64,000 bases of DNA from contig JACSRW010000029.1 in the NCBI GenBank assembly GCA_014879565.1, forward strand, positions 62,001-126,000. Direction: 5' to 3'. The notes under the pieces were generated by a model. It was not told where the DNA came from. It made no database searches and saw nothing but the letters and a program-made list of their open reading frames with translations. The stretch comes from Chitinophagaceae bacterium. GTDB lineage: Bacteria > Bacteroidota > Bacteroidia > Chitinophagales > Chitinophagaceae. The position numbers and the translations under genes are program-made. Shown here in pieces: positions 1 through 64,000 of the stretch; the first letter of the stretch is position 1, and every line of letters begins with the position of its first letter.

Positions 1-1
1 T

Positions 2-298
2 ATCGTGGAAGTGGGCAGTGCGGATGCCCTGAAAAAACTCTGCCTGGATCTGAAAAATCATCTCCGGGATCACCTGGTAGTGCTCGGCGCCAATATCGGG
101 GGCAAACCCTATGTGGCGGTTGGATTATCTGAAACGGTGGTAGCCGCCAAAGGACTGGATGCCGGCAAGATCATCAAAGAAAAAGTGGCCCCCCTGATCA
201 AAGGCGGCGGCGGCGGACAGAAGACCCTGGCAACAGCCGGCGGACAGGAGGCCGGCGGACTGAACGCGGTGATTGAGGCGGTCAAAAGCCTGCTCTGA
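2..298 (+). CDS. alaS: Alanyl-tRNA synthetase, C-terminal end (partial)
   Basis: This is the 3' end of an alanyl-tRNA synthetase gene; the left window edge removes everything but the last 98 or so codons. The enzyme charges tRNA-Ala in the cytoplasm. What remains matches the C-Ala (DHHA1) domain that contacts the tRNA: a strand with LGANIGGKPYVAVGLSE is followed by the glycine-rich signature GGGGGQKTLATAGG, and the chain ends with a short helix (LNAVIEAVKSLL), as usual for the family. The reading frame is open to the edge, so no start codon is annotated. The catalytic and editing domains lie outside the window and cannot be judged. Confidence 0.9.
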   Translation: MVEVGSADALKKLCLDLKNHLRDHLVVLGANIGGKPYVAVGLSETVVAAKGLDAGKIIKEKVAPLIKGGGGGQKTLATAGGQEAGGLNAVIEAVKSLL

Positions 299-300
299 AT

Positions 301-444
301 TCAGCGGAAATAGCGTATATCATTATCCTCGCGGTACTTGCGCTGCTGCTTTTCCTGCAGGCGGTTCTCCCGGTATATACGGAGACACCAGATGATTGCT
401 ACCAGGCAAAGCAGCATAATTGTCACGGGCAGTATATAGACCAT
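301..444 (-). CDS. Small single-pass membrane protein (hypothetical, 47 aa)
   Basis: This short reading frame begins MVYILPVTIMLLCLVAIIW and ends in a strongly charged tail (RENRLQEKQQRKYREDND). That is one transmembrane helix of about 18 residues followed by a basic, glutamine-rich cytoplasmic segment. It lies tail to tail with alaS, its stop codon two bases beyond the alaS stop. No Shine-Dalgarno or clear -7 box was found in front of the ATG. I do not recognise a family. The clean hydrophobic-then-charged layout favours a real small protein, but chance cannot be excluded at this length. Confidence 0.45.
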   Translation of the reverse strand: MVYILPVTIMLLCLVAIIWCLRIYRENRLQEKQQRKYREDNDIRYFR

Positions 445-528
445 ACGGATAAGGTTTGACCTGCAAATTTTCCTGCTTTTTCGTTAACCCCCAATACTAC
501 TTTCGGGTTAGTAAAACTACTTTTTGTC

Positions 529-1035
529 ATGCCGGTAATAATTAAAACCAACCGTCTGTTGCTACGGACTTTTGAACCCGGGGAAGGAGCCCTTATTTAC
601 CGGCTTAATGAAGATCCGGAAGTGACCCGCTATACCGGTGACCCGGTACGGGATATCGTACACGGGGAGGAGGTTTTGCAGCAGGTGATTCTGCCCCAGT
701 ATATCCGCTATGGGTATGGAAGATGGGCCGTTGAGCTTACGGAAACGAATGAATTTATCGGCTGGTGCGGTCTCAAATACCGTCCGGAACGAAAGGAAAC
801 CGACCTGGGATACCGCTTTTTTCAGACAGCCTGGGGCAGGGGGTATGCAACAGAAGCAGCACAGGCATCGGTCCGTTTTGGACTGGAAGTGGCAGGTTTG
901 CAGCGGATTGTGGGCAGGGCCATGCCCGGTAACCGGGCTTCCGTCCGGGTTTTGGAGAAGTGCGGCATGTGTTATATCGGGGAGGAAATCGTGGATGAGC
1001 ATCCGGCGCTTACTTATGAAATCTGTGCGAAGTAA
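529..1035 (+). CDS. GNAT family N-acetyltransferase (RimJ/RimL-like)
   Basis: Predicted cytoplasmic acetyltransferase of the Acetyltransf_3 (RimJ/RimL-like) group, 168 residues, the normal single-domain length. It starts with the typical first strand (IIKTNRLLLRTFEPGE). The acetyl-CoA pyrophosphate-binding loop is visible as WGRGYATEA near residue 105, after the strand DLGYRF. The motif B region GNRASVRVLEKCGM follows near residue 145. Members acetylate ribosomal protein N termini, small amines or antibiotics; nothing here fixes the substrate. The ATG at 529 fits the domain start. Its stop is about 95 bases before the next gene, which has its own promoter, so it is probably monocistronic. Confidence 0.85.
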   Translation: MPVIIKTNRLLLRTFEPGEGALIYRLNEDPEVTRYTGDPVRDIVHGEEVLQQVILPQYIRYGYGRWAVELTETNEFIGWCGLKYRPERKETDLGYRFFQTAWGRGYATEAAQASVRFGLEVAGLQRIVGRAMPGNRASVRVLEKCGMCYIGEEIVDEHPALTYEICAK

Positions 1036-1041
1036 ACCCTT

Positions 1042-1063
1042 TTAACATTTCCGAAACATTTCG
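1042..1063 (+). promoter_or_regulatory. 11-bp direct repeat upstream of the PDZ gene promoter
   Basis: Two adjacent 11-bp units, TTAACATTTCC and GAAACATTTCG, share AACATTTC at exact 11-bp spacing. They end 18 bases before the -7 box at 1082. This is the spacing and position expected for an OmpR/PhoB-type activator site and resembles the arrays at 54542-54596 and 55952-56017, although only two units are seen. Regulation is inference. Confidence 0.35.
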
Positions 1064-1081
1064 TATTTCCGGAAATTGCTT

Positions 1082-1089
1082 TATATTTG
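1082..1089 (+). promoter_or_regulatory. Bacteroidota -7 promoter box for the PDZ gene
   Basis: TATATTTG matches the Bacteroidota -7 consensus TAnnTTTG exactly and lies 41 bases before the ATG at 1131. No convincing -33 TTG box is present, which fits dependence on the 11-bp direct repeat just upstream. Confidence 0.6.
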
Positions 1090-1130
1090 ATCTACGAAAC
1101 TCAACGTACTTAAATCATAAAACAAATTTT

Positions 1131-2135
1131 ATGCGTATCAATGCTCTGAAGACATGGCTCCTGCTCGGACTGATGGCACCGCTTGGCCTGCTGGCCCAGA
1201 AGGAGGTAACGGAAAAACCGAAGGAAAAAAAGGATGTGCAGCAGATTATCATTACCCGTAAAGGCGGTAAGACAGACAAGATTGTCGTGGAGATCAATAA
1301 TGATAAAGTGACCATCAACGGCAAACCCCTTGAAGAGTTCAAAGAAGAGGACATTAAGGTAAAACTGAACAATCTGAAAGATGTGGAGGCCCTGACTTTC
1401 AGCAGTCCCGGCAGAGGTGCCTGGACTTTTTCGGGTTCGGATAATAACCGCGCCATGCTGGGTGTCGGAACCGAAAAAGATGAAAAGGGCGCCCGGATAA
1501 TGAGTGTAACAGATGAAACCGCCGCTGAAAAAATCGGGTTGAAGGAAGGGGATATCATTACGAAAATGGGAGATACTAAGATCGAAACACCGGATGATCT
1601 TACGGCCTTCATCGGAAAGCACAAACCCGGTGATAAAGTAAGTGTGACCTGGCTTCGGGATGGGAAGGAGCAAAAAGCAACGGCCGAACTGGGAAAATGG
1701 AGATGGAACGGGATGAATTTGTCCGGTACCGGACCTATGGAATTCCGTATGGATGATTTTAACCGGGATTTCAAAGTTATGATCCCGAAAATGCAGGAAC
1801 TCCAAAAATTACGTGAGTTCAGCGGACCGGGGCAGTCCTGGAGCTGGTCGGGCAATAGCCCCAAACTGGGTTTGTCTGTGCAGGATACCGATGAAGGCAA
1901 GGGTGTAAAAGTGATTGAGGTGGAGGAGGAAAGCAATGCGGCCAAAGCGGGTATAAAAACAGGGGATATTATCACCGATGTGGAAGGCAAGGCCGTTAAC
2001 AGTACCGATGATATTGTGAAACTGATGAAAGAAAGCAAGGATAAACCTTCTGTTATGGTTAAACTCCAGCGTGCCGGTAAGACACAGCATATAGAGGTGA
2101 GGATGCCGAGGAAGATTAAGACAGCAGAATTATGA
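1131..2135 (+). CDS. Secreted protein with two PDZ domains
   Basis: 334-residue exported protein. A signal peptide (MRINALKTWLLLGLMAPLGLLAQ) is followed by a charged linker and two PDZ domains at about residues 105-190 and 243-330. Each carries the DegP-type core: GARIMSVTDETAAEKIGLKEGD in halves, and GVKVIEVEEESNAAKAGIKTGD, then a DIIT strand. No serine-protease triad or other catalytic domain is present, so it is not a complete DegP/HtrA. It more likely binds peptides or C termini in the periplasm, or scaffolds other envelope proteins. The gene has a perfect -7 box at 1082 and a strong terminator after it. The precise partner is unknown. Confidence 0.85.
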   Translation: MRINALKTWLLLGLMAPLGLLAQKEVTEKPKEKKDVQQIIITRKGGKTDKIVVEINNDKVTINGKPLEEFKEEDIKVKLNNLKDVEALTFSSPGRGAWTFSGSDNNRAMLGVGTEKDEKGARIMSVTDETAAEKIGLKEGDIITKMGDTKIETPDDLTAFIGKHKPGDKVSVTWLRDGKEQKATAELGKWRWNGMNLSGTGPMEFRMDDFNRDFKVMIPKMQELQKLREFSGPGQSWSWSGNSPKLGLSVQDTDEGKGVKVIEVEEESNAAKAGIKTGDIITDVEGKAVNSTDDIVKLMKESKDKPSVMVKLQRAGKTQHIEVRMPRKIKTAEL

Positions 2136-2220
2136 GTAGTATGTAGACATGAGTCGGTAGACGGGAGCCGGTAACCTGGAGTTAGCAGATATTAGCTACT
2201 GGCAAACTGAATAAAAAGTA

Positions 2221-2260
2221 AACGCGAAGATTGCATATATAAAAAATCTTCGCGTTTTTT
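2221..2260 (+). terminator. Intrinsic terminator after the PDZ gene
   Basis: A perfect 12-bp stem (AACGCGAAGATT at 2221-2232 pairing with AATCTTCGCGTT at 2245-2256) has a 12-base loop and is followed by a T run to 2260. It lies about 85 bases after the PDZ stop codon. It is embedded in short imperfect inverted words (AGACGGGAG at 2159, CTCCCGTCT at 2272). Confidence 0.8.
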
Positions 2261-2314
2261 CATGCTCCGTACTCCCGTCTCCCCGCTCCATACTCCTGTC
2301 TCCGTCAAATCCGC

Positions 2315-2322
2315 TATTTTTG
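2315..2322 (+). promoter_or_regulatory. -7 promoter box for gatB
   Basis: TATTTTTG fits TAnnTTTG exactly. Only nine bases separate it from the ATG at 2332, which predicts a leader of a few bases at most. It also argues against the upstream in-frame TTG at 2320, which lies inside the box. Confidence 0.55.
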
Positions 2323-2331
2323 CCCTTCCTC

Positions 2332-3783
2332 ATGTCTGTAAATGAATCGTACGAAATAGTGGTGGGACTGGAAGTGCATGCCCAGTTACTTACGGAAAGC
2401 AAGTTATTCTGTGGTGATTCCATTGCCTTCGGGGCCGAGCCGAATACACATGTCAGTCCGGTAACCCTGGCCCATCCGGGCACCCTGCCCAAAATGAACC
2501 GGAAAGCCGTGGAATACGCGGTGAAAATGGGATTGGCCTGTCACTGTGAGATTGAAAGAAAGAACTATTTCGCGCGGAAGAATTATTTCTATCCCGACCT
2601 GCCCAAGGGCTACCAGATTTCCCAGCATACCACGCCCATTTGTAAGGGAGGTTATATCACCATAAAGACGGCGGAAGGAACAAAGGATATCCGCCTCAAC
2701 CGGATTCACCTGGAAGAAGATGCCGGGAAGAGTCTGCATGATATGGATCATGCTTTTACCGCGCTGGATTACAACAGGGCCGGTACCTCGCTGATAGAAA
2801 TCGTCACCGAACCCGATATCCGCAGCAGCGCGGAAGCTTTTGCCTATCTCACGGAAATCCGCAAGCTTGTTCGTTATCTCGAAATCTGTGATGGCAATAT
2901 GGAAGAGGGCAGTCTGCGCTGTGATGCCAATATCTCTGTCCGCAAAAAAGGGGAGAACCGCCTGGGTACACGGGTAGAAGTGAAAAACCTCAATTCCATC
3001 CGGAATGTAAAAAAGGCCATTGATGAAGTGGCGGAGAAACTGATCAGCACCCTTGAAAATGGAGAAACCATCCGCCAGCAAACCCTGAGTTTTGATGCCA
3101 ATACGGGCACCACATTCCCCATTCGTGAAAAAGAAGACGCGGATGATTACCGATATTTCCCCGATCCGGATCTGCCTCCTTTTGATCTGGGCGAAGAGTT
3201 TATTTCCCGGATAAAGGCATCTCTTCCGGCCTTACAGGAGCAACGTATCCGGTATTACTGCCAGGATCTGCGGCTTTCTGAATACGATGCAACCGTACTT
3301 ACCGAAGAGAGAGAATTATCCGATTATTTTGAGCAGGTGATCGGACTGACAACAGACAGCAAGGCTGTTGCCAACTGGTTACTGGGTCCTGTAAAAAACT
3401 GGATGAATGAAAATAACCGGGAGATAAGCGGTTTCCCCCTGTCGCCCGCCAAACTGGCCGCCCTGGTATCGCTGGTGGGTAGTGGCAAAATCAGCTTTTC
3501 CATGGCTTCATCCCGTCTCTTTCCGGCACTTCTGCAGGAGCCGGATGCCGATCCGGCGGATCTGGCAGAAAAAAATAACTGGCTCCAGCAATCAGATGCC
3601 GGTGAAATTGCAGCGGTAGTTGATGCCGTACTTGAAAAACTGGCAGATAAAGTGACGGAATATAAAAAGGGGAAAAAGGGATTACTCTCCCTGTTTGTGG
3701 GCGAAGTGATGAAACAAACAAAAGGCAAGGCCGACCCCAAACTGACCAACCAGCTGCTCAGCGAAAAATTAAACACAAAATAA
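2332..3783 (+). CDS. gatB: Aspartyl/glutamyl-tRNA(Asn/Gln) amidotransferase subunit B
   Basis: GatB is the kinase/amidotransferase subunit of GatCAB, which converts Glu-tRNA-Gln and Asp-tRNA-Asn to the amide forms in the cytoplasm. The 483-residue product has the family opening YEIVVGLEVHAQLLTESKLFC, the signature LPDLPKGYQISQ-type segment (YPDLPKGYQISQ), the strand IRLNRIHLEEDAGKS and the GatB N-terminal domain, then the helical tRNA-binding YqeY-like C domain (about residue 330 onward, ending TNQLLSEKL). The ATG at 2332 was chosen over the TTG at 2320 because conservation begins at EIVVGLEVH and the -7 box overlaps the TTG. GatA and GatC are not in the window. The stop overlaps the next start by one base. 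Confidence 0.95.
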   Translation: MSVNESYEIVVGLEVHAQLLTESKLFCGDSIAFGAEPNTHVSPVTLAHPGTLPKMNRKAVEYAVKMGLACHCEIERKNYFARKNYFYPDLPKGYQISQHTTPICKGGYITIKTAEGTKDIRLNRIHLEEDAGKSLHDMDHAFTALDYNRAGTSLIEIVTEPDIRSSAEAFAYLTEIRKLVRYLEICDGNMEEGSLRCDANISVRKKGENRLGTRVEVKNLNSIRNVKKAIDEVAEKLISTLENGETIRQQTLSFDANTGTTFPIREKEDADDYRYFPDPDLPPFDLGEEFISRIKASLPALQEQRIRYYCQDLRLSEYDATVLTEERELSDYFEQVIGLTTDSKAVANWLLGPVKNWMNENNREISGFPLSPAKLAALVSLVGSGKISFSMASSRLFPALLQEPDADPADLAEKNNWLQQSDAGEIAAVVDAVLEKLADKVTEYKKGKKGLLSLFVGEVMKQTKGKADPKLTNQLLSEKLNTK

Positions 3784-4958
3784 TGATACGACTCATCCCG
3801 GTGCTGTTCCTGCTCTCCCTGCTGACAGCCTGCAAAAACGACAAGGGGGCCAAACGCTTTGTTGTGAAGGGCAAGATCACCAATAATACCGCCCGTATGA
3901 TCTACCTGGAGGAAGTGCCCATGGCCACTATGCAGGCCAGCGCGGTGGATTCGGCCGAGATCGGGAAAGACGGCAGTTATTCTCTGAAGGCGGTGGCCGG
4001 GGAGGCCCGGGTATATAATCTCCGTCTGGATCAGAACATGTATCCGATAGCGGCGGTGATCAATGATGTATCGTCTCTTACACTCAATGCCGTATTCAGC
4101 AAGGAAAACAATCAGTTTGTAGAATCATATGAAGTTAAAGGGTCAGAAAACAGTCAGCAGCTCAAGGATTTTATGACCGGATTCAATACACGCCTGCAGG
4201 GCATTTTTGAATTGGGCCGGCAGGCCGATTCGCTGCGGAAGTTACAGGCAGCGGACAGTCTTTACGCGCCGCTGAATACAAAAGGACTGGCTATAGCAAC
4301 AGAACTGAAAACCTTTGCAGAGAAAGCGATAAAAGAAAGTAAGAACCCGGCGCTGACCATGCTGATCCTCGGTTATTACCAGAGCTCGGCTAATAATCAG
4401 GGTCTTGGTCTGTTACCTGTCAGCAACGAAGAGGTTACCAAACTGGTGAACGAACTGGCTGCCTCCCATCCTTCACATAAAGGACTGGCAGGTATCAAAG
4501 CCATGCTGGACAAGCAAAATAATCCGCATGCCCGGCTGGTAGGTCAAACCGCCCCGGAGATTGCACTGCCCGATCCAAATGGAAAAGAAATCAAACTCAG
4601 TTCCTTCAGGGGTAAATATGTATTGGTAGATTTCTGGGCAAGCTGGTGTGTGCCCTGTCGCCAGGAAAACCCGAATGTGGTGAACGCTTACCAGAAGTTT
4701 AAAAATAAAAACTTCACCATTCTGGGAGTATCGCTTGACCGTCCCGGTCAGAAAGAAGCCTGGTTAAAGGCGATCAAAGACGATCAGCTTACCTGGTCGC
4801 ATATCAGTGACCTGCAGTTCTGGAACAGCGCGGTGGTACCGCTTTACGGAATCGAGGGGATACCCTATAATGTACTCATAGATCCCGAGGGAAAGATCAT
4901 TGCTGAATCCCTACGCGGAGCGGCACTGGAGGCCAAACTCAGTGAACTGCTTCCCTGA
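3783..4958 (+). CDS. TlpA-family thioredoxin-like lipoprotein with DUF4369 domain
   Basis: 391-residue lipoprotein: signal MIRLIPVLFLLSLLTAC with the lipobox cysteine at residue 17, a DUF4369-type beta domain (about residues 25-125, KGKITNNTARMIYLEEV), a helical linker, then a TlpA/AhpC-like thioredoxin domain from about residue 255. The redox motif WCVPC is at residues 288-292, with the cis-proline region at GIEGIPYNVLIDPEG. It probably reduces or isomerises disulphides, or assists cytochrome maturation, in the periplasm. The ATG overlaps the last base of the gatB stop (TAATG), so it is translationally coupled to gatB, a pairing with no obvious functional link. Confidence 0.9.
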   Translation: MIRLIPVLFLLSLLTACKNDKGAKRFVVKGKITNNTARMIYLEEVPMATMQASAVDSAEIGKDGSYSLKAVAGEARVYNLRLDQNMYPIAAVINDVSSLTLNAVFSKENNQFVESYEVKGSENSQQLKDFMTGFNTRLQGIFELGRQADSLRKLQAADSLYAPLNTKGLAIATELKTFAEKAIKESKNPALTMLILGYYQSSANNQGLGLLPVSNEEVTKLVNELAASHPSHKGLAGIKAMLDKQNNPHARLVGQTAPEIALPDPNGKEIKLSSFRGKYVLVDFWASWCVPCRQENPNVVNAYQKFKNKNFTILGVSLDRPGQKEAWLKAIKDDQLTWSHISDLQFWNSAVVPLYGIEGIPYNVLIDPEGKIIAESLRGAALEAKLSELLP

Positions 4959-5013
4959 AAAGGAAGTAAGGAATGAAGGAAAAGGGTGTCTCTTTATGGA
5001 GATGCCCTTTTTT

Positions 5014-5106
5014 GATTTCGAGCGAAGCGAGAAATCTTATCCCTTTTTACTATTCCTTCTCTGTCTTGTCTTTTCGAACGAAGTGAGGAACCTTGCCTTT
5101 ATCCCT
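5014..5106 (+). repeat. Left copy of a dispersed extragenic repeat block
   Basis: The block starts with an imperfect palindrome at 5014-5036 (outer arms GATTTC and GAAATC around the core GAGCGAAGCGA) and ends with a 25-base segment at 5082-5106 (AGTGAGGAACCTTGCC...). The first 33 bases recur identically at 5801-5833, and the end segment recurs identically at 6063-6087. It lies after the TlpA gene and before the GIY-YIG gene. Confidence 0.8.
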
Positions 5107-5453
5107 TGCTTTTAAAGGAGGTACGGAAACGAAGAGAGTAACCTTATTTCTTCATTGAAACTGGAATAAAACAGTGCGGAAACTTCCTCCCTGGCATTTC
5201 CCACACTGCTGCAGTAAGCAGTTTATATAGCGGGCTAATTTCCCTCACGATGTGCGATAAAAGTTTTTTACGGGAGTTGAATTTCCCTCGCGTTGCTCCG
5301 GATGATAATTTCTCTGGGGGGGAGGGAAGGGTAAGTTTTCTCGCTTCGCTCGAAATCTCAGTAATGCCCCGTTTTTTTCACATCATTTATTGTTGAAAAA
5401 CACATGGGTGGGTTTGATTAGCTATTCAATTTTGGGTATATAAAACCAGGCCT
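5107..5453. other. Non-coding stretch between repeat block and GIY-YIG gene
   Basis: I see no gene here. The stretch holds a G-rich run (near 5317-5330) and an inverted copy of the palindromic repeat at 5336-5358. It ends with an A/T-rich segment containing CAATTTTG, one mismatch from the -7 consensus, about 18 bases before the ATG at 5454. Confidence 0.6.
5336..5358 (-). repeat. Inverted copy of the extragenic palindrome
   Basis: TCTCGCTTCGCTCGAAATCT is the reverse complement of the palindrome core found at 5014-5036 and 5801-5823. It is the only copy in this zone on the opposite strand and lies about 95 bases before the GIY-YIG start. Confidence 0.75.
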
Positions 5454-5795
5454 ATGTGTACTTCAGAAAGAGCTTACTTTGTTTATATTGTAACCAACCC
5501 AGGTAGATCCGCTTTGTATATTGGTGTGACAAATAATTTACAGGCACGTTTGAATGAACATTGGGGGAACAGGGGCAGGAGGGGTACATTTGCCGGAAGA
5601 TATTTTTGTTATAACCTCATCTATTACGAGTCCTTTAGATATATTAATGTTGCTATAGCGAGAGAAAAAGAGCTAAAAAAATGGAATCGTGAAAAGAAAG
5701 AAATACTGATAAAAAAACAAAATCCTCACTGGCTTTTTTTAAATGCAAGAGTTTGTGGACGATGGCCACCCGAATACTTAAAGAAACGCTTTTAG
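5454..5795 (+). CDS. GIY-YIG family nuclease-like protein (UPF0213 type)
   Basis: 113-residue single-domain protein of the GIY-YIG family. The two signature strands are visible as YFVYIVTN (residues 8-15) and LYIGVTNNL about 13 residues later. They are followed by the conserved arginine and histidine in LQARLNEHWG, a conserved lysine-rich helix (AREKELKKWNREKK) and the usual ending region NPHW. Members are standalone putative DNA nucleases of unknown role. The copy is complete, with no added DNA-binding domain. It sits alone between two direct copies of an extragenic repeat block (5014-5106 and 5801-6087), which suggests the gene and repeats moved or evolved together. Activity is not shown by the sequence. 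Confidence 0.88.
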   Translation: MCTSERAYFVYIVTNPGRSALYIGVTNNLQARLNEHWGNRGRRGTFAGRYFCYNLIYYESFRYINVAIAREKELKKWNREKKEILIKKQNPHWLFLNARVCGRWPPEYLKKRF

Positions 5796-5800
5796 ACAAG

Positions 5801-6087
5801 GATTTCGAGCGAAGCGAGAAATCTTATCCCTTTATTTTAATTTTTTCCCTGTCATTCCGAACGCAGTGAGGAACCTTACTATTTGCCCTGCTCGCAGAAG
5901 CCGGTGTGAGATCAAGAGGGTGCCTATATTTTTTTCTTGCCGGAGCTGAAAGTGCGGGAACATAGTGAGGAACCTTACTATTTGCCCTGCTCGCAGAAGC
6001 CGGTGTGAGATCGAGAGGATGCCTAATTTTTTTTCTTGCCGGAGCTGAAAGTGCGGGAACATAGTGAGGAACCTTGCCTTTATCCCT
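5801..6087 (+). repeat. Right copy of the extragenic repeat block, expanded
   Basis: The palindrome at 5801-5823 and the following ten bases are identical to the left block at 5014-5046. GAACGCAGTGAGGAACCTT at 5859-5877 matches the left copy except for one base, and the last 25 bases (6063-6087) are identical to 5082-5106. Relative to the left block, two 99-bp units are inserted. Together the two blocks bracket the GIY-YIG gene in direct orientation. Confidence 0.8.
5871..6068. repeat. 99-bp tandem repeat, two units
   Basis: Units run 5871-5969 and 5970-6068 and differ at a few positions (for example ATCAAGAGGG versus ATCGAGAGGA). As 99 is divisible by three, the minus strand can be read as an open frame with a repeated 33-residue peptide containing PHYVPALSAPARKK. 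This looks like a by-product of the duplication and not a gene. Confidence 0.85.
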
Positions 6088-6111
6088 GCTGCGCTCGAAA
6101 TCGGACATAAT

Positions 6112-6140
6112 AAAAGAGGCTGCCAAAGGCAGCCTCTTTT
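6112..6140 (-). terminator. Intrinsic terminator of the susCD operon
   Basis: A perfect 13-bp stem (AAAAGAGGCTGCC at 6112-6124 with GGCAGCCTCTTTT at 6128-6140) has a 3-base loop. Read on the minus strand it follows the SusD stop by 22 bases and continues into TTTTATTATG, a usable U tract. Confidence 0.85.
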
Positions 6141-6162
6141 ATTTATCATCAACCGGGTTAGT

Positions 6163-7776
6163 TTAATAACCGGGATTCTGATCGTAGTTCGGATTTTGCT
6201 GAATTTCCTCGATCGGGATGGGCCAGATAAACCGGAAATTGGCATAGGGAATCGCCTGTACTGAACGGGTGAAAGTGGCACCGGCACAGTTGAACATAGC
6301 GGCTGTAGCGCCACCGGAACCAACTTTGGAAGGAATACCACCACCGGCGATCGGTGCGAAATCAGGATCCAGGGCCAGACGATGCAGGTCACCCCAGCGC
6401 TTTCCTTCAGCCAGCAGTTCAATCCTTCTTTCTTTCAGGATAGCGGCAATCAGGGCATTCTTATTGGCAAAGCTCGCCAGCGTAAACTGCTGAGCCGGAT
6501 CAGTTACCGCCCGGTTGCGTACCGCATTCAGCAGGGCCAGTCCGCGGGCCGACACACTGGTACCGGCTGCCTGGCGGGCTTCTGCTTCAGCCAGGATCAG
6601 CAATACTTCGGCATAACGGATCTGGATAGCCGCATCGGAGGAGTTCAGGTAATCACGGTATTTAACCGTATAAATAGCGTTAACCGGACTGCCGGATGTG
6701 CGGTATAAAGTAGAGCGACGCAGGTCGGTGCAAAGCCACTCCGGATCACTCCAGAGTACCGGGCTTACACGTACCAGGCCACGGGCGCCAAGCGCCGGAT
6801 CTCCCAGCATCTGGGGAAGGGCACCATTAACCTGGGGGTTATCAGTAGCGTCGTTTTTAATGGAGAAAAGATTCTCATTGCTGGTTGCACTTCCGTAGGC
6901 TCCGTCAACAGTGGCATTCAGGGTCCATCCGCCAATCGGGCTTACAAAGGGAGCACTGGCAGGAACAATCTTATTCCCTTCCGTGATCACACCGGCCCAG
7001 TCACGCATATGCATCTTCACCCGCATTTTGAGGGCGATGGCAGCGGCTTTGGTGGGGCGGAATGTTTTGATCGCAGTTCCCGCATTGTTTACGATAGAAG
7101 AAGCGGGCAGATTGGTTTCCGCAAAATCCAGATCGGCCAGGATCTTTGTATATGTTGTGGCCACGGTGAATGCCGAACGTTTTACATTCTTGGCAGAATC
7201 AGCCGTCGGCTGATCTTTCACCGCGAAGTCACGATAGATAATGCCGGGATTGGCGCCATTGTTATCTGCATAAGGACGGGCAAAATTAATCACCAGTTCA
7301 TGATGACCCATAGCCCGCAGGAAACGGCATTCCGCTTCGTATTCAAGCGCTTTGGCGGTGCTGATCACCCCTTTGCCGGCAGCGCCCTTTACCCCGTCAA
7401 TCGTCAGGTTGGCTTTGTTCACCATGGAGTAAATGGTCTGGAACATAAAGCCGTTATTGGGAGAGGCATTGTTATAGGTGGCCTCATAGGTGATCTGGTA
7501 GAAGGCTGCCTGGTTCAGCATGTCCTCTCCGCGCATATCCCCCTGTTCGATATTGGCAGCTCCAAAAGGATAACCGCGCACGGCACCACCGAGATAGAAG
7601 CCGGACTGGGCGGCATCATACACCCCATAAACAGATAACTGGCAGGCATCGGGTGTGGCAAAGGCCGACTCATCCGACGGGTTGGTAAAGGACTGGAGTT
7701 CCAGTACCTTTTTCTGGCAGGAGCCCAGTAACAAACCCCCGGCCAGTAAGATTGCTGTGATATTTCTGATTTGCAT
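6163..7776 (-). CDS. RagB/SusD family nutrient-binding outer-membrane lipoprotein
   Basis: 537-residue SusD-like surface lipoprotein that would cap the neighbouring SusC channel and bind the nutrient. The signal ends in the lipobox LLLGSC (cysteine near residue 20). The helical TPR-like core with long insertions follows, and the chain ends in the canonical SusD finish (RLALDPDF ... IWPIPIEEIQQNPNYDQNPGY). The RYAEVLLILAEAEAR helix near residue 385 is highly characteristic. It begins 24 bases after the susC stop and is followed by a strong terminator, so the operon is susC-susD only. No glycoside hydrolase, sulfatase, peptidase or sigma/anti-sigma pair adjoins it, so the substrate is open. Confidence 0.95.
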   Translation of the reverse strand: MQIRNITAILLAGGLLLGSCQKKVLELQSFTNPSDESAFATPDACQLSVYGVYDAAQSGFYLGGAVRGYPFGAANIEQGDMRGEDMLNQAAFYQITYEATYNNASPNNGFMFQTIYSMVNKANLTIDGVKGAAGKGVISTAKALEYEAECRFLRAMGHHELVINFARPYADNNGANPGIIYRDFAVKDQPTADSAKNVKRSAFTVATTYTKILADLDFAETNLPASSIVNNAGTAIKTFRPTKAAAIALKMRVKMHMRDWAGVITEGNKIVPASAPFVSPIGGWTLNATVDGAYGSATSNENLFSIKNDATDNPQVNGALPQMLGDPALGARGLVRVSPVLWSDPEWLCTDLRRSTLYRTSGSPVNAIYTVKYRDYLNSSDAAIQIRYAEVLLILAEAEARQAAGTSVSARGLALLNAVRNRAVTDPAQQFTLASFANKNALIAAILKERRIELLAEGKRWGDLHRLALDPDFAPIAGGGIPSKVGSGGATAAMFNCAGATFTRSVQAIPYANFRFIWPIPIEEIQQNPNYDQNPGY

Positions 7777-7800
7777 AGTTTCTTTTTTTCAGGTTATCAA

Positions 7801-10800
7801 TTAGAAGCCGATATTAACGCCGAAGGATACTGTCCTTGCCGGGGGAATAGTATTATAGTCCAGTCCCCTTACGTCAATATTATCCGGGTCAATACCGGTA
7901 TAGTCAGTGATCACGAACAGGTTCTGACCCTGTACAAAGAAGCGGAAGGATTTAACCGCGGATTTGAACAGACGCTCGAGCAGTTCGGGATTCACTGAAT
8001 AGTTGATAGCCAGGTTGTCGAAACGGACAAAATCACCTTTCTCCACAAAACGGGTTGAAGCCTGTTGGTTCAGGTTGGTGAAGTTGTCACGGTTGTACCA
8101 GAGACGGGGTACATTGGTGACATCACCGGGCTTCTGCCAGCGTTGCATGATCTCGCGTCCATTGTTCATAAAGCCCTGGTTCAGCAAAGATTCCTGGCGG
8201 GTGATATTCATGATCTTGTTGCCGCCGGAATAACGGAACAACATGTCAACGGTAAATTGCTTGTAACGGGCATTCACCGTAACACCACCGTAATAGGTCG
8301 GCAGGCTGTTACCCAGGATCTTCCGGTCGGTACCGGCCAGGCTTCCTGCAGAACCAATCACAGAACTGTTCAGGTCAGCAATACCGAAATAGCTGCTATT
8401 ATTGATATTACCCATCAGCAGGGTACCGTCGGCTTTAACATACACCGGGTTACCATTGCTGGAGTTCACCCCGGCAAACTCATACCCATACAAGGCATTG
8501 AAGGGCTGACCCACACGCAGTACGTTATAGTTACCGGTTCCGTTAGACTGTATAATGTCATTTCCTCCGGGCAGAGACAGGATTTTGTTTTTCTGGCTGG
8601 TGTAGTTGAAACTCAGATCCAGGTCAAAGTCTTTGGATTTAACCGGGCTGACATTGAGGGTAAACTCAAAACCCTTGTTCTCCATAGAACCGATATTCTG
8701 GAAGATCTGGTTGTTCGGAATACCCAGGGAAGGAGGATAGGGCACCCCCATTACCAGGTTATTGTTCTTATTCTTGAAGTAGTCAAATACCATTGTAATC
8801 CGGTCTTTCAGGAAGGAGATATCCACCCCGAAATCAAATTTTTCATTGGTTTCCCATTTCAGGTTGGCATTACCCGACTGTGAAGCGGCAATACCGCTGA
8901 TCGCACCATAGGGGGCCACCCCATACAGATTCAAATAAGGGAAATTGCCCCCGGGTATTTCTGTATTACCAACCTTCGCCCAGGAAGTCCGGAACTTCAG
9001 GTCAGTAATCACTTTTTCTATACCACCGGTCCAGAATTTTTCCTGGGATACCCGCCATCCAAATGCAAGACTTGGAAAGTTACCAAAGCGGTTCGCTTTT
9101 GCAAATTTTGAGAGACCGTCGCGGCGGAAACTGGTTGAAAATAAATAGCGTCCAGCATAGTCATAGTTAAACCGACTAAAATAAGAGAAGTAGCCAGAAC
9201 CTTCCGAATATCCACCACCTGAGAGCTGGGTTACATAACTACCACTGATAACGTTCTGTTGCTGGAAAAAAGCATCAGCTACATTGGTACCCGATGCGGA
9301 GAAGTTGTTGCTTTCTGCGCTTCTGGCTTCAATACCCAAAGTTCCACTAAAGTTATGATTACTAATGGATTTATTGAAATTTATATAATCTTGTGCCGTC
9401 CAAGCCATTAAATTAGCAGCCTGATTACTCACCCGGCCTGATACGCTGCGGCCATCCCCGTGTTTGGCATCCTGGCGGAAAAATTCATCCAGCGTAATGA
9501 AGTCAATCCCGATTTTGGTGGTATGGGTAAGCCACTTGGTGGGCTTGATATCAATTGTGAAATTGTCAATCACCCGGTGCTTTTTGGAACGGAATTTATT
9601 CTTGGCCAGGACATAGGCAATATTCACATAGTTGTTCTCGATCAGGCGGGTATTGGCATCAGAACCAAGAGCCGCACCATCCGTTGTAATATTGTAAAAA
9701 TCAAATTGCGGAAGAGCAGGATTCATTACCCGCACATTGGGCAGTGCTCTTAAGGCGGCTGCTACGCTACCGGAAAGCGCATTACCTCCGTTGTTCTGAT
9801 CTTTATCAAAAGACCGGGCAAGTGTGATGTTGTTCGTAATCTTCAGCCACTTGTTCACTTTGTGCTCAATATTGGCGCGGATATTATAGTTCTCTGTAGT
9901 GTTGGTTTTAACCAACCCTTCCTGGTAGCGGTAGTTGAAGGACATATAGTAAGTAGTCCGGTCATTCCCGCCGTCAAATGAAAGGTTATGTGTAGTCGCA
10001 GAGCCGGTAGGACGGAATACCTGGTCCTGCCAGTCTGTATTCGTATTCTCACTGTTCATAAACGCACGGCCGCCTGTGGCACTGGCATTATTCAGCTTTT
10101 CATTCGCAATGGTTACAAACTCCTGTGCATTCAGCAGATCAAAACGGCTGAGGGGTTTGGAGAAACCAAAAGTGGCGCTGTAGTTGAAATTCTGACGACC
10201 GGAACGACCTTTCTTGGTGGTGATTTGAATTATCCCACCACTTCCTTGAGATCCGTAGATGGCTGTAGCAGCACCATCTTTTAATATGTCAATGGATTCA
10301 ATATCGGCCGGGTTGATATTGGCCAGCAGGTTATCATTGGTAAAACCGGCAAAACCACCGGAAGAAATGGGTACTCCGTCGAGCACAATCAGCGGTGCGC
10401 TGCTTCCGTTGATAGAGTTCGTACCGCGGATACGGATCCGGGGGGGCTGATTCACCAGACCACTGGGGTTGGTTACCTGCAGACCGGCCGTCCGGCCTCC
10501 GAGTTGTTTGTCAATACTGGGAGATACCAGCGGAGCAACGGTTGAAGGATCAATTTTACCAAAGGCCGTAACCATATCCTTTTTCCTTTGCGTTCCATAT
10601 CCAATAACCACAACTTCCTGCATGATCTTTTCATCCCCTTTCAGCGTTACGTTGATCACAGTCTGTGTACCGATATTGATTTCCTGTGTGATCATATCCA
10701 CAGAAGATACAACCAATATTCTGCCATTAGCGGGAACCGTCAGGGAGAAAGAACCATCCGCACCGGAACTGGTGCCAACGGATGTTCCTTTTACTAACAC

Positions 10801-10926
10801 TGATACATTGGCAAGGGGATTGCCTTTTTCATCAGTGACCTTACCGGTAATGGTTCGTTGCGCCATTGCCTGCGTGGCAAATAACACAACTCCCAAAAGG
10901 AGTAGATACAGTTTTCTCATTTGCAT
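7801..10926 (-). CDS. SusC/RagA family TonB-linked outer-membrane protein
   Basis: 1041-residue TonB-dependent transporter. A signal peptide ending QAMAQ is followed by a carboxypeptidase-regulatory-like domain (about residues 23-100, ITGKVTDEKGNPLANVSVLVKGT), the SusC-type plug (VVIGYGTQRKKDMVTAFGKI ... PLIVLDGVPIS ... IESIDILKDGAATAIYGSQGSGG) and a long beta barrel ending in phenylalanine (VSFGVNIGF). It would import a ligand too large for porins together with the SusD at 6163-7776. Two starts are possible, the ATG at 10926 (MQMRK) or the one at 10920 (MRK); the choice does not affect the signal peptide. Confidence 0.95.
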   Translation of the reverse strand: MQMRKLYLLLLGVVLFATQAMAQRTITGKVTDEKGNPLANVSVLVKGTSVGTSSGADGSFSLTVPANGRILVVSSVDMITQEINIGTQTVINVTLKGDEKIMQEVVVIGYGTQRKKDMVTAFGKIDPSTVAPLVSPSIDKQLGGRTAGLQVTNPSGLVNQPPRIRIRGTNSINGSSAPLIVLDGVPISSGGFAGFTNDNLLANINPADIESIDILKDGAATAIYGSQGSGGIIQITTKKGRSGRQNFNYSATFGFSKPLSRFDLLNAQEFVTIANEKLNNASATGGRAFMNSENTNTDWQDQVFRPTGSATTHNLSFDGGNDRTTYYMSFNYRYQEGLVKTNTTENYNIRANIEHKVNKWLKITNNITLARSFDKDQNNGGNALSGSVAAALRALPNVRVMNPALPQFDFYNITTDGAALGSDANTRLIENNYVNIAYVLAKNKFRSKKHRVIDNFTIDIKPTKWLTHTTKIGIDFITLDEFFRQDAKHGDGRSVSGRVSNQAANLMAWTAQDYINFNKSISNHNFSGTLGIEARSAESNNFSASGTNVADAFFQQQNVISGSYVTQLSGGGYSEGSGYFSYFSRFNYDYAGRYLFSTSFRRDGLSKFAKANRFGNFPSLAFGWRVSQEKFWTGGIEKVITDLKFRTSWAKVGNTEIPGGNFPYLNLYGVAPYGAISGIAASQSGNANLKWETNEKFDFGVDISFLKDRITMVFDYFKNKNNNLVMGVPYPPSLGIPNNQIFQNIGSMENKGFEFTLNVSPVKSKDFDLDLSFNYTSQKNKILSLPGGNDIIQSNGTGNYNVLRVGQPFNALYGYEFAGVNSSNGNPVYVKADGTLLMGNINNSSYFGIADLNSSVIGSAGSLAGTDRKILGNSLPTYYGGVTVNARYKQFTVDMLFRYSGGNKIMNITRQESLLNQGFMNNGREIMQRWQKPGDVTNVPRLWYNRDNFTNLNQQASTRFVEKGDFVRFDNLAINYSVNPELLERLFKSAVKSFRFFVQGQNLFVITDYTGIDPDNIDVRGLDYNTIPPARTVSFGVNIGF

Positions 10927-11174
10927 TTTGTTTTAGTATGTAATTGAAATCCAGGCACCCTAACCCTCAGGGTACAAGGGGGCCTGAAATTATAAAAACC
11001 TTGTGCGAAAATCTCAAAAAAGCACGGATTTTTTGCAAACGTTCCCGCCCCATTTTTCCGGTCCGGATTTCAGACCGGTCCTGTCCGACAACTCTTTGAC
11101 AATTAATAAAAACTAATTGCTGCTCTCCGGGGCGGGATTTTGCCGCAGTTGCCCCGTAAAAGTAAGGAAATAGG
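10927..11174 (-). other. susC upstream region
   Basis: This gap holds the susC leader and the end of the RND gene transcript. Visible elements are an imperfect hairpin (CCGGTC at about 11061 with GACCGG at about 11076) and AACGTTTG on the minus strand near 11035, one mismatch from the -7 consensus. I find no gene. The leader would be roughly 100 bases, unlike the very short leaders of many genes in this window. Confidence 0.4.
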
Positions 11175-13574
11175 CTATTTTTTTACCCGGATAAAAGAAA
11201 TAAGAATGGCCGGCAAAAGCACCAGGTTGGTGAAGGTTGCCGTGATCAGGGTCAGGGAGGTCAGCCAGCCAAGCGCCTTCGTACCGCCAAAATTGCTGAA
11301 ATAGAAAATGACAAAGCCCGCAATCAGCACCATGGAAGTGTAAATAATACTGATACCGGTGCTGTGAATTGTTTCTATTACAGTGGTTTTCAGGTCGTAG
11401 TTAAAAATAGGCAGCTCCTGTTTGTAATTCACGAGGAAACGGATCGTAACATCAATCGCAATCCCCAACGCCACGCTGAAAACCAGTACGGTAGAAGGTT
11501 TAAGAGGTACCCCTGCCCAGCCCATCACGCCGGCTGTGATCATCAGGGGAATAATATTCGGAATCAGGGAGCAGAGCAGGATCCGGGCCGACCGGAAAAG
11601 ATAAAGCATACAGGCAGCAATCAGTAAAAAAGCCCAGAAGATACTGTCTTTTAAACCACTGATAATGAATCTGCTGCCCTCCAGAAAAGTCACACTGGTG
11701 CCGGTTAGCTGAATGCCATGTGTCCGCCGGCCCCAGGTACTGTCACCCTTGTTGGCCTCCCGGGTTGCTGCATCTGCCTTCAGGGCTTCCAGGCTGTCTG
11801 CATTGAAAATCTGTTCGGCTTTAAGCTGTATACTGTCCAGTAAACCCGGCAAACGGGCACTGCCGATATCGGCCATATTTACACTGATCCGGGCCTGTTG
11901 TTTGGTACTGTCCATAAAACTGCTTACCAGTTTGGCAAGAGAGGATTTATTGCCGCTGCTGTCTCCCTTAAAACTGAGGTACTGTGCCAGTGCCGGCAGA
12001 TCATAACCGGATGGCATACTGTAACTGGAAGGATCCCCTTCAAAAAAAGCCTGTTTGGCAAATTTGAGCCCTTCCGCGATACTGAGCGGGCGTGCGATAT
12101 CCGGAATCCGGGAGAGGTAACGGGAAAAACTGTCAATTTTTTCCAGGTTGGCGAGACTGCGGGTCACGCCCTGTTTTTTCCGGGTGTCCACTACGATTTC
12201 CAGTGGCATCACCCCTTTGAAATGCTGTTCAAAAAATTTCAGATCCGTATAAATCTTGTCGGATTTCGGGAGATCGTCCACAATAAACCCTTCACTTTTC
12301 AGCCGCATGATTCCCAGTACGGAAGCAACCACTAAAACAGTTGTAATGGTATAAATCAGTTTGCGGTGATTCAGCGACCAGCGTTCCAGTCGGTCAAGCC
12401 AGCGGTTGAGCCTCGGATTAACCAGGTAGCGGGTATGCCGGGTCTTAGGTGCCGGCAGGTAACTCAGCACCGCCGGAATAAGGATCAGGGAAATGAAAAA
12501 CAGGGCCATGATATTGATACCGGCTACCAGCCCGAATTCTTTCAGGATCTGGCTCTTGGTCAGGGCAAATACCGCAAACCCGATGGCCGCAGCCACGTTG
12601 CAGAACAGGGTTACGATCCCCATCTTGTCCACCATGGCCACCAGTGATTCCTTTTTCCGGCCGCTGTCGTTCCAGGCTACATGGAATTTATTCAGGAAAT
12701 AAATACAGTTGGGTACCCCGATCACCACCACCAGCGGCGGAATCAGCGCCGTGAGCAGACTGATCCGGTAACCCAGCATTTCTATGGTGCCCATACTCCA
12801 GACCACCCCGATACCCACTACCGCCAAAGAAAGTAAGGTAGCCGAAACAGAACGGAAAAACCAGAGTAAGATCAGGGCGGATAAAACCACGGAAGCGATC
12901 AGGAAAAAACGCATTTCTTCCTGCAGCATAACGGCAACCTGTGTGCGGATAAAGGGAAGCCCGCTTTTGTACACTTCCTGTTGCTGTTCTTTACTGAAGG
13001 CATCTGTCAGTTTGTTGATGTCCCGAATAACCTTTTCCCTTTCCTTGGTGGCCATCAGGTCCTTGTTCATCCGGAGTCCCATCAGCCAGGCATTGGTTTC
13101 CGGGTTATACAGGAGGCCTTCGTAAAAAGGAAGACTCAGGAATACTGCCGCACTGCTGTCTATTTCAGCTTGTGAAAGCCGCTGATCCGGAAAAACCGGC
13201 ACCGCCTTTAATTTTTCCGTTTCCGGATTTTTGAGCAGGCTAACCGCGGCAGGAACAGACAGGATATCTTCCACACCTCTTACTTTTTTCAGGGAGCGTT
13301 GCAGGTCATAATACGCGTTGAAAAATTTTTCCCGGAAAAACCCGTCTGTCTGCACCCCCAGTACCAGCAGGTTGCCATCATCCCCGAATTTTTTCCGGAA
13401 TTCCTGGTAGGCTTTGTATTTGGGATTGTCAATGGGAATGGCCCGGGTAAAATCATAACTCAGTTGTACCCGGCTGGCATGATAGCCCATAAATGCAGTG
13501 AGCGCGAGCAGTAAAACTAGAAGGGCCACCCGATAACGGAGAATGAACTGACCAAGCCGGTACCACATAGACAT
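11175..13574 (-). CDS. RND superfamily (MMPL/patched-type) transporter
   Basis: Large inner-membrane protein of about 799 residues with the duplicated architecture of RND/MMPL exporters: TM1 (VALLVLLLALTAFMGYHA), a periplasmic domain, a bundle of five helices, then a repeat (IYTITTVLVVASVLGIMRL, second periplasmic domain, second bundle ending LVLLPAILISFIRVKK). Helices such as LLTALIPPLVVVIGVPNCIYFLNKF and VFSVALGIAIDVTIRFLVNYK carry the polar residues expected for proton coupling. The likely role is export of a lipid or hydrophobic compound; no membrane-fusion protein or outer channel adjoins. The start at 13574 (MSMWYRLG) is preferred because an upstream TTTCTTTG promoter-like box would fall inside any longer reading. 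Confidence 0.85.
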   Translation of the reverse strand: MSMWYRLGQFILRYRVALLVLLLALTAFMGYHASRVQLSYDFTRAIPIDNPKYKAYQEFRKKFGDDGNLLVLGVQTDGFFREKFFNAYYDLQRSLKKVRGVEDILSVPAAVSLLKNPETEKLKAVPVFPDQRLSQAEIDSSAAVFLSLPFYEGLLYNPETNAWLMGLRMNKDLMATKEREKVIRDINKLTDAFSKEQQQEVYKSGLPFIRTQVAVMLQEEMRFFLIASVVLSALILLWFFRSVSATLLSLAVVGIGVVWSMGTIEMLGYRISLLTALIPPLVVVIGVPNCIYFLNKFHVAWNDSGRKKESLVAMVDKMGIVTLFCNVAAAIGFAVFALTKSQILKEFGLVAGINIMALFFISLILIPAVLSYLPAPKTRHTRYLVNPRLNRWLDRLERWSLNHRKLIYTITTVLVVASVLGIMRLKSEGFIVDDLPKSDKIYTDLKFFEQHFKGVMPLEIVVDTRKKQGVTRSLANLEKIDSFSRYLSRIPDIARPLSIAEGLKFAKQAFFEGDPSSYSMPSGYDLPALAQYLSFKGDSSGNKSSLAKLVSSFMDSTKQQARISVNMADIGSARLPGLLDSIQLKAEQIFNADSLEALKADAATREANKGDSTWGRRTHGIQLTGTSVTFLEGSRFIISGLKDSIFWAFLLIAACMLYLFRSARILLCSLIPNIIPLMITAGVMGWAGVPLKPSTVLVFSVALGIAIDVTIRFLVNYKQELPIFNYDLKTTVIETIHSTGISIIYTSMVLIAGFVIFYFSNFGGTKALGWLTSLTLITATFTNLVLLPAILISFIRVKK

Positions 13575-13635
13575 ACAGGAATTAGAGGCTGCAAAGAAAG
13601 GCAAAAAACAGGAGAAGGGGCATGACCGTTTGTGA

Positions 13636-13643
13636 TACTTTTG
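13636..13643 (+). promoter_or_regulatory. -7 promoter box for porZ
   Basis: TACTTTTG is a perfect TAnnTTTG box only four bases before the ATG at 13648. With the usual distance to the start site, transcription would begin at or next to the start codon, giving a leaderless mRNA. Confidence 0.6.
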
Positions 13644-13647
13644 AGGT

Positions 13648-15930
13648 ATGAGAGCCCTGCTTCTGTCATTTGTACTGCTCTGCCGGCTGCCGGTCCTGTT
13701 TGCACAGGCTCCCCCGGGCCAGTGGCGGGAGTTGCTTCCCTATAACAGTACCATTGACCTGGCTTTTGCCGGTGAACAGGTTTTTGCCGCCACGCCCTGG
13801 AGTCTCTATGCGGTTGATCCGGCTTCCGGGGAGATGGAGCGTTACAGCCGGATAACCGGGCTGAGTGAAACAGGTATACAGCTGATTTGTGCCGATACAG
13901 AAGGCAAGCGGTTGCTGCTGGCTTATTCCAACAGTAACCTGGATATCCTGCAGGGAAACCAGGTGAAGAATATCCCGGATATCAAAAGGGATAATATGCC
14001 CGGAGATAAAACCATTTACCAGGCAACTCCTTCCGGAAATTTGTTTTATCTCTCCACCGGGCTGGGTGTCATCGTGGTGGATGCGCAAAGGGGCGAAATA
14101 AAGGAACAATGGCTGGCGGGCACCGGCGCTGTAAAAGCTTTTGCCACCGGCAGCGGTTTTTATTATGCGGCCACTCCGGATGGACTAAAAAGAATTCCGG
14201 CCAACGATCCGCGACCGGCCGATCCTTCCCGCTGGGAACTCATCAGCGGACAAAACGGCTTACCGGCCGGGGGCACAGATAATATCTTTCTGCTCGGGAA
14301 TAAAATGATTGCACAACAGGGGAACACCCTGTACGGATGGGACGGAAATAACTGGACGGTTTTTTATACGGGTGGCTGGCCGCTGATACAGGCCTCTGTC
14401 AGTGAAAACAAATTGCTGCTCTGCGAAAGACAAACAACAGGTCCGGCCCGGATTGTTATCCTGCAGGCCTCTGGTGCCACAGAAAGGCTGATCTCACAAA
14501 CAGCCGCAGTTTCCTTTCCACGGAAAGCAATGCTTATAAACAATACCCCCTGGGTGGCCGATCAGTTTGCCGCCCTCTCGCAAATACAATCCGATAACAG
14601 TCATATCAACTATCAGCCTTCCTCTCCGCAGGGAATTGCCGGTGGTGACCTGCTGGTTTATGATAAAACATTGTATGCCGCTTCCGGCGCGGTAAATGAT
14701 GCCTGGAACTATCAGTATAACGGAGAGGGTCTCTTTATCCTGCAGGAGGGTAACTGGAACAATGTAAACCGCTACCGCTTTCCGCTGCTCGACAGCCTAC
14801 TTGACTTTTTATCACTCGCCATTGATAAAAGAGACGGTTCATTATGGGCCGGTTCCTACGGCGGGGGGCTGCTGCAGGTAAAACCGGAAAACCGGTTCCG
14901 TATTTACAAACAGGGGTATATTGGCAATACAAGCGGAGATCCGGGCAGTTACCGGGTGGCCGGACTGGCATTTGATCAGTTGAATCATCTTTGGGTTTCC
15001 AATTTCGGTTCCTCCCAACCGTTAAAAGTCAGACTGGCCGACAGCAGCTGGGCCGCCCTGGCTCCTCCTTTTGCCTTATTTGAAAATGCCCTGGGTCAGC
15101 TGGTAGTGGATGATAACAACTTTAAATGGATGCAGGCTCCGCTGGGCAACGGACTGCTTTGTTTTGATGATGCGCAAACGCCGTCGCAAACCGGTGATGA
15201 CCGCTGGAGAAGATACGGGGCCGGTACCGGGAACGGCAACCTGCCTTCCTCCGATGTCCTTTGCCTGGCCAAAGACCGGTCGGGTTTTATCTGGGTGGGC
15301 ACCACGGATGGTATCGGAGTTATTCAATGTACTGAACTGGCTTTTTCAGCGGGAGGCTGCGAAGCGTACCGGCCGGTGGTGGCCAATGGGAACTTTGCCG
15401 GTTATTTATTCAAAGGACAAAGAGTGACACATATAGCGGTGGATGGGGCCGACCGGAAATGGGTGGCTACATCCGGCGGGGTATTCCTGATCAGCGCGGA
15501 AGGAGATAAGGTGCTGGATCATTTTACCGAAACCAACAGTCCCCTGCTGAGTAATGATGTCAGAAAAATCGCGGTGGATGGATATACCGGCGAAGTATTT
15601 ATTGCAACTGCGAAAGGTATCTGTGCCTACCGGGGTTTTGCCACCGAAGGATCAGAGAATAAAGAAGAAGTACTGGTATTCCCCAACCCGGTGCCCCCGG
15701 GTTATACCGGCCCGATTGCCATACGCGGTCTGCGGCAGGATGCCCAGGTAAAAATCACCGAAACAGACGGAAGACTGGTTTACCAGACCCGGGCGCTGGG
15801 TGGACAGGCTACCTGGGATGGCAATAATTACCGTGGTCAGCGTATAAGCAGCGGGGTTTATCTCGTACTGGTACGTGATGAAAGCGGCAGAGAAAATGTG
15901 GCCGCGAAAATATTTTTTATCAGCCGCTGA
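13648..15930 (+). CDS. porZ: Type IX secretion system protein PorZ
   Basis: 760-residue secreted beta-propeller protein. After the signal peptide (ending LFAQA) come two propeller domains whose blades show the two-component-regulator-propeller pattern (for example LWAGSYGGGLLQV, FIWVGTTDGIGVIQ and KWVATSGGVFLIS). A C-terminal immunoglobulin-like sorting domain follows from about residue 672 (VLVFPNPVPPGYTGPIAIRG ... SGVYLVLV). PorZ is part of the type IX attachment machinery at the cell surface, where it delivers anionic lipopolysaccharide to the sortase. The N-terminal pattern (ELLPYNSTIDLAFAGEQVFAAT in parts, GLSETGIQLI, NLDILQGN) is typical. recO overlaps its stop by one base. Its presence implies a functional type IX system elsewhere in the genome. 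Confidence 0.88.
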   Translation: MRALLLSFVLLCRLPVLFAQAPPGQWRELLPYNSTIDLAFAGEQVFAATPWSLYAVDPASGEMERYSRITGLSETGIQLICADTEGKRLLLAYSNSNLDILQGNQVKNIPDIKRDNMPGDKTIYQATPSGNLFYLSTGLGVIVVDAQRGEIKEQWLAGTGAVKAFATGSGFYYAATPDGLKRIPANDPRPADPSRWELISGQNGLPAGGTDNIFLLGNKMIAQQGNTLYGWDGNNWTVFYTGGWPLIQASVSENKLLLCERQTTGPARIVILQASGATERLISQTAAVSFPRKAMLINNTPWVADQFAALSQIQSDNSHINYQPSSPQGIAGGDLLVYDKTLYAASGAVNDAWNYQYNGEGLFILQEGNWNNVNRYRFPLLDSLLDFLSLAIDKRDGSLWAGSYGGGLLQVKPENRFRIYKQGYIGNTSGDPGSYRVAGLAFDQLNHLWVSNFGSSQPLKVRLADSSWAALAPPFALFENALGQLVVDDNNFKWMQAPLGNGLLCFDDAQTPSQTGDDRWRRYGAGTGNGNLPSSDVLCLAKDRSGFIWVGTTDGIGVIQCTELAFSAGGCEAYRPVVANGNFAGYLFKGQRVTHIAVDGADRKWVATSGGVFLISAEGDKVLDHFTETNSPLLSNDVRKIAVDGYTGEVFIATAKGICAYRGFATEGSENKEEVLVFPNPVPPGYTGPIAIRGLRQDAQVKITETDGRLVYQTRALGGQATWDGNNYRGQRISSGVYLVLVRDESGRENVAAKIFFISR

Positions 15931-16676
15931 TGGGAGACAAACTGCATAAGACAAAGGGCATCGTGCTCAGAACGGTGAAATACGGGGAAACCAGCCTGGT
16001 GGTAACTGTGTTTACGGAACTTTTTGGGGTGCAGTCGTACCTGGTCAGCGGGGTACGCAGTACCTCCGCAAGAGGTGGAACAAAGGCGGTGTATTTTCAG
16101 CCGGCGGCTATCCTTGACCTGGTCGTGTATCACAATGAACTGAAACAACTCAACCGGATCAAAGAATACGGCTGGTCGCATATTTACCGGCATGTTTTCT
16201 CAGAAGTGCCCGCCAACGCGGTGGCCCTGTATATGATGGAACTTCTCAGCAAATGCCTGCGTCAACCGGAAACGAATACCGACCTTTTTCATTTTACCGA
16301 GGACTGCCTGCTGCATCTTGATAAAAGCAAAGGAACTGTACTGGCCAATCTTTCCCTGTTTTTTTCCCTGCATCTTCCTTATCATTTTGGATTCCGGATG
16401 ACAGATAATTACACGAAAGACCGCTGTTACCTGGATTTGCAGGAGGGTAGTTTTTCCGAAATACAGCCGGGGCATCCGTATTTCCTGGAAGAGAAGCAGG
16501 CCCTGGTGGCTTCCCGGTTACTGAAAGTAATGCAACCCGAAGAACTCGCCGATCTGGCACTGAATCATGATTTCCGCCGGTTATTATTACAGCAAATGGA
16601 AATCTATTATGCCCTGCACGTACCTGATTTTGGCACTTTGCGTACCCTTCCGGTCTTACGGGAAGTGCTCCGCTGA
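15930..16676 (+). CDS. recO: DNA repair protein RecO
   Basis: 248-residue RecO, which with RecF and RecR loads RecA on SSB-coated single-stranded DNA and anneals strands. The N-terminal OB fold is visible (HKTKGIVLRTVKYGETSLVVTVFTELFG and the strand YLVSGVRS). It is followed by the helical domain (AVALYMMELLSKCLRQPETN) and the C-terminal part with the DLQEGSF segment. The zinc-binding cysteines of some RecO proteins are not obvious. The ATG shares its A with the porZ TGA stop, so translation is probably coupled to porZ. The two functions are unrelated. Confidence 0.9.
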   Translation: MGDKLHKTKGIVLRTVKYGETSLVVTVFTELFGVQSYLVSGVRSTSARGGTKAVYFQPAAILDLVVYHNELKQLNRIKEYGWSHIYRHVFSEVPANAVALYMMELLSKCLRQPETNTDLFHFTEDCLLHLDKSKGTVLANLSLFFSLHLPYHFGFRMTDNYTKDRCYLDLQEGSFSEIQPGHPYFLEEKQALVASRLLKVMQPEELADLALNHDFRRLLLQQMEIYYALHVPDFGTLRTLPVLREVLR

Positions 16677-16679
16677 GGT

Positions 16680-17855
16680 TTACAATAAGCGTTCAGAACG
16701 GCTGTAATCATCCGCGATCAGACAGATACCCGGTTTTTTACCCTTTTCAAATGTACCGAGTTCATTTTCCCAGCGAAGGGCGGATGCCCCGGAGAAAGTG
16801 GCCCATTGTAAAATCGTCTCCTCCGGAATATCCGGAAAATGTTTCCGGATAGCGGCCATCTCACTGGTTATACTCAGCTGCCAGTTGCTGCTGTAACTGT
16901 CGGTGCCCAGGATGATCCGGCAACCATGTTTTTTCAGTTCGCGTACCGGGGGCACTTTATTTTCAATATAGAGGTTGGCATTGATACAAAGACAATAGAC
17001 CAGGCTGATCCCGTTGGCGGCCGCATACCTGTTGGCCCAGACGATATCTTCCTCCGGCATACTGGTATTATGTACCAGAAAGATGGTTTGTGCTTTGTTG
17101 AAGAAGGGTAATACGGAACGGATACTGCTCATCCCGGTTACCGGAAACGGAGATGCGGGTATGCCGAAAATGCGGAAGAAACGGAGATAATCACCCTGCC
17201 CGGTTCTATACAGTTCGTCTTCTGCCGGGTTTTCCTGGTTATGAAGGGAAATGATCTGTCCCGTTGTGGCTTCATTGATAAGCCGGAATACCTTTGGGGA
17301 AATACTGTAGGGGGCATGCGGTACAAGACTGGTGCGATGCGGTAGGGCAGAACCTTCCAGCGCTTTTTCAAGGCTGACAGCCACCTGCTGGTAATGCCGG
17401 AAATTTTCATCCGCTTTATCATCGGTAAAGCCCAGTACTTCCACAAAATTCTGCCAGTAAATCCGGCTTTTGCTCTTCACCGCGGCGGTGTCGGCCGTAT
17501 TGCCGATATCGCCCACTGCCACAATTCCGCCGGCTTCCATTTCTGCTTCCGCTTTCAGGATTTCCGCATCAATCACTTCCCTCGGGAAATCTCTTTTTGT
17601 AACTACGGAACAGAGAAATTCAATCAGGCCGGTATGCGGCGGAATCACATTTTTCAGGTGACTCAGTTCAAGGTGACAATGCCCGTTGATCAGTCCGGGA
17701 GCAAGGAGGCCTTCAAAATTTTCCACTTCAGTTCCCGCTTCCGCGGCGGGAATAATTGCTTCAATCCGGCCCGTTGTGTCGGTAACCAGTACATGCTCAT
17801 TCCAAAAACGGTTGCCATCGAAAAGCCGGCCGGCCCTGAACTTTCTGTATGCCAT
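16680..17855 (-). CDS. Amidohydrolase family protein (TatD/ATZ-TRZ-type deaminase-like)
   Basis: 391-residue metal-dependent hydrolase. The first metal ligands are in GHCHLELSH after the conserved PGLINGH, the substrate/metal histidines in VPHAPYSISP and SLHNQENPAEDE, and the catalytic aspartate in LGTDSYSSN. This is the order of the cytosine deaminase / S-adenosylhomocysteine deaminase / aminodeoxyfutalosine deaminase branch. I cannot separate these from sequence alone; nucleoside-type deamination is the best guess. The ATG at 17855 begins the typical small beta sandwich (YRKFRAGRLFDGNRFW); longer upstream reading is unlikely to be translated. It is divergent from prfA. Confidence 0.8.
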   Translation of the reverse strand: MAYRKFRAGRLFDGNRFWNEHVLVTDTTGRIEAIIPAAEAGTEVENFEGLLAPGLINGHCHLELSHLKNVIPPHTGLIEFLCSVVTKRDFPREVIDAEILKAEAEMEAGGIVAVGDIGNTADTAAVKSKSRIYWQNFVEVLGFTDDKADENFRHYQQVAVSLEKALEGSALPHRTSLVPHAPYSISPKVFRLINEATTGQIISLHNQENPAEDELYRTGQGDYLRFFRIFGIPASPFPVTGMSSIRSVLPFFNKAQTIFLVHNTSMPEEDIVWANRYAAANGISLVYCLCINANLYIENKVPPVRELKKHGCRIILGTDSYSSNWQLSITSEMAAIRKHFPDIPEETILQWATFSGASALRWENELGTFEKGKKPGICLIADDYSRSERLL

Positions 17856-17906
17856 GGCGTAAAATTCAGGAATCAGGATTCTAATTCCTAAAAAACATAT
17901 TCTTTT

Positions 17907-17914
17907 TACCTTTG
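17907..17914 (+). promoter_or_regulatory. -7 promoter box for prfA
   Basis: TACCTTTG matches TAnnTTTG. It is 34 bases before the prfA ATG, so the leader would be about 30 bases. Confidence 0.55.
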
Positions 17915-17948
17915 CAGCCCTTTCACCAAGCAGGGACGGCACACCTTT

Positions 17949-19013
17949 ATGTTAGACAGACTTGAAGCCATAAAAGCGCGTTTTGACCAGTTGGGTATTG
18001 CACTCACCAATCCGGAGATTGTGGGGAACAATAAACAATTTGCCGAAACCAGCAAAGAGTACCGCAGCCTGGAGAAGATTGTGACGGCCTACACTGAATA
18101 CAGAAAAATCCTGGAGGATATGGATTTTTACCGGGAGGCTCTTGAAGGCGGAGATGAGGAAATGCGGGAACTGGCCAAGGCGGAAGCGCCCCTGCTGGAA
18201 GAAAAAAAAGAAAAAGCGGAAGCTTATATCCGGCAACTGCTGATTCCGAAAGATCCGCAGGATGAAAAGAATGCCATCCTTGAAATCCGCGCCGGTACCG
18301 GTGGCGACGAGGCCAGTTTATTTGCCGGGGATCTGCTCCGGATGTATATGCGCTACTGCGAGCGGCGTGGCTGGAAAACAGCGGTACTCAGCGAAAATGA
18401 AGGTACCGTAGGCGGCTACAAGGAAGTGCAGCTCGAAGTAAGCGGGGAAGATGTGTATGGCACCCTGAAATTTGAAAGCGGGGTACACCGCGTTCAGCGG
18501 GTGCCCGATACCGAAGCATCCGGACGGGTACATACTTCTGCGGCCACCGTGGCGGTAATGCCGGAAGCGGAAGAAGTGGACTTTGAACTCAATCCAGCAG
18601 ATGTAAAGATGGAGACCGCCCGCAGCGGGGGCGCCGGAGGACAGAATGTAAACAAAGTGGAAACAAAGGTGATGCTGACGCATATTCCCACTGGTACCGT
18701 TGTGGTATGCCAGACAGAACGATCCCAGTTAGGCAACCGGGAGAAGGCCATGCAAATGCTGCGTACTAAATTGTATGAAGAGCAGGTGCGTAAACAGGAA
18801 GACGAAATTGCCCGGCACCGCAAGAGCCTGGTAAGCACCGGTGACCGCAGTGCTAAAATCCGCACCTATAATTTTCCCCAGGGCCGCGTAACAGATCATC
18901 GCATTGGTCTTACACTGTATAACCTGGATGCCGTACTGAACGGAGAAATACAGGAACTGATCGAAGCGCTGCAGTTTGCGGAAAACGCGGAAAAACTCAC
19001 CCGGCAGCAGTAA
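17949..19013 (+). CDS. prfA: Peptide chain release factor 1
   Basis: RF1 ends translation at UAA and UAG. The 354-residue product has the GGQ catalytic motif at residues 230-232 in [13 protein letters not shown] and the RF1-type codon-recognition tripeptide PDT at 186-188 ([14 protein letters not shown]), not the SPF of RF2. The N-terminal coiled domain, absent only in rescue factors, is present, so this is a full RF1. The downstream gene at 19110 follows by 96 bases. Confidence 0.95.
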
Positions 19014-19109
19014 AGCCTTCGACGATCATGATAAATTAATTTTTTGCCTTGCTTTGCCCGGTGCAACTTTACAGGGTCTCTACATATTTTAACCTTTAAT
19101 CCCTGTAAC

Positions 19110-19718
19110 ATGTTAGATCAAATCCTTGACATTGTAAAGAATTTCAGCAAAGACACGGTGGTAGAAAATCCGGAAGTGCCAAATGAGTATAACCAGGATG
19201 TTATGGCCGATGCCACCAAAACAATTACCAGTGGTTTTCAAAATGTAATGGCCGGAGGCGGACTGCAGAATATCCTGGATCTTTTCCGGGGGCAGGGCGG
19301 AAATACTGGCGCAGGCGGTATGCTTCAGAATCCAATGGTTTCCATGATGGTCGGTCATTTTATCAGCAAACTGGTCGGCAAATACAATATGAGTCCTTCT
19401 TCCGCCAGTTCTGTGGCTAATAATCTTATTCCCAATGTGCTGAACAATATGATTACAGAAACCAACAATCCGCAGAATCCTGGTTTTACCCTGGACGGAT
19501 TGCTGGGTACACTTACCGGTGGTCAGTCAGGAGAAGGCTCCCCGCTGCAGGATATACTCTCCCGTTTCACCGGCGGAGAGACCCGGGAAAACAACGGGCA
19601 GGGAGGTGCTGACTTACAGGACCTTATCGGCAACTTCACTAAAAAAGCACAGGATAGTTTCCAGTCTTCAGGAGGCGGCGGACTGATGGATATGATAAAA
19701 GGATTTCTCTCCCGCTAA
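19110..19718 (+). CDS. YidB/DUF937-like protein
   Basis: 202-residue protein rich in glycine, asparagine and methionine: a helical N-terminal region (MLDQILDIVKNFSK), then glycine-rich helical segments such as NVMAGGGLQNILDLFRG and MVGHFISKLVGKYNMSPSSA, ending in GGGGLMDMIKGFLSR. The repeated helix-glycine pattern resembles the DUF937/YidB family, whose function is unknown. No signal peptide or clear membrane segment is seen. The start at 19110 (ATGTTAGATC) is preferred over upstream codons because the family-like sequence begins there. Family assignment is moderate. Confidence 0.6.
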   Translation: MLDQILDIVKNFSKDTVVENPEVPNEYNQDVMADATKTITSGFQNVMAGGGLQNILDLFRGQGGNTGAGGMLQNPMVSMMVGHFISKLVGKYNMSPSSASSVANNLIPNVLNNMITETNNPQNPGFTLDGLLGTLTGGQSGEGSPLQDILSRFTGGETRENNGQGGADLQDLIGNFTKKAQDSFQSSGGGGLMDMIKGFLSR

Positions 19719-19982
19719 GCGAAAGTTGTTTTTTGGCATGAAATTTTAATGAGAAAAGATGGAGGCGGATCGGTTGTTGTTCTGTGTCACCTGATTGTCA
19801 GATGTTTTTTTAAGTCAGGAAAGGCAGAACTAACAAGTGTTAAATGCTGTTATGTAATGAAGGCGTTTTCAGCATCGTATAAACAGCAGCAGCCAGAAAG
19901 CGCTTTTACGGGAGATGAATCGGAAATTCTGCTGCAGGTTCTTTTAATCTTTCGTTAACAGCAATATTCATACTATAGTCAG
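19719..19982. other. Intergenic stretch without a convincing gene
   Basis: A 69-codon frame at 19749-19958 lacks any recognisable domain and has a poor composition, so I do not call it. The DNA contains minor inverted words (CCTGA near 19790 with TCAGG near 19816; CAGCAGCAG near 19886 with CTGCTGCAG near 19930). It may be 3' UTR of the preceding gene. Confidence 0.4.
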
Positions 19983-19990
19983 TAATTTTG
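19983..19990 (+). promoter_or_regulatory. -7 promoter box in front of a possible small RNA
   Basis: TAATTTTG is an exact TAnnTTTG match in a gene-free stretch on the plus strand. The next plus-strand start codon of a real gene is more than 1 kb away, but a strong terminator lies about 70-100 bases downstream. Confidence 0.4.
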
Positions 19991-19995
19991 CGTTA

Positions 19996-20088
19996 TAGAA
20001 TTGCAGATCTTATTTAAAAGCAGTCAATTTTCTCATAAGCAGTTAGTTTTGGTTGCGACCCCTGTTTCCACAGGGGTCTATTTTTTTA
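19996..20088 (+). ncRNA. Candidate small RNA of about 90 nt
   Basis: The stretch between the -7 box at 19983 and the terminator hairpin at 20057-20078 would give a transcript of roughly 90 nt. It encodes no plausible peptide. The 3' hairpin with U-rich tail is typical of bacterial small RNAs. I do not recognise an Rfam family. It overlaps the 3' end of the VanZ gene on the other strand by about ten bases, so it could also be an antisense 3' UTR. Confidence 0.35.
20057..20088 (+). terminator. Intrinsic terminator, plus strand
   Basis: A 9-bp perfect stem (GACCCCTGT at 20057-20065 with ACAGGGGTC at 20070-20078) and a 4-base loop are followed by TATTTTTTTATA. The T run exists only on the plus strand, so a plus-strand transcript ends here, although no plus-strand gene ends within 330 bases. 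Confidence 0.75.
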
Positions 20089-20461
20089 TATAGACCCTTC
20101 TGCTGAAAAAATAACCCAGGATAGCTCCGGCCAGGTCTGCCAGAATATCTCCACCGTCAAAGGAACGGTTCGTCACCCAATACTTTTGTACAAATTCCAT
20201 CCCTGTTCCGTAAATGGCTGATAGAATGGCGAGTAGCAGGAAAACTGCCGGCAATCTGGATGCTGCTGTATGGCTGCGTTTAAAACCCCAGGACCAAATA
20301 ACCACAAAGGCGGCAAAGAGACCAATATGCACCCATTTGTCAAACCAGATCTTATCCAGCCAGTCTTCTTCCGGAAAGGCAGAACCGGGCAGGGTAAGCA
20401 ATACCGCTACCAGCAGGGTCCAGAAAATCCCCGGAAGAAATGAGGTCCATTCCTTTTTCAC
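20078..20461 (-). CDS. VanZ family membrane protein
   Basis: 127-residue inner-membrane protein with four predicted helices. The VanZ-like pattern is present: DKWVHIGLFAAFVVIW after the first helix pair, then YGTGMEFVQKYWVTNRSFDGGDILADLAGAILGYF, with the conserved E, Q, R and D-x-x-A-D-x-x-G positions. VanZ homologues affect teicoplanin tolerance in some Gram-positives, but in Bacteroidota their role is unknown. It follows gcvH by 33 bases on the same strand and is probably co-transcribed. Its stop lies in the base of the plus-strand terminator hairpin. Confidence 0.85.
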   Translation of the reverse strand: MKKEWTSFLPGIFWTLLVAVLLTLPGSAFPEEDWLDKIWFDKWVHIGLFAAFVVIWSWGFKRSHTAASRLPAVFLLLAILSAIYGTGMEFVQKYWVTNRSFDGGDILADLAGAILGYFFSRRVYIKK

Positions 20462-20494
20462 GTACTTGATTGCTGTAATTGTTGGATAACCGGA

Positions 20495-20872
20495 TCAGCC
20501 GACCATTGATTCATAGGCTGCTGCATCCAGCAGGGAATCAATCGCTGCGGGATCACTGACAGTCATTTTCACCATCCAGCCTTCCCCGTACGGGTCGGAG
20601 TTGACCAGTTCAGGTGCACCGGAAAGGGCGGGGTTAAGTTCTGTTATCGTACCGGCAACGGGCAGAAAGAGGTCGGATACGGTTTTTACCGCTTCCACCG
20701 TTCCAAAAACAGCGCCGGCTTCCAGTGTTTTGCCTATCGTATCCACTTCCACGTATACGATGTCACCCAGCTCACGTTGGGCATATTCAGTAATGCCGAT
20801 AACAGCTGTATCGCCTTCCAGCCTGATCCATTCATGGTCTTTTGTGTAGCGGAGATGTGCAGGGTAACTCAT
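20495..20872 (-). CDS. gcvH: Glycine cleavage system H protein
   Basis: 125-residue GcvH, which carries the lipoyl arm that shuttles the aminomethyl group among the P, T and L proteins of glycine cleavage. The lipoylated lysine is K63 in [11 protein letters not shown]. The opening ([22 protein letters not shown]) and C-terminal GEGWMVKM are typical. The ATG at 20872 is chosen over an in-frame codon at 20893 because the latter lies inside the -7 box and adds unconserved residues. No other glycine-cleavage genes are nearby. Confidence 0.95.
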
Positions 20873-20890
20873 ATTCAGTGGTTTTGCCTG

Positions 20891-20898
20891 CAAACCTA
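20891..20898 (-). promoter_or_regulatory. -7 promoter box for gcvH
   Basis: On the minus strand this reads TAGGTTTG, an exact TAnnTTTG match, 18 bases before the ATG at 20872. It also decides the gcvH start. Confidence 0.55.
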
Positions 20899-21027
20899 AG
20901 GGAAATCAATGATATGTAGCAGTAGTGGCGGCACCCGCATCTACTTTTTTACCGGAAAAAATCAACCGTTCAGCCGCTGATTTATGCCATTGGTCGGAAA
21001 GACTTTTCCGGGGGGATAAGACATTGA

Positions 21028-21035
21028 TATCTTTG
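21028..21035 (+). promoter_or_regulatory. -7 promoter box for the outer-membrane receptor
   Basis: TATCTTTG, an exact -7 box, is 28 bases before the ATG at 21064. CTTTTCC near 21003 lies about 20 bases upstream in the -33 position but lacks a clear TTG. Confidence 0.55.
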
Positions 21036-21063
21036 CTCCCGCATTAAACAAAAACCATTAATA

Positions 21064-23520
21064 ATGAGAAAGTTAATTTTGATTTTCTGGGCATTTTCCG
21101 CCTTATCCCTTTCCGCTAAGGCCCAGCAAATCACCGGTGTGGTAAAAGATGAGCAGGGTAAAGGGCTGGACCGCACCACCGTATCCCTTCTGCGCGCGAA
21201 AGATTCCAGTGTTGCCCGCCTTAACGTAACCGATAAGGAAGGACGTTTTTCCATTCAGGCTACGGGCGGAAAATACCTCATCAGTGCCTCCCATATCGGC
21301 TATACTTCCTGGATCTCGGCTCCCTTTGAACTGACGGCCGACAAGGAAATGCCGGTCATTCAGCTGCAGAAAAGCAGTAACCAGTTACAGGGTGTTACTA
21401 TTACTGCGCAAAAGCCCATTATTGAAGTCAGAGCGGATAAAACAATCCTGAATGTGGAAGGCACGATCAATGCTGTTGGCAATGACGCGCTGGAACTTTT
21501 GCGCCGCAGTCCCAGTGTGATGGTGGATAAAGACGATAATATCAGCCTGGCCGGTAAAAACGGGGTACAGGTATATATTGATGGTAAACCAACCCCGCTG
21601 GCAGGAGCCGATCTGGCCAATTATCTCAAGAGCATGCAATCGGCGCAGATTGAATCCATTGAAATTATCACAAATCCTTCTGCCAAATACGAGGCAGCCG
21701 GCAATGCAGGTATCATCAATATCCGGCTGAAGAAGAATAAAACTTTTGGCACTAATGGCTCGGTGAACGGCAACTATACACAGGGAACCTACGCCAAACT
21801 GAACGGGGGACTGAATCTCAATCACCGCAATAAAAAGGTCAATGTCTTCGGGAACTACAACTATAATAACGGGAAGTTTTTGATGCAGATGAACTCCGAC
21901 CGCCGCCAGTTCGATACCTTATTTACCCAGCGGAACCGGATGCTTTTTAAGAACAATACACACAGTTATAAAGCCGGACTTGATTATTTTGCCAGCAAAA
22001 ACAGCACAATCGGCGTGGTGGTGAACGGTAATATTGCGAACAATGATTTTAATACTTCCGGGCCGATGCAGTTTGTATATATCCCCACCGGGCAGACAGA
22101 CCGGGTGCTCCGGGCTTCCAATCACAATGATATGGAGCGGGATAACCTGAACGCCAATCTCAATTACCGGTATGCTGTTGCCGGTGGCAGCGAACTTAAC
22201 CTGGATGCCGATTATGGATTTTTCCGGATCCGCTCCAACCAGCTGCAGCCAAATTATTATTACCTGGCAGACGGGGTAACAGAAACCAGCCGGGCGATTT
22301 ATAATATGATTGCCCCCACCGATATTGACCTGTATTCTTTTAAGGCCGACTATGAAACCAATTACAAAGGCGGCCGGCTGGGTATAGGCGGAAAAATTGG
22401 TTTTGTCAATACGGATAACGATTTTCAGCGTTATGATGTATTCAATTCCGGAAAAGTGCTGGATACCCTGAAAAGCAACCGCTTTAAGTACAAGGAAAAT
22501 ATTAACGCGGTTTATGTGAACTATAACCGGGCGTTTAAAAAAGGATTTATGATACAGGCCGGACTGCGGATGGAGAATACAGACGCAAATGGTAACTCCA
22601 CCGGGTTCAAACAAAACGGTACACAGATGGTGCCCTATGATTCCACCTTTAACCGGAATTATACCAATCTCTTTCCCAGTGCCGCCATTACTTTTAATAA
22701 AAATCCGATGAAGCAGTGGACATTCTCCTACAGCCGCCGGATTGACCGGCCTGCTTACCAGGACCTGAACCCCTTTGAATTCAAACTGAACGAGTATTCA
22801 TTTATGAAAGGGAATACCCGGCTGCAGCCGCAGTATACCAACAGTTTTGATATTACCCATGTCTACAAATACCGGTTGACCACCAAACTGACCTACAGCC
22901 ATGTGAAAGATATTTTTGCGCAGATCCCCGATACCATCGACAAGACCAAGAGTTTCCTCACCAAAAGAAACCTCGCTACGCAGGATGTAGTGGCTTTGAA
23001 TATCAGTTATCCCTTCCAGTACAAATGGTATAGCTTCTTTGCCTCGCTGAACTCCAATTTCTCTCATTATGTAGCGGATTTTGGCGGAGGTGACCGGAAA
23101 GTGAACCAGGAAGTGTTCTCCATGACGTATTTTATGCAAAATACCTTCAACCTGGGCAAGGGCTGGACCGGTGAACTGAGCCTGCTGTATATATCTCCTT
23201 CTGTGTGGCAGGGACTGATCCGTTCAGACGCGATGGGTAATGTGGATGCGGGTTTACAGAAACAGGTCTTCAAGGGCAAAGGTACCATTAAGGTGGCCGT
23301 TAGCGATATTTTCAAAACAATGAAATGGGGAGGGAATACTGATTTTGCCGGAGCGTACAGCCGTTTCAGCGGAAGAGGCGAGATGCCGCAGTTCAAACTC
23401 AATTTCAATTACCGTTTCGGCAACAGCCAGGTAAAAGCAGCCCGTCAGCGCAAATCCGGAATTGACGACGAGAAAAAACGTGCCGAAGGCGGCGGACAAC
23501 AGGGAGGAATGGGGCAGTAG
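21064..23520 (+). CDS. Outer-membrane beta-barrel receptor with carboxypeptidase-like N domain
   Basis: 818-residue TonB-receptor-like outer-membrane protein: signal peptide (ending LSAKAQ), carboxypeptidase-regulatory-like domain (residues 22-105, ITGVVKDEQGKGLDRTTVSLL), a plug segment (VTITAQKPIIEVRADKTILNVE ... GVQVYIDGKPTPL ... IESIEIITNPSAKYEAAGNAGIINI) and an OMP_b-brl_3-type barrel. The last real strand (FKLNFNYRFG) is followed by a charged glycine/glutamine tail (KAARQRKSGIDDEKKRAEGGGQQ) after the normal barrel end, which is unusual. There is no SusD partner. Substrate unknown; in Bacteroidota such receptors often serve siderophores or peptides. Confidence 0.9.
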   Translation: MRKLILIFWAFSALSLSAKAQQITGVVKDEQGKGLDRTTVSLLRAKDSSVARLNVTDKEGRFSIQATGGKYLISASHIGYTSWISAPFELTADKEMPVIQLQKSSNQLQGVTITAQKPIIEVRADKTILNVEGTINAVGNDALELLRRSPSVMVDKDDNISLAGKNGVQVYIDGKPTPLAGADLANYLKSMQSAQIESIEIITNPSAKYEAAGNAGIINIRLKKNKTFGTNGSVNGNYTQGTYAKLNGGLNLNHRNKKVNVFGNYNYNNGKFLMQMNSDRRQFDTLFTQRNRMLFKNNTHSYKAGLDYFASKNSTIGVVVNGNIANNDFNTSGPMQFVYIPTGQTDRVLRASNHNDMERDNLNANLNYRYAVAGGSELNLDADYGFFRIRSNQLQPNYYYLADGVTETSRAIYNMIAPTDIDLYSFKADYETNYKGGRLGIGGKIGFVNTDNDFQRYDVFNSGKVLDTLKSNRFKYKENINAVYVNYNRAFKKGFMIQAGLRMENTDANGNSTGFKQNGTQMVPYDSTFNRNYTNLFPSAAITFNKNPMKQWTFSYSRRIDRPAYQDLNPFEFKLNEYSFMKGNTRLQPQYTNSFDITHVYKYRLTTKLTYSHVKDIFAQIPDTIDKTKSFLTKRNLATQDVVALNISYPFQYKWYSFFASLNSNFSHYVADFGGGDRKVNQEVFSMTYFMQNTFNLGKGWTGELSLLYISPSVWQGLIRSDAMGNVDAGLQKQVFKGKGTIKVAVSDIFKTMKWGGNTDFAGAYSRFSGRGEMPQFKLNFNYRFGNSQVKAARQRKSGIDDEKKRAEGGGQQGGMGQ

Positions 23521-23539
23521 ATAGTCTGTGGAGTCGATA

Positions 23540-23570
23540 GTTAGTAGTTAGCAGCCTGCTAACTACTAAC
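23540..23570. terminator. Hairpin between convergent genes
   Basis: A perfect 14-bp stem (GTTAGTAGTTAGCA at 23540-23553 with TGCTAACTACTAAC at 23557-23570) and a 3-base loop. It has no T run, so terminator function is uncertain. The same words recur near 33424-33452. Confidence 0.5.
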
Positions 23571-23576
23571 TGCTGA

Positions 23577-24272
23577 CTAATAGCTCTTTCGGCGGATAAG
23601 TGTCGCCTTTACAATAACCACATTCTCCATGGGCCGGTCGCGGTCAACACTCTTGCTGGTGGGTACCGCGGAGATCCTGTCAATTACATCCAGGCCTTTG
23701 ACCACTTCCCCGAAAACGGTGTAGTTCTGGTCAAGATGAGGTACCCCTCCCAATGTTTTATATACTTCCCGCTGTGAAGCGGGAATTTTTCTTTTCAGCC
23801 GGAAGGTTTCCACGGAGTCCAGCCCGGCATCAGTAAATACTTTTCCCTGGGTAAGATAAAACTGACAACCGCTGCTGGCTTTTTCCGGATTATTGTCACG
23901 GGCTGCCGCTATCACACCTTTTTTATGAAAGAGACCGGGCCTGAATTCAGCCGGAACCCGGTAACCGGGTCCGCCGCTGCCCAGGGGCTGACCGGGGATG
24001 GCTTTTTTACTGTCGGGATCACCAGCCTGGATCATAAAGTTTTGAATGACCCGGTGGAAAAGAACACTGTCGTAAAATTTTTGCTTTACCAGTTTCAGGA
24101 AATTATCGCGGTGTAGGGGTGTGCTGTCGGACAGACGGATAACTATATTTCCCATACTGGTTTGCAGCAGTACATCTTTTTTCCTGTCTTTTTTCCGGAT
24201 AAGGGTATCCCGCTGGCTGAATGCAGTTATAACCAGGGAAGAAAATACTAAAAAGGCGAAGATTTTTTTCAT
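23577..24272 (-). CDS. Cyclophilin-type peptidyl-prolyl cis-trans isomerase, exported
   Basis: 231-residue PPIase with a signal peptide (MKKIFAFLVFSSLVITAFS), so it acts in the periplasm on folding of exported proteins. The cyclophilin core is clear: VLLQTSMGNIVIRL, HRDNFLKLV, the catalytic FHRVIQNFMIQAGDP, SSGCQFYLT and FGEVVKGLDVIDRI. An insertion around residues 157-175 (DSVETFRLKRKIPASQREVYK) lengthens the usual loop. It sits 15 bases after the small gene at 24288-24632 and is probably in the same transcript. Confidence 0.92.
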   Translation of the reverse strand: MKKIFAFLVFSSLVITAFSQRDTLIRKKDRKKDVLLQTSMGNIVIRLSDSTPLHRDNFLKLVKQKFYDSVLFHRVIQNFMIQAGDPDSKKAIPGQPLGSGGPGYRVPAEFRPGLFHKKGVIAAARDNNPEKASSGCQFYLTQGKVFTDAGLDSVETFRLKRKIPASQREVYKTLGGVPHLDQNYTVFGEVVKGLDVIDRISAVPTSKSVDRDRPMENVVIVKATLIRRKSY

Positions 24273-24287
24273 AACTGAGATCCTTGG

Positions 24288-24632
24288 TTAAAATCCGTTT
24301 TGTTCAAAATAGAGCAGCACATGGTCTTTCAGGAAGTTTTCCTGTTCCGCGGCATTCATGACGGGCATGGGCTTGAGTTGCCGGTAATGGGGCCAGCCGT
24401 CTTCGTCTACTGTTTCCATTTCATAATAACCGCTGGAGGAGAGCAGGGTGCAGACCGCCACATGCATCAGGTCCTGTTTTTGTTCCTTGGTAAAATCGGT
24501 TCGGATATCGCCCAGTTCCTGTACCCCGATCAGGAACAGGATGGATTCCAGATCCGGTTTTTTCCCGAATCGCTCCACCAGTTTTGCTTCCAGGTTCCAC
24601 CAGCGTTGTTGCAGGTCATCTTTCATATCCAT
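24288..24632 (-). CDS. Conserved hypothetical protein, 114 aa
   Basis: Small acidic cytoplasmic protein without signal or membrane segment, predicted largely helical (LQQRWWNLEAKLVERFG, ESILFLIGVQELGD, KQDLMHVAVCTLLSSSGYYE). A short sheet-like segment DGWPHYRQLKPMPVM follows, then a final helix. I do not recognise a named family. The motif VAVCTLL and the tryptophan-rich first helix look conserved rather than random. The first ATG at 24632 is four bases from a perfect -7 box, so the mRNA may be leaderless; an alternative ATG two codons later would have a leader of about five bases. Probably co-transcribed with the cyclophilin. Confidence 0.75.
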   Translation of the reverse strand: MDMKDDLQQRWWNLEAKLVERFGKKPDLESILFLIGVQELGDIRTDFTKEQKQDLMHVAVCTLLSSSGYYEMETVDEDGWPHYRQLKPMPVMNAAEQENFLKDHVLLYFEQNGF

Positions 24633-24636
24633 CCGG

Positions 24637-24644
24637 CAAAGATA
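24637..24644 (-). promoter_or_regulatory. -7 promoter box for the 24288-24632 gene
   Basis: Minus-strand TATCTTTG, identical to the serS box at 24713-24720 on the other strand, ends four bases before the ATG. Confidence 0.6.
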
Positions 24645-24712
24645 ATGCGGCAGCGGCGGCCGGCTGTGCTAAAATCAGCCGGCTGGTCAGGGTACGATAC
24701 AGCCGCAGCGGT

Positions 24713-24720
24713 TATCTTTG
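24713..24720 (+). promoter_or_regulatory. -7 promoter box for serS
   Basis: TATCTTTG lies 16 bases before the serS ATG at 24737. It and the box at 24637-24644 are divergent and separated by 68 bases. Confidence 0.6.
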
Positions 24721-24736
24721 CGCAAAACAGCGAACG

Positions 24737-26008
24737 ATGTTACAACTACAGGTTTTAAGGCAGGATCCGGAAAAAGTGAAACAGAAACTGGTTCATAAAC
24801 ATTTCGGCAGTCCGGAACTGGTGGATACCATCCTTGCCCTGGATGATGAGAGAAAAAGGCTGCAACTGGAGTTTGATAACAACCAGGCAAAGGTAAACAG
24901 TACTTCCAAAGAAATCGGTATGCTGATGGGTAAGGGGCAGAAAGAAGAGGCCGAAGCCAAAAAACAGGAAGTGGCGGCCCTGAAAACCACCCTCCAGCCT
25001 ATTGCAGATAAACTGGCAGAAACAGAAAAGCAGCTGCAGGATGAGCTGGTGAAACTTCCCAATTTGCCTTCAGACCTGGTACCTGCCGGTAAACTGCCTG
25101 CCGACAATCTGACGGTGAAAGAAGGCGGGACAAAACCCGCATTGTATGCAGGGGCTGTACCTCACTGGGACCTTATCAAAAAATACGATATCATCGATTT
25201 CGAAACCGGGGCAAAAATCACCGGTTCCGGTTTCCCGCTCTATAAGGGAAAAGGGGCCAAACTGCAGCGGGCCCTGATCCAGTACTTTCTGGATTATAAT
25301 ACCGCTGCCGGTTATACCGAATACCTGCCCCCGCTGATGGTAAATGAAATGTCGGCCTACAGTACCGGACAGCTTCCGGATAAGGAAGGTCAGATGTATT
25401 ATATGCCTGCGGATAATTATTATATGATTCCGACAGCAGAAGTGCCGGTGACCAATATTTTCCGCGATACGATCCTGAAGGATTCGGACCTGCCGCTGCA
25501 GATGACGGCCTACACACCCTGCTTCCGCCGCGAAGCCGGCAGTTTTGGTGCAGATGTGCGCGGACTGAACCGCCTTCACCAGTTTGACAAAGTGGAGATC
25601 GTACAGATTGTACACCCCGATAAAAGTTACGAAGTATTGGATCAGATGGTAGCCCATGTGGAGAAACTCGTTCAGTCACTGGAACTGCCCTACCGGATTT
25701 TACGGTTATGCGGCGGCGATATGAGTTTTGCTTCGGCCCTTACCTATGACTTTGAAGTGTACAGCGCTGCCCAGCAAAAATGGCTTGAGGTCAGTTCTGT
25801 CAGCAATTTTGAAACCTTCCAGGCCAACCGGATGAAAGTGCGGTTTAAAGATGAAAAAGGCAAACCCCAGCTGGCGCATACCCTGAACGGAAGTTCAATG
25901 GCCCTGCCCCGGATTGTAGCCGCCTTACTGGAAAACAACCAGCAGGAAGACGGCATTGTAATGCCGGAAGTGCTGAGGCCCTATCTTGGGTTTGATAAGA
26001 TCAGCTGA
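24737..26008 (+). CDS. serS: Seryl-tRNA synthetase
   Basis: 423-residue SerRS, which charges tRNA-Ser and tRNA-Sec. The N-terminal coiled arm that holds the tRNA extra arm spans about residues 30-100 (LDDERKRLQLEFDNNQAKVN ... EKQLQDELVKLPN). The class II catalytic core shows motif 2 in FRREAGSFGADVRGL, the TAEVPVTN serine-binding segment and motif 3 in GSSMALPRIVAALLENNQ. The ATG at 24737 (MLQLQVLRQDPE) is the family start; an in-frame upstream extension would cross the promoter box. A strong terminator follows. Confidence 0.95.
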   Translation: MLQLQVLRQDPEKVKQKLVHKHFGSPELVDTILALDDERKRLQLEFDNNQAKVNSTSKEIGMLMGKGQKEEAEAKKQEVAALKTTLQPIADKLAETEKQLQDELVKLPNLPSDLVPAGKLPADNLTVKEGGTKPALYAGAVPHWDLIKKYDIIDFETGAKITGSGFPLYKGKGAKLQRALIQYFLDYNTAAGYTEYLPPLMVNEMSAYSTGQLPDKEGQMYYMPADNYYMIPTAEVPVTNIFRDTILKDSDLPLQMTAYTPCFRREAGSFGADVRGLNRLHQFDKVEIVQIVHPDKSYEVLDQMVAHVEKLVQSLELPYRILRLCGGDMSFASALTYDFEVYSAAQQKWLEVSSVSNFETFQANRMKVRFKDEKGKPQLAHTLNGSSMALPRIVAALLENNQQEDGIVMPEVLRPYLGFDKIS

Positions 26009-26021
26009 ACAGTAAATTATA

Positions 26022-26060
26022 AAAGAAGAGCGGCCGGTTATCCGGCCGCTCTTCTTTATT
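26022..26060. terminator. Bidirectional intrinsic terminator
   Basis: A perfect 16-bp stem (AAAGAAGAGCGGCCGG at 26022-26037, complement at 26042-26057) with a 4-base loop TTAT. T-rich tails exist on both strands, so it can end serS on the plus strand and the metalloprotease gene on the minus strand. Confidence 0.85.
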
Positions 26061-26074
26061 ACAGATGGGTTCTG

Positions 26075-27046
26075 TTATGGCTGGGCAAAACTGTTGCGGG
26101 GGCCGCCGCTTGCGAAAGTGGCAAGCATCCGTGATTTCTGGCCGGCGCTGAACATATACATACAGGCGTCATCAGTATAATCCATGTAGTTCATGGTCAT
26201 TTCAACCGGGGTGCCGGTGCAGGTGCTTTTATGACCGGCAGCAGGGCAACCATAGTTGGCTGTATTGTGCAGGGGGGTATCACCTACCTGGTCGTTGCCG
26301 CAGGTGGCATCTCCCCAGATATGACGGAGGTTCAGCCAGTGACCCACTTCATGGGTGGCGGTACGGCCTTTGTTGAAAGGCGCTGCGGCTGTTCCGGTAC
26401 GGCCGGTAGCGTTATTGTCCAGCACAACCCCATCTGTAGCGGAACTGCCACCGGGAAACTGGGCATAACCCAGGATACCGCCTCCCATATTACAAACCCA
26501 GATATTGAGTTTGGTGGTGGGGCTGGTGGGCGCAATTCCTGAAGCACTTTTTTTCATGGCATCGTTGGTGCTCCAGCTGGTTTTGTTTGTTTTTTTCCGG
26601 TTTACGGCATCCAGCACAAATCGGATACCCACATCACCGGATTTCACAGTGTTGTACGTAGAGGTGAGATTATAATCGGCATTAGTGGCGGAATAATCCT
26701 CATTCAGCACATCAATCTGAGATTGCAGTTGTGCAAGAGAAACATTCTCCGCCGTGGTGCGGTAAAGCACATTGAATACAACGGGGATCTCAATCATTCC
26801 GTTCACAAGGCGGAACTGGCCGGGATTAGCCGCCACCCGCTGGGTGAATTCTTCAATTTCTGCCATGCGCTGGCGAAGAGCAGGATCCGCTTTCATTTGT
26901 TCTTCCAGGACTTCAGCAGAGGCGCAATGCCGCTGAGTGGCCAGCACTTGTTCATCGGCCATCATTTCTTCATCAGGGGTTCCGGATTTCTGGCAACCTG
27001 TGATAAGCAGGAGACCGCTTGCAAGCAATACAAGACTTTTCTTCAT
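26075..27046 (-). CDS. M43 family zinc metalloprotease lipoprotein (cytophagalysin/pappalysin-like)
   Basis: 323-residue secreted protease of the metzincin M43B group. The signal ends in LLITGC with a lipobox cysteine near residue 18. The zinc site THEVGHWLNLRHIWGD carries the HExxHxxGxxH-type ligands with the characteristic third histidine, and the Met-turn is NYMDYTDDACMYMF. Cysteines in the C-terminal part (CGNDQVGD, CPAAGHKSTC) probably form the family's disulphides. It probably degrades proteins or peptides outside the cell. No type IX sorting domain is present, consistent with lipid anchoring. It appears to be monocistronic. Confidence 0.92.
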   Translation of the reverse strand: MKKSLVLLASGLLLITGCQKSGTPDEEMMADEQVLATQRHCASAEVLEEQMKADPALRQRMAEIEEFTQRVAANPGQFRLVNGMIEIPVVFNVLYRTTAENVSLAQLQSQIDVLNEDYSATNADYNLTSTYNTVKSGDVGIRFVLDAVNRKKTNKTSWSTNDAMKKSASGIAPTSPTTKLNIWVCNMGGGILGYAQFPGGSSATDGVVLDNNATGRTGTAAAPFNKGRTATHEVGHWLNLRHIWGDATCGNDQVGDTPLHNTANYGCPAAGHKSTCTGTPVEMTMNYMDYTDDACMYMFSAGQKSRMLATFASGGPRNSFAQP

Positions 27047-27203
27047 ACTGGTTGGTTTGGTTTGGTGAAAAAATATGTCGCTTCAATATATTCGTTTTTT
27101 TCAGCATCTTACAAATGCCGGCTTCAGAATTATTACAACGATGTTTCAAATTCTGGAATAATCGTATAACTCCGCTTATTGTTCAGTAAAAAGATGATGC
27201 GGA

Positions 27204-28268
27204 TTAAGAAAGTATCTGGGATTTTTTCTCCTGCCATTTCCGGATTTTCCGGTTCATTACATAAAACCAGAGGGGAGGAGCAAGGGAAAGCAGCATCATG
27301 CCGGGATAACCTGTAGGCATCTGGGGAGCGTCATCATGATGACGGAGTACCTGATATTTCCGGCTGGCCAGATAATGATGATCGGAATGCCGGCTGAGTT
27401 CAAAAAGCATGAGCCGGCCGAAAACATGGTCACTGTTCCAGCTGTGTTCCGGCAGGGCTCTTTCGTATTTGCCGGGAGCCGTTGCTTTTCGTTGTAAACC
27501 GTAATGTTCAATATAGTTCACCGTTTCCAGCAGCAGTATGCCAATTATTGCAGCGGCCAGGAAGTACAGGGTAACCAGGGGACCGGTAAAAAAATAAACT
27601 CCCGCGACAAAAGCCAGCTGAATGAGATGAAACTGCAGCATTTCATTGCGGAGATTCAGTGCAGGCCGGCCTTTTTTTTGTTGCTCATCATTGGCGATAT
27701 GCCAGGCGCTCAGATAACTGAAAATGATTGTGCGGAAGTAAAAAAGATAGATCATTTCCCCAAACCTGGCGCTGCTGGGATCTTCCGGGGTGGCTACCCG
27801 TTTATGATGTCCTTTATTATGCTCGGTGAAAAAATGCATATACAGCGAGGTCAGCAGGAGGGACTTGGCTAGGAACTGTTCAAACCGGTTGACCCGGTGA
27901 CCCAGTTCATGTCCTACATTGATGCCGAATACCCCGCAGAGTAATCCCATCACCCAGATCCGTCCGGCGATATCCCAGGCCGACAGACTTTCTTCCTGCA
28001 TGGAATACAGAAAGCGGATCAGCAGGCTGTATTGTAAAAGGACAACCAGATACAGAATGATATCATACGTCCGGTCTTTTCTGGCCAGTTCTTCTTCCGC
28101 GGCGCTCATATTGGAAGGGTCGGGGTTGATAAAAAGTTCCGAAACCGGAATAATCACCCATGCCCAGAACAGGGGCAGCCAGACCTGCCAACCGGTAACC
28201 CCAAAGGCAAACCAGGCCCCGATGTAAAGGATAAATGGGGAGAGATATTTAAAGGCGCGGGTGCTCAT
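27204..28268 (-). CDS. alkB: Alkane 1-monooxygenase-like membrane di-iron hydroxylase
   Basis: 354-residue integral membrane protein with the histidine boxes of AlkB hydroxylases in order: NVGHELGHRVNR, FFTEHNKGHHKRVATPEDP, NYIEHYGLQRK and LFELSRHSDHHYLASRKYQ. Six transmembrane helices are predicted around them. Family members hydroxylate terminal methyl groups of medium-chain alkanes or fatty acids using rubredoxin electrons; no rubredoxin or reductase gene adjoins, so electron supply is elsewhere. In Bacteroidota such proteins may act on fatty acids or other lipids, so the substrate is not certain. Confidence 0.88.
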   Translation of the reverse strand: MSTRAFKYLSPFILYIGAWFAFGVTGWQVWLPLFWAWVIIPVSELFINPDPSNMSAAEEELARKDRTYDIILYLVVLLQYSLLIRFLYSMQEESLSAWDIAGRIWVMGLLCGVFGINVGHELGHRVNRFEQFLAKSLLLTSLYMHFFTEHNKGHHKRVATPEDPSSARFGEMIYLFYFRTIIFSYLSAWHIANDEQQKKGRPALNLRNEMLQFHLIQLAFVAGVYFFTGPLVTLYFLAAAIIGILLLETVNYIEHYGLQRKATAPGKYERALPEHSWNSDHVFGRLMLFELSRHSDHHYLASRKYQVLRHHDDAPQMPTGYPGMMLLSLAPPLWFYVMNRKIRKWQEKKSQILS

Positions 28269-28311
28269 ATCAGCATTTTTAACAATCCAAATCTAGAAAT
28301 AAGTCCGGAAT

Positions 28312-28400
28312 TTGTGGAGAGAGGAAAGTGGGGAGTGGAAAGGGAAAGGGAAAGAGGAAAGTGGAAAGTGGAAAGTGGGGAGTGGGGAGTGGGGATTCGT
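28312..28400 (+). repeat. Purine-rich degenerate minirepeat
   Basis: An almost entirely G/A stretch built of words such as GGAAAGTGGGGAGTGG and GGAAAGTGGAAAGTGG, between the divergent alkB-like and DUF1800 genes. The complementary strand is pyrimidine-rich. The rest of the gap (28401-28521) is A/T-rich with no recognised promoter. Confidence 0.6.
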
Positions 28401-28521
28401 ATAGGGGAGATATATGATGTGTTCCGCTGTGTCCTCGTTTACCAGGAGATTAAAACTAAAATTCTTTTAACTTACTTAAACTACTAACTTTCTTTACAGT
28501 CAGAAATAAAATTCCAGGCTC

Positions 28522-29976
28522 ATGCCCGATAAAAATACCCTGCAAAACCAGCACCTCATGTGGAGGGCCGGTTTTGGTCCTGCCGTTGAGCAGTTAGGTG
28601 ATCTCTCCCGGTATACTCCCCAGCAGATATTTAAAGCCCTTGTAAAAGCTTCCTCCAAAAAGCCGGACTATATTGATGTGGCCGACGACTACCTCAAAGG
28701 TTTGTTGATGGGTATCGAAGAAGCCGGGCGCCAGCAGAAAAAGGAACTGGATCCCGATGAGCGTAAAAAAGTGCAGCAGAAAAACCGGGAAGGAGTACGC
28801 AACCTGAATAGGTACTGGATGTTTGAAATGGTGAACAGCGCCGCCCAGTTAAGGGAGAAAATGGCTTTTTTCTGGCATGGCCATTTTGCCTGCCGGAACC
28901 TGAATGTGTTTTACCAGCAGGGCTTGCTGGATATTCTTCGCCGGAATGCCCTGGGCAGTTTCCGTACCATGCTGAAAGAAGTATCCCGCTCCGCCGCCAT
29001 GCTGAATTTTCTCAACAACCAGCAAAACCGGAAAGATCACCCCAATGAGAATTTTGCCCGGGAAGTGATGGAACTTTTTACCCTGGGCCGCGGGCATTAT
29101 ACGGAAACCGATATCAAGGAAGCCGCCCGGGCCTTTACCGGCTGGGGCGCTAACCTGAAAGGCGAATTCCAGTTCCGGCGCTTTCAGCATGATTATGGAA
29201 ACAAGACCGTGCTGGGACGCAGCGGTAATTTTGACGGGGAAGAAGTGCTGGATATTCTACTGGAAGAAAAACAAACCGCCCGTTTCATTACAGAAAAGAT
29301 CTGGCGCTTTTTTGTGAGTGAGAAACCGGATCAGGAAAAAATCAGCTGGCTGGCTTCCCGCTTTTATACGAATGATTATGATATCGGCAAACTGATGGAG
29401 GATATTTTCACGGGTGACTGGTTCTACCAGGATAAAATTATTGGCTCCCTGATCAAATCCCCGGTGGAACTGCTGGTGGGTGTTCAGCGGATGCTGCCGA
29501 TGAAACTGGAAAATGAAGAGGCCCTGACGCTGCTCCAGAGAGCGCTTGGTCAAATCCTGTTTTATCCGCCCAATGTAGCCGGCTGGCCAGGCGGGAAGAA
29601 CTGGATTGACAGTTCTTCCCTGATGTTACGTATGCGGTTACCCCGGCTGATCAATGATACTGATGAAATGAATATCCGCGCCAAGGACGATGACGATACC
29701 ATGATGGGTATGAAGCCGGCGGATAAAAAAGCGATGGAAGCGGGTATGAAAAGACAACAGATCAATGCACAGGTGGACTGGTCCCTGTACCTGAAACATT
29801 TTGAAAGCATTCCGCGTGAAGAACTGCTCATAACCATAAGCGGTCACCTCCTGCAGGTAAAAAGCCGGGTACCCGCGGAGCTGATTACCCGTTTTTCCGA
29901 CCAGACAGGACGCGAAAATTTTATTAAAACAGCCAGTATCCAGGTGATGAGCACACCGGAATACCAGTTGTGCTGA
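28522..29976 (+). CDS. DUF1800 family protein
   Basis: 484-residue protein of the DUF1800 family, identified by the opening NQHLMWRAGFGPAV, the region MVNSAAQLREKMAFFWHGHFACRN, NENFAREVMELFTLGRGHYTETDIKEAARAFTGW and the ending IQVMSTPEYQLC. Function is unknown. The usual DUF1800 protein is exported, but this copy starts directly with the domain and shows no signal peptide. It precedes a DUF1501 gene by 43 bases, the standard partner, so both likely act in one exported or membrane-associated complex. The short spacer is made of repeated ACTCAT words. Confidence 0.93.
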   Translation: MPDKNTLQNQHLMWRAGFGPAVEQLGDLSRYTPQQIFKALVKASSKKPDYIDVADDYLKGLLMGIEEAGRQQKKELDPDERKKVQQKNREGVRNLNRYWMFEMVNSAAQLREKMAFFWHGHFACRNLNVFYQQGLLDILRRNALGSFRTMLKEVSRSAAMLNFLNNQQNRKDHPNENFAREVMELFTLGRGHYTETDIKEAARAFTGWGANLKGEFQFRRFQHDYGNKTVLGRSGNFDGEEVLDILLEEKQTARFITEKIWRFFVSEKPDQEKISWLASRFYTNDYDIGKLMEDIFTGDWFYQDKIIGSLIKSPVELLVGVQRMLPMKLENEEALTLLQRALGQILFYPPNVAGWPGGKNWIDSSSLMLRMRLPRLINDTDEMNIRAKDDDDTMMGMKPADKKAMEAGMKRQQINAQVDWSLYLKHFESIPREELLITISGHLLQVKSRVPAELITRFSDQTGRENFIKTASIQVMSTPEYQLC

Positions 29977-30019
29977 TAACTCATCACTCATTACTCATCA
30001 CTCATCATCATCACTCATT

Positions 30020-31219
30020 ATGCATATCCGCAGAAAAGAATTCCTCCAGCTTGGTTCACTCGCCACCGCTTCCCTGATGGTGCCGAAGTTCCTGAAGGCT
30101 TTTGAAAGCCCCTCTTTTGTATTGCCGGGTAACAAGGTGCTGGTAATCCTCCAGCTGAGCGGGGGAAACGATGGCCTGAATACGGTTATACCTTACCGTA
30201 ATGATATATATTACAAATCGAGGCCCCGTCTGGGCATCGTGAGAGATAAAGCGCTTGCACTGACCGATGAAGCCGGTCTGCACCCGGCTCTGACCGCTTT
30301 CCGGGAGTTTTACCAGCAGGGAGAACTGGCTATCCTGAACAATGTGGGGTATCCCAATCCCGACCGCTCGCATTTCCGGAGTATGGATATCTGGCATACC
30401 GCCAGCCGCAGCGAAGAATACCTGACCCATGGCTGGCTGGGCCGTTACCTGGATGCCCAGTGCAAAGGCTGTGATAAACCGACCCAGGCCATTGAACTGG
30501 ATGACGTACTGAGCCTGGCCCTGAAGGGAGAACAGGTAAAGGGCATTGCGGTGAAAGATCCGCGCCGGCTCTATGGCACCGCGAATGAAAAATTTTTCCG
30601 GGAACTGATGACGGCGCAAAAAGACGAACCCGGGGAACAGCCGGTGGATTATCTCTATAAGACGGTGGCGGAAACCCTGTCCAGCGCCGATTATATCTTC
30701 CGGCAAAGCCGGCTGCATCCGAGCAATGCCGAATACCCGAAAACCGAACTGGCCAACAGCCTGAAGACAATTGCTTCCCTGATTTTCTCTGATATTAATA
30801 CCAAAGTATATTATGTTTCCCTGGGAAGTTTTGATACCCATATCAATCAGGAAGGTCAGCAGCAAAGACTGTTTACAGAAATGAATGAAGCAGTCAATGC
30901 CTTTGTAAAAGACCTGAAACAACAGCACCGTTTTGAAGATGTGTTACTGATGACTTTTTCCGAATTCGGCCGGCGGGTGGAACAAAACGCCAGTGGCGGC
31001 ACAGATCATGGCACAGCCAACAATATGTTCCTGGTAAGCGGCGCCTTAAAACAGAAGGGAATGCTCAACGCCCTGCCCGATCTGGCCGACCTCAATGAAG
31101 GCGACCTGAAATACAAAGTGGATTTCAAACAGGTCTATGCCACTGTACTCCGAAAATGGCTCGGGGCAGATGACCAGGCAATACTGGGAAGGAAGTTTGA
31201 GGGGTTGGGGTTTGTGTAG
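30020..31219 (+). CDS. DUF1501 family protein with twin-arginine-like leader
   Basis: 399-residue protein of the DUF1501 family, a group related in fold to sulfatases/alkaline phosphatases. The N-terminus (IRRKEFLQLGSLATASLMV) resembles a twin-arginine leader, implying export in folded form. Family positions seen are VILQLSGGNDGLNTVIPY (residues 41-58), HFRSMDIWHTAS, the metal-like SLGSFDTHINQEGQQ and FSEFGRRVEQNASGGTDHGTANNMFLVSG. It is the usual partner of DUF1800. Reaction unknown. Confidence 0.93.
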   Translation: MHIRRKEFLQLGSLATASLMVPKFLKAFESPSFVLPGNKVLVILQLSGGNDGLNTVIPYRNDIYYKSRPRLGIVRDKALALTDEAGLHPALTAFREFYQQGELAILNNVGYPNPDRSHFRSMDIWHTASRSEEYLTHGWLGRYLDAQCKGCDKPTQAIELDDVLSLALKGEQVKGIAVKDPRRLYGTANEKFFRELMTAQKDEPGEQPVDYLYKTVAETLSSADYIFRQSRLHPSNAEYPKTELANSLKTIASLIFSDINTKVYYVSLGSFDTHINQEGQQQRLFTEMNEAVNAFVKDLKQQHRFEDVLLMTFSEFGRRVEQNASGGTDHGTANNMFLVSGALKQKGMLNALPDLADLNEGDLKYKVDFKQVYATVLRKWLGADDQAILGRKFEGLGFV

Positions 31220-31225
31220 GGGGGA

Positions 31226-31320
31226 GGAGTAATGAATAATGAGTAATGAGTAATGAATAATGAGTAGCAGTTGAATAGCTTAAAAAAGACTTTTCAGCTT
31301 TACTCATTATTCATTACTTA
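31226..31320. repeat. Short-word inverted repeat between convergent genes
   Basis: AGTAATGAATAATGAGTA at 31249-31266 pairs perfectly (18 bp) with 31301-31318. Extra copies of the word AATGAGTAATGA fill 31229-31248. It lies between the DUF1501 stop and the OPT stop and may act as a bidirectional terminator; the same words recur at 29977-30018 and 39397-39545. Confidence 0.7.
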
Positions 31321-31324
31321 CCTC

Positions 31325-33334
31325 TCACTTCTTCCCCGTCGCCACCTTATACAAAATAAAACACATCGCCGCGAAGAAACCAACGCCCAGCCACATATAT
31401 CCGTTTCCTCCGAGCGAATGGGTGATGGACTCTTCCTGGTTTACACGTTTCATGGCCGCTTCAAAGAATACAGTCAGAATGGCGGCTATCACACCAAAAA
31501 GGGCGCCTCCGGCCACCAGACCCGTGGCAAAGAGGTTTCCTTTGCGCAGGTCTTCTTCTTCTTCCGGCTGCTGGTTCTTTTTGGCTTTTTTATCGGCAAT
31601 ACCTCTGATAAATCCGCCAATAAAAATTGGCAGGGTGGTGGAGAGCGGCAGGTAGGTGCCTACGGCAAAACTCAGGGCTTTCACGCCACAGAGTTCCAGT
31701 ACTATTGCAATAAATACCCCGACTAGTACAAACTGCCAGTCGAGATTAAAGGACTGAATACCCTTGATCAGGGTGGCCATCAGGGTGGCCTGCGGGGCGG
31801 AATAGGTTTCACCAATCGCATGCTGAATGCCCTGCGCAGCGAGTGCGCTGGAAGGCGTGTCAAGAATCTTTACCGTCCAGCCGATGACAATGGAAGAAAC
31901 AATCGCGCCAATAAAGAGGGCAATCTGCTGGTATTTAGGTGTGGCCCCGACTAGGTACCCTGTTTTGAGGTCCTGTGACGTGGCCCCCGCGTTGGCTGCT
32001 GCGATACAGATCATCCCGCCGACCACCAGGGCCATGGGTTCATAAAACTTGCCGCTCCAGCCTACCCCGATAAACACCAGGCAGGTAGCCATAATGGTGG
32101 CAATGGTCATGCCGCTGATAGGGTTATTGGAAGAACCGATCAGTCCTACGATACGGGATGAAACGGTGACAAAGAATGCCCCGAAAATGATCACCAGCAA
32201 TCCCAGCAGCAAACGGCTGCCAATATTATCACCGGGAATAAAGGGTAAGGCTGCCATGATCAGTACCAGGGCCAGGCTGCCCAATCCGACAACTTTTATG
32301 TTGAGATCCTTTTCAGTTCTGGCTATGGCAACACCGGCTGATTTGTCTTTTACGGCACCAATACTTTCCTTAAAGGAGGATATGATGGTGGGAATGGTTT
32401 TGATCAGGGTGATAAAACCGCCCGCTGCTACGGCGCCGGCACCGATCTGACGGATATACGCCCGGTAAAGGGCTTCCGCGGAATCAGCAAAACTATGTGT
32501 GGCGGCATCCCATCCGTATTTGGCAGGATTGAGACCCAGTTTGGTCAGTTGCGCGAATGTGGCATCGCCCGGTACCAGGGTGGCGAGCAGGGGAATCATC
32601 ACAAAAGAACTCAGTACCCCGCCGGCTACCAGAATACCCGAAATCTTCGGACCGATTATATAACCAACCCCCAGATATTCGGGAGTGATTTCGCCATTGA
32701 TACGGGCGGCAGGCAGGTATTTATTTTTCAGATGAGTGGCATAAACAGGTACTTCCGCAATAATATGAAAGACTTTCTGCAGGGTGGCATACAGTACCGC
32801 CACTCCCATACCCATAAAGGCCGTTTTGGCCAGGTTACCGCCTTTTTCACCGGCTTTCAGTACGGAGGCGCAGGCCGTTCCTTCAGGGTAAGGCAGGGTT
32901 TCGTGTTCTTTTACGATCAGGGAGCGGCGCAGGGGGATCATCATCAGTGTACCCAGCATACCACCCATGATCGCCAGGATCATAATGGTGAGATAATTGA
33001 AATAACTGCCGCTGTCGGGATTACTCAGGAAAAGAAATCCGGGCAACGTGAAGACCACCCCGGCCGCGATACTTTCCCCGGCACTGCCCGTGGTCTGGAT
33101 AATATTGTTTTCAAGTATGGTGGTCTTCAGAAATAATTTCCCGAGCGCGATGGACAATACGGCAATGGGAATGGAAGCCGATACCGTCAAACCCGCCTTG
33201 AGAGCGAGATACACCGTGGCTGCGCCGAATATGATTCCGAAGATAGAGCCGGTGATCACAGATTTAAGGGTGAACTCGGCCATTTGCGCTTCCGGCGGTA
33301 TAAAGGGCCGGAAGGTTTTAGGGGATTCTGCCAT
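31325..33334 (-). CDS. OPT family oligopeptide transporter
   Basis: 669-residue inner-membrane transporter with about 14-16 hydrophobic helices. OPT family features are visible: [41 protein letters not shown] at the N-terminus in two helices, the segment [19 protein letters not shown], and [59 protein letters not shown], described here in parts. OPT proteins import oligopeptides or metal-peptide complexes with protons. Two POT peptide transporters follow upstream on the same strand, so the region is a peptide-uptake cluster. Promoter not recognised. Confidence 0.93.
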
Positions 33335-33394
33335 AAGCGGGATTTTGGAAACGGAAGATAGGGAAAAGACGCTATCATTCAGTTACAAGTAAGC

Positions 33395-33470
33395 AGCCAG
33401 AAGTCAGGAGTCGCTCGTTGGGGTACGACTACTAACTTCCAACTACTAACTGCTGTCTGCATAGTCGGTG
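33395..33470. repeat. Short-word repeat between the OPT and POT genes
   Basis: Contains ACTACTAACTTCC and AACTACTAACTGCTG, the same words as the hairpin at 23540-23570, with an imperfect opposite arm (CAGCCAGAAGTCAGGAGTCG, 33394-33413). Confidence 0.5.
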
Positions 33471-33490
33471 TTTCACATTAAAAACGTGTA

Positions 33491-35140
33491 CTAATTGACG
33501 CCTTTTTCCTTCATCACCCGGTTCAGCCATTTCAGCAACACAAAGAGGAAGAGTGCGGCGGCGCCCAGTAAAATGAAATTAAGCCAGAAGTAATTAGTCT
33601 TATTATCGTATTCATCCCATTTACTGGCCAGGATGCCGCTCAGTTTATTTCCGATGGAAGTGGAAAGAAACCAGCCGCCCATCATCAGCGAGGTAATACG
33701 AACGGGACTGAGTTTGGAAACCAGGGAGAGTCCCATGGGGCTGAGAAACAGTTCCCCGATAGTGATAACTCCATAACTGCCCACCAGCCACCAGACGCTT
33801 ACTTTTTCTGTGCCGTTATGACCGGCTTTTACCGCGGCCACCATAACCAGTACGGAAAGTGCGGAGATCAGTAATCCGAAAGCGATCTTGGTTGGGGTGG
33901 AAGGTTCTTTTCCCTTGCGCCGCAGCCAGGTAAAGAAAGCCACCACCAGCGGGGTGAGTGCAATCACCCAGAAGGGGTTAATGGACTGGCTCAGGCTGGG
34001 CAGCCAGGCCTGCACGGTTTCACCTTCTTTGGGAAGTTTATCCGGTGCTACATTTTTGAAATAAGAAGGATAGCCCAGTTCTTTAACCTCTTTACCGTTT
34101 TCCCGCACTTTCCGGAACTGATGGTCAAGTTTGGTTACCGAATCCAGTTTATAGGTGGTATTGGCCGGTTTGTCGGTTTGTTTTAGGGCGGTCAGTACCT
34201 TTCCTGACACCCCGCTTACTTCCCGGTCGGTATAGCGGCTGGCCCAGGTATTGAGGGCGGAACCGTTTTGTTTGAAGATGGCCCAGAACAGGATCACTAC
34301 CGCGAAGATGGCAAGCATGGCGCCCATGGCAGGACGTTCGTCGCGGCTGCTCCGGAGCAGCAATACCGTATAAAACACACATACAGGAATACAGGCGAAG
34401 ATGAAGGCATCGGTGGAGTTAGAATCAAAAATATACCCATCCGTGCCTTTGATAAACCAGCCAATGGCGCCAAACAGGATGGAAGGCAGGAGCACCAGGG
34501 CAAAAATCTGCCAGAGGGGCATGTCACCGGGTTTAAGCGGTTTGCGCACATCATAGGCTTTGTAATGGCGGGTGCCGGCAATAAAAGTGATTACCCCGAT
34601 AAACATACCCACCCCTGCGGCGGCAAAGGCGGCGCCCCAGCCGATCATGGTATACAGGGCGGCACCGAAAAAATTACAGATAAAGGCACCCACATTGATG
34701 CCCATGTAAAAAATATTATACCCCTCATCTTTCTGGTGCATGTGTTCAGGCGTGGAATACACATTGCCCAGCAGGGTGGAAATATTGGGTTTGAAGAATC
34801 CGTTGCCAATGATCACGAGGCTCATTGACACATAGAGCATCGTGATATTATGTATGCCCATGAGACAGTAGCCTGCACCCATCAGTAATCCGCCCAGGAT
34901 AATAGAACGGCGATAACCCAGATAACGGTCGGCAATCAGACCGCCGAGAAAGGGGGTGAAAAATACCAGTGCGATAAAAGTTCCGTACAGACTGGCGGAA
35001 TCTTTTTCATCCATATTAAATCCTTCAGTCGCGTCTTTCAGATACAGAGTAAAAATGCCGATCATCAGGTAATAACCGAATCGTTCCCACATTTCAGAAA
35101 AGAAGAGAAAGGGCAGGGCTTTGGGGTGTTTCTTCCACAT
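33491..35140 (-). CDS. POT family proton-dependent peptide transporter (copy 1)
   Basis: About 549 residues with 12-14 transmembrane helices. POT (PTR2) signatures are the helix-1 motif SEMWERFGYYLMIGIFTLYL, the FTPFLGGLIADRYLGYRRSIILGG segment in two pieces, and the helix NIFYMGINVGAFICNFFGAAL. It would bring di- and tripeptides in with protons. A soluble insertion of about 90 residues (around residues 300-390, with repeated KELGYP-type segments) between helices is shared with copy 2. The start (MWKKHPKALPF) matches the family N-terminus; the longer in-frame extension is not membrane-like. Tandem paralogue of 35276-36952. Confidence 0.92.
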   Translation of the reverse strand: MWKKHPKALPFLFFSEMWERFGYYLMIGIFTLYLKDATEGFNMDEKDSASLYGTFIALVFFTPFLGGLIADRYLGYRRSIILGGLLMGAGYCLMGIHNITMLYVSMSLVIIGNGFFKPNISTLLGNVYSTPEHMHQKDEGYNIFYMGINVGAFICNFFGAALYTMIGWGAAFAAAGVGMFIGVITFIAGTRHYKAYDVRKPLKPGDMPLWQIFALVLLPSILFGAIGWFIKGTDGYIFDSNSTDAFIFACIPVCVFYTVLLLRSSRDERPAMGAMLAIFAVVILFWAIFKQNGSALNTWASRYTDREVSGVSGKVLTALKQTDKPANTTYKLDSVTKLDHQFRKVRENGKEVKELGYPSYFKNVAPDKLPKEGETVQAWLPSLSQSINPFWVIALTPLVVAFFTWLRRKGKEPSTPTKIAFGLLISALSVLVMVAAVKAGHNGTEKVSVWWLVGSYGVITIGELFLSPMGLSLVSKLSPVRITSLMMGGWFLSTSIGNKLSGILASKWDEYDNKTNYFWLNFILLGAAALFLFVLLKWLNRVMKEKGVN

Positions 35141-35275
35141 AAGGCAAGCTTTAAGACGGAAAGATAAGGAAGGAAATGAAAGGTATAACAGAAAAGGGAA
35201 CTGATTGTCGGCACTCCGGGAGGCCCGGCCTGACAATCAGCTCCCTTTAGTTATGGGAATAAATAAGCGAAAAAT

Positions 35276-36952
35276 TTAATCTGCGCCGGTTTTTTCCCGT
35301 ACGATCTGGTTCAGTGATTTGATCCGGGAATAAATCAGGATGCCTCCGATAAAGGCGGCGGCTACCAGGATCAGAAAGAATATTTTTTTGTCTGTGAAAT
35401 CATCCCAGAAGCTGGTCATCACGCCGGCTACTTTGCCCCCGATGGAGGTGGAGAGGAACCAGCCTCCCATCAGCAGGGCGGTAAGCCGGGCCGGGGCCAG
35501 TTTGGAAACCAGGGAGAGTCCCATGGGACTGAGGAAAATTTCACTGATCGTAAACACAAAATAAGTCAGCCATAACCAGAGCGGGGAGGCCTTATGCGTA
35601 TATATTGACGGAACAGACAGGATGGCAAATACCATTACCAGCGCGGACAGGCCTGAAATAAACAGGGCCATCCCGAATTTGGACATGGTGGTGGGTTCCT
35701 TCCCTTTACTTCGCAGAAAACTGAAGAAGGGTACAAACAGCAGGGTCAGCAGGACGATAAAGAGCGGGTTGATAGACTGGAACAATTCGGTATTGGTAAG
35801 TTTGATGTCTTTTCCCTGGGGCCATTTTTCTCTGGGCACATTGACCAGGTAAGGATCGGGGCCTAATTCTTGAACTACTTTTCCACTGTCATCCTTTACT
35901 TCCCGCATATAGGGATCGAGTTTGTTGACGAGTCGGGGTGTGTCTGTTACTTTTTGCAGGGGGAATATAGCGCCGGTGATTTTTGCGGTGGTTGGAGAGG
36001 CTTCCCGGTCGGTATGTTTCTCAGCCCAAAGGGTAAGTCCGGTGGCATTCTGGTTGTAAATAGTCCAGAAGGCAATGGCTATTGCGAAAATAAAGAGCAG
36101 GGCGCCGATTCCTTTTTTATCCTGTCCTTTTGCCCGGATCCAAAGGGAAATATAAAAGGCAATTACAGGCAGACAGGCAAAAATGAAGGCATCGTTGGCA
36201 TTGGTACCCATCAGCGGAGAGCCAAAAATCATTTCGGGAACAATCCAGCCGATGACAGCGGCAATGATGGCCGGCAGAAATACAGTAGTAAATATCTGTG
36301 AAAGGGGCATGTCTTCCGCCTGTACGGGTTTTTTTACATCCGCCTGTTTGATATCCTTATTGTTCATGGATATGGCGAGAATGATAAGGCCGATAATCAG
36401 TCCAACACCCGCTGCGGCAAATGCATAACCCCATCCATAGGCGTTCCGCAGCCAGGCGGCCACGAAGTTGCAGACAAAGGCACCGATATTGATCCCCATA
36501 TAAAAGATATTATAGGCATTATCCTTCAGGGGTTTTAAATCTTCGCGGTTATAAATATTACCCAGCAGGGTGGAGATATTGGGTTTGAAGAACCCGTTCC
36601 CGACAATGATCAGTGCCAGGGAAATAAACATAGCCGTATCGCCCGGCACCGCCAGCCCGATATACCCGGCTGCCATCAGGGAGCCGCCAAGGAATATGGA
36701 TTTGATATAACCCAGGTACCGGTCGGCAATCAATCCACCGATAAAAGGGGTCAGGTAAACCAGGGCGATAAAACTGCCGACGATATCCGCCCCGATTTTT
36801 CCGGAAAAGCCTTTTCCGCCGGTTGTGGTATCGGTCATATAAATAAGCAGGATGCCCACCATCAGGTAATAGGCAAATCGTTCCCACATTTCTGTGAAGA
36901 AAAGGACAAAGAGGGCCTTGGGGTGACGGCCTGCTTTTACAGCTTGATTCAT
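35276..36952 (-). CDS. POT family proton-dependent peptide transporter (copy 2)
   Basis: 558-residue paralogue of the 33491-35140 gene, in tandem on the same strand. The helix-1 motif is FTEMWERFAYYLMVGILLIY, then LTPFIGGLIADRYLGYIKSIFLGG in pieces and NIFYMGINIGAFVCNFVAAWL. The C-terminal part FLSPMGLSLVSKLAP is nearly identical to copy 1. The inter-helix soluble insertion carries MREVKDDSGKVVQELGPDPY where copy 1 has a different sequence, so the two may differ in substrate range. Probably transcribed first in an operon of two peptide transporters. Confidence 0.93.
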   Translation of the reverse strand: MNQAVKAGRHPKALFVLFFTEMWERFAYYLMVGILLIYMTDTTTGGKGFSGKIGADIVGSFIALVYLTPFIGGLIADRYLGYIKSIFLGGSLMAAGYIGLAVPGDTAMFISLALIIVGNGFFKPNISTLLGNIYNREDLKPLKDNAYNIFYMGINIGAFVCNFVAAWLRNAYGWGYAFAAAGVGLIIGLIILAISMNNKDIKQADVKKPVQAEDMPLSQIFTTVFLPAIIAAVIGWIVPEMIFGSPLMGTNANDAFIFACLPVIAFYISLWIRAKGQDKKGIGALLFIFAIAIAFWTIYNQNATGLTLWAEKHTDREASPTTAKITGAIFPLQKVTDTPRLVNKLDPYMREVKDDSGKVVQELGPDPYLVNVPREKWPQGKDIKLTNTELFQSINPLFIVLLTLLFVPFFSFLRSKGKEPTTMSKFGMALFISGLSALVMVFAILSVPSIYTHKASPLWLWLTYFVFTISEIFLSPMGLSLVSKLAPARLTALLMGGWFLSTSIGGKVAGVMTSFWDDFTDKKIFFLILVAAAFIGGILIYSRIKSLNQIVREKTGAD

Positions 36953-37090
36953 AACATGATTTTTAATTTTGAGATCGGTTCCTTAACCTTTAACGCCTAA
37001 AATACAGAAATTTAACCACCTGCAAATTTTTTCGGTTTATCTTTAAGCGCAGTACCCGATATTCGCACACACCTGAAACCAACCCATCGA

Positions 37091-38371
37091 ATGCGTATTT
37101 TACTTTTGGGCTCCGGGGGGCGCGAGAATGCCCTCGCCTGGAAACTGAGCGCGAGCCCCCGCTGTGAAAAACTCTTTATTGCCCCTGGTAATGCCGGTAC
37201 GGCCCGGTTCGGAACCAACCTGGATATTTCCCTGTCTGATTTTGATAAAATCCGAAAAGCCTGTCTGGCGGAAAAGATAGATATGGTAATTGTAGGTCCG
37301 GAAGAACCGCTGGTAAAGGGCATCACTGATTATCTGCTCAGCAGTAAAGGGCTGGAAAACCTCCATGTGATCGGTCCGGGCCGGGAGGGCGCACAACTGG
37401 AAGGCAGCAAGGCTTTTGCCAAATCTTTTATGATACGTCATGGCATACCCACTGCCGCCTACCGGGAATTTACCATTGATAATTATGCGGAAGGAGTGGA
37501 ATACCTGCAGCAGCACGATCTTCCGATTGTACTGAAAGCCGACGGACTGGCTGCCGGTAAAGGCGTTGTAATCTGTGAAAATCACCTGGAGGCCATCGCT
37601 GAATTTGAGCTCATGATCCAGCGGGCCAAATTCGGGGAAGCCGGCAAAAAAGTGGTGGTGGAACAGTTTCTAAAAGGGATAGAGATATCTGTTTTTGTAC
37701 TGACGGACGGGAAAAACTATGTGATCCTGCCGGAAGCAAAAGATTACAAAAGAGTGGGAGAAGCGGATACCGGACCCAATACCGGGGGTATGGGGGCGGT
37801 CAGTCCCGTTCCCTTTGCCGATACAACCCTGCTGCAAAAAATTGAAGAAAAAGTAATCCGGCCAACCGTGGAAGGATTACGGAAAGACGGACTGGAATAC
37901 CGGGGCTTCATTTTCTTCGGGTTTATGATCTCTGACGGAGAGCCCTACATGATTGAATATAACTGCCGCATGGGAGACCCGGAAACCGAAGTGGTGATGC
38001 CCCGGCTGAAAAATGACCTGGTGGAACTCCTGGAATCAGCTGCCAGCCAGCAACTGGATAAAGTGAAAATAGAAACCGATCCCCGTACCGCCTGTACGGT
38101 GGTCGCTGTCAGCGGCGGTTATCCCGGTGAGTATAAAAAGGGCTATGAAATCACCGGGCTGGATGAGATCAATCCGGCAGACAGTATTGTCTTCCATATG
38201 GGCACCACCCTGAAAGAGGGTAAAGTGGTGACCAGCGGGGGCCGCGTGCTCTGTGTCACTTCCTGGGGACTATCCGTTTTTGACGCAGTGGAGATATCAA
38301 AGGAGGAAATGCAGAAAATTTCTTTCCGTGATATGTACTATCGTCAGGACATAGGTTTTGAGTTTTCCTGA
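37091..38371 (+). CDS. purD: Phosphoribosylamine-glycine ligase
   Basis: 426-residue PurD, step two of de novo purine synthesis (phosphoribosylamine + glycine + ATP to GAR). The N-terminal nucleotide fold begins MRILLLGSGGRENALAW; the ATP-grasp domain shows KADGLAAGKGV, DTGPNTGGMGAVSPV and the metal site EYNCRMGDPETE. An imperfect -7 box (TATCTTTA) is present about 46 bases upstream. The tryptophan dioxygenase gene follows with a gap of 32 bases and is probably co-transcribed. Confidence 0.96.
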   Translation: MRILLLGSGGRENALAWKLSASPRCEKLFIAPGNAGTARFGTNLDISLSDFDKIRKACLAEKIDMVIVGPEEPLVKGITDYLLSSKGLENLHVIGPGREGAQLEGSKAFAKSFMIRHGIPTAAYREFTIDNYAEGVEYLQQHDLPIVLKADGLAAGKGVVICENHLEAIAEFELMIQRAKFGEAGKKVVVEQFLKGIEISVFVLTDGKNYVILPEAKDYKRVGEADTGPNTGGMGAVSPVPFADTTLLQKIEEKVIRPTVEGLRKDGLEYRGFIFFGFMISDGEPYMIEYNCRMGDPETEVVMPRLKNDLVELLESAASQQLDKVKIETDPRTACTVVAVSGGYPGEYKKGYEITGLDEINPADSIVFHMGTTLKEGKVVTSGGRVLCVTSWGLSVFDAVEISKEEMQKISFRDMYYRQDIGFEFS

Positions 38372-38403
38372 GGCCTTGCTTCTGAAACCAACGATACTTG
38401 CTT

Positions 38404-39396
38404 ATGGATATGCACTACCACGATTACCTGCAGCTGGACCGGATTCTGAATGCCCAGCAGCCGGAAAGTGAACTCAGAGGCCGCCCGGCCCATGATGAAA
38501 TGCTCTTTATCGTAATTCACCAGGCCTATGAACTCTGGTTCAAACAGCTCCATTACGAAGTGGATTCGGTGGCGGGCATTCTCAGGCGGCCTTCCCTGAA
38601 TGATAATTCCCCGGAATTACAGACCATCGTACACCGGCTTGACCGCTGTATCACCATACTCCGGGTGCTTGTACAACAGGTGGATATAATGGAAACCATG
38701 ACCCCTATGGATTTTCTCGATTTCCGGGATATGCTGCGCCCTGCTTCGGGTTTCCAAAGCTGGCAGTTCAAGGAACTGGAAGCCAAACTCGGATTGAAAT
38801 ATGAAAAGCGGCACGGACAGGAATATTATACATCACAACTGAGAGAAGAACATATCGGAATTATCAAAAAAGCCGAGGCAGCATCCTCCGTACTGGAACT
38901 GGTGAATGCCTGGCTGGAGCGGATGCCTTTTCTGAAAGAGGAAGCCAATGCCGGCTTCTGGAACCGTTACGCTGAAGCTTATAACGCCAGCCTGGCGGAA
39001 GCAGAAAAAAATAACCGGGCCGCTTTTGAACAGGTATTCACCGGTGAACCGGAACTGACCGGCCGCTCTCTTTCCCCTGAAGCCTGCCGCTCCGCTTTAT
39101 TCATTATGCTCTACCGGGGTTATCCCCTGCTGCAATTACCATTCCGGCTGCTTAATAACCTGCTGGAAATTGATGTGCAGCTAAGCTCCTGGCGTTACCG
39201 GCACATGAATATGGTACAGCGCATGATTGGCACGCGGATCGGCACCGGCGGCAGTACCGGAAAAGATTATCTCAAAGCGGCTGCCGATAAACATTATATT
39301 TTCCGGGAAATCGCGCAACTCAACAGCTTCCTGATCGAAAGAAACAAACTGCCATCCTTACCGGCGGAAGTGGAGAGAAGACTGGGGTTTGGATGA
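38404..39396 (+). CDS. kynA: Tryptophan 2,3-dioxygenase
   Basis: 330-residue heme dioxygenase that opens the indole ring of tryptophan to N-formylkynurenine. The family pattern is clear: YHDYLQLDRILNAQQPES, then HDEMLFIVIHQAYELWFKQLHYEV, LDFRDMLRPASGFQS and YRHMNMVQRMIGTRIGTGGSTG, where the histidine of RYRHM is the proximal heme ligand. The ATG at 38404 follows purD by 32 bases. No other kynurenine-pathway genes are nearby, so the product may feed NAD synthesis or degradation encoded elsewhere. Confidence 0.92.
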   Translation: MDMHYHDYLQLDRILNAQQPESELRGRPAHDEMLFIVIHQAYELWFKQLHYEVDSVAGILRRPSLNDNSPELQTIVHRLDRCITILRVLVQQVDIMETMTPMDFLDFRDMLRPASGFQSWQFKELEAKLGLKYEKRHGQEYYTSQLREEHIGIIKKAEAASSVLELVNAWLERMPFLKEEANAGFWNRYAEAYNASLAEAEKNNRAAFEQVFTGEPELTGRSLSPEACRSALFIMLYRGYPLLQLPFRLLNNLLEIDVQLSSWRYRHMNMVQRMIGTRIGTGGSTGKDYLKAAADKHYIFREIAQLNSFLIERNKLPSLPAEVERRLGFG

Positions 39397-39416
39397 GAAA
39401 TGAGTGATGAATAATG

Positions 39417-39541
39417 AGTAATGAATAATGAGTAATGAGTAAGGCGTGTTATGGGTAGAGACATTACATAAGGAAGCCCTCCGGTATCCGGAGGGCTTCC
39501 TTATGTAAGAGCTGTTTATTGATCACTCATTATTCATTACT
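39417..39541. repeat. Short-word inverted repeat around a terminator
   Basis: AGTAATGAATAATGAGT at 39417-39433 pairs perfectly (17 bp) with 39525-39541. The arms flank the hairpin at 39464-39508. The same words occur at 29977-30018 and 31226-31320. Confidence 0.7.
39464..39508. terminator. Strong hairpin between kynA and the small membrane protein gene
   Basis: A perfect 21-bp stem (39464-39484 with 39488-39508) with a loop TAT and the core GGAAGCCCTCCGG. There is no T run on either strand, so rho-independent termination is uncertain. It may act with the outer word repeats as a bidirectional stop between convergent genes. Confidence 0.65.
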
Positions 39542-39543
39542 CC

Positions 39544-40011
39544 TTACTTGAAAGTATACCTTATTCCCAATCCTCCCCAATTTCCTACAAAACCACGGTT
39601 GTCGCCGAATTCAAAGGAGGGTTGCCAGTCAATGGAGATATTGATCGGGGCGCCGCTGAATTTATAATCCAGTCCGAGTACCCCATCCAGTCCGATATAA
39701 CTGCCATCGCCATACCGGCTGTTGTAAACACCCACGTGTGCGCCGGGGCCGATATACCATTGCAGGCCGCCGGCATTATTGATGGCGCCGTGAATTTCAT
39801 ACAGGCCCGTGATACGGAATCCCTGTTTCCAGAAATAGCCGATCCCTTCCAGTGCATTGTTTCCCCCTCCAAGAAAATGTTTGAGGGAGATGCCGCCGCC
39901 ATCCCAGACTTTTACACCCAGGGCTGTCTGGTAAGAAGATTGCGCGTGAAGGCGGGAACTGAACAAGGTCAGGCTGAAAATAAGGGCAATTACCAGGAAA
40001 ATTTTTCTCAT
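39544..40011 (-). CDS. Small outer-membrane beta-barrel-like protein (hypothetical)
   Basis: 155-residue exported protein. A signal peptide (MRKIFLVIALIFSLTLFSSRLHAQ) is followed by strands with aromatic and glycine repetition (GVKVWDGGGISLKHFLG, GFRITGLYEIHG, GLQWYIGPGAHVGVY, LGLDYKFSGAPINISIDWQPSFEF) and a C-terminal aromatic-lysine ending (GIRYTFK). This pattern fits an 8-stranded OmpA/OprW-type barrel, with no peptidoglycan domain. Family not recognised. Located between convergent kynA and the MFS gene. Confidence 0.7.
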   Translation of the reverse strand: MRKIFLVIALIFSLTLFSSRLHAQSSYQTALGVKVWDGGGISLKHFLGGGNNALEGIGYFWKQGFRITGLYEIHGAINNAGGLQWYIGPGAHVGVYNSRYGDGSYIGLDGVLGLDYKFSGAPINISIDWQPSFEFGDNRGFVGNWGGLGIRYTFK

Positions 40012-40073
40012 ATCTGTTTATTTTAAAGTGGAAAATGGATGCAGTCCTCCCTTTGCCATTACTGTGCCAAAAT

Positions 40074-41300
40074 TCAGGATACTGGATTTCGGGAAACAGT
40101 TTTTCTGCTATAACCCGCCAGGAAAAGATAAACAGCCACGAAAGCTGCCACCATTGCAGAAAGCAGAAAGGTAAACCGGCTGCCGAAACCGGTCCATACC
40201 GCCCCGGCAATGATACTCGCAAAAAGCGCGGCGATACTTTCCCCCGAGCTGTAAAACCCGATGGCTGTGGCTGTATTGCTGCCTCCGGCCAAACGGGTAA
40301 TCCAGGCCTTTATCACCCCTTCTGTAAAGGCGGCATAGAGTCCGTAAAGAAAAAACAGGAAAAGAATCATCACCGGGCCCGGCTGAAAAGCAAAACCGCC
40401 ATACACCAGTGTAAAAAGCAGCAAACCGGATAGGACCACCCGTTTATACCCCAGTTTATCTGCCAGGATGCCGGCCGGAAAAGAGCTGGCCGCGTAAACC
40501 AGGTTGTAAAAAACATAGGCGCCAATTGTGAGGGTGTCTGCCCCTAAAGTCTTTCCCCATAAGGTCCATGTCTGCTCCCCGATACTTTCCCGGGTTATCA
40601 GCAACAGGAAAATATCCGAACTGTTGAACAGGGCAAAAACCAGGAAGGCGGGTACGATCCGCCTGTATTCTGGCCCGGCAATTTTCCAGTACCGCAGGAA
40701 AGAGAAAAAACTGCCCTTACCCAGGGTGGAAACGGGTTTGCGTTGCTCTTTCAGCAGGAAAATAAGGGCTACAGAAAGAATGCCGGGCAAAAAAGCCAGG
40801 TAAAAGAGCAGGGTATACTGACCGGGGTAAAAAAGCAGGAAAACCAGGGCAGCCAGCGGACCAATAGCGGCCCCGACTGTATCCATACCCCGGTGAAATC
40901 CAAAAACACGCCCCCTGTTTTCGGGGCTGCATTCCCCCGCCAGCAGGGCATCCCGGGCGGCCGTACGCAATCCCTTACCCAGCCGGTCGAGACTGCGGGT
41001 GAAAAATACCCACACAGGCTGGCTGAAGAATGCCAGCATCGGTTTGGACAGGGCACCCAGGAAATAACCCAGTTTTACAAAGGGCAGCCGTAAACCGGTT
41101 TCATCGCTCCTTTTGCCAAAATAACCCTTGCTGATACCGGCTGTAAAATTCACCACTCCCTCAAGAATACCAATCAGCAATACACTGAATCCTATTTCGC
41201 GGAGATAGACAGGGATGACGGGATACAGCATTTCACTGGCAATATCCGCCAGCAGGCTTACCAGCGAAAGAATCCAGACAGTACGGGTAAGAAAACGCAT
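40074..41300 (-). CDS. MFS transporter
   Basis: 408-residue major facilitator protein with 12 predicted helices. The MFS inter-helix motif is seen as GISKGYFGKRSDETGLRLPF (helix 2-3 loop), and the conserved R in RSLDRLGKGLRTAARDALL, a segment found in the family of predicted drug or metabolite exporters. Substrate unknown. It is divergent from mreB and convergent with nothing nearby on its strand, so it is likely monocistronic. Confidence 0.85.
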   Translation of the reverse strand: MRFLTRTVWILSLVSLLADIASEMLYPVIPVYLREIGFSVLLIGILEGVVNFTAGISKGYFGKRSDETGLRLPFVKLGYFLGALSKPMLAFFSQPVWVFFTRSLDRLGKGLRTAARDALLAGECSPENRGRVFGFHRGMDTVGAAIGPLAALVFLLFYPGQYTLLFYLAFLPGILSVALIFLLKEQRKPVSTLGKGSFFSFLRYWKIAGPEYRRIVPAFLVFALFNSSDIFLLLITRESIGEQTWTLWGKTLGADTLTIGAYVFYNLVYAASSFPAGILADKLGYKRVVLSGLLLFTLVYGGFAFQPGPVMILFLFFLYGLYAAFTEGVIKAWITRLAGGSNTATAIGFYSSGESIAALFASIIAGAVWTGFGSRFTFLLSAMVAAFVAVYLFLAGYSRKTVSRNPVS

Positions 41301-41492
41301 GGAATGAAGATAGTGTAAAAATCGCGGGTCGCCTGTTGCGCAGGACCTTGCCTGCAGTAAAAAAAACCGCGCCCGGCACGGGTTTTGCTTTGTAAATTCA
41401 AATTATTTCCTTCAACTTTGCCCACAACCTGTCTGTCCGCTTTTTCTTTTCCCGGCGGATTCACTGCAGGCGGGTAAATCCGAATAACGTAC

Positions 41493-42518
41493 ATGGGACT
41501 TTTTAACTGGTTTACGCAAGAAATAGCAATGGACCTGGGTACTGCCAATACCCTTATCATACACAACGACGAAGTGGTGGTGAATGAACCCAGCATCGTC
41601 GCCCTTAACCGGAATAATCCGAAAGAAGTGCTCGCGGTGGGGAAGAAGGCCCTCATGATGCACGAGAAAACTCACGAGAGCATCCGTACCGTGCGCCCGC
41701 TTAAAGACGGTGTTATTGCCGACTTCAACGCGGCCGAGCTGATGATCCGAGAGCTGATCAAACTGGTTTATCCCAAAAAGCCGCTGTTTCCCCCGAGCTG
41801 GCGGATGATGATCTGCATTCCCTCATCCATTACCGAAGTGGAGAAAAGGGCTGTACGCGACAGTGCCGAGCAGGCAGGCGCCAAAGAGGTTTACCTGATT
41901 CACGAACCCATGGCCGCGGCACTGGGTATCGGGATTGATGTGGAGGAGCCCGTGGGAAATATGATTATTGATATCGGCGGTGGCACTACCGGTATTACCG
42001 TGATCGCCCTGGCGGGTATTGTGTGCGATCAGTCCATTCGTATTGCCGGGGATGAATTCACGGCTGATATTATGGAAGCCCTGCGCCGGTATCACAGTTT
42101 GCTGATCGGGGAACGTACCGCCGAACAGATCAAGATACAGGTAGGCGCCGCGATGAAAGAAATAGATAATCCGCCGGATGATTTCGCGGTGAACGGACGA
42201 GATCTGGTAACCGGAATTCCCAAACAGATCATGGTGAGTTACCAGGAAATCGCCGAAGCGCTGGATAAAAGCATTTTCAAGATTGAGGAAGCTATTCTCA
42301 AGGCACTGGAACAAACCCCGCCCGAACTGGCTGCCGATATTTACCGCCGCGGATTATATATTACGGGTGGTGGTGCGTTGCTCCGCGGACTGGACAAGCG
42401 CCTCAGCCAGAAAATTAAACTGCCGGTGCATGTGGCCGATGATCCCCTGAAAAGTGTGGTGAGAGGTACCGGGATCGCCCTTAAAAATTATGACAGGTAT
42501 CCGTTTATCATGCGGTAA
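41493..42518 (+). CDS. mreB: Rod shape-determining protein MreB
   Basis: 341-residue bacterial actin that positions the elongation machinery under the membrane. Phosphate loop 1 is AMDLGTANTLI (residues 12-22), phosphate loop 2 IIDIGGGTTGITVIAL, and the adenosine region ITGGGALLRGLD near residue 286. The membrane-binding N-terminus MGLFNWFTQE is amphipathic. First gene of the complete elongasome operon mreBCD-mrdA-rodA; the gap to mreC is 71 bases. A -7-like sequence CAACTTTG lies about 60 bases upstream. Confidence 0.97.
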   Translation: MGLFNWFTQEIAMDLGTANTLIIHNDEVVVNEPSIVALNRNNPKEVLAVGKKALMMHEKTHESIRTVRPLKDGVIADFNAAELMIRELIKLVYPKKPLFPPSWRMMICIPSSITEVEKRAVRDSAEQAGAKEVYLIHEPMAAALGIGIDVEEPVGNMIIDIGGGTTGITVIALAGIVCDQSIRIAGDEFTADIMEALRRYHSLLIGERTAEQIKIQVGAAMKEIDNPPDDFAVNGRDLVTGIPKQIMVSYQEIAEALDKSIFKIEEAILKALEQTPPELAADIYRRGLYITGGGALLRGLDKRLSQKIKLPVHVADDPLKSVVRGTGIALKNYDRYPFIMR

Positions 42519-42589
42519 ACCGATGCTGCTTAATCTGCTGTATATACAACCTGGTCCGCCTGCCATTTCCCAAAGAGGGAGGGGTGCCT

Positions 42590-43468
42590 ATGCGTAATAT
42601 TTTTCTTTTTATTGGCCGGTATAAAACCTTTCTCAGTTTCCTGATCCTGCAGGGAGTGGCCCTCTGGTTCCTGTTCAGCTTTAACCGTTTTCACCGCGCC
42701 CGTTTCCTGGGTGTGGCCAATGAGGTCACGGGACGGATCAATACCCAGTATAATAAGGTGGAAGATTATTTTGAACTCCGGGAAGAAAACCGGCGGGTTC
42801 ACCGGATCAATGATTCCCTGCTCAATCTCCTGCCACAGAATTTTATGCAGCCCGATACCAGCCTGCGGGAAGTACGGGATTCCCTGCCTTTTGACAGTCT
42901 CGGGCATTACCGTCGCTATTATTTCCGGCCGGCAACAATTGTATACAACACGGTGAACAGCCAGAAAAACTACCTGCAGATTAACCGGGGTGCCAGCCAT
43001 GGGATAAAAGATAATATGGCTGTTCTCGGTTCTGATGGAAGCGCGGTGGGAGTCGTTGTGGGCGTGAGCCCGAATTTCAGCCAGGTAATGAGCCTGCTGC
43101 ATGTGGACCAGAAAGTCAGCGCCTCCCTTAAAAAAAGCGGGGATATGGGTACGATGGAATGGGACGGGAAGGATCCGCGTCTGCTGAACCTGAAGAGTAT
43201 TCCCAGGAGCACCGAAGTAAAACAGGGCGATACGGTGCTGACCAGTCCTACTTCCTTTAATTTCCCCCCGGGTTATATGATCGGTACCGTTGCTGAAGTA
43301 CTGACCGATAAAAGCACCAACTTTTACGTGCTGAAAATAAAACCGTCGGCCCGGTTTTTCAGCCTGCAGCAGGTATTTGTGGTGGAGAACCTGCAGTATG
43401 CTGAACAGACAACCCTGAACCAGAATACCCGTAAACGAATTGAAGATCCTAAAAAGAATCCCCGGTGA
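42590..43468 (+). CDS. mreC: Rod shape-determining protein MreC
   Basis: 292-residue MreC: one transmembrane helix (TFLSFLILQGVALWFLFSF), a coiled-coil segment (residues about 55-90) and the beta-rich periplasmic domain (NYLQINRGASHGIKDNMAVLGSDGSAVGVVVGVSPNFSQVMSLLH in parts). It recruits PBP2 to MreB filaments. The ATG at 42590 is preferred; a GTG two codons upstream is possible. A purine-rich GAGGGAGGGG lies just upstream, a rare Shine-Dalgarno-like element in this window. mreD overlaps its stop by four bases. Confidence 0.9.
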   Translation: MRNIFLFIGRYKTFLSFLILQGVALWFLFSFNRFHRARFLGVANEVTGRINTQYNKVEDYFELREENRRVHRINDSLLNLLPQNFMQPDTSLREVRDSLPFDSLGHYRRYYFRPATIVYNTVNSQKNYLQINRGASHGIKDNMAVLGSDGSAVGVVVGVSPNFSQVMSLLHVDQKVSASLKKSGDMGTMEWDGKDPRLLNLKSIPRSTEVKQGDTVLTSPTSFNFPPGYMIGTVAEVLTDKSTNFYVLKIKPSARFFSLQQVFVVENLQYAEQTTLNQNTRKRIEDPKKNPR

Positions 43469-43998
43469 GTGACTTTGTGCGCAATATGATCCGGTTTATA
43501 CTCTTTCTCGGAATACAGGTGTATATCCTCAACAAGATCCCGCACCTGCACCGGTATATCACCCCCTACCTGTACTTCCTGTTTATTCTTTGGCTGCCAT
43601 TCAGTGTTTCCCGGCAATGGCTGCTGCTGATCGGTTTTGGCACCGGGCTCACACTTGACTATTTTACAATGACCCCCGGACTGCATGCAGCCGCCAGCCT
43701 GCTGGTAGCCTGGGTACGCCCTTACCTGATCACCATTCTTACGCCCAAGGACAGCACGGAGTTCAACTACCGGGAGCCTTCTCCCAAAGCCATGCAGTGG
43801 ACGCCTTATTTTGTTTATGTTTTGGTGCTCACGCTGCTGCATCATACGTACCTGGTTTTTCTGGAGTGGATGAGCTTTGGCAGTTTTCTTTCCTTCCTGA
43901 TCAAGGTGCTGGCCAGTACAGGGATCAGCCTGCTCCTGATCCTGACCGTTGAACTGCTCTTTCCGCGCAAACTCAAGTTCCGGACGAATACAGCCTGA
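43465..43998 (+). CDS. mreD: Rod shape-determining protein MreD
   Basis: 177-residue membrane protein with five predicted helices, matching MreD in size and position. GTG at 43465 overlaps the mreC stop (GTGA), which implies translational coupling; an ATG at 43486 (MIRFILFLG) is an alternative. MreD stabilises the MreB-MreC-PBP2 complex in the inner membrane. The sequence is weakly conserved, as usual, so context adds most of the support. Confidence 0.85.
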   Translation: MSDFVRNMIRFILFLGIQVYILNKIPHLHRYITPYLYFLFILWLPFSVSRQWLLLIGFGTGLTLDYFTMTPGLHAAASLLVAWVRPYLITILTPKDSTEFNYREPSPKAMQWTPYFVYVLVLTLLHHTYLVFLEWMSFGSFLSFLIKVLASTGISLLLILTVELLFPRKLKFRTNTA

Positions 43999-44055
43999 AC
44001 GTAATCCTCCGTCCCTTCACTGAAAATTTTCTTAATTCCGGATTTTCTTTTCAAA

Positions 44056-44063
44056 TAGATTTG
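44056..44063 (+). promoter_or_regulatory. -7-like box between mreD and mrdA
   Basis: TAGATTTG matches TAnnTTTG, 79 bases before the mrdA ATG. It may give extra transcription of mrdA-rodA within the operon. Confidence 0.4.
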
Positions 44064-44142
44064 GAAACCGGGCTGCTGAATTCGTACTTTGTGTTCCGAT
44101 AATTATTCCCGCTCACCTCAGCTATATAGTTTTCATTATTTC

Positions 44143-46236
44143 ATGTCTGTGTTCAATCAATCCAGGAGCCGCATTATACGCATCATCTTCCTGCTCGCCT
44201 TTGTAGTGATTATTGTCCAGTTGTTTTATCTGCAGATTGTGGACCGGAAATACCGGCAGCTGGCCATTGACAATGCCGTTTTTCCCAAAGTGGTTTACCC
44301 GGAGCGGGGGATTATCTATGACCGGAAAGGAAAGGCCATCCTCAACAATACCATCATTTATGATTTGATGGTTACACCGGCAGAAGTGAAGGGGATTGAT
44401 ACTTTTGGCTTTTGCCGCCTGCTCGGAATCGATACTGCGGAATTCAACCGCCGTATCCTGGACGCCCGGTTGCGTAACACCTCGGTAAGGCCTTCTGTTT
44501 TCAAGGGATTACTGACGAAAGAACTCCAGGCCCGGTTTGAAGAAAACAGCTGGAAATACCCGGGATTCAACCTGGTAGAACGTCCGCTGCGCACCTATCC
44601 CTACAATGCTGCTGCACATATCCTCGGTTATATTCGTGAAGCAGACCCACGGGATATCGAAAATTCAGGCAACTTCTACCGGCAGGGAGATTATATCGGG
44701 AAGACCGGGCTGGAAGCCTATTATGAAAAAGTGCTGATGGGACAAAGAGGGGTACAGTACATGATCAAGGATAATAAAAACCGGCTGGTAGGCCAATACG
44801 AAAACGGGCTCTATGATACAGCGGCCTATGCCGGAAGGGGACTGCGGACCTATATTGATATTGAACTACAGCAAATGGCGGAAAAGCTGATGGCCAATAA
44901 AGTCGGCGGCCTGGTAGCCATTGATCCCAAAACGGGCGGTATCCTGGCCATGGTTTCCGGACCGAATTACAATCCCAATGATCTCACCGGGCCGGAAGGA
45001 AGTAAGAACTACAGCCGGATGGTACTGGATGTAACCGGGCCGATGCTCAACCGCGCTATCGGCGGCCGCTACGAACCCGGCTCCACCTTTAAACCCCTGG
45101 GTGCCCTGGTTGCCCTCAATGAAGGCGTAATTACTCCGGATTATGGTTTTCCCTGCGGCGGACGTTATACTTTATGCGGTCATGGCAAACCCGCCTGTAC
45201 ACATGCCGGTGGCGGGCATGCGGCCAACGTACGGTTGTCTATTGCCAATTCCTGCAATGCCTATTACGCGCATGTATACCGGCTGACAGTGGATAATCCC
45301 AAATACGGGAATGTGAAAAACGGGTACCTGCACTGGAAAGAATACATGAATATATTCGGATTGGGGGTAAGACTGGGACTGGATATCCCGAACGAAAACC
45401 CGGGGCTGATTGCCGATACATCCGTATACAATAAGGAGAACGCCAACCGCTGGACCTCCTGCACCAACCTGACACTGGGGATCGGACAGGATAAAATGCT
45501 CACCACACCCCTGCAAATGGCCAACGCGATGTGCATTATTGCCAATAAAGGGTACTACTATACACCTCACTTTGTTGAAAAAATTGACAATGAAACCGAA
45601 GAGGATACCGCGTTGCTGAACCGGTTCCGGGTAAAACATGATGTGCTGACGCATATTCCGGATACCGCCTATAACGCGGTTATTGAAGGCATGCACGATG
45701 TGGTGAAATTCGGAACCGCCCGGATTGCCCAGATAGAAGGGATTGATGTTTGTGCCAAAACAGGTACGGCCGAAAACTATACCATACTTGACGGCCGCAA
45801 AATCAAACTGCCGAACAACTCCATGTTTGTCTGTTTTGCGCCCAAGGAAAATCCGAAGATTGCCCTGGCAGTGTTTGTGCAGAATGCCGGTTACGGAGCC
45901 ACCTGGGCAGGTCCCATTTCCCGTATCCTGATGGAAAAATACCTCAACGATACCCTGACCAAACGCAGTGAGGCCGACCTGGAAAGAATCTCCGGCACCA
46001 ACCTGATGCCGGCCTATTTCAAAAGGCTCCAGTATAAAGAAGATTCCATACGGGCCTTCAAATGGTTCCAGACCACCAAAGACAGCAGTTATATCCGGAA
46101 ATATATCACCTTTAACCCGACAGGTAATCAACCGGCCGGCCCCCTGCCTGTAAAAGGAATACGGCATTTTTCCCTGCTGGCCGTACTTCCCGAACAGAAG
46201 ACTTTACTTAAAACCGGAATAAACCTGCCGGCATGA
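44143..46236 (+). CDS. mrdA: Penicillin-binding protein 2 (elongation transpeptidase)
   Basis: 697-residue class B PBP2 that crosslinks lateral-wall peptidoglycan. One TM helix (IIRIIFLLAFVVIIVQLFYLQ), a pedestal domain with the conserved KVVYPERGIIYDRKG segment, then the transpeptidase domain. Active-site motifs are SxxK at Ser314-Lys317 (PGSTFK), SxN at Ser370-Asn372 (NSCN) and KTGT at 539-542. The ATG at 44143 is used because upstream residues (from TTG 44089) are unlike the family. It overlaps rodA by four bases (ATGA), the universal elongasome pair. Confidence 0.96.
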   Translation: MSVFNQSRSRIIRIIFLLAFVVIIVQLFYLQIVDRKYRQLAIDNAVFPKVVYPERGIIYDRKGKAILNNTIIYDLMVTPAEVKGIDTFGFCRLLGIDTAEFNRRILDARLRNTSVRPSVFKGLLTKELQARFEENSWKYPGFNLVERPLRTYPYNAAAHILGYIREADPRDIENSGNFYRQGDYIGKTGLEAYYEKVLMGQRGVQYMIKDNKNRLVGQYENGLYDTAAYAGRGLRTYIDIELQQMAEKLMANKVGGLVAIDPKTGGILAMVSGPNYNPNDLTGPEGSKNYSRMVLDVTGPMLNRAIGGRYEPGSTFKPLGALVALNEGVITPDYGFPCGGRYTLCGHGKPACTHAGGGHAANVRLSIANSCNAYYAHVYRLTVDNPKYGNVKNGYLHWKEYMNIFGLGVRLGLDIPNENPGLIADTSVYNKENANRWTSCTNLTLGIGQDKMLTTPLQMANAMCIIANKGYYYTPHFVEKIDNETEEDTALLNRFRVKHDVLTHIPDTAYNAVIEGMHDVVKFGTARIAQIEGIDVCAKTGTAENYTILDGRKIKLPNNSMFVCFAPKENPKIALAVFVQNAGYGATWAGPISRILMEKYLNDTLTKRSEADLERISGTNLMPAYFKRLQYKEDSIRAFKWFQTTKDSSYIRKYITFNPTGNQPAGPLPVKGIRHFSLLAVLPEQKTLLKTGINLPA

Positions 46237-47573
46237 GACAACAAAACCCTGCCATATCAAAAGGCATTGACTGGAGCCTGGTCTGGATTTACCTGATACT
46301 CGTTGCTATCGGACTGACCGCCATCTTTGCGGCTACCTATAAAGAAGGAGATCCGGTGATCCAGAGTTTTATCGGATTTAAGACCGATTACAGCAAACAG
46401 TTTTTCTTTTTCCTCCTGGCTTTTTCCATCGGTTTTTTTATCCTGCTGACCGATAGTAAATTTTTTGCTGCCACGGCCAACCTGATGTACGCGGCCGGCA
46501 TCCTGATGCTCCTGCTGGTATTCCCGTTTCATTCACCCATCAAAGGGACTGAGTCTATTATTAAAATAGGCGCGTTCAATTTCCAGCCGGCTGAACTCTG
46601 TAAAATCTTTGTAGCCCTTGCCTTGTCCAAGTATCTCTCCCGGCCGGAAACGGATTTTACCAAAACCCGTTCACAACTGATTGCCGCCGGAATTGCACTT
46701 TTACCGGCAGGACTTACCATTCTGCAAAGCGAAACCGGGCTGGCCCTGGTGTACCTGGCTTTCTTCCTGGTTATGTACCGGGAAGGGTTGCCTTCTGCCA
46801 TACTGATTATCGGTTTCTCCGCGGCCGCCCTGATTGTAGCTACCCTGCTGGTGGAAAAAATCACCCTGGCCCTGATCCTCTCCGGACTGGCCCTGCTGGT
46901 GATCTATTTTACAAGGCGCTACTGGAAAAGAAAAACCGCTTTTCTGGCCAATATCATTTTAGTATGGCTCTTATGTGTGGGTGTACAGTTCTTTGTTGTA
47001 CCGCAGGTATTCAGCAAAGTGCTGAAGCTGTACCAGGTGGAGCGGATTTATGCCACAGTAGGCAAAGATGTGCCAACAGAGTATGTTAAAGCACACGAAA
47101 GAGAACAGACTAAAAACTCGGAAAAGAAAAAGGATATTGATTATAATGTCCGCCAATCCAAAATTGCGATCGGCAGCGGAGGCTTCCTGGGGAAGGGCCT
47201 GTTGAATGCCACCCAAACCCGCTATGATTTTGTACCGGAGCAACGAACCGACTTTATTTTCTGTACAGTCGGCGAAGGTTTCGGCTTTACCGGCAGTATT
47301 ATCCTGCTGGGACTATATATGCTGCTTTTGTTCCGGATCATCACCATCGCGGAAAGACAAAGAAGTATTTTCAGCCGTACCTATGCTTATGGGGTGGCTT
47401 CGGTATTATTCTTTCATATGTTTATCAATATCGCCATGACGATCGGACTGGCACCGGTAATTGGCATTCCCCTGCCCTTTATCAGTTATGGCGGCACCTC
47501 CCTGCTTACGTTTACCATCATGCTGTTTATCCTGGTGAGACTGGATGCAGACCGGCAAATGGTCCTGAGGTAG
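46233..47573 (+). CDS. rodA: Peptidoglycan glycosyltransferase RodA
   Basis: 446-residue SEDS glycan polymerase with ten predicted helices. SEDS features include NFQPAELCKIFVALALSKYL, LILQSETGLALVY-like segment (TILQSETGLALVYLAF) and the C-terminal GLAPVIGIPLPFISYGGTSLLT. A hydrophilic insertion with lysine-rich TKNSEKKKDIDYNV near residue 300 is the extracellular loop 4 region carrying the catalytic area. It polymerises lipid II with PBP2. The ATG overlaps mrdA's TGA stop, so translation is coupled. Confidence 0.95.
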   Translation: MRQQNPAISKGIDWSLVWIYLILVAIGLTAIFAATYKEGDPVIQSFIGFKTDYSKQFFFFLLAFSIGFFILLTDSKFFAATANLMYAAGILMLLLVFPFHSPIKGTESIIKIGAFNFQPAELCKIFVALALSKYLSRPETDFTKTRSQLIAAGIALLPAGLTILQSETGLALVYLAFFLVMYREGLPSAILIIGFSAAALIVATLLVEKITLALILSGLALLVIYFTRRYWKRKTAFLANIILVWLLCVGVQFFVVPQVFSKVLKLYQVERIYATVGKDVPTEYVKAHEREQTKNSEKKKDIDYNVRQSKIAIGSGGFLGKGLLNATQTRYDFVPEQRTDFIFCTVGEGFGFTGSIILLGLYMLLLFRIITIAERQRSIFSRTYAYGVASVLFFHMFINIAMTIGLAPVIGIPLPFISYGGTSLLTFTIMLFILVRLDADRQMVLR

Positions 47574-47589
47574 GAGGGAAATTTCCAGG

Positions 47590-47715
47590 AACCAAACCCT
47601 CATTCTATAAGAGTCGTTCGCCTGATAATTGGCTCTTGGTTCTTGGTTCTTTGGTTCTTGGATCTTCGGTTCTTGGATCTTCGGCTCTTGTCTCTTTCTT
47701 TCCCGGTTCTTCGTT
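47590..47715 (+). repeat. TTGGTTCTTGG-type extragenic repeat (single copy)
   Basis: CCAGGAACCAAACCCTC near 47587 is followed by ATAATTGGCTCTTGGTTC near 47624 and a run of GGTTCTTGGATCTTCGG words to about 47690. It is a diverged relative of the 101-bp units at 60821-61123. Confidence 0.6.
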
Positions 47716-47725
47716 TCTTTGCACC

Positions 47726-48463
47726 ATGAGAATCATCCCCCTTTCTGAGGGCCGTTTTACGATTGACAAAACCAAACTCTTCGTTCCCTTTGATGAGAAG
47801 GAACATCAGCTCCATGAACGGTCGCGGGGCAGTCTGCTGGTGGAAATACAGCCCTTTGTAGTCATTACATCCCGGGATATCCTCCTGCTGGATACAGGGC
47901 TCGGATTTAAAAAAGACGGAATGCTGCAAATTCACCACAACCTGGTGGAGAACGGGATCAGTCCGGGGGAAGTGACCAAGGTATTGCTTTCCCATTTGCA
48001 TAAAGATCATGCAGGGGCGGTGGGTATGGACCTGGATACGCCTGATCCCCGGATGGCTTTCCCCCGGGCGCTTTATTATGTGCAGCGGAAAGAATATGAA
48101 TATGCCATGGAAAAAGGATTATCCTCCTTTGTACCGGCAGAACTGGAATGTCTGCAGGACAGTCAGCAGGTGGAATGGCTGGACGGGAACGGTATCATTG
48201 ACGGGTATATACATTATGAACTGACGGGCGGTCATTCTCCCTTTCACCAGGTATTCCGTATTGAGGAAGAGGGGGAGATTATTTTTTACGGAGGGGATGA
48301 AGCCCCCCAGTTGCAGCAAATGAAACACCGCTTTGTGGCCAAGTATGATGCCGACGGCAAAAAAGCAATGGAGCTAAGACAACAATGGTGGGAGCAGGGA
48401 CAGGCAGCACACTGGCAAATCCTGTTTTACCATGATGTGCGTCATCCTTTTGTTAAGTTATAA
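47726..48463 (+). CDS. MBL-fold metallohydrolase
   Basis: 245-residue metallo-beta-lactamase-fold protein. The zinc motif is LSHLHKDHAGAVGM (HxHxDH) with the second ligand set in TGGHSPFHQ and the final histidine in FYHDVRHPF. It is probably a hydrolase of a small ester, lactone or nucleotide; family members include AHL lactonases and glyoxalase II-like enzymes, not separable here. The ATG at 47726 (MRIIPLSEGRF) begins the fold; an in-frame extension to 47636 is a low-complexity repeat translation and is rejected. A TTTCTTTG box lies five bases before the ATG, one mismatch from the -7 consensus. Confidence 0.85.
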   Translation: MRIIPLSEGRFTIDKTKLFVPFDEKEHQLHERSRGSLLVEIQPFVVITSRDILLLDTGLGFKKDGMLQIHHNLVENGISPGEVTKVLLSHLHKDHAGAVGMDLDTPDPRMAFPRALYYVQRKEYEYAMEKGLSSFVPAELECLQDSQQVEWLDGNGIIDGYIHYELTGGHSPFHQVFRIEEEGEIIFYGGDEAPQLQQMKHRFVAKYDADGKKAMELRQQWWEQGQAAHWQILFYHDVRHPFVKL

Positions 48464-48500
48464 GTAACAGGTTGTAAGTTTCCCGGCATGGATTACAGGA

Positions 48501-48923
48501 TCAATCAACCAGGATTTGTATCCGGCGGCCGGGGCCCTGCCGGTTCTGCATTCTGCGTTCAATAATTTCCCGCTTCACAATCTCCTGGAATTCTTTTTCG
48601 TACTGGAATACCTTATTGGCTCTTTGTTCATCAATTACCTGCCTGAACTCATTGCGGTAACGCACCCTTACCTCTGCCATTTTCAGTTGCTGCATAGGCC
48701 GGTCGGTCCGGTTTTCCTGGTGCGCTTTCCGGAGTTCGGAAATATAGCGCATAAAAATCGGGCTGAATTTCTCCGCTTCACCTTTTGTCAGGTTCAGCCG
48801 CTTCTGGATATACTGCTGCATCTTTTCCTGCAGCTTGCCCAGGCGTGCTTCTTCATCTTCCTGTGCCTGCAGCAGGAAAGAGGAGGAGAATAATAAGGTC
48901 AGTATCAGTAAACACCTTTTCAT
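48501..48923 (-). CDS. Spy/CpxP-like periplasmic protein in an ECF sigma operon
   Basis: 140-residue exported helical protein: signal peptide (LLFSSSFLLQAQ), then arginine- and glutamine-rich helices (EEARLGKLQEKMQQYIQKRLNLTKGEAEKFSPIFMRY in parts) with a middle LNLTKGEAEKF and ERRMQNRQGPGRRIQ tail. This pattern resembles Spy/LTXXQ-type periplasmic chaperone-sensors, though the LTxxQ repeat itself is weak. It follows the anti-sigma gene by 10 bases and may be part of an envelope-stress circuit. Function by family is inference. Confidence 0.65.
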   Translation of the reverse strand: MKRCLLILTLLFSSSFLLQAQEDEEARLGKLQEKMQQYIQKRLNLTKGEAEKFSPIFMRYISELRKAHQENRTDRPMQQLKMAEVRVRYRNEFRQVIDEQRANKVFQYEKEFQEIVKREIIERRMQNRQGPGRRIQILVD

Positions 48924-48933
48924 TACAGTAAAA

Positions 48934-49710
48934 TTAATTCATCAGGAATGCCTCATCGGTGTTGGATTCGGTTTCTGCTGTTTCTTCCAGGAATTTTTTC
49001 AATTCTGATTCCGGGATATCTTTCAGCAGGGTTTTTATTTCATTGTCGCTGCCGGTTGTGGCGGTTTCTTCGCCAGTAAGCCCGGCATCGTCAAACTGCT
49101 TCATGAATTCGTTCAGGTCCTTATCGCTTGTCTTCTTAATCTCTTTATTGATTTTTTCTTCAAACCGGGCCATGGATTGCGGCTGGTTGTTCCGGTTGCT
49201 GTACAGGAAAGCGGTAACAGCGATCAGGCCGGTAACCACGGCGGCGGCGGCATAGCGCATCCATCTGCGGCTGCCCATATGCAGCACCGGAGCGGCTGTT
49301 TTAACCTGTACCGGTACGGCTCCCGGCAATTGTTCAAAATAGCCCTGCGGAACGGAGTAGGGCATATCTTTTTTCAGGCCGCTGAGCAGGGGCGACAGGG
49401 ATTCCAGTTCCTCGCGGGCACTGCGGTCTGTTCCGGACACTGCTGTTAACAGGGAAACTTCCAGTTCTTCAAAATAACCGGCAGGAACCTGTCCGGGCAT
49501 TTCTCTGGTTAAACCGGACAAGAGCGGAGAAAGATGGGTAATCTCTTCGGCGGCTGTTCCGGCTTCCATCGCCAGGATACGGCGCAATACCTGGTCGGCC
49601 AGTCCGTCAAAGTATCCCTCGGGCACCACACCCGGATAAACCGGGTTATAGTTGGCCAGCGGGCTTTCGAGCTCCCTTAATTCCTGCAATATGTTGGCTC
49701 TCTGTGTCAT
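48934..49710 (-). CDS. Probable anti-sigma factor with internal triple repeat
   Basis: 258-residue membrane protein downstream of the ECF sigma gene. The cytoplasmic part carries three degenerate copies of about 40 residues, each ending P-x-G-Y-F-x-x-L: NPVYPGVVPEGYFDGL, LLSGLTREMPGQVPAGYFEEL and LLSGLKKDMPYSVPQGYFEQL. A single TM helix (YAAAAVVTGLIAVTAFLYSN) follows near residues 150-170, then an acidic tail (about 85 residues) outside. No zinc-binding HxxxCxxC of classical ZAS anti-sigmas is visible. The assignment rests mainly on gene order; direct sigma binding is inference. Confidence 0.6.
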   Translation of the reverse strand: MTQRANILQELRELESPLANYNPVYPGVVPEGYFDGLADQVLRRILAMEAGTAAEEITHLSPLLSGLTREMPGQVPAGYFEELEVSLLTAVSGTDRSAREELESLSPLLSGLKKDMPYSVPQGYFEQLPGAVPVQVKTAAPVLHMGSRRWMRYAAAAVVTGLIAVTAFLYSNRNNQPQSMARFEEKINKEIKKTSDKDLNEFMKQFDDAGLTGEETATTGSDNEIKTLLKDIPESELKKFLEETAETESNTDEAFLMN

Positions 49711-49747
49711 TTTTTCATTAATTCAGACGATTTCCGGAGACCAAGGT

Positions 49748-50302
49748 TTAATGGTTCAGCATGTAATCCTCAATTTTTTTCACCGCGTGATGATAACTGG
49801 CTTTCAGGGCTCCCTCACTGGTATCCAGTACCCGGCTCATTTCTTCATAGGGCATTTCATCGTAATAGCGCAGGCTAAACACAATTTTCTGTTTTTCAGG
49901 AAGTTGCTGAATGGCTAATTGTAATTTCCATTCCAGCCGGTTGGCGTCAAAATGTTTGTCAGCCTTTATCTTATTACTCAGGCCAGTTTCCACATCATTC
50001 AGGCTGACTACGGCCTTTTTCTTCTGTTGTTCCAGATAGGTCAGGCATTCATTAGTGGCGATGCGGTAGAGCCAGGTATAGAGCTGACTGTCTTCCCGGA
50101 AATTTTCCAGTCCGTTCCAGACCCGGATCAGCACATTCTGCAGCACATCGTTTGCATCTTCATGCTCCACCACCATCCGGCGGATATGCCAGTAGAGTTT
50201 TTCCTGGTACTTCCGGATCAGGCTGGTATAGGCCCTTTCCCTGCTGGCAGGCTGGCGGAATTGCACCAATAATTCGCTGTCGGATAGTTGGTTTACAGAC
50301 AT
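49748..50302 (-). CDS. ECF-type RNA polymerase sigma factor
   Basis: 184-residue sigma-70 family factor with region 2 (SELLVQFRQPASRERAYTSLIRKYQEKLYW, DANDVLQNVLIRVWNGLENFREDSQLYTWLYRIATNECL in parts) and region 4 (QLPEKQKIVFSLRYYDEMPYEEMSRVLDTSEGALKASYHHAVKKIEDY in parts). No region 3, as in extracytoplasmic-function sigmas. First gene of a three-gene operon with the anti-sigma and Spy-like proteins. The controlled promoters were not identified. Confidence 0.93.
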   Translation of the reverse strand: MSVNQLSDSELLVQFRQPASRERAYTSLIRKYQEKLYWHIRRMVVEHEDANDVLQNVLIRVWNGLENFREDSQLYTWLYRIATNECLTYLEQQKKKAVVSLNDVETGLSNKIKADKHFDANRLEWKLQLAIQQLPEKQKIVFSLRYYDEMPYEEMSRVLDTSEGALKASYHHAVKKIEDYMLNH

Positions 50303-50379
50303 AGCATTGTCGGGCTTTGGGTGGCTTAGAATATTGGAATACTGAAATGTTTAATGCATTGAGTCATAAAAATAAAAAA

Positions 50380-50405
50380 GCAGGTTCAATAAAGAAAGAA
50401 CCTGC
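50380..50405 (-). terminator. Intrinsic terminator after the transketolase subunit gene
   Basis: GCAGGTTC at 50380-50387 pairs with GAACCTGC at 50398-50405. Read on the minus strand, downstream of the transketolase stop at 50431, the stem is followed by TTTTTTATTTTT. Confidence 0.75.
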
Positions 50406-50430
50406 CAAATTCGGGTTAAAAAAGGATGTT

Positions 50431-51390
50431 TCAGCTTTTCCGGCTGATTGCTTTTTCTGCTGCCGCCACGATATCGGGCACATCAAGACCGTATTTCTTC
50501 AGTAACTGCGCCGGGGTGCCGCTTTCGCCGAAGGTGTCCCTGGTGCCGATATATTCGATGGGAACCGGGAAGTTTTTGGCAGCCACCTGGGCAATGGCAT
50601 CCCCGAGTCCGCCGATGATATTATGTTCTTCGGCAGTAACGGCACAGCGGGTCTTGCGGAGCGAGTTCAGAACGGCCTCTTCGTCAAGGGGTTTGACCGT
50701 ATGGATATTCACCACTTCCACGCTGATCCCTTTTTCTTCCAGCTGGATACCGGCCTGGATGGCATTCCATACCAGGTGGCCGCAGGCGAAAATGGTTACA
50801 TCCGTTCCTTCGGAGAAAAACTGGGCTTTCCCGATTTCAAAGGGCTTGTCGCTGGTAAAGATGGGCCAGGAGGGGCGGCCGAAACGCAGGTAAACAGGTC
50901 CCTGAAAATCGGCAATGGCCATTGTTGCCGCTTTGGTTTGCGCATAGTCGCAGGGAACGATCACCGTCATACCCGGCAGCATTTTCATCAGTCCGATATC
51001 TTCCAGTATCTGGTGGGTGGCACCGTCTTCCCCCAGAGTTAGTCCGGCATGGGAAGCGCAGATTTTTACATTCTTATCACTATAGGCGACTGACTGGCGG
51101 ATCTGGTCATATACCCGGCCGGTGGAGAAGTTGGCGAAAGTAGTGGTGTAGGGAATTTTTCCCCCGATTGTGAGGCCCGCTGCCACCCCGATCATATTGG
51201 CTTCGGCAATACCGCACTGGATAAAGCGGTCCGGAAACTCCTTGACAAACTGGTTCAGTTTCATAGACCCGAGCAGGTCTGCCGTAAGGGCTACTATATG
51301 GGGATTTTTGCGGGCCGCTTCCACAATACCATCGCCAAATCCGCTGCGGGTGTCTTTGTTACCTGTGGACTGTATATCCTTTAATGCCAT
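50431..51390 (-). CDS. Transketolase C-terminal subunit
   Basis: 319-residue pyrimidine-binding and C-terminal half of a split transketolase (E1-beta-like): GFGDGIVEAARKNPHIVALTADLLGSMKLNQFVKEFPDRFIQCGIAEANMIGVAAGLTIGG (in parts), FANFSTGRVYDQIRQSV, the conserved SHAGLTLGEDGATHQ and the C-terminal transketolase_C segment VEVVNIHTVKPLD. The N-terminal half binding the ThDP diphosphate is a separate polypeptide and is not next to it. The start at 51390 (MALKDIQ) is set by the perfect -7 box at 51409-51416; an in-frame upstream codon lies before it. Pentose-phosphate or sugar-rearrangement role. Confidence 0.88.
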   Translation of the reverse strand: MALKDIQSTGNKDTRSGFGDGIVEAARKNPHIVALTADLLGSMKLNQFVKEFPDRFIQCGIAEANMIGVAAGLTIGGKIPYTTTFANFSTGRVYDQIRQSVAYSDKNVKICASHAGLTLGEDGATHQILEDIGLMKMLPGMTVIVPCDYAQTKAATMAIADFQGPVYLRFGRPSWPIFTSDKPFEIGKAQFFSEGTDVTIFACGHLVWNAIQAGIQLEEKGISVEVVNIHTVKPLDEEAVLNSLRKTRCAVTAEEHNIIGGLGDAIAQVAAKNFPVPIEYIGTRDTFGESGTPAQLLKKYGLDVPDIVAAAEKAISRKS

Positions 51391-51408
51391 AAGGGGAAAT
51401 TTGTGCCG

Positions 51409-51416
51409 CAAAAGTA
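51409..51416 (-). promoter_or_regulatory. -7 promoter box for the transketolase subunit gene
   Basis: Minus-strand TACTTTTG matches TAnnTTTG and lies 18 bases before the ATG at 51390. Confidence 0.6.
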
Positions 51417-51457
51417 AGGGGGATGCGGCAGAGGACAAAGGATAAAAAACAGCCGGA

Positions 51458-52513
51458 TTAATTCAGTTCTCCGTCCTGGCTGCCAAATACGGTTTCATCT
51501 GCTTTCAGGCGTTGTTCCCATTTCCAGGCGGTCGCCATAATTTCTTCCAGGCTGTAACGGGGATTCCAGCCCAGCGCTGTACGGGCCAGGTCATTATTGG
51601 CATAAATCGCCACAATATCGCCCGGCCGGCGGGGACCGATTTCGTAATTCAACCGGGTGCCGCTTACTTTTTCAAAGGCGTGGATGGCTTCCAGCACCGT
51701 GATCCCGTTTCCGGTACCCAGGTTGTAGACCTTACAGGCTTCCGGCTGCCTGTCCTGCTCCAGGTTGCGCAGGGCCAGGGTATGGGCATGCGCCAGGTCG
51801 CAGACATGAATAAAGTCCCGGATATTGGAACCGTCGCGCGTCGGGTAATCATTGCCAAATACCATCATCTTCGGGATCCGGCCAATCGCCGTTTGGGTGA
51901 TGACCGGCACCAGGTTTTGCGGTTTGCCCAGGGGCATTTCACCAATAATGGCAGAAGGATGCGCCCCGGCGGGATTAAAATAACGGAGCAGGATATTTTT
52001 ATTTCCTGCTGTTTTAGAAAATTCGTTGATGATCTGCTCACTCATCTGTTTGGTATACCCGTAAGGGGAGGCGGCGGGCTTGGGAACTGTTTTTTCTGTA
52101 ACAGGAATTTCATCCGGTTCGCCATATACTGTGCAGGAGGAGGAAAAAACAAAATGCGGGATCCTGAACTCCTGCACACATTTCAGCAGGTTGATCAGGG
52201 AGAGCAGGTTGTTTTCAAAATAGAGCAGGGGCTGTTCCACCGACTCACCTACCGCTTTATACGCGGCAAAATGGATAATACCACTGATGTCATCATTCTC
52301 CTGGAAGATGGCAAACGTGTCATCATAATTGCAGAGATCCACTTTGTAATTCTTCACTTTCTTCCCGGTAATCTGCGCGATCCCCTCCATCACATTGGGA
52401 TTGGAACGCGAGTTATTATCTGCCGAGATGACTTCATAGCCGTTTTCAACCAGGTCCACAATGGTGTGTGACCCGATAAAACCACAGCCGCCGGTAACAA
52501 GTATTTTTCCCAT
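51458..52513 (-). CDS. galE: UDP-glucose 4-epimerase
   Basis: 351-residue extended short-chain dehydrogenase/reductase. The NAD site is GGCGFIGSHT after MGKILVTG; the catalytic Tyr-Lys pair is in SPYGYTKQMSE with the serine in FSSSCTVYGE; GalE-specific RYFNPAGAHPS and RDYIHV-like RDFIHVCDLA follow. It interconverts UDP-glucose and UDP-galactose for cell-surface glycans. The ATG at 52513 directly follows the U tract of a terminator-like hairpin (52514-52540). The next gene downstream is the transketolase half. Confidence 0.95.
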   Translation of the reverse strand: MGKILVTGGCGFIGSHTIVDLVENGYEVISADNNSRSNPNVMEGIAQITGKKVKNYKVDLCNYDDTFAIFQENDDISGIIHFAAYKAVGESVEQPLLYFENNLLSLINLLKCVQEFRIPHFVFSSSCTVYGEPDEIPVTEKTVPKPAASPYGYTKQMSEQIINEFSKTAGNKNILLRYFNPAGAHPSAIIGEMPLGKPQNLVPVITQTAIGRIPKMMVFGNDYPTRDGSNIRDFIHVCDLAHAHTLALRNLEQDRQPEACKVYNLGTGNGITVLEAIHAFEKVSGTRLNYEIGPRRPGDIVAIYANNDLARTALGWNPRYSLEEIMATAWKWEQRLKADETVFGSQDGELN

Positions 52514-52540
52514 AAAAAAAATCCCGACAAAAGTCAGGAT
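52514..52540 (-). terminator. Terminator abutting the galE start codon
   Basis: On the minus strand ATCCTGAC (52540-52533) pairs with GTCGGGAT (52528-52521; one G-U pair) around a TTTT loop, followed by seven Ts that run directly into the galE ATG at 52513. It lies 28 bases after the pit stop. The same DNA contains GACTTTTG (52535-52528), one mismatch from a -7 box, so it could also act as the galE promoter. Confidence 0.6.
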
Positions 52541-52567
52541 TTTATCGGGAAACACATTGATTTCTTT

Positions 52568-53779
52568 TTAGAAAAGCCGTACAATGTAAAACACCCCGGC
52601 CGCCAGCAGGGCACTGATGGGAATGGTGAGAATCCAGGCCCAGATCAGGTTAATCGTCACCCCCCAGCGTACAGCGGATAAACGTTTGGTAGCGCCTACC
52701 CCCATGATGGAACCCGTGATGGTGTGGGTGGTACTCACGGGAATTTTCAGGGCCTCTGTAATAAACAGGGTAAGGGCCCCGGCTGTCTCAGCGGCCACTC
52801 CTTCAAAAGGGGTCACTTTGGTGATCTTGGTACCCATGGTTTTTACAATTTTCCAGCCTCCGCTCATGGTACCCAGACCGATGGCGGCATAACAGGAAAT
52901 CGGAACCCAGTTCGGCATATCATGAAAATCAGAAATGGTACCCCCGGCAATCAGGGCGGCTGTGATAATACCCATTACCTTCTGGGCGTCATTACCCCCG
53001 TGGCCGATACTGAAAGCGGCGGAAGAGATGAGTTGCAGGCGCTTGAACCAGTGATTGGCTTTATAGGCATTCAGGTTACTCAGGTAAAGGGAGAATATAG
53101 CCATGGTCAGCAGGATAAAGGCCAGCAGGATCCATTTGAAGTTCTTGGAATAGAATATTACCTGCCAAACATAATTCTCATAGTGGGTCTTTTTGGCCAG
53201 CACATCCTTGCTGAACTCCAGGTTGAATGTCAGGAAGCCAATTACGAAAATGATGACCCCGAGGGAAAAAATCTTGGAACTCCAGCCTTTCTTGAAAGAA
53301 CTCAGAAACCAGAGTGACATTAAAAAGGCCATGATCATACCTACCAGCGGAGCGAGGAAGATAAAACTGGCAGTTTTAATGATAACAGGAGAATTCACCG
53401 CGCTGAAACCACCGGCTGCAATGGCAGCGCCGGCAAAACCACCGATCAGGGTGTGGGAGGAAGAAGAGGGAATTCCCAGCCACCAGGTCAGCAGGTTCCA
53501 GGCAATAGCGGCAATCAGCCCCGAGAAAATCACTTTCATCATTTCTCCCTGCAGGATATGATCAGGTTTTACGGTTTTGGCTACGGTATCTGCCACTCCA
53601 TGGTCCTTGAAAATAAAAAAGGCGGCGGAGTTGAATACAGCGGCCCATAGCACTGCCTGGAAAGGAGTAAGTACTTTGGTGGAGACAACCGTGGCAATAG
53701 AGTTGGCCGCGTCGTGAAACCCGTTGATATAATCGAAGATCAGCGCGAGCGCGATGATCGTTATCAGGAATGTAGTCAT
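52568..53779 (-). CDS. pit: Inorganic phosphate transporter, PiT family
   Basis: 403-residue membrane protein with ten or more helices. The duplicated PiT signature is present: FDYINGFHDAANSIATVVSTKVL near the N-terminus and GGNDAQKVMGIITAALIAGG in the second half; WWLGIPSSSSHTLIGG and PVSTTHTITGSIMGVGATKRL also match. It imports phosphate (often as metal-phosphate) with protons or sodium. A DUF47 gene precedes it by 18 bases and is its usual regulator. A central hydrophilic part near residues 180-230 is longer than in E. coli PitA. Confidence 0.95.
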   Translation of the reverse strand: MTTFLITIIALALIFDYINGFHDAANSIATVVSTKVLTPFQAVLWAAVFNSAAFFIFKDHGVADTVAKTVKPDHILQGEMMKVIFSGLIAAIAWNLLTWWLGIPSSSSHTLIGGFAGAAIAAGGFSAVNSPVIIKTASFIFLAPLVGMIMAFLMSLWFLSSFKKGWSSKIFSLGVIIFVIGFLTFNLEFSKDVLAKKTHYENYVWQVIFYSKNFKWILLAFILLTMAIFSLYLSNLNAYKANHWFKRLQLISSAAFSIGHGGNDAQKVMGIITAALIAGGTISDFHDMPNWVPISCYAAIGLGTMSGGWKIVKTMGTKITKVTPFEGVAAETAGALTLFITEALKIPVSTTHTITGSIMGVGATKRLSAVRWGVTINLIWAWILTIPISALLAAGVFYIVRLF

Positions 53780-53797
53780 AAATCAGTAGCCGGTTCG

Positions 53798-54448
53798 TTA
53801 AGCGTATTTGATGATAATGGACTCAATCACATTGCTGGCATCCTCACATTTGTCGGTCACGATTTCCATTACCTGGTAGATCTCTCTCTTTTTGATCACC
53901 TCTTTGGCATCCGGTTCGGTGGCAAAAAGACGTTCAATACTCATATCAAATACATCATCGGCCTGGTTTTCGAGGCTGTTGATTTTTACCAGGGCTTCGG
54001 TAATACTCCGCATATTTTTCATATCACGCAGTTCGGTTACCGCAATTTTTACCTGCTGACAGCCCTGTTCAATCAGCTCCGCGAATTTTTTAATGCCCGT
54101 ATCGTTCGGGTTGACACGGTAGAAGTTGATTTTTTTGGCGGAGGCATATATATAATCGGCGATATCATCCAGCGATGTGGCCAGGTAGTGAATATCTTCC
54201 CGGTCAAAAGGAGTGATAAAGTTCCGGCCGAGCTCGGTAAACAAGTTATGCGTCAGTTCATCGTTGGCATGTTCCAGGTCTTCAATCTGGGTTATAATTG
54301 CTGCTCTTTTGTCAAAGTCGGGTTCAGCCACCACCTCTTTGATTTTTGTTCCCATCTTGGAAACATTGTCTGCTACTTTTTCGAAGAGCTCATAAAACAC
54401 TTTGTTTTTTGGCATGAAGATCTTCAGAAAGGAATTCAATCCGGCCAT
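53798..54448 (-). CDS. DUF47 (PhoU-like) phosphate transport regulator
   Basis: 216-residue all-helical cytoplasmic protein of the DUF47/PhoU-like fold: FYELFEKVADNVSKMGTKIKEV, ITQIEDLEHANDELTHNLFTELGRNFITPFDREDIHYLATSLDDIADYIYA (in parts) with the metal-site E-x-x-x-D pairs typical of PhoU proteins, and KINSLENQADDVFDMSIERL. It precedes pit by 18 bases and probably controls its activity. Its 5' region faces the porin gene and contains a hairpin (ACCCGG...CCGGGT, near 54473) and a TAATTTCG box, one mismatch from the -7 consensus. Confidence 0.92.
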   Translation of the reverse strand: MAGLNSFLKIFMPKNKVFYELFEKVADNVSKMGTKIKEVVAEPDFDKRAAIITQIEDLEHANDELTHNLFTELGRNFITPFDREDIHYLATSLDDIADYIYASAKKINFYRVNPNDTGIKKFAELIEQGCQQVKIAVTELRDMKNMRSITEALVKINSLENQADDVFDMSIERLFATEPDAKEVIKKREIYQVMEIVTDKCEDASNVIESIIIKYA

Positions 54449-54541
54449 AATATTGAGTTTTGTTTAACCCGGACTAACCCGGGTCTGAATTGGCTGCGAA
54501 ATTACCGGGCCGGGCCTTGGGGAAGTCAGACAAAAGGAGAA

Positions 54542-54596
54542 TTAATAATTAGATAATATAAAAATAAATTTGCGGTAACTATTTAGTAACAATTTG
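54542..54596 (+). promoter_or_regulatory. Five contiguous 11-bp repeats upstream of the porin (Pho-box-like)
   Basis: Units run TTAATAATTAG (54542), ATAATATAAAA (54553), ATAAATTTGCG (54564), GTAACTATTTA (54575) and GTAACAATTTG (54586). TAA stands at positions 2-4 of every unit, an exact 11-bp period. PhoB/PhoP-type regulators bind direct repeats of this spacing (TTAACA-like in Bacillus PhoP, TGTCA-like in Escherichia PhoB). The array lies between divergent DUF47 and porin genes and could control both. Binding is inference. Confidence 0.5.
54565..54572 (+). promoter_or_regulatory. Candidate -7 box for the porin
   Basis: TAAATTTG is an exact TAnnTTTG match within the 11-bp array, 44 bases before the ATG at 54617. 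An alternative, ACAATTTG at 54589-54596, would put the whole array upstream of the box, which suits activation better; the true start is undecided. Confidence 0.4.
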
Positions 54597-54616
54597 CGGC
54601 ACTTTAAACGGAAGAC

Positions 54617-55942
54617 ATGGGTAAACAGTTCGTAATAAAGGGCTTAATGACAGCAAGTCTATTGTTTGTCATAGGTATACAATCTAAGGGACAGCGTTAT
54701 CTCTCAGATATTGACTCTTCGTTTTTTATTCACGATACTGTAAGACCTGTGATCAAAAGGTTTGAAAATCTGCGTATTACCGGTTATATCCAGCCCCAGT
54801 ACCAGGCGGCTTCCTCCGAGGGAGCGCCATCTTACAGTGGTGGAAATTTCTCTGCCTATTCCAACAGCCGCTTTATGCTGCGCCGGGCGCGGGTAAAAAC
54901 AGACTATATCCTGCCCTCCGAAAAACAGTATCCCGTTGCCTTGTTTTCCTTTCAGATTGATGCAACCGAAAGGGGGGTGGTGGTAAGGGATATGTTCCTG
55001 AAATTATTTGAAACAAGACGCAACCTGTTTTCCATGACAGCGGGTTTATTCGCCCGGCCGTTTGGGTATGAAGTAAACCTGTCATCCGCTTTCCGGGAAA
55101 CCCCCGAACGGGGAAGGATGTCACAGATCCTGATGCCCACGGAAAGGGATCTCGGCGTCATGATCTCCCACGAACCACAGGATAAAAAGCATAGCACTTC
55201 CCGGTTTAAATTTGATATTGGCCTTTTTAACGGACAGGGCCTAACCGGCAGCACCGACTTTGACAGCCGTAAAGACCTGATATCACGGGTATTTGTTAAA
55301 CCGGATACCCGGAAAAAAGTGGAGATCACAGGCGGACTGTCATTATTACGCGGTGGATGGCGAAACGGGACCAAATATATCTATGAGACCGGCAAATTAT
55401 CCGGCGGCCAGAATGGATTTGTCGTGGATTCATCGGAAACCAACCTGGGAAAAACAGCGCCACGCCGGTATTACGGGGCCGATATTCAGGTAAAATGGAA
55501 ACATGGCTGGGGTGAAACGGAATGGCGTGCAGAATACTGGGCCGGTACACAGCCGGGAACTGCCGCCACTACCTTTAATCCCGGTTCACTTCCTTCCGAA
55601 AATGGCGTGCCCTTACCTACTTATATCCGGAAATTTGACGGGGTATTTCTGCTATTTCTTCAAAACATAGTTAATCGTAATAACCAGTTCATGCTGAAAT
55701 ACGACTGGTATGATCCCAATACAAAAGTGAAAGCCGCACAAATCGGGGCCGGTGGCAGCAATCTCACCAAAGCCGATATCAAATTTTCTACCGTTGGCAT
55801 CGGCTTCTCCCGCCAGCTCAACAGCCAGACCCGGCTGATCCTGTATTATGATATTGTCACCAACGAAAAAACCGTATTGACTGGTTATCAGCAGGATCTT
55901 TCTGATAATATCCTGACTTGCAGACTGCATTTTCGGTTTTAG
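54617..55942 (+). CDS. Phosphate-selective porin O/P-like outer-membrane protein
   Basis: 441-residue outer-membrane protein: signal peptide (ending SKG), then beta strands of the OprO/OprP porin family (FSAYSNSRFMLRRARVKTDYILP, NLFSMTAGLFARPFGYEVNLSSAFRETPERGRMSQI in parts, KWKHGWGETEWRAEYWAGTQPG) and a terminal strand ending in phenylalanine (LTCRLHFRF). OprP selects phosphate and OprO polyphosphate in Pseudomonas; here function is inferred from family and from the DUF47-pit neighbours it diverges from. Confidence 0.88.
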   Translation: MGKQFVIKGLMTASLLFVIGIQSKGQRYLSDIDSSFFIHDTVRPVIKRFENLRITGYIQPQYQAASSEGAPSYSGGNFSAYSNSRFMLRRARVKTDYILPSEKQYPVALFSFQIDATERGVVVRDMFLKLFETRRNLFSMTAGLFARPFGYEVNLSSAFRETPERGRMSQILMPTERDLGVMISHEPQDKKHSTSRFKFDIGLFNGQGLTGSTDFDSRKDLISRVFVKPDTRKKVEITGGLSLLRGGWRNGTKYIYETGKLSGGQNGFVVDSSETNLGKTAPRRYYGADIQVKWKHGWGETEWRAEYWAGTQPGTAATTFNPGSLPSENGVPLPTYIRKFDGVFLLFLQNIVNRNNQFMLKYDWYDPNTKVKAAQIGAGGSNLTKADIKFSTVGIGFSRQLNSQTRLILYYDIVTNEKTVLTGYQQDLSDNILTCRLHFRF

Positions 55943-55951
55943 ATAAACCGC

Positions 55952-56017
55952 TTAACATTTCGGTAATATTCCGTTCATCAACGGTTAACATGCCCGTAAC
56001 ACAGGGGTAACCCTGCA
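55952..56017 (+). promoter_or_regulatory. Six contiguous 11-bp repeats upstream of the TonB receptor (Pho-box-like)
   Basis: Units: TTAACATTTCG (55952), GTAATATTCCG (55963), TTCATCAACGG (55974), TTAACATGCCC (55985), GTAACACAGGG (55996), GTAACCCTGCA (56007). Five of six share (T/G)TAAY at the first five positions; the third is degenerate. They occupy nearly the whole gap between the porin stop and the -7-like CACCTTTG at 56022-56029, the right place for an activator. The 11-bp period and TTAACA core are those of PhoP/PhoB sites. Confidence 0.55.
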
Positions 56018-56021
56018 GAGA

Positions 56022-56029
56022 CACCTTTG
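56022..56029 (+). promoter_or_regulatory. Candidate -7 box for the TonB receptor operon
   Basis: CACCTTTG, one mismatch from TAnnTTTG, begins five bases after the last 11-bp repeat and 26 bases before the ATG at 56048. No -33 TTG is present, as expected for an activator-dependent promoter. Confidence 0.4.
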
Positions 56030-56047
56030 CGCCAAATTATACGTGTT

Positions 56048-58834
56048 ATGTATACGAGGCTGCGCATGTTTCTGATCTTACTCTTTGCCGGACTTTCCGC
56101 GGTGGCACAACAACCCACCCGCCTGACCGGTAAAGTCACCAATACCAAAAACGAACCCCTGGCCGGTGTAACTATTAAAATTACCGGGGCTGCCGGCGGA
56201 ACCACTACCGATCTGGAAGGCCGCTTTACACTGGTGCTGGCTCCCGGAAAAAAATATACACTTGAATTCACCACCGTTGGCTATGAGGCCAAAACAGTGG
56301 ATGAAGTGGAGGTAATGGCCGGTCAGGTGAATGAACTGAATATTACCCTCGAGGTAAAAGAAAAAACCGGCGATAATGTGGTTATCACCGCAAAAGCGTC
56401 CACTGCCCGCCGGGAGACCGTTAATTCGGTGATAGCTTTTCAGCGGAACACCAATACCGTCGCCTCCGTTATTTCCGCAGAGAGTATCCGCCGGTCACCC
56501 GACAGAAATACCGGGGAAGTATTGAAGCGTACCCCCGGTGCCAGTATCCAGGAAGGTAAATTTATTATCATCCGCGGGCTGGCCGACCGCTACAACCAGG
56601 CCATGCTGAACGGTATCCTGCTGACCAGTACCGAACCCGACCGGAAAACTTTTTCCTTTGACCTGATCCCTGCGGCTGTTATTGATAATATAGTAATCAA
56701 TAAAGCCTTTGTTCCGGAATATCCCGGTGAGTGGGCCGGCGGACTGATCCAGGTAAATACAAAAGATATTCCCTCCCGTAATTTCTTCAATATTCAGATC
56801 GGCAGCGGATTCAACACGCAGACGATCGGGAAAAAGTTTTACCAGGATCATTCTTCCAAAACCGACTGGCTGGGTTTTGACAACGGTACGCGTGCCCTGC
56901 CCCCCGGTTATACCCGCAAAGCGGCCTTTGATACGCTGTCCGGTGCCGACAAAACAGCCATCGGCAAGGCCATGCGCAATGCCTGGACACCCATTGAAAC
57001 GGCTGTGCCGGTGAATGTGAGCTTCCAGATGAATGGCGGCTTCAGCGGCAAACTTTTCGAAAAGAATATCGGGGGTACCCTGGGTATCAGTTACAGCAAA
57101 AATAACCGGTACCTCAAACTGCTGAACCAATCCAATGCCCTTTCAGCGAATGTGTTTACCGCTAATTATACGTATGATGATGACCGTTATGTGGAGGAAG
57201 TAACCCTGGGGGCAATCGGCAGCTTTACCATGCAGCTCAACTCGTTGAATAAGGTTTCCCTTAAGTCAATCATTAACCTGAATTCTCCCAGCAGTGTGAC
57301 CCGCCGGAATGGTATTGACTTTACCCGTTCAGAGGATATCACGGGTTCTGAACTGACCTTTAAACAAAACACTTTCTTTACGGTACAGGCAAGTGGTGAT
57401 CATGGGCTGGCCAAACCACTGAAACTGAAATGGTATGGCGCCTTCAACATCCTGGATGGCTATGTGCCGGATCAGCGCCGGATTGCCTATACCCGCCAGA
57501 CCGGCACACAGAATCCTTTTCGTCTGCTGATTTCCAACAGCCTTTCCCAGAGCAGCGGCAGCCGCATCTATCAGAGTCTCTCCGATTATATCTATACAGC
57601 CGGAGGGGATATGACCTATAGTTTCAACTGGCTGGGGCAGAAACAATCCCTGAAAGGTGGTTATATGCTGCAGATTAAAGACCGTTTATTTGACGCCCAG
57701 CTTTTTGCCAACTATTTGCCAACCGATAATCCCGTACTCACCTTGCTGCCGGCTGACCAGGTTTTTGCCCCGGAAAATTTCGGCGACGGCACCGGTAATA
57801 AATTCGGCTTTGACGCGATCAAGGGCCGTACCTTCCGTTACCTCGCCAATACCATTCTGAACGGTGGTTTCCTGCAGATGGATAACCAGTTTACCCGTAA
57901 CCTGCGTGTGGTATGGGGTCTTCGTGTTGAACATTTTGATCAGCTGGTGGGCAGTGTGAAGAAATGGGATCCCCGTCATTCCTATACCAAAGTGACGGAT
58001 TATCTCCCGGGTATGAATGCCACCCTAAAACTGGATCAGAAAACCAACCTGCGTCTGTCTGCCTCACAAACTGTGATCCGGCCCGAACTCAGGGAACTTT
58101 CCTTCCTGAATCTTTATGACTTTGAACTGAACGCTTCAGTGCAGGGAAATCCCCGGCTGAAACGAACCAAGATCACCAACCTGGACCTGCGCTACGAGTG
58201 GTATCCGAAAGCCGGTGAAGTATTTACAGCCGGTCTGTTCTATAAAAAATTTGATAATCCTATTGAGCAGCTCTTCAATGAAGGGATCGGCGGGGCCAGT
58301 ACCTTCAGTTATCAGAATGCCAAAGAAGCCACAGCCTGGGGAGCAGAGGTGGAATTCCGTAAGAAGCTTGATTTTCTCCCGGCCCTGAAAAACTTTACCC
58401 TGCAGGCCAACGCCTCATATATCAACAGTGAAGTAACTGATACCGTATTTAACATTAACCGCACCCTGCAGGGACAGTCACCCTATGTGCTTAACCTGGG
58501 TCTGCTTTATGATGTGGAGAAATCCGGTCTGAGTGCCACGCTGCTCTTTAACCAGGTGGGTCCCCGTATTTACCTGGTGGGTGATCTTACCTCGGGCGCC
58601 GGTTCACCGGATATTTATGAAGCTCCCCGGCCTCTGCTGGATTTTCAGATCAGCAAAAAAATCCTGCAGCGCAAGGGTGAACTCCGGATCAATGTCGCGG
58701 ATATCCTGAACAGCACCCAGTATTTCTATCAGAATGCAGGGGGTAAAAAGTCCCTGCAAAAAGGGGAGGATGCTTACCGCTTTACCCGCACGTTCGGCAC
58801 CACCTTCAGTTTCACTTTTAATTACTCATTATAA
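56048..58834 (+). CDS. TonB-dependent receptor with carboxypeptidase-like N domain
   Basis: 928-residue outer-membrane receptor: signal peptide (MFLILLFAGLSAVAQ), carboxypeptidase-regulatory-like domain (about residues 25-105, LTGKVTNTKNEPLAGVTIKITGAAGG in parts), plug (ESIRRSPDRNTGEVLKRTPGASIQEGKFIIIRGLADRYNQAMLNGILLTSTEPDRK in parts, IDNIVINKAFVPEYPGEWAGGLIQVNTKD) and a 22-strand barrel ending in FSFTFNYSL. No SusD gene adjoins; the next gene, 26 bases downstream, is a beta-helix lipoprotein. The ATG at 56048 is used; an in-frame TTG at 56027 lies in the -7 box. Located directly after the porin, preceded by the 11-bp array. Substrate unproven, perhaps phosphate-containing. Confidence 0.9.
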   Translation: MYTRLRMFLILLFAGLSAVAQQPTRLTGKVTNTKNEPLAGVTIKITGAAGGTTTDLEGRFTLVLAPGKKYTLEFTTVGYEAKTVDEVEVMAGQVNELNITLEVKEKTGDNVVITAKASTARRETVNSVIAFQRNTNTVASVISAESIRRSPDRNTGEVLKRTPGASIQEGKFIIIRGLADRYNQAMLNGILLTSTEPDRKTFSFDLIPAAVIDNIVINKAFVPEYPGEWAGGLIQVNTKDIPSRNFFNIQIGSGFNTQTIGKKFYQDHSSKTDWLGFDNGTRALPPGYTRKAAFDTLSGADKTAIGKAMRNAWTPIETAVPVNVSFQMNGGFSGKLFEKNIGGTLGISYSKNNRYLKLLNQSNALSANVFTANYTYDDDRYVEEVTLGAIGSFTMQLNSLNKVSLKSIINLNSPSSVTRRNGIDFTRSEDITGSELTFKQNTFFTVQASGDHGLAKPLKLKWYGAFNILDGYVPDQRRIAYTRQTGTQNPFRLLISNSLSQSSGSRIYQSLSDYIYTAGGDMTYSFNWLGQKQSLKGGYMLQIKDRLFDAQLFANYLPTDNPVLTLLPADQVFAPENFGDGTGNKFGFDAIKGRTFRYLANTILNGGFLQMDNQFTRNLRVVWGLRVEHFDQLVGSVKKWDPRHSYTKVTDYLPGMNATLKLDQKTNLRLSASQTVIRPELRELSFLNLYDFELNASVQGNPRLKRTKITNLDLRYEWYPKAGEVFTAGLFYKKFDNPIEQLFNEGIGGASTFSYQNAKEATAWGAEVEFRKKLDFLPALKNFTLQANASYINSEVTDTVFNINRTLQGQSPYVLNLGLLYDVEKSGLSATLLFNQVGPRIYLVGDLTSGAGSPDIYEAPRPLLDFQISKKILQRKGELRINVADILNSTQYFYQNAGGKKSLQKGEDAYRFTRTFGTTFSFTFNYSL

Positions 58835-58860
58835 AACTGTAAAAAACGAAAACAAATAAA

Positions 58861-60327
58861 ATGAAAAAGTACCTTTTCTTATTGACAGCAGTAGCAGCCC
58901 TTGCCACTACCGGTTGCCGCAAGATTGAGACAGACGGAGAGATCCAGGTAGTGGTGGTGAATGGCGGTGGTTCCGGTACTACAACCGGTGAAACCATCAC
59001 CCTGCAGGGTCGTATCAGTGCCGATACTATCCTCCGTAAGAAAAATACCTATATCCTGAAGGGGCTGGTGTATATGGTGGGTAATAAAACCATGACCATT
59101 GAAGCCGGTACGGTGATCAAAGGTTCCTACAGTGGTTCAGATGTGGCCGCCCTGATTATTACCCGCGGTTCTAAACTGGTAGCGCAGGGTACACCCGGTG
59201 AGCCGATTGTTTTCACCTCTGCTTCTCCCAATCCCCAATCCGGTGACTGGGGCGGTATTGTTATGCTGGGTAAAGCCCCCATCAACTCCAGTTTTAACGG
59301 TATTCCCGGTCTGCTGCAGATTGAAGGCGGGGTGGATAATGCGAACGGAGATGGCCTGGCCGGTTCCGGAGATGCCGCTGTTCCCACACCCGTTCCCAAT
59401 GATAACTCCGGGGTGATTTCTTACGTACGTATTGAATATGCCGGTTATGCCTTCCAGCCCGACAAAGAGCTGAACAGTCTTACCATGGGGGGTGTAGGAA
59501 GCGGTACCACCATTGATCACGTACAGGTGGCCTATGCCAAGGATGATGCCTTTGAATGGTTTGGCGGTACCGTAAATGCCAAATACCTGATCGCCTACAA
59601 AACACAGGATGATGATTTTGACACTGATAACGGCTATAGCGGTAAGGTTCAGTTTGGCCTGGTGCTGCGTGATTCCCTGATTGCGGATATCTCCAACTCC
59701 GAGGCTTTTGAAAGTGATAATAACGCCAGTGGTACAACCGCTACACCCAAAACCTCCGCGATTTTCAGCAATATCACGGCTATTGGTCCCCGTGCCACAT
59801 TGAGCAATGTGGGCAGCAGCCTGTTCCGGGGGGGTGCACATATCCGTCGTAATACCGGTATTTCCATTTTCAATACCATCTTCCTGGGCTGGCCCCGTGG
59901 AGTGGAAGTGGATGCCACAACCGGTACCTCTACTGCCCTCAATATTGAAGACAGTACGCTGCGTCTGCGGAATATCACCATAGCCGGTTGCGCCACTCCC
60001 ACCCGTTTCAGCGGCACGGCCGGTGCAACGATCACCAATGACGCGGCTTTCAGCAGCTGGTTCACCAACACTTTCTACAACAACGATATTCTGACGAATA
60101 CTTCAGATGCCAAACTGATTCAGCCCTTCAATTATACGGCTCCGGATCCTACTCCTTTTGGTGGTTCCGGCGGAAATCAGAAGATCCTGAATGGTGGCAG
60201 TTTCACAGATGCCAAATTTACCGGCGATACCTTCTTTGATAAAACAGCCACTTTCCGCGGCGGTATTGCTCCGGCAGGCGAACTCTCCACCTGGTGGAAA
60301 GGCTGGACCAAGTTTAATTTCAACTAA
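58861..60327 (+). CDS. Beta-helix-like surface lipoprotein, partner of the TonB receptor
   Basis: 488-residue lipoprotein: signal with lipobox ATTGC (cysteine near residue 19), a short N-terminal acidic segment, then a repetitive right-handed-beta-helix-like body (TITLQGRISADTILRKKNTYILKGLVYMV, TMTIEAGTVIKGSYSGSDVAALIITRG, GVISYVRIEYAGYAF, TIDHVQVAYAKDDAFEWFGGTVNAKYLIAY, each as parts of a series). Its central part contains DDAFEWFGGT and DDDFDTDNGYSG, acid-rich loops that could bind metal or phosphate-metal. It follows the receptor by 26 bases and is followed by a terminator, so it is the second gene of the operon. Function unrecognised; surface ligand capture is inference. Confidence 0.8.
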   Translation: MKKYLFLLTAVAALATTGCRKIETDGEIQVVVVNGGGSGTTTGETITLQGRISADTILRKKNTYILKGLVYMVGNKTMTIEAGTVIKGSYSGSDVAALIITRGSKLVAQGTPGEPIVFTSASPNPQSGDWGGIVMLGKAPINSSFNGIPGLLQIEGGVDNANGDGLAGSGDAAVPTPVPNDNSGVISYVRIEYAGYAFQPDKELNSLTMGGVGSGTTIDHVQVAYAKDDAFEWFGGTVNAKYLIAYKTQDDDFDTDNGYSGKVQFGLVLRDSLIADISNSEAFESDNNASGTTATPKTSAIFSNITAIGPRATLSNVGSSLFRGGAHIRRNTGISIFNTIFLGWPRGVEVDATTGTSTALNIEDSTLRLRNITIAGCATPTRFSGTAGATITNDAAFSSWFTNTFYNNDILTNTSDAKLIQPFNYTAPDPTPFGGSGGNQKILNGGSFTDAKFTGDTFFDKTATFRGGIAPAGELSTWWKGWTKFNFN

Positions 60328-60360
60328 GCTTTTTCTCATCAAGAACCATCAACCGTGCCC

Positions 60361-60392
60361 GGGCCGTATCGCAGATACGGCCCATTTTTTTA
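60361..60392 (+). terminator. Intrinsic terminator of the receptor-lipoprotein operon
   Basis: A perfect 10-bp stem GGGCCGTATC (60361-60370) with GATACGGCCC (60374-60383), loop GCA, then ATTTTTTTA. The tail overlaps the -7 box of the next gene by two bases. Confidence 0.85.
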
Positions 60393-60398
60393 TATTTG
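60391..60398 (+). promoter_or_regulatory. -7 promoter box for the small lipoprotein
   Basis: TATATTTG matches TAnnTTTG and ends eight bases before the ATG at 60407. It starts within the U-tract DNA of the preceding terminator. Confidence 0.55.
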
Positions 60399-60406
60399 GA
60401 TTACCT

Positions 60407-60811
60407 ATGTCCCGCATTTTTTTAGCTGCACCAGTTATTTTTTGCCTGCTGATCTCCTGTAAACCTTCCGGTACAGAGGGTTTATTGGCAGGTGCCGACA
60501 GCCTCGTCATCACTTTTAATGTTCCGGGCTCAGATTCGGTGCTGACCACGGTAAGCACCACAGAGAAAAAAGCTATCCGCAAACTGGCCGGATTTATGGA
60601 TGGAAAGGAGCGGGGTAAACCCGGCTGCGGCTTTGGCGGCAATATGATTTTTTATGTGCAGAACAGGCAGCTGCTGCCGGTAGTTTTTCATTACGATAAA
60701 GACTGCCGTTTTTTTATGTATGAAAAGGAGCAGAAACTGATGTATACGGAGATGTCAGACGAAGCGGTTGACTTTCTGAAAAGCCTGGCTGAAGGAAAGA
60801 ACTGGTACTAG
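60407..60811 (+). CDS. Small lipoprotein of unknown function
   Basis: 134-residue lipoprotein with signal MSRIFLAAPVIFCLLISC (lipobox LLISC, cysteine 18). The rest is a small domain with SLVITFNVPGSDSVLTTVSTTEKKAIRKLAGFMDG in parts and KPGCGFGGNMIFYVQNRQLLPVVFHYDKDCRFFMYEKEQKLMYTEMSD in parts. Two cysteines (in KPGCGFGG and DKDCRFF) could form a disulphide. Family unknown. The ATG at 60407 is clear from the -7 box at 60391. Confidence 0.75.
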   Translation: MSRIFLAAPVIFCLLISCKPSGTEGLLAGADSLVITFNVPGSDSVLTTVSTTEKKAIRKLAGFMDGKERGKPGCGFGGNMIFYVQNRQLLPVVFHYDKDCRFFMYEKEQKLMYTEMSDEAVDFLKSLAEGKNWY

Positions 60812-60820
60812 GAGAAATTT

Positions 60821-61123
60821 CAAGAACCAAATAACAAGAACCAACCCTTCTGCCCATGAGGATTGAAAGTATGACAATTGGTTCTTCGGTTCTTGGCTTT
60901 TGGTTCTTTTTTAAGAAGTTCCAAGAACCAAATAACAAGAACCAGCCCTCCTGCCCATGAGGATTGAAAGTATGACAATTGGTTCTTCGGTTCTTGGCTC
61001 TTGGTTCTTTTGTAAGAAGTTCCAAGAACCAAATAACAAGAACCAACCCTCCTGCCCAAAAGAATAAAAAACATGATAATTGGATCTTCGGATCTTGGTT
61101 CCTGGATCTTTGTTCTTCAGATC
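60821..61123 (+). repeat. 101-bp tandem repeat, about three units
   Basis: Units begin CAAGAACCAAATAACAAGAA at 60821 and 60922; a diverged third begins at 61023. Each carries inverted arms (AAGAACC ... GGTTCTT), so single strands can fold into hairpins. Since 101 is not divisible by three, the successive units shift reading frame, which argues against a coding role. Related to 47590-47715. Confidence 0.8.
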
Positions 61124-61129
61124 TTCCAC

Positions 61130-61137
61130 TAATTTTG
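61130..61137 (+). promoter_or_regulatory. -7 promoter box for the TRIC-type channel
   Basis: TAATTTTG matches TAnnTTTG and ends four bases before the ATG at 61142; a leaderless mRNA is predicted. Confidence 0.6.
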
Positions 61138-61141
61138 CCCC

Positions 61142-61744
61142 ATGAGTTTTCTCCAGGTCATCACCTATGCCGGTATTTTCATTTTTGCCATCAGCGGCGC
61201 CATGAAGGCGCGCTCCTTTAAAATGGATGTTTTCGGCGGACTGGTAATTGCCTTTATAACGGCTTACGGGGGCGGCACCCTGCGTGATCTGCTGATCGGG
61301 GTGCGGCCGGTAAACTGGATCAATGATAATCTGGCCCTGGGACTGGTGTTCGGGGGCACTGCGCTTACCTTTTTGCTCAAGGAAAATGTGCGGCGTTTCC
61401 GGCGTACGATATTTTATACGGACGCATTCGGGCTGGGATTATTTACCGTATGGGGGATAGAAGTAGCCCTGGCCAACGGACTGAATGAAGTCTACGCGCT
61501 GGCCATGGGGGTCATCACCGCCACATTCGGGGGACTCATTGCTGATATTCTCTGCAACTCGGTGCCACACCTGCTCCGCAAGGGGGAACTCTACGCCACA
61601 GCCTGCGCCATTGGCGGTACAGGTTACCTGCTTCTGCAACAATTTCCCCTGCAATACCAGACCAACCTGAGTATCTGTGTGCTTATTGTGGCAGGAGTGA
61701 GAATCTATGCCATGCGGAAACGACTGACCCTTCCAGAAATCTGA
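61142..61744 (+). CDS. Trimeric intracellular cation channel (TRIC) family membrane protein
   Basis: 200-residue membrane protein with seven helices arranged as in the UPF0126/TRIC family (two repeats of a three-helix unit). The glycine-rich signatures are YGGGTLRDLLIGV (residues 41-53) and TFGGLIADILCN in the second repeat. Bacterial and archaeal homologues form K+-selective trimeric channels. It ends tail to tail with the Rnk-like gene, 13 bases apart. Confidence 0.9.
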   Translation: MSFLQVITYAGIFIFAISGAMKARSFKMDVFGGLVIAFITAYGGGTLRDLLIGVRPVNWINDNLALGLVFGGTALTFLLKENVRRFRRTIFYTDAFGLGLFTVWGIEVALANGLNEVYALAMGVITATFGGLIADILCNSVPHLLRKGELYATACAIGGTGYLLLQQFPLQYQTNLSICVLIVAGVRIYAMRKRLTLPEI

Positions 61745-61757
61745 TACGGGATTTTTT

Positions 61758-62201
61758 CTACTCGTCTTCTCCGGCCGTTACGGTAACTTCTTTATGGGGG
61801 GGATACATGCCATCCGGTCCGGGTTGCCTGACATCCAGAATTTTCAGTCTTTTCATCCCGGCGGGCATTCTCCATTCCACTTCATCTCCGATGCGAAAGC
61901 CGATTATGGCAGCTCCCATTGGGGTCAGTACTGAAATTTTCTTTGAGCGGGCATCCGCATAGTTCGGCAGACAAATTACAAATTCCAGTTCTTTCCGGGT
62001 TTCCATGTCCATAACCGTTACGGCGGAATTCAGCCGGATGGTATTAGCCGGGAAAGCGCTGTCTTTTACAATAATCGCCCGTTGAACTTCATAAGCAAGT
62101 GTATTCTCATCCGTTTTATCTCCGGGTTTAAGGTTCAGCAGATAACTGAGTTTCTTAAAATCCTCCTGGCATAAAACCACTGGGTTTTTTGTCTGTTCCA
62201 T
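61758..62201 (-). CDS. GreA/GreB-type Rnk-like transcription factor
   Basis: 147-residue protein with a C-terminal GreA/GreB/Rnk beta domain (IRLNSAVTVMDMETRKELEFVICLPNYADARSKKISVLTPMGAAIIGFRIGDEVEWRMPAG in parts) and a short N-terminal helix without the GreA coiled-coil acidic tip. This is the layout of Rnk, regulator of nucleoside diphosphate kinase and binder of RNA polymerase near the secondary channel. Lacking the coiled-coil, transcript cleavage is unlikely. Confidence 0.85.
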   Translation of the reverse strand: MEQTKNPVVLCQEDFKKLSYLLNLKPGDKTDENTLAYEVQRAIIVKDSAFPANTIRLNSAVTVMDMETRKELEFVICLPNYADARSKKISVLTPMGAAIIGFRIGDEVEWRMPAGMKRLKILDVRQPGPDGMYPPHKEVTVTAGEDE

Positions 62202-62367
62202 AATTCAGTATTTGATAATGAAAAAAAGCAATGCACCTGCCGGCTCAGGACAGATGTCGGGAAATTGGCAAGATGATCAGATGGCAGAAAGAATGCCGCA
62301 TGCTGGACAGATGTTTCTTGTGAAAAGTAAAATTACACAATAAGTCGGATACGGTTTGTTAAATCCT
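62202..62367. other. Gap before the histidine kinase gene end
   Basis: The 166 bases between the Rnk-like start and the kinase stop contain no gene or convincing terminator that I can see. The motif GGACAGATGT occurs twice (near 62248 and 62310). Confidence 0.5.
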
Positions 62368-63417
62368 TTAGTCCTTTTTGGCTTCCAGCGTAAACCCAAA
62401 TGTGGTGCCGACCCCTTCTGTACTGCGTACATGGATGGTCTGATTATGGGCTTCAATAATATGTTTACAGATGGCCAGCCCCAATCCGCTGCCGGTAACA
62501 TCCTGACTCCGCCCGGTTTCGGTCCGGTAAAACCGCTCAAAAACCCGGGTCAGGCTTTTTTCCGGAATACCCATGCCATCATCACTGATTTCCACGAGGA
62601 TATGACGTCCGTCAGTTTTATAAATACTGGCAGTAATGCTGCCTTTATTCTTTCCGTACTTCACTGAATTTTCAACAAGATTGATCAGCACCTGACGGAT
62701 TTTCTCTTTATCGGCAAATACCGTAAGTGGCGACTCACAGCCTTTTTTAATCTGGCAGCTGATTTGTTTTTTATCCGCCTGTCCGGAAAGGCTTTCATAT
62801 ACATCCCGGATCAGGTCCTGGATAATAAAATTCTGTTTGTATAGAATCAGTTCTCCTCTTTCCAGCCGGGAGATCTCATCCAGATCATTCAGCAGGTTAC
62901 CCAGTCTTTCCACATTCTTTGCTGTTTTTTCCAGGAATTTACGGTTCACCTCAGGGTTAGCAAGTGCACCGGACAACAGGGTATCCACATAACCCTGGAT
63001 GGCAAAAACCGGGGTTTTGAATTCGTGGGAGAGATTCTGCAAAAACTCCTTACGGAACTGTTCATTACTCCTCAGCAGCTCAAGTTCCTCCTCATTCCTG
63101 CTGGCCCAGGCTTCCACATCCGCCCGTACATCATCAATACTTTTCTGAGGCAAAACATATTTGTAATAGGTTTCCTCTCTTTTGGTGGCCTTGGTTTTAT
63201 AAATAAACTTGTAAATGAGTTTGATCTTACGGTAAATGAACCGTTCCAACATGAAATAAATCAGGAAATACCCGCCAACAAAAAGAATTACCAGAGATCC
63301 AAGGGCCCACCAGATACTTCTTTCCACCGCTAAAACCAGGATACTCTCCGGGATGGCCAGTATCAAGGCCGTAAAGGCAGCGATTTGTTTCGGGGAAATA
63401 TTTTTGACAGAGAACAT
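62368..63417 (-). CDS. Sensor histidine kinase (PhoR-like)
   Basis: 349-residue membrane histidine kinase. Two TM helices at the N-terminus (about residues 10-52) have almost no periplasmic loop, so it senses through the membrane or a partner, not through an external domain. The HisKA domain has SHEFKTPVFAIQGYVDTL with the phosphorylated histidine, and the ATPase has the N box (NLVENSVKYG), G1 (ISDDGMGIP) and G2 (GSGLGLAICKHI). This compact form resembles PhoR-type kinases lacking PAS. It is 55 bases downstream of the response regulator, in the same direction. Confidence 0.9.
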   Translation of the reverse strand: MFSVKNISPKQIAAFTALILAIPESILVLAVERSIWWALGSLVILFVGGYFLIYFMLERFIYRKIKLIYKFIYKTKATKREETYYKYVLPQKSIDDVRADVEAWASRNEEELELLRSNEQFRKEFLQNLSHEFKTPVFAIQGYVDTLLSGALANPEVNRKFLEKTAKNVERLGNLLNDLDEISRLERGELILYKQNFIIQDLIRDVYESLSGQADKKQISCQIKKGCESPLTVFADKEKIRQVLINLVENSVKYGKNKGSITASIYKTDGRHILVEISDDGMGIPEKSLTRVFERFYRTETGRSQDVTGSGLGLAICKHIIEAHNQTIHVRSTEGVGTTFGFTLEAKKD

Positions 63418-63472
63418 GCGGCAAAATTACGTAGTTAGAAGTACGAAGTAAGGCCATAACCCCTCCTTACCC

Positions 63473-64000
63473 TCACAGTTCGAACTTATAACCGACGCCT
63501 TTCACTGTTGTAATGCAGTCTATACCCAGTTTCTGGCGGATTTTGCGGATATGTACATCAATAGTGCGGTCGCCCACGATCACATCATTTCCCCAGACCT
63601 GGTTGAGGATTTCATTGCGGAGAAAAACACGGCCGGGTTTCTGGGCCAGCAGGTGCAGGAGTTCAAATTCCTTCTTGGCAAGGATGATTTCCTCTTCCCC
63701 CACTTTAACCAGGAAACGTTCCGGATCAATAGTGAGGTTTCCGAGGGTCAGTACCCGGACTTCTGTTTTATTAAGCCGGCGGAAAAGGGCGTTTACACGA
63801 CTGATAAAGACTTTCGGGCTTACCGGTTTGCTTACATAATCATCCGCCCCGGTTTCCAGCCCCCGTATCTGGGTGCCCTCATCATTGACAGCCGTAAGAA
63901 AAATGATCAGGGTTTCTTTAAAGGCAGGCTGGGTACGTAAAATTTCACAGACTTCCACCCCCGTTTTTTTAGGCATCATCACATCCAGTACCACCAGGTC
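63473..64000 (-). CDS. PhoB/OmpR-type response regulator (partial)
   Basis: Response regulator cut by the right window edge; about 176 residues remain and the first 45-50 are missing. The receiver phosphoacceptor lies in LDVMMPKKTG, followed by the conserved T and K (FLTAV, SKPVSPK). The winged-helix DNA-binding domain shows KKEFELLHLLAQKPGRVFLRNEILNQVW and RTIDVHIRKIRQKLG ... VKGVGYKFEL, characteristic of OmpR/PhoB proteins, which bind 11-bp direct repeats. With the kinase it is the likely controller of the 11-bp arrays at 54.5 and 56 kb, but this is inference. Confidence 0.92.
   Translation of the reverse strand, partial: DLVVLDVMMPKKTGVEVCEILRTQPAFKETLIIFLTAVNDEGTQIRGLETGADDYVSKPVSPKVFISRVNALFRRLNKTEVRVLTLGNLTIDPERFLVKVGEEEIILAKKEFELLHLLAQKPGRVFLRNEILNQVWGNDVIVGDRTIDVHIRKIRQKLGIDCITTVKGVGYKFEL

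Follow-up and report, generated by a model that had tools for sequence, protein, structure and literature searches.

Gene content and repeat array of the receptor locus

The window (the whole 64-kb stretch of DNA analyzed here) carries genes for a Pit phosphate permease and a DUF47 protein, a divergent outer-membrane porin, a TonB-dependent receptor, and a lipoprotein, with a histidine kinase and a response regulator 2-4 kb beyond the lipoprotein and the regulator 3.1 kb past its end (Table 1). The porin yielded no Pfam match at E 1e-3, and the receptor matched PF07715, PF13715, PF13620, PF14905, and PF00593. The lipoprotein is present in 84 of 117 genomes of the family; its predicted structure (pLDDT 83.5) has pectate-lyase-like beta-helices as its nearest solved structures, a weak likeness (best E 3.6e-4, low TM-scores).

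Table 1. Features at the receptor locus, with positions in the window
Feature	Position	Strand	Remarks
Pit phosphate permease	52568..53779	-	Pfam PF01384
DUF47 / PhoU-divergent protein	53798..54448	-	PF01865; divergent from porin
Weaker operator (predicted), porin promoter	54542..54597	+	TTAATAATTAG ATAATATAAAA ATAAATTTGCG GTAACTATTTA + 8 + TTTG
Outer-membrane porin	54617..55942	+	OprP-like by position
PhoB operator array (predicted)	55952..56017	+	TonB receptor promoter; six direct repeats of 11 bp, putatively three dimer sites
-7 box CACCTTTG (consensus TAnnTTTG)	56022..56029	+	TTTG exactly 8 bases past last unit
TonB-dependent receptor	56048..58834	+	start 56048 or 56066; plug, carboxypeptidase-like, and barrel domains
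Lipoprotein, predicted beta-helix (pectate-lyase-like)	58861..60327	+	26 bases past receptor, same strand
Histidine kinase, PhoR candidate	62368..63417	-	HisKA, HATPase_c; synteny
OmpR/PhoB-family response regulator, PhoB candidate	63473..64000	-	225 aa; extends beyond window end

Between the porin and receptor genes, six 11-mers follow one another head to tail without gaps, starting at 55952, 55963, 55974, 55985, 55996, and 56007 and reading, in order, TTAACATTTCG GTAATATTCCG TTCATCAACGG TTAACATGCCC GTAACACAGGG GTAACCCTGCA. Five of the six begin with KTAAY, all in phase. A preliminary description of this DNA had reported six contiguous repeats, five with a start of this type, and both the sequence and simulation bear it out: 400 first-order Markov windows of equal length contained at most three of six units (in 32 windows), and none reached four. 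The odd unit is the third, with a TTCAT start; TCAY-type units are a recurrent variant, 24 being counted among the second to fourth units from the promoter across the window and the score-passing named loci.

When at least four in-phase units of six were demanded, this was the sole array in the window on either strand. In the genome to which the window belongs (3.43 Mb in 44 contigs, 99.5% complete), a four-unit pattern allowing up to one mismatch occurred here only, and a pattern of two units, eight bases, and TTTG occurred once without mismatch, again at this array. With up to one mismatch, the two-unit pattern was found at 16 places, array included, versus 18 for the reversed pattern, so that its one-mismatch matches are noise. 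The array was not reported by Tandem Repeats Finder at a score of 40. Strict TAACA pairs showed no genome-wide excess of the 11-bp spacing (4 of 45 matches over seven spacings), a test that was too strict and in which 10-bp repeats on contig C3 swell the other spacings.

Other repeats were seen as well. Contig C3 has a run of TAACAG-type repeats (33352-33517), mostly 10-11 bp apart and mostly on the reverse strand, that does not follow the phosphate format. Three in-phase TTAAC units on the reverse strand of contig C6 (126684-126710), preceding an outer-membrane protein gene with TACATTTG, were considered as a second target and dropped, having a spacer of 9 and no match to the model described below. 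Short tandem repeats in the window fill 23 listed rows; tandem arrays with 101- and 99-bp units lie at 60813-61111 and 5865-6075, and several 7-bp repeats (e.g., TTGGTTC and GTGGAAA) occur elsewhere.

Promoter geometry in relatives

The predicted +1 of the receptor promoter lies near 56034. Since the Bacteroidota -7 box occupies -12 to -5 (PMC9723704, in part) and the nearest unit ends 8 bases before TTTG, the stretch from about -38 to -17 is taken up by the two nearest units, which would there replace the -33 element. The same arrangement is conserved before the receptor in relatives. Twenty were fetched, 19 of them with a receptor start (L069 ends at the contig end), and with four units at a spacer of 8, 18 of the 19 scored at least 18/20, L076 being weak at 15/20. 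The bases between the unit cores vary, and the place and phase of the array stay. When the spacer from the last unit to TTTG was left free between 3 and 15, 8 was best in all 20 receptor promoters, the window included; L065 has TTCG in place of TTTG.

A wider set consisted of the 67 of 80 named loci in which the receptor start could be placed, at least two of which (L295 and L298) were training loci for the model; relatives are in any case non-independent samples. When spacers from 2 to 12 were allowed, 8 was best in 54 of these promoters and another value in 4, while 6 had no array and 3 no TTTG; 10 of the 67 lacked an array of at least 16/20 at a spacer of 8, three of these for want of TTTG. 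Distances between KTAAY sites concentrate on multiples of 11 (117 pairs at 11, 81 at 22, 53 at 33, 27 at 44, and 16 at 55), which account for 294 of the 431 pairs separated by 60 bases or fewer; no other distance between 5 and 60 has more than 11 pairs. The reverse strand of the same promoters also has small excesses at 11, 22, and 33 (7, 13, and 7 pairs). Among KTAAY sites lying 15-75 bases before TTTG, 206 of 248 are in phase 8 mod 11.

Counted from the promoter, 26 arrays have four units, 2 have five, 17 have six, 6 have seven, 1 has eight, and 2 have ten, in a sample of related sequences restricted to arrays of at least four units that score 16/20 or more over four units. The suggestion in the preliminary description that six units make a long array by the standards of such systems is thus only partly right, as four to seven units are present in 51 of the 54 arrays counted for this promoter. 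Even numbers prevail (46 of 54), a preference spotted only after counting; they would be expected if PhoB dimers take unit pairs. The unit consensus is (G/T)TAACATTNCG, also given as KTAACATTNCG, with positions 9-11 loose. In 266 units from the named promoters, positions 6-8, which played no part in unit selection, are conserved (A 0.68, T 0.61, and T 0.67); positions 1-5 are strong but served to select the units.

Several traits by which a PHO box is recognized can be read from these promoters: tandem 11-nt direct repeats, about seven conserved and four looser positions per unit across the 266 units, and placement beside a promoter (its start site itself predicted) in lieu of the upstream element. 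A further trait, location before pst or other phosphate-starvation genes, was found in relatives and not in the window's own genome.

Genes preceded by the array in relatives

A model of four units, 8 bases, and TTTG was built from sequence only, using 19 receptor promoters, that of the window included. In the window's own genome, the best 150 of 767 preliminary candidates were scored and gave three matches at E up to 10, all at the receptor/porin locus; the third is the porin promoter, whose array is in phase with the same spacing (15.2 bits, E 0.07). Across the family, 106 of 114 genomes had a match at E 0.05 or better; chance would account for about 6 if the rough E-values are right.

No array was found past the lipoprotein in the window, though some relatives have one there. 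In five cases (L338:5933-5984, L341:5931-5982, G056, G042, and G001), the lipoprotein has an array of its own directly in front, and it can thus be a separate transcription unit in some relatives.

Forty further matches not beside a lipoprotein match were picked by eye among the matches listed, several others being left out and some of those picked turning out to be related to the same receptor. Eight precede porin-pstS-pstC-pstA operons (in L152, pstB and phoU come next), one a porin start at a contig end (L166, assigned by eye from the translation), and one a porin alone. Two precede a PlcP-like metallophosphoesterase with a glycosyltransferase, one PhoX with MauG, and one a PAP2 gene, and seven precede no recognized phosphate gene. 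The largest target group, which is not phosphate-specific by itself, is that of TonB receptors and SusC-like proteins (19 matches), two with a phytase and two with SusD and GDPD; the first gene at L174 was assigned through its SusD neighbor.

Loci were also chosen by protein similarity to PstS, with a query taken from the array-bearing locus L152. PstS was present in 10 of 60 genomes, and an array precedes pst at 9 of these 10 loci: seven are strong model matches of at least 19.7 bits (G040, G045, G030, G026, G035, G018, and G054), one is weak (G014, 12.2 bits), and one (G005) is an in-phase array at a spacer of 8 seen by eye and not reported by the model. The G013 pst locus has no array. Enrichment near phosphate genes of relatives, which the preliminary description had set beforehand as a check, was thus observed at pst, PhoX, phytase, GDPD, and PlcP operons. 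In the window's own genome, the PstS search found nothing at E 1e-20; with that and with model matches at one locus only, its own link to phosphate rests on the Pit and DUF47 genes and the PhoB-PhoR pair.

Beyond the family, the pattern recurs across the phylum. Matches at E 0.001 were found in 47 of 198 genomes, 40 of the 47 outside the family, and at 27 of 28 phylum loci (all but L270) a homolog of a reference-set protein lies within 1.5 kb. The reference set held the receptor, porin, pst, PhoU, MauG, and other proteins, and at some loci the homolog may not be the gene directly following the match. A spacer of 8 was seen by eye outside the family in Adhaeribacter aquaticus (L351) and in a Flavobacteriales MAG (L353).

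The nearby regulator and the reading of the array as a PhoB operator

The preliminary description had placed a PhoB/OmpR-type regulator with its kinase at 62.4-64 kb, and the regulator emerges as a PhoB candidate by its recognition helix, its orthologs, and its adjacency to array targets. In 60 genomes, a single match to it per genome reaches E 1e-60 or better. A PhoB is expected to combine a receiver with a winged-helix effector bearing a PhoB-type recognition helix, and this combination is present: the effector domain matches that of E. coli PhoB (E 4e-20), the recognition helix reads DRTIDVHIRKIR versus DRTVDVHIRRLR in E. coli PhoB, and among the best 30 orthologs RTIDVHIRKIRQ is exact in 22 and altered by I/V changes only in 8. 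When the full-length regulator is compared with solved structures, RegX3 rather than PhoB comes out best. The kinase yielded only HisKA and HATPase_c in Pfam at E 1e-3; E. coli PhoR has a PAS domain between its membrane segments and HisKA.

A genetic link to pst, phoU, or pit genes or to array targets, likewise expected of a PhoB, was also found. In 17 of 60 genomes, no more than 11 kb separates the regulator from the lipoprotein, an array match, or pstS among the matches listed, where at most 0.66 would be expected, the 11-kb limit having been chosen after the coordinates were seen. It sits beside a pst-phoU operon in G040, and G003 and G051 have a receptor-lipoprotein-glycosyltransferase-PlcP-PhoR-PhoB cluster. 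Autoregulation was looked for: no model match precedes the regulator gene in the window's own genome, and an array match directly before it was found in G056 (23.3 bits) and, weakly, in G009 (13.5 bits). The same search for arrays gave other weak matches, at L224 and L229.

In E. coli, PHO-box geometry is defined relative to a -10 hexamer, and Bacillus subtilis PhoP boxes have a TTAACA-like core. The Bacillus core is close to the TTAACA of the array, and both are direct repeats of one kind. Like the E. coli PHO box, which has 11-nt direct repeat units with a CTGTCAT core (PMC4415409, in part), the array consists of 11-nt head-to-tail units that, in relatives, stand before pst and phosphatase genes, and the regulator helix is nearly the same. 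Unlike in E. coli, the core is KTAAYATT rather than CTGTCAT, four to seven units are the rule among the arrays counted, and the fixed distance of 8 bases is to the TTTG of a Bacteroidota -7 box. The PhoP boxes of Bacillus and of Streptomyces coelicolor (GTTCACC; PMC4415409, in part) belong to other phyla, promoters, and regulons, and the unit consensus here runs on to ATT.

Within the Bacteroidota, Bacteroides fragilis PhoB (BF1576) binds a 512-bp fragment of the pst promoter, and a phoB mutant shows lower expression of the pst genes and of the phosphate/sulphate permease BF3715; binding was to the fragment, with no repeat or consensus defined in the part of PMC3547664 available. The PUSIV/phoBR cluster of Flavobacterium johnsoniae comprises OprP, PhoR, PhoB, a TBDT, and the pectin-lyase-superfamily lipoprotein FII, and the receptor and FII lipoprotein, but not OprP, are strongly induced under phosphate depletion (PMC8115612, in part). 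PhoX with MauG, a phytase with a receptor, PlcP, and a glycosyltransferase are also on its phosphate-induced list. The window has the same kinds of genes, and the two receptors share Pfam domains; gene order differs, and the likeness is one of gene content. The words "motif," "promoter," and "Pho box" are absent from the main text of PMC8115612. As far as the accessible open-licence texts go, we found no definition of a Bacteroidota PHO box; one may have been described elsewhere.

We consider it very probable that the array is a PhoB operator, that is, a PHO-box array for the receptor and beta-helix lipoprotein that takes the place of the -33 element. A PhoB/PhoP-type operator for this pair had been the central proposal of the preliminary description; regulon, regulator, and spacing support it, and from these we infer control by phosphate. 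In the mechanism we propose, the kinase would drive PhoB into its phosphorylated form, for which the units would be tandem half-sites. When phosphate is scarce, PhoB dimers would settle on pairs of 11-bp units, head to tail and on one helix face, so that six units could seat three dimers. The two units nearest the promoter would assume the role of the -33 element, from which PhoB might recruit RNA polymerase (class II activation), switching on the receptor and lipoprotein next to the Pit permease. The pair is probably an outer-membrane system for phosphorus compounds.

Other OmpR-family regulators bind direct repeats too. Conceivably, then, a regulator other than that at 63.5 kb binds the array in response to phosphate or a related envelope cue; M. 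tuberculosis PhoP, for instance, is reported to act on 7-bp motifs with a 4-bp spacer, each genome has 10 to 137 related candidates (not all of them regulators), and the own-genome phoB lacks a model match in front. We regard this as improbable given the PhoB-like recognition helix of the 63.5-kb regulator, the 17 genomes out of 60 in which, among the matches listed, it lies near array targets (at most 0.66 expected), and the arrays directly before its gene in G056 and, weakly, in G009.

TonB receptors and SusC-like proteins are often under iron or sugar control, and 19 of the 40 further matches precede such genes, as they would if the array were the operator of a non-phosphate system that matched phosphate genes by chance. 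That explanation is very unlikely, however: the recognized nonreceptor targets are pst, PhoX, PlcP, and PAP2, phytase or GDPD follows some of the receptors, and 9 of the 10 pst loci chosen by PstS similarity carry the array. Least credible of all is the idea that the repeat arose by chance or is neutral and regulates nothing. Although the window is rich in short tandem repeats, four units arose in none of the 400 simulated windows, and place and phase are kept in relatives even where the bases between cores vary. Reading the array as a PhoB operator accordingly remains our preferred explanation.

The principle of the PHO box is already known; what appears to be new is its Bacteroidota spelling, the fixed geometry, the regulon, and the excess of four- and six-unit arrays. 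A broader and more tentative proposal, to which we give somewhat less than even weight, is a code across the Bacteroidota in which KTAACATTNCG units in even numbers (mostly four or six) end 8 bases before TTTG and PhoB replaces the sigma-factor contact at -33, reading out TonB/SusCD phosphorus uptake, phosphatases, lipid remodeling, and small RNAs towards phoR. If the operator geometry is fixed, the sequence could yield lists of phosphate-controlled genes in Bacteroidota, among them orphan receptors, lipoproteins, and candidate small RNAs. This matters because Bacteroidota recycle organic phosphorus and the substrates of their TonB-type uptake systems are mostly unknown. The promoter would also offer a simple setting for studying an activator together with the unusual Bacteroidota sigma factor.

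Two array matches, at L160 (reverse strand, 5996-6051) and L165 (2987-3042), have no gene found behind them. In both, from genomes of one genus, an intrinsic terminator follows within about 110 bases (CCGCTTCAT loop ATGAAGCGG, then a T run), and the arrays point to the 3' end of a phoR gene with phoB beyond. Both are candidates for small RNAs under phosphate control, and L180, and perhaps L173, seem to resemble them.
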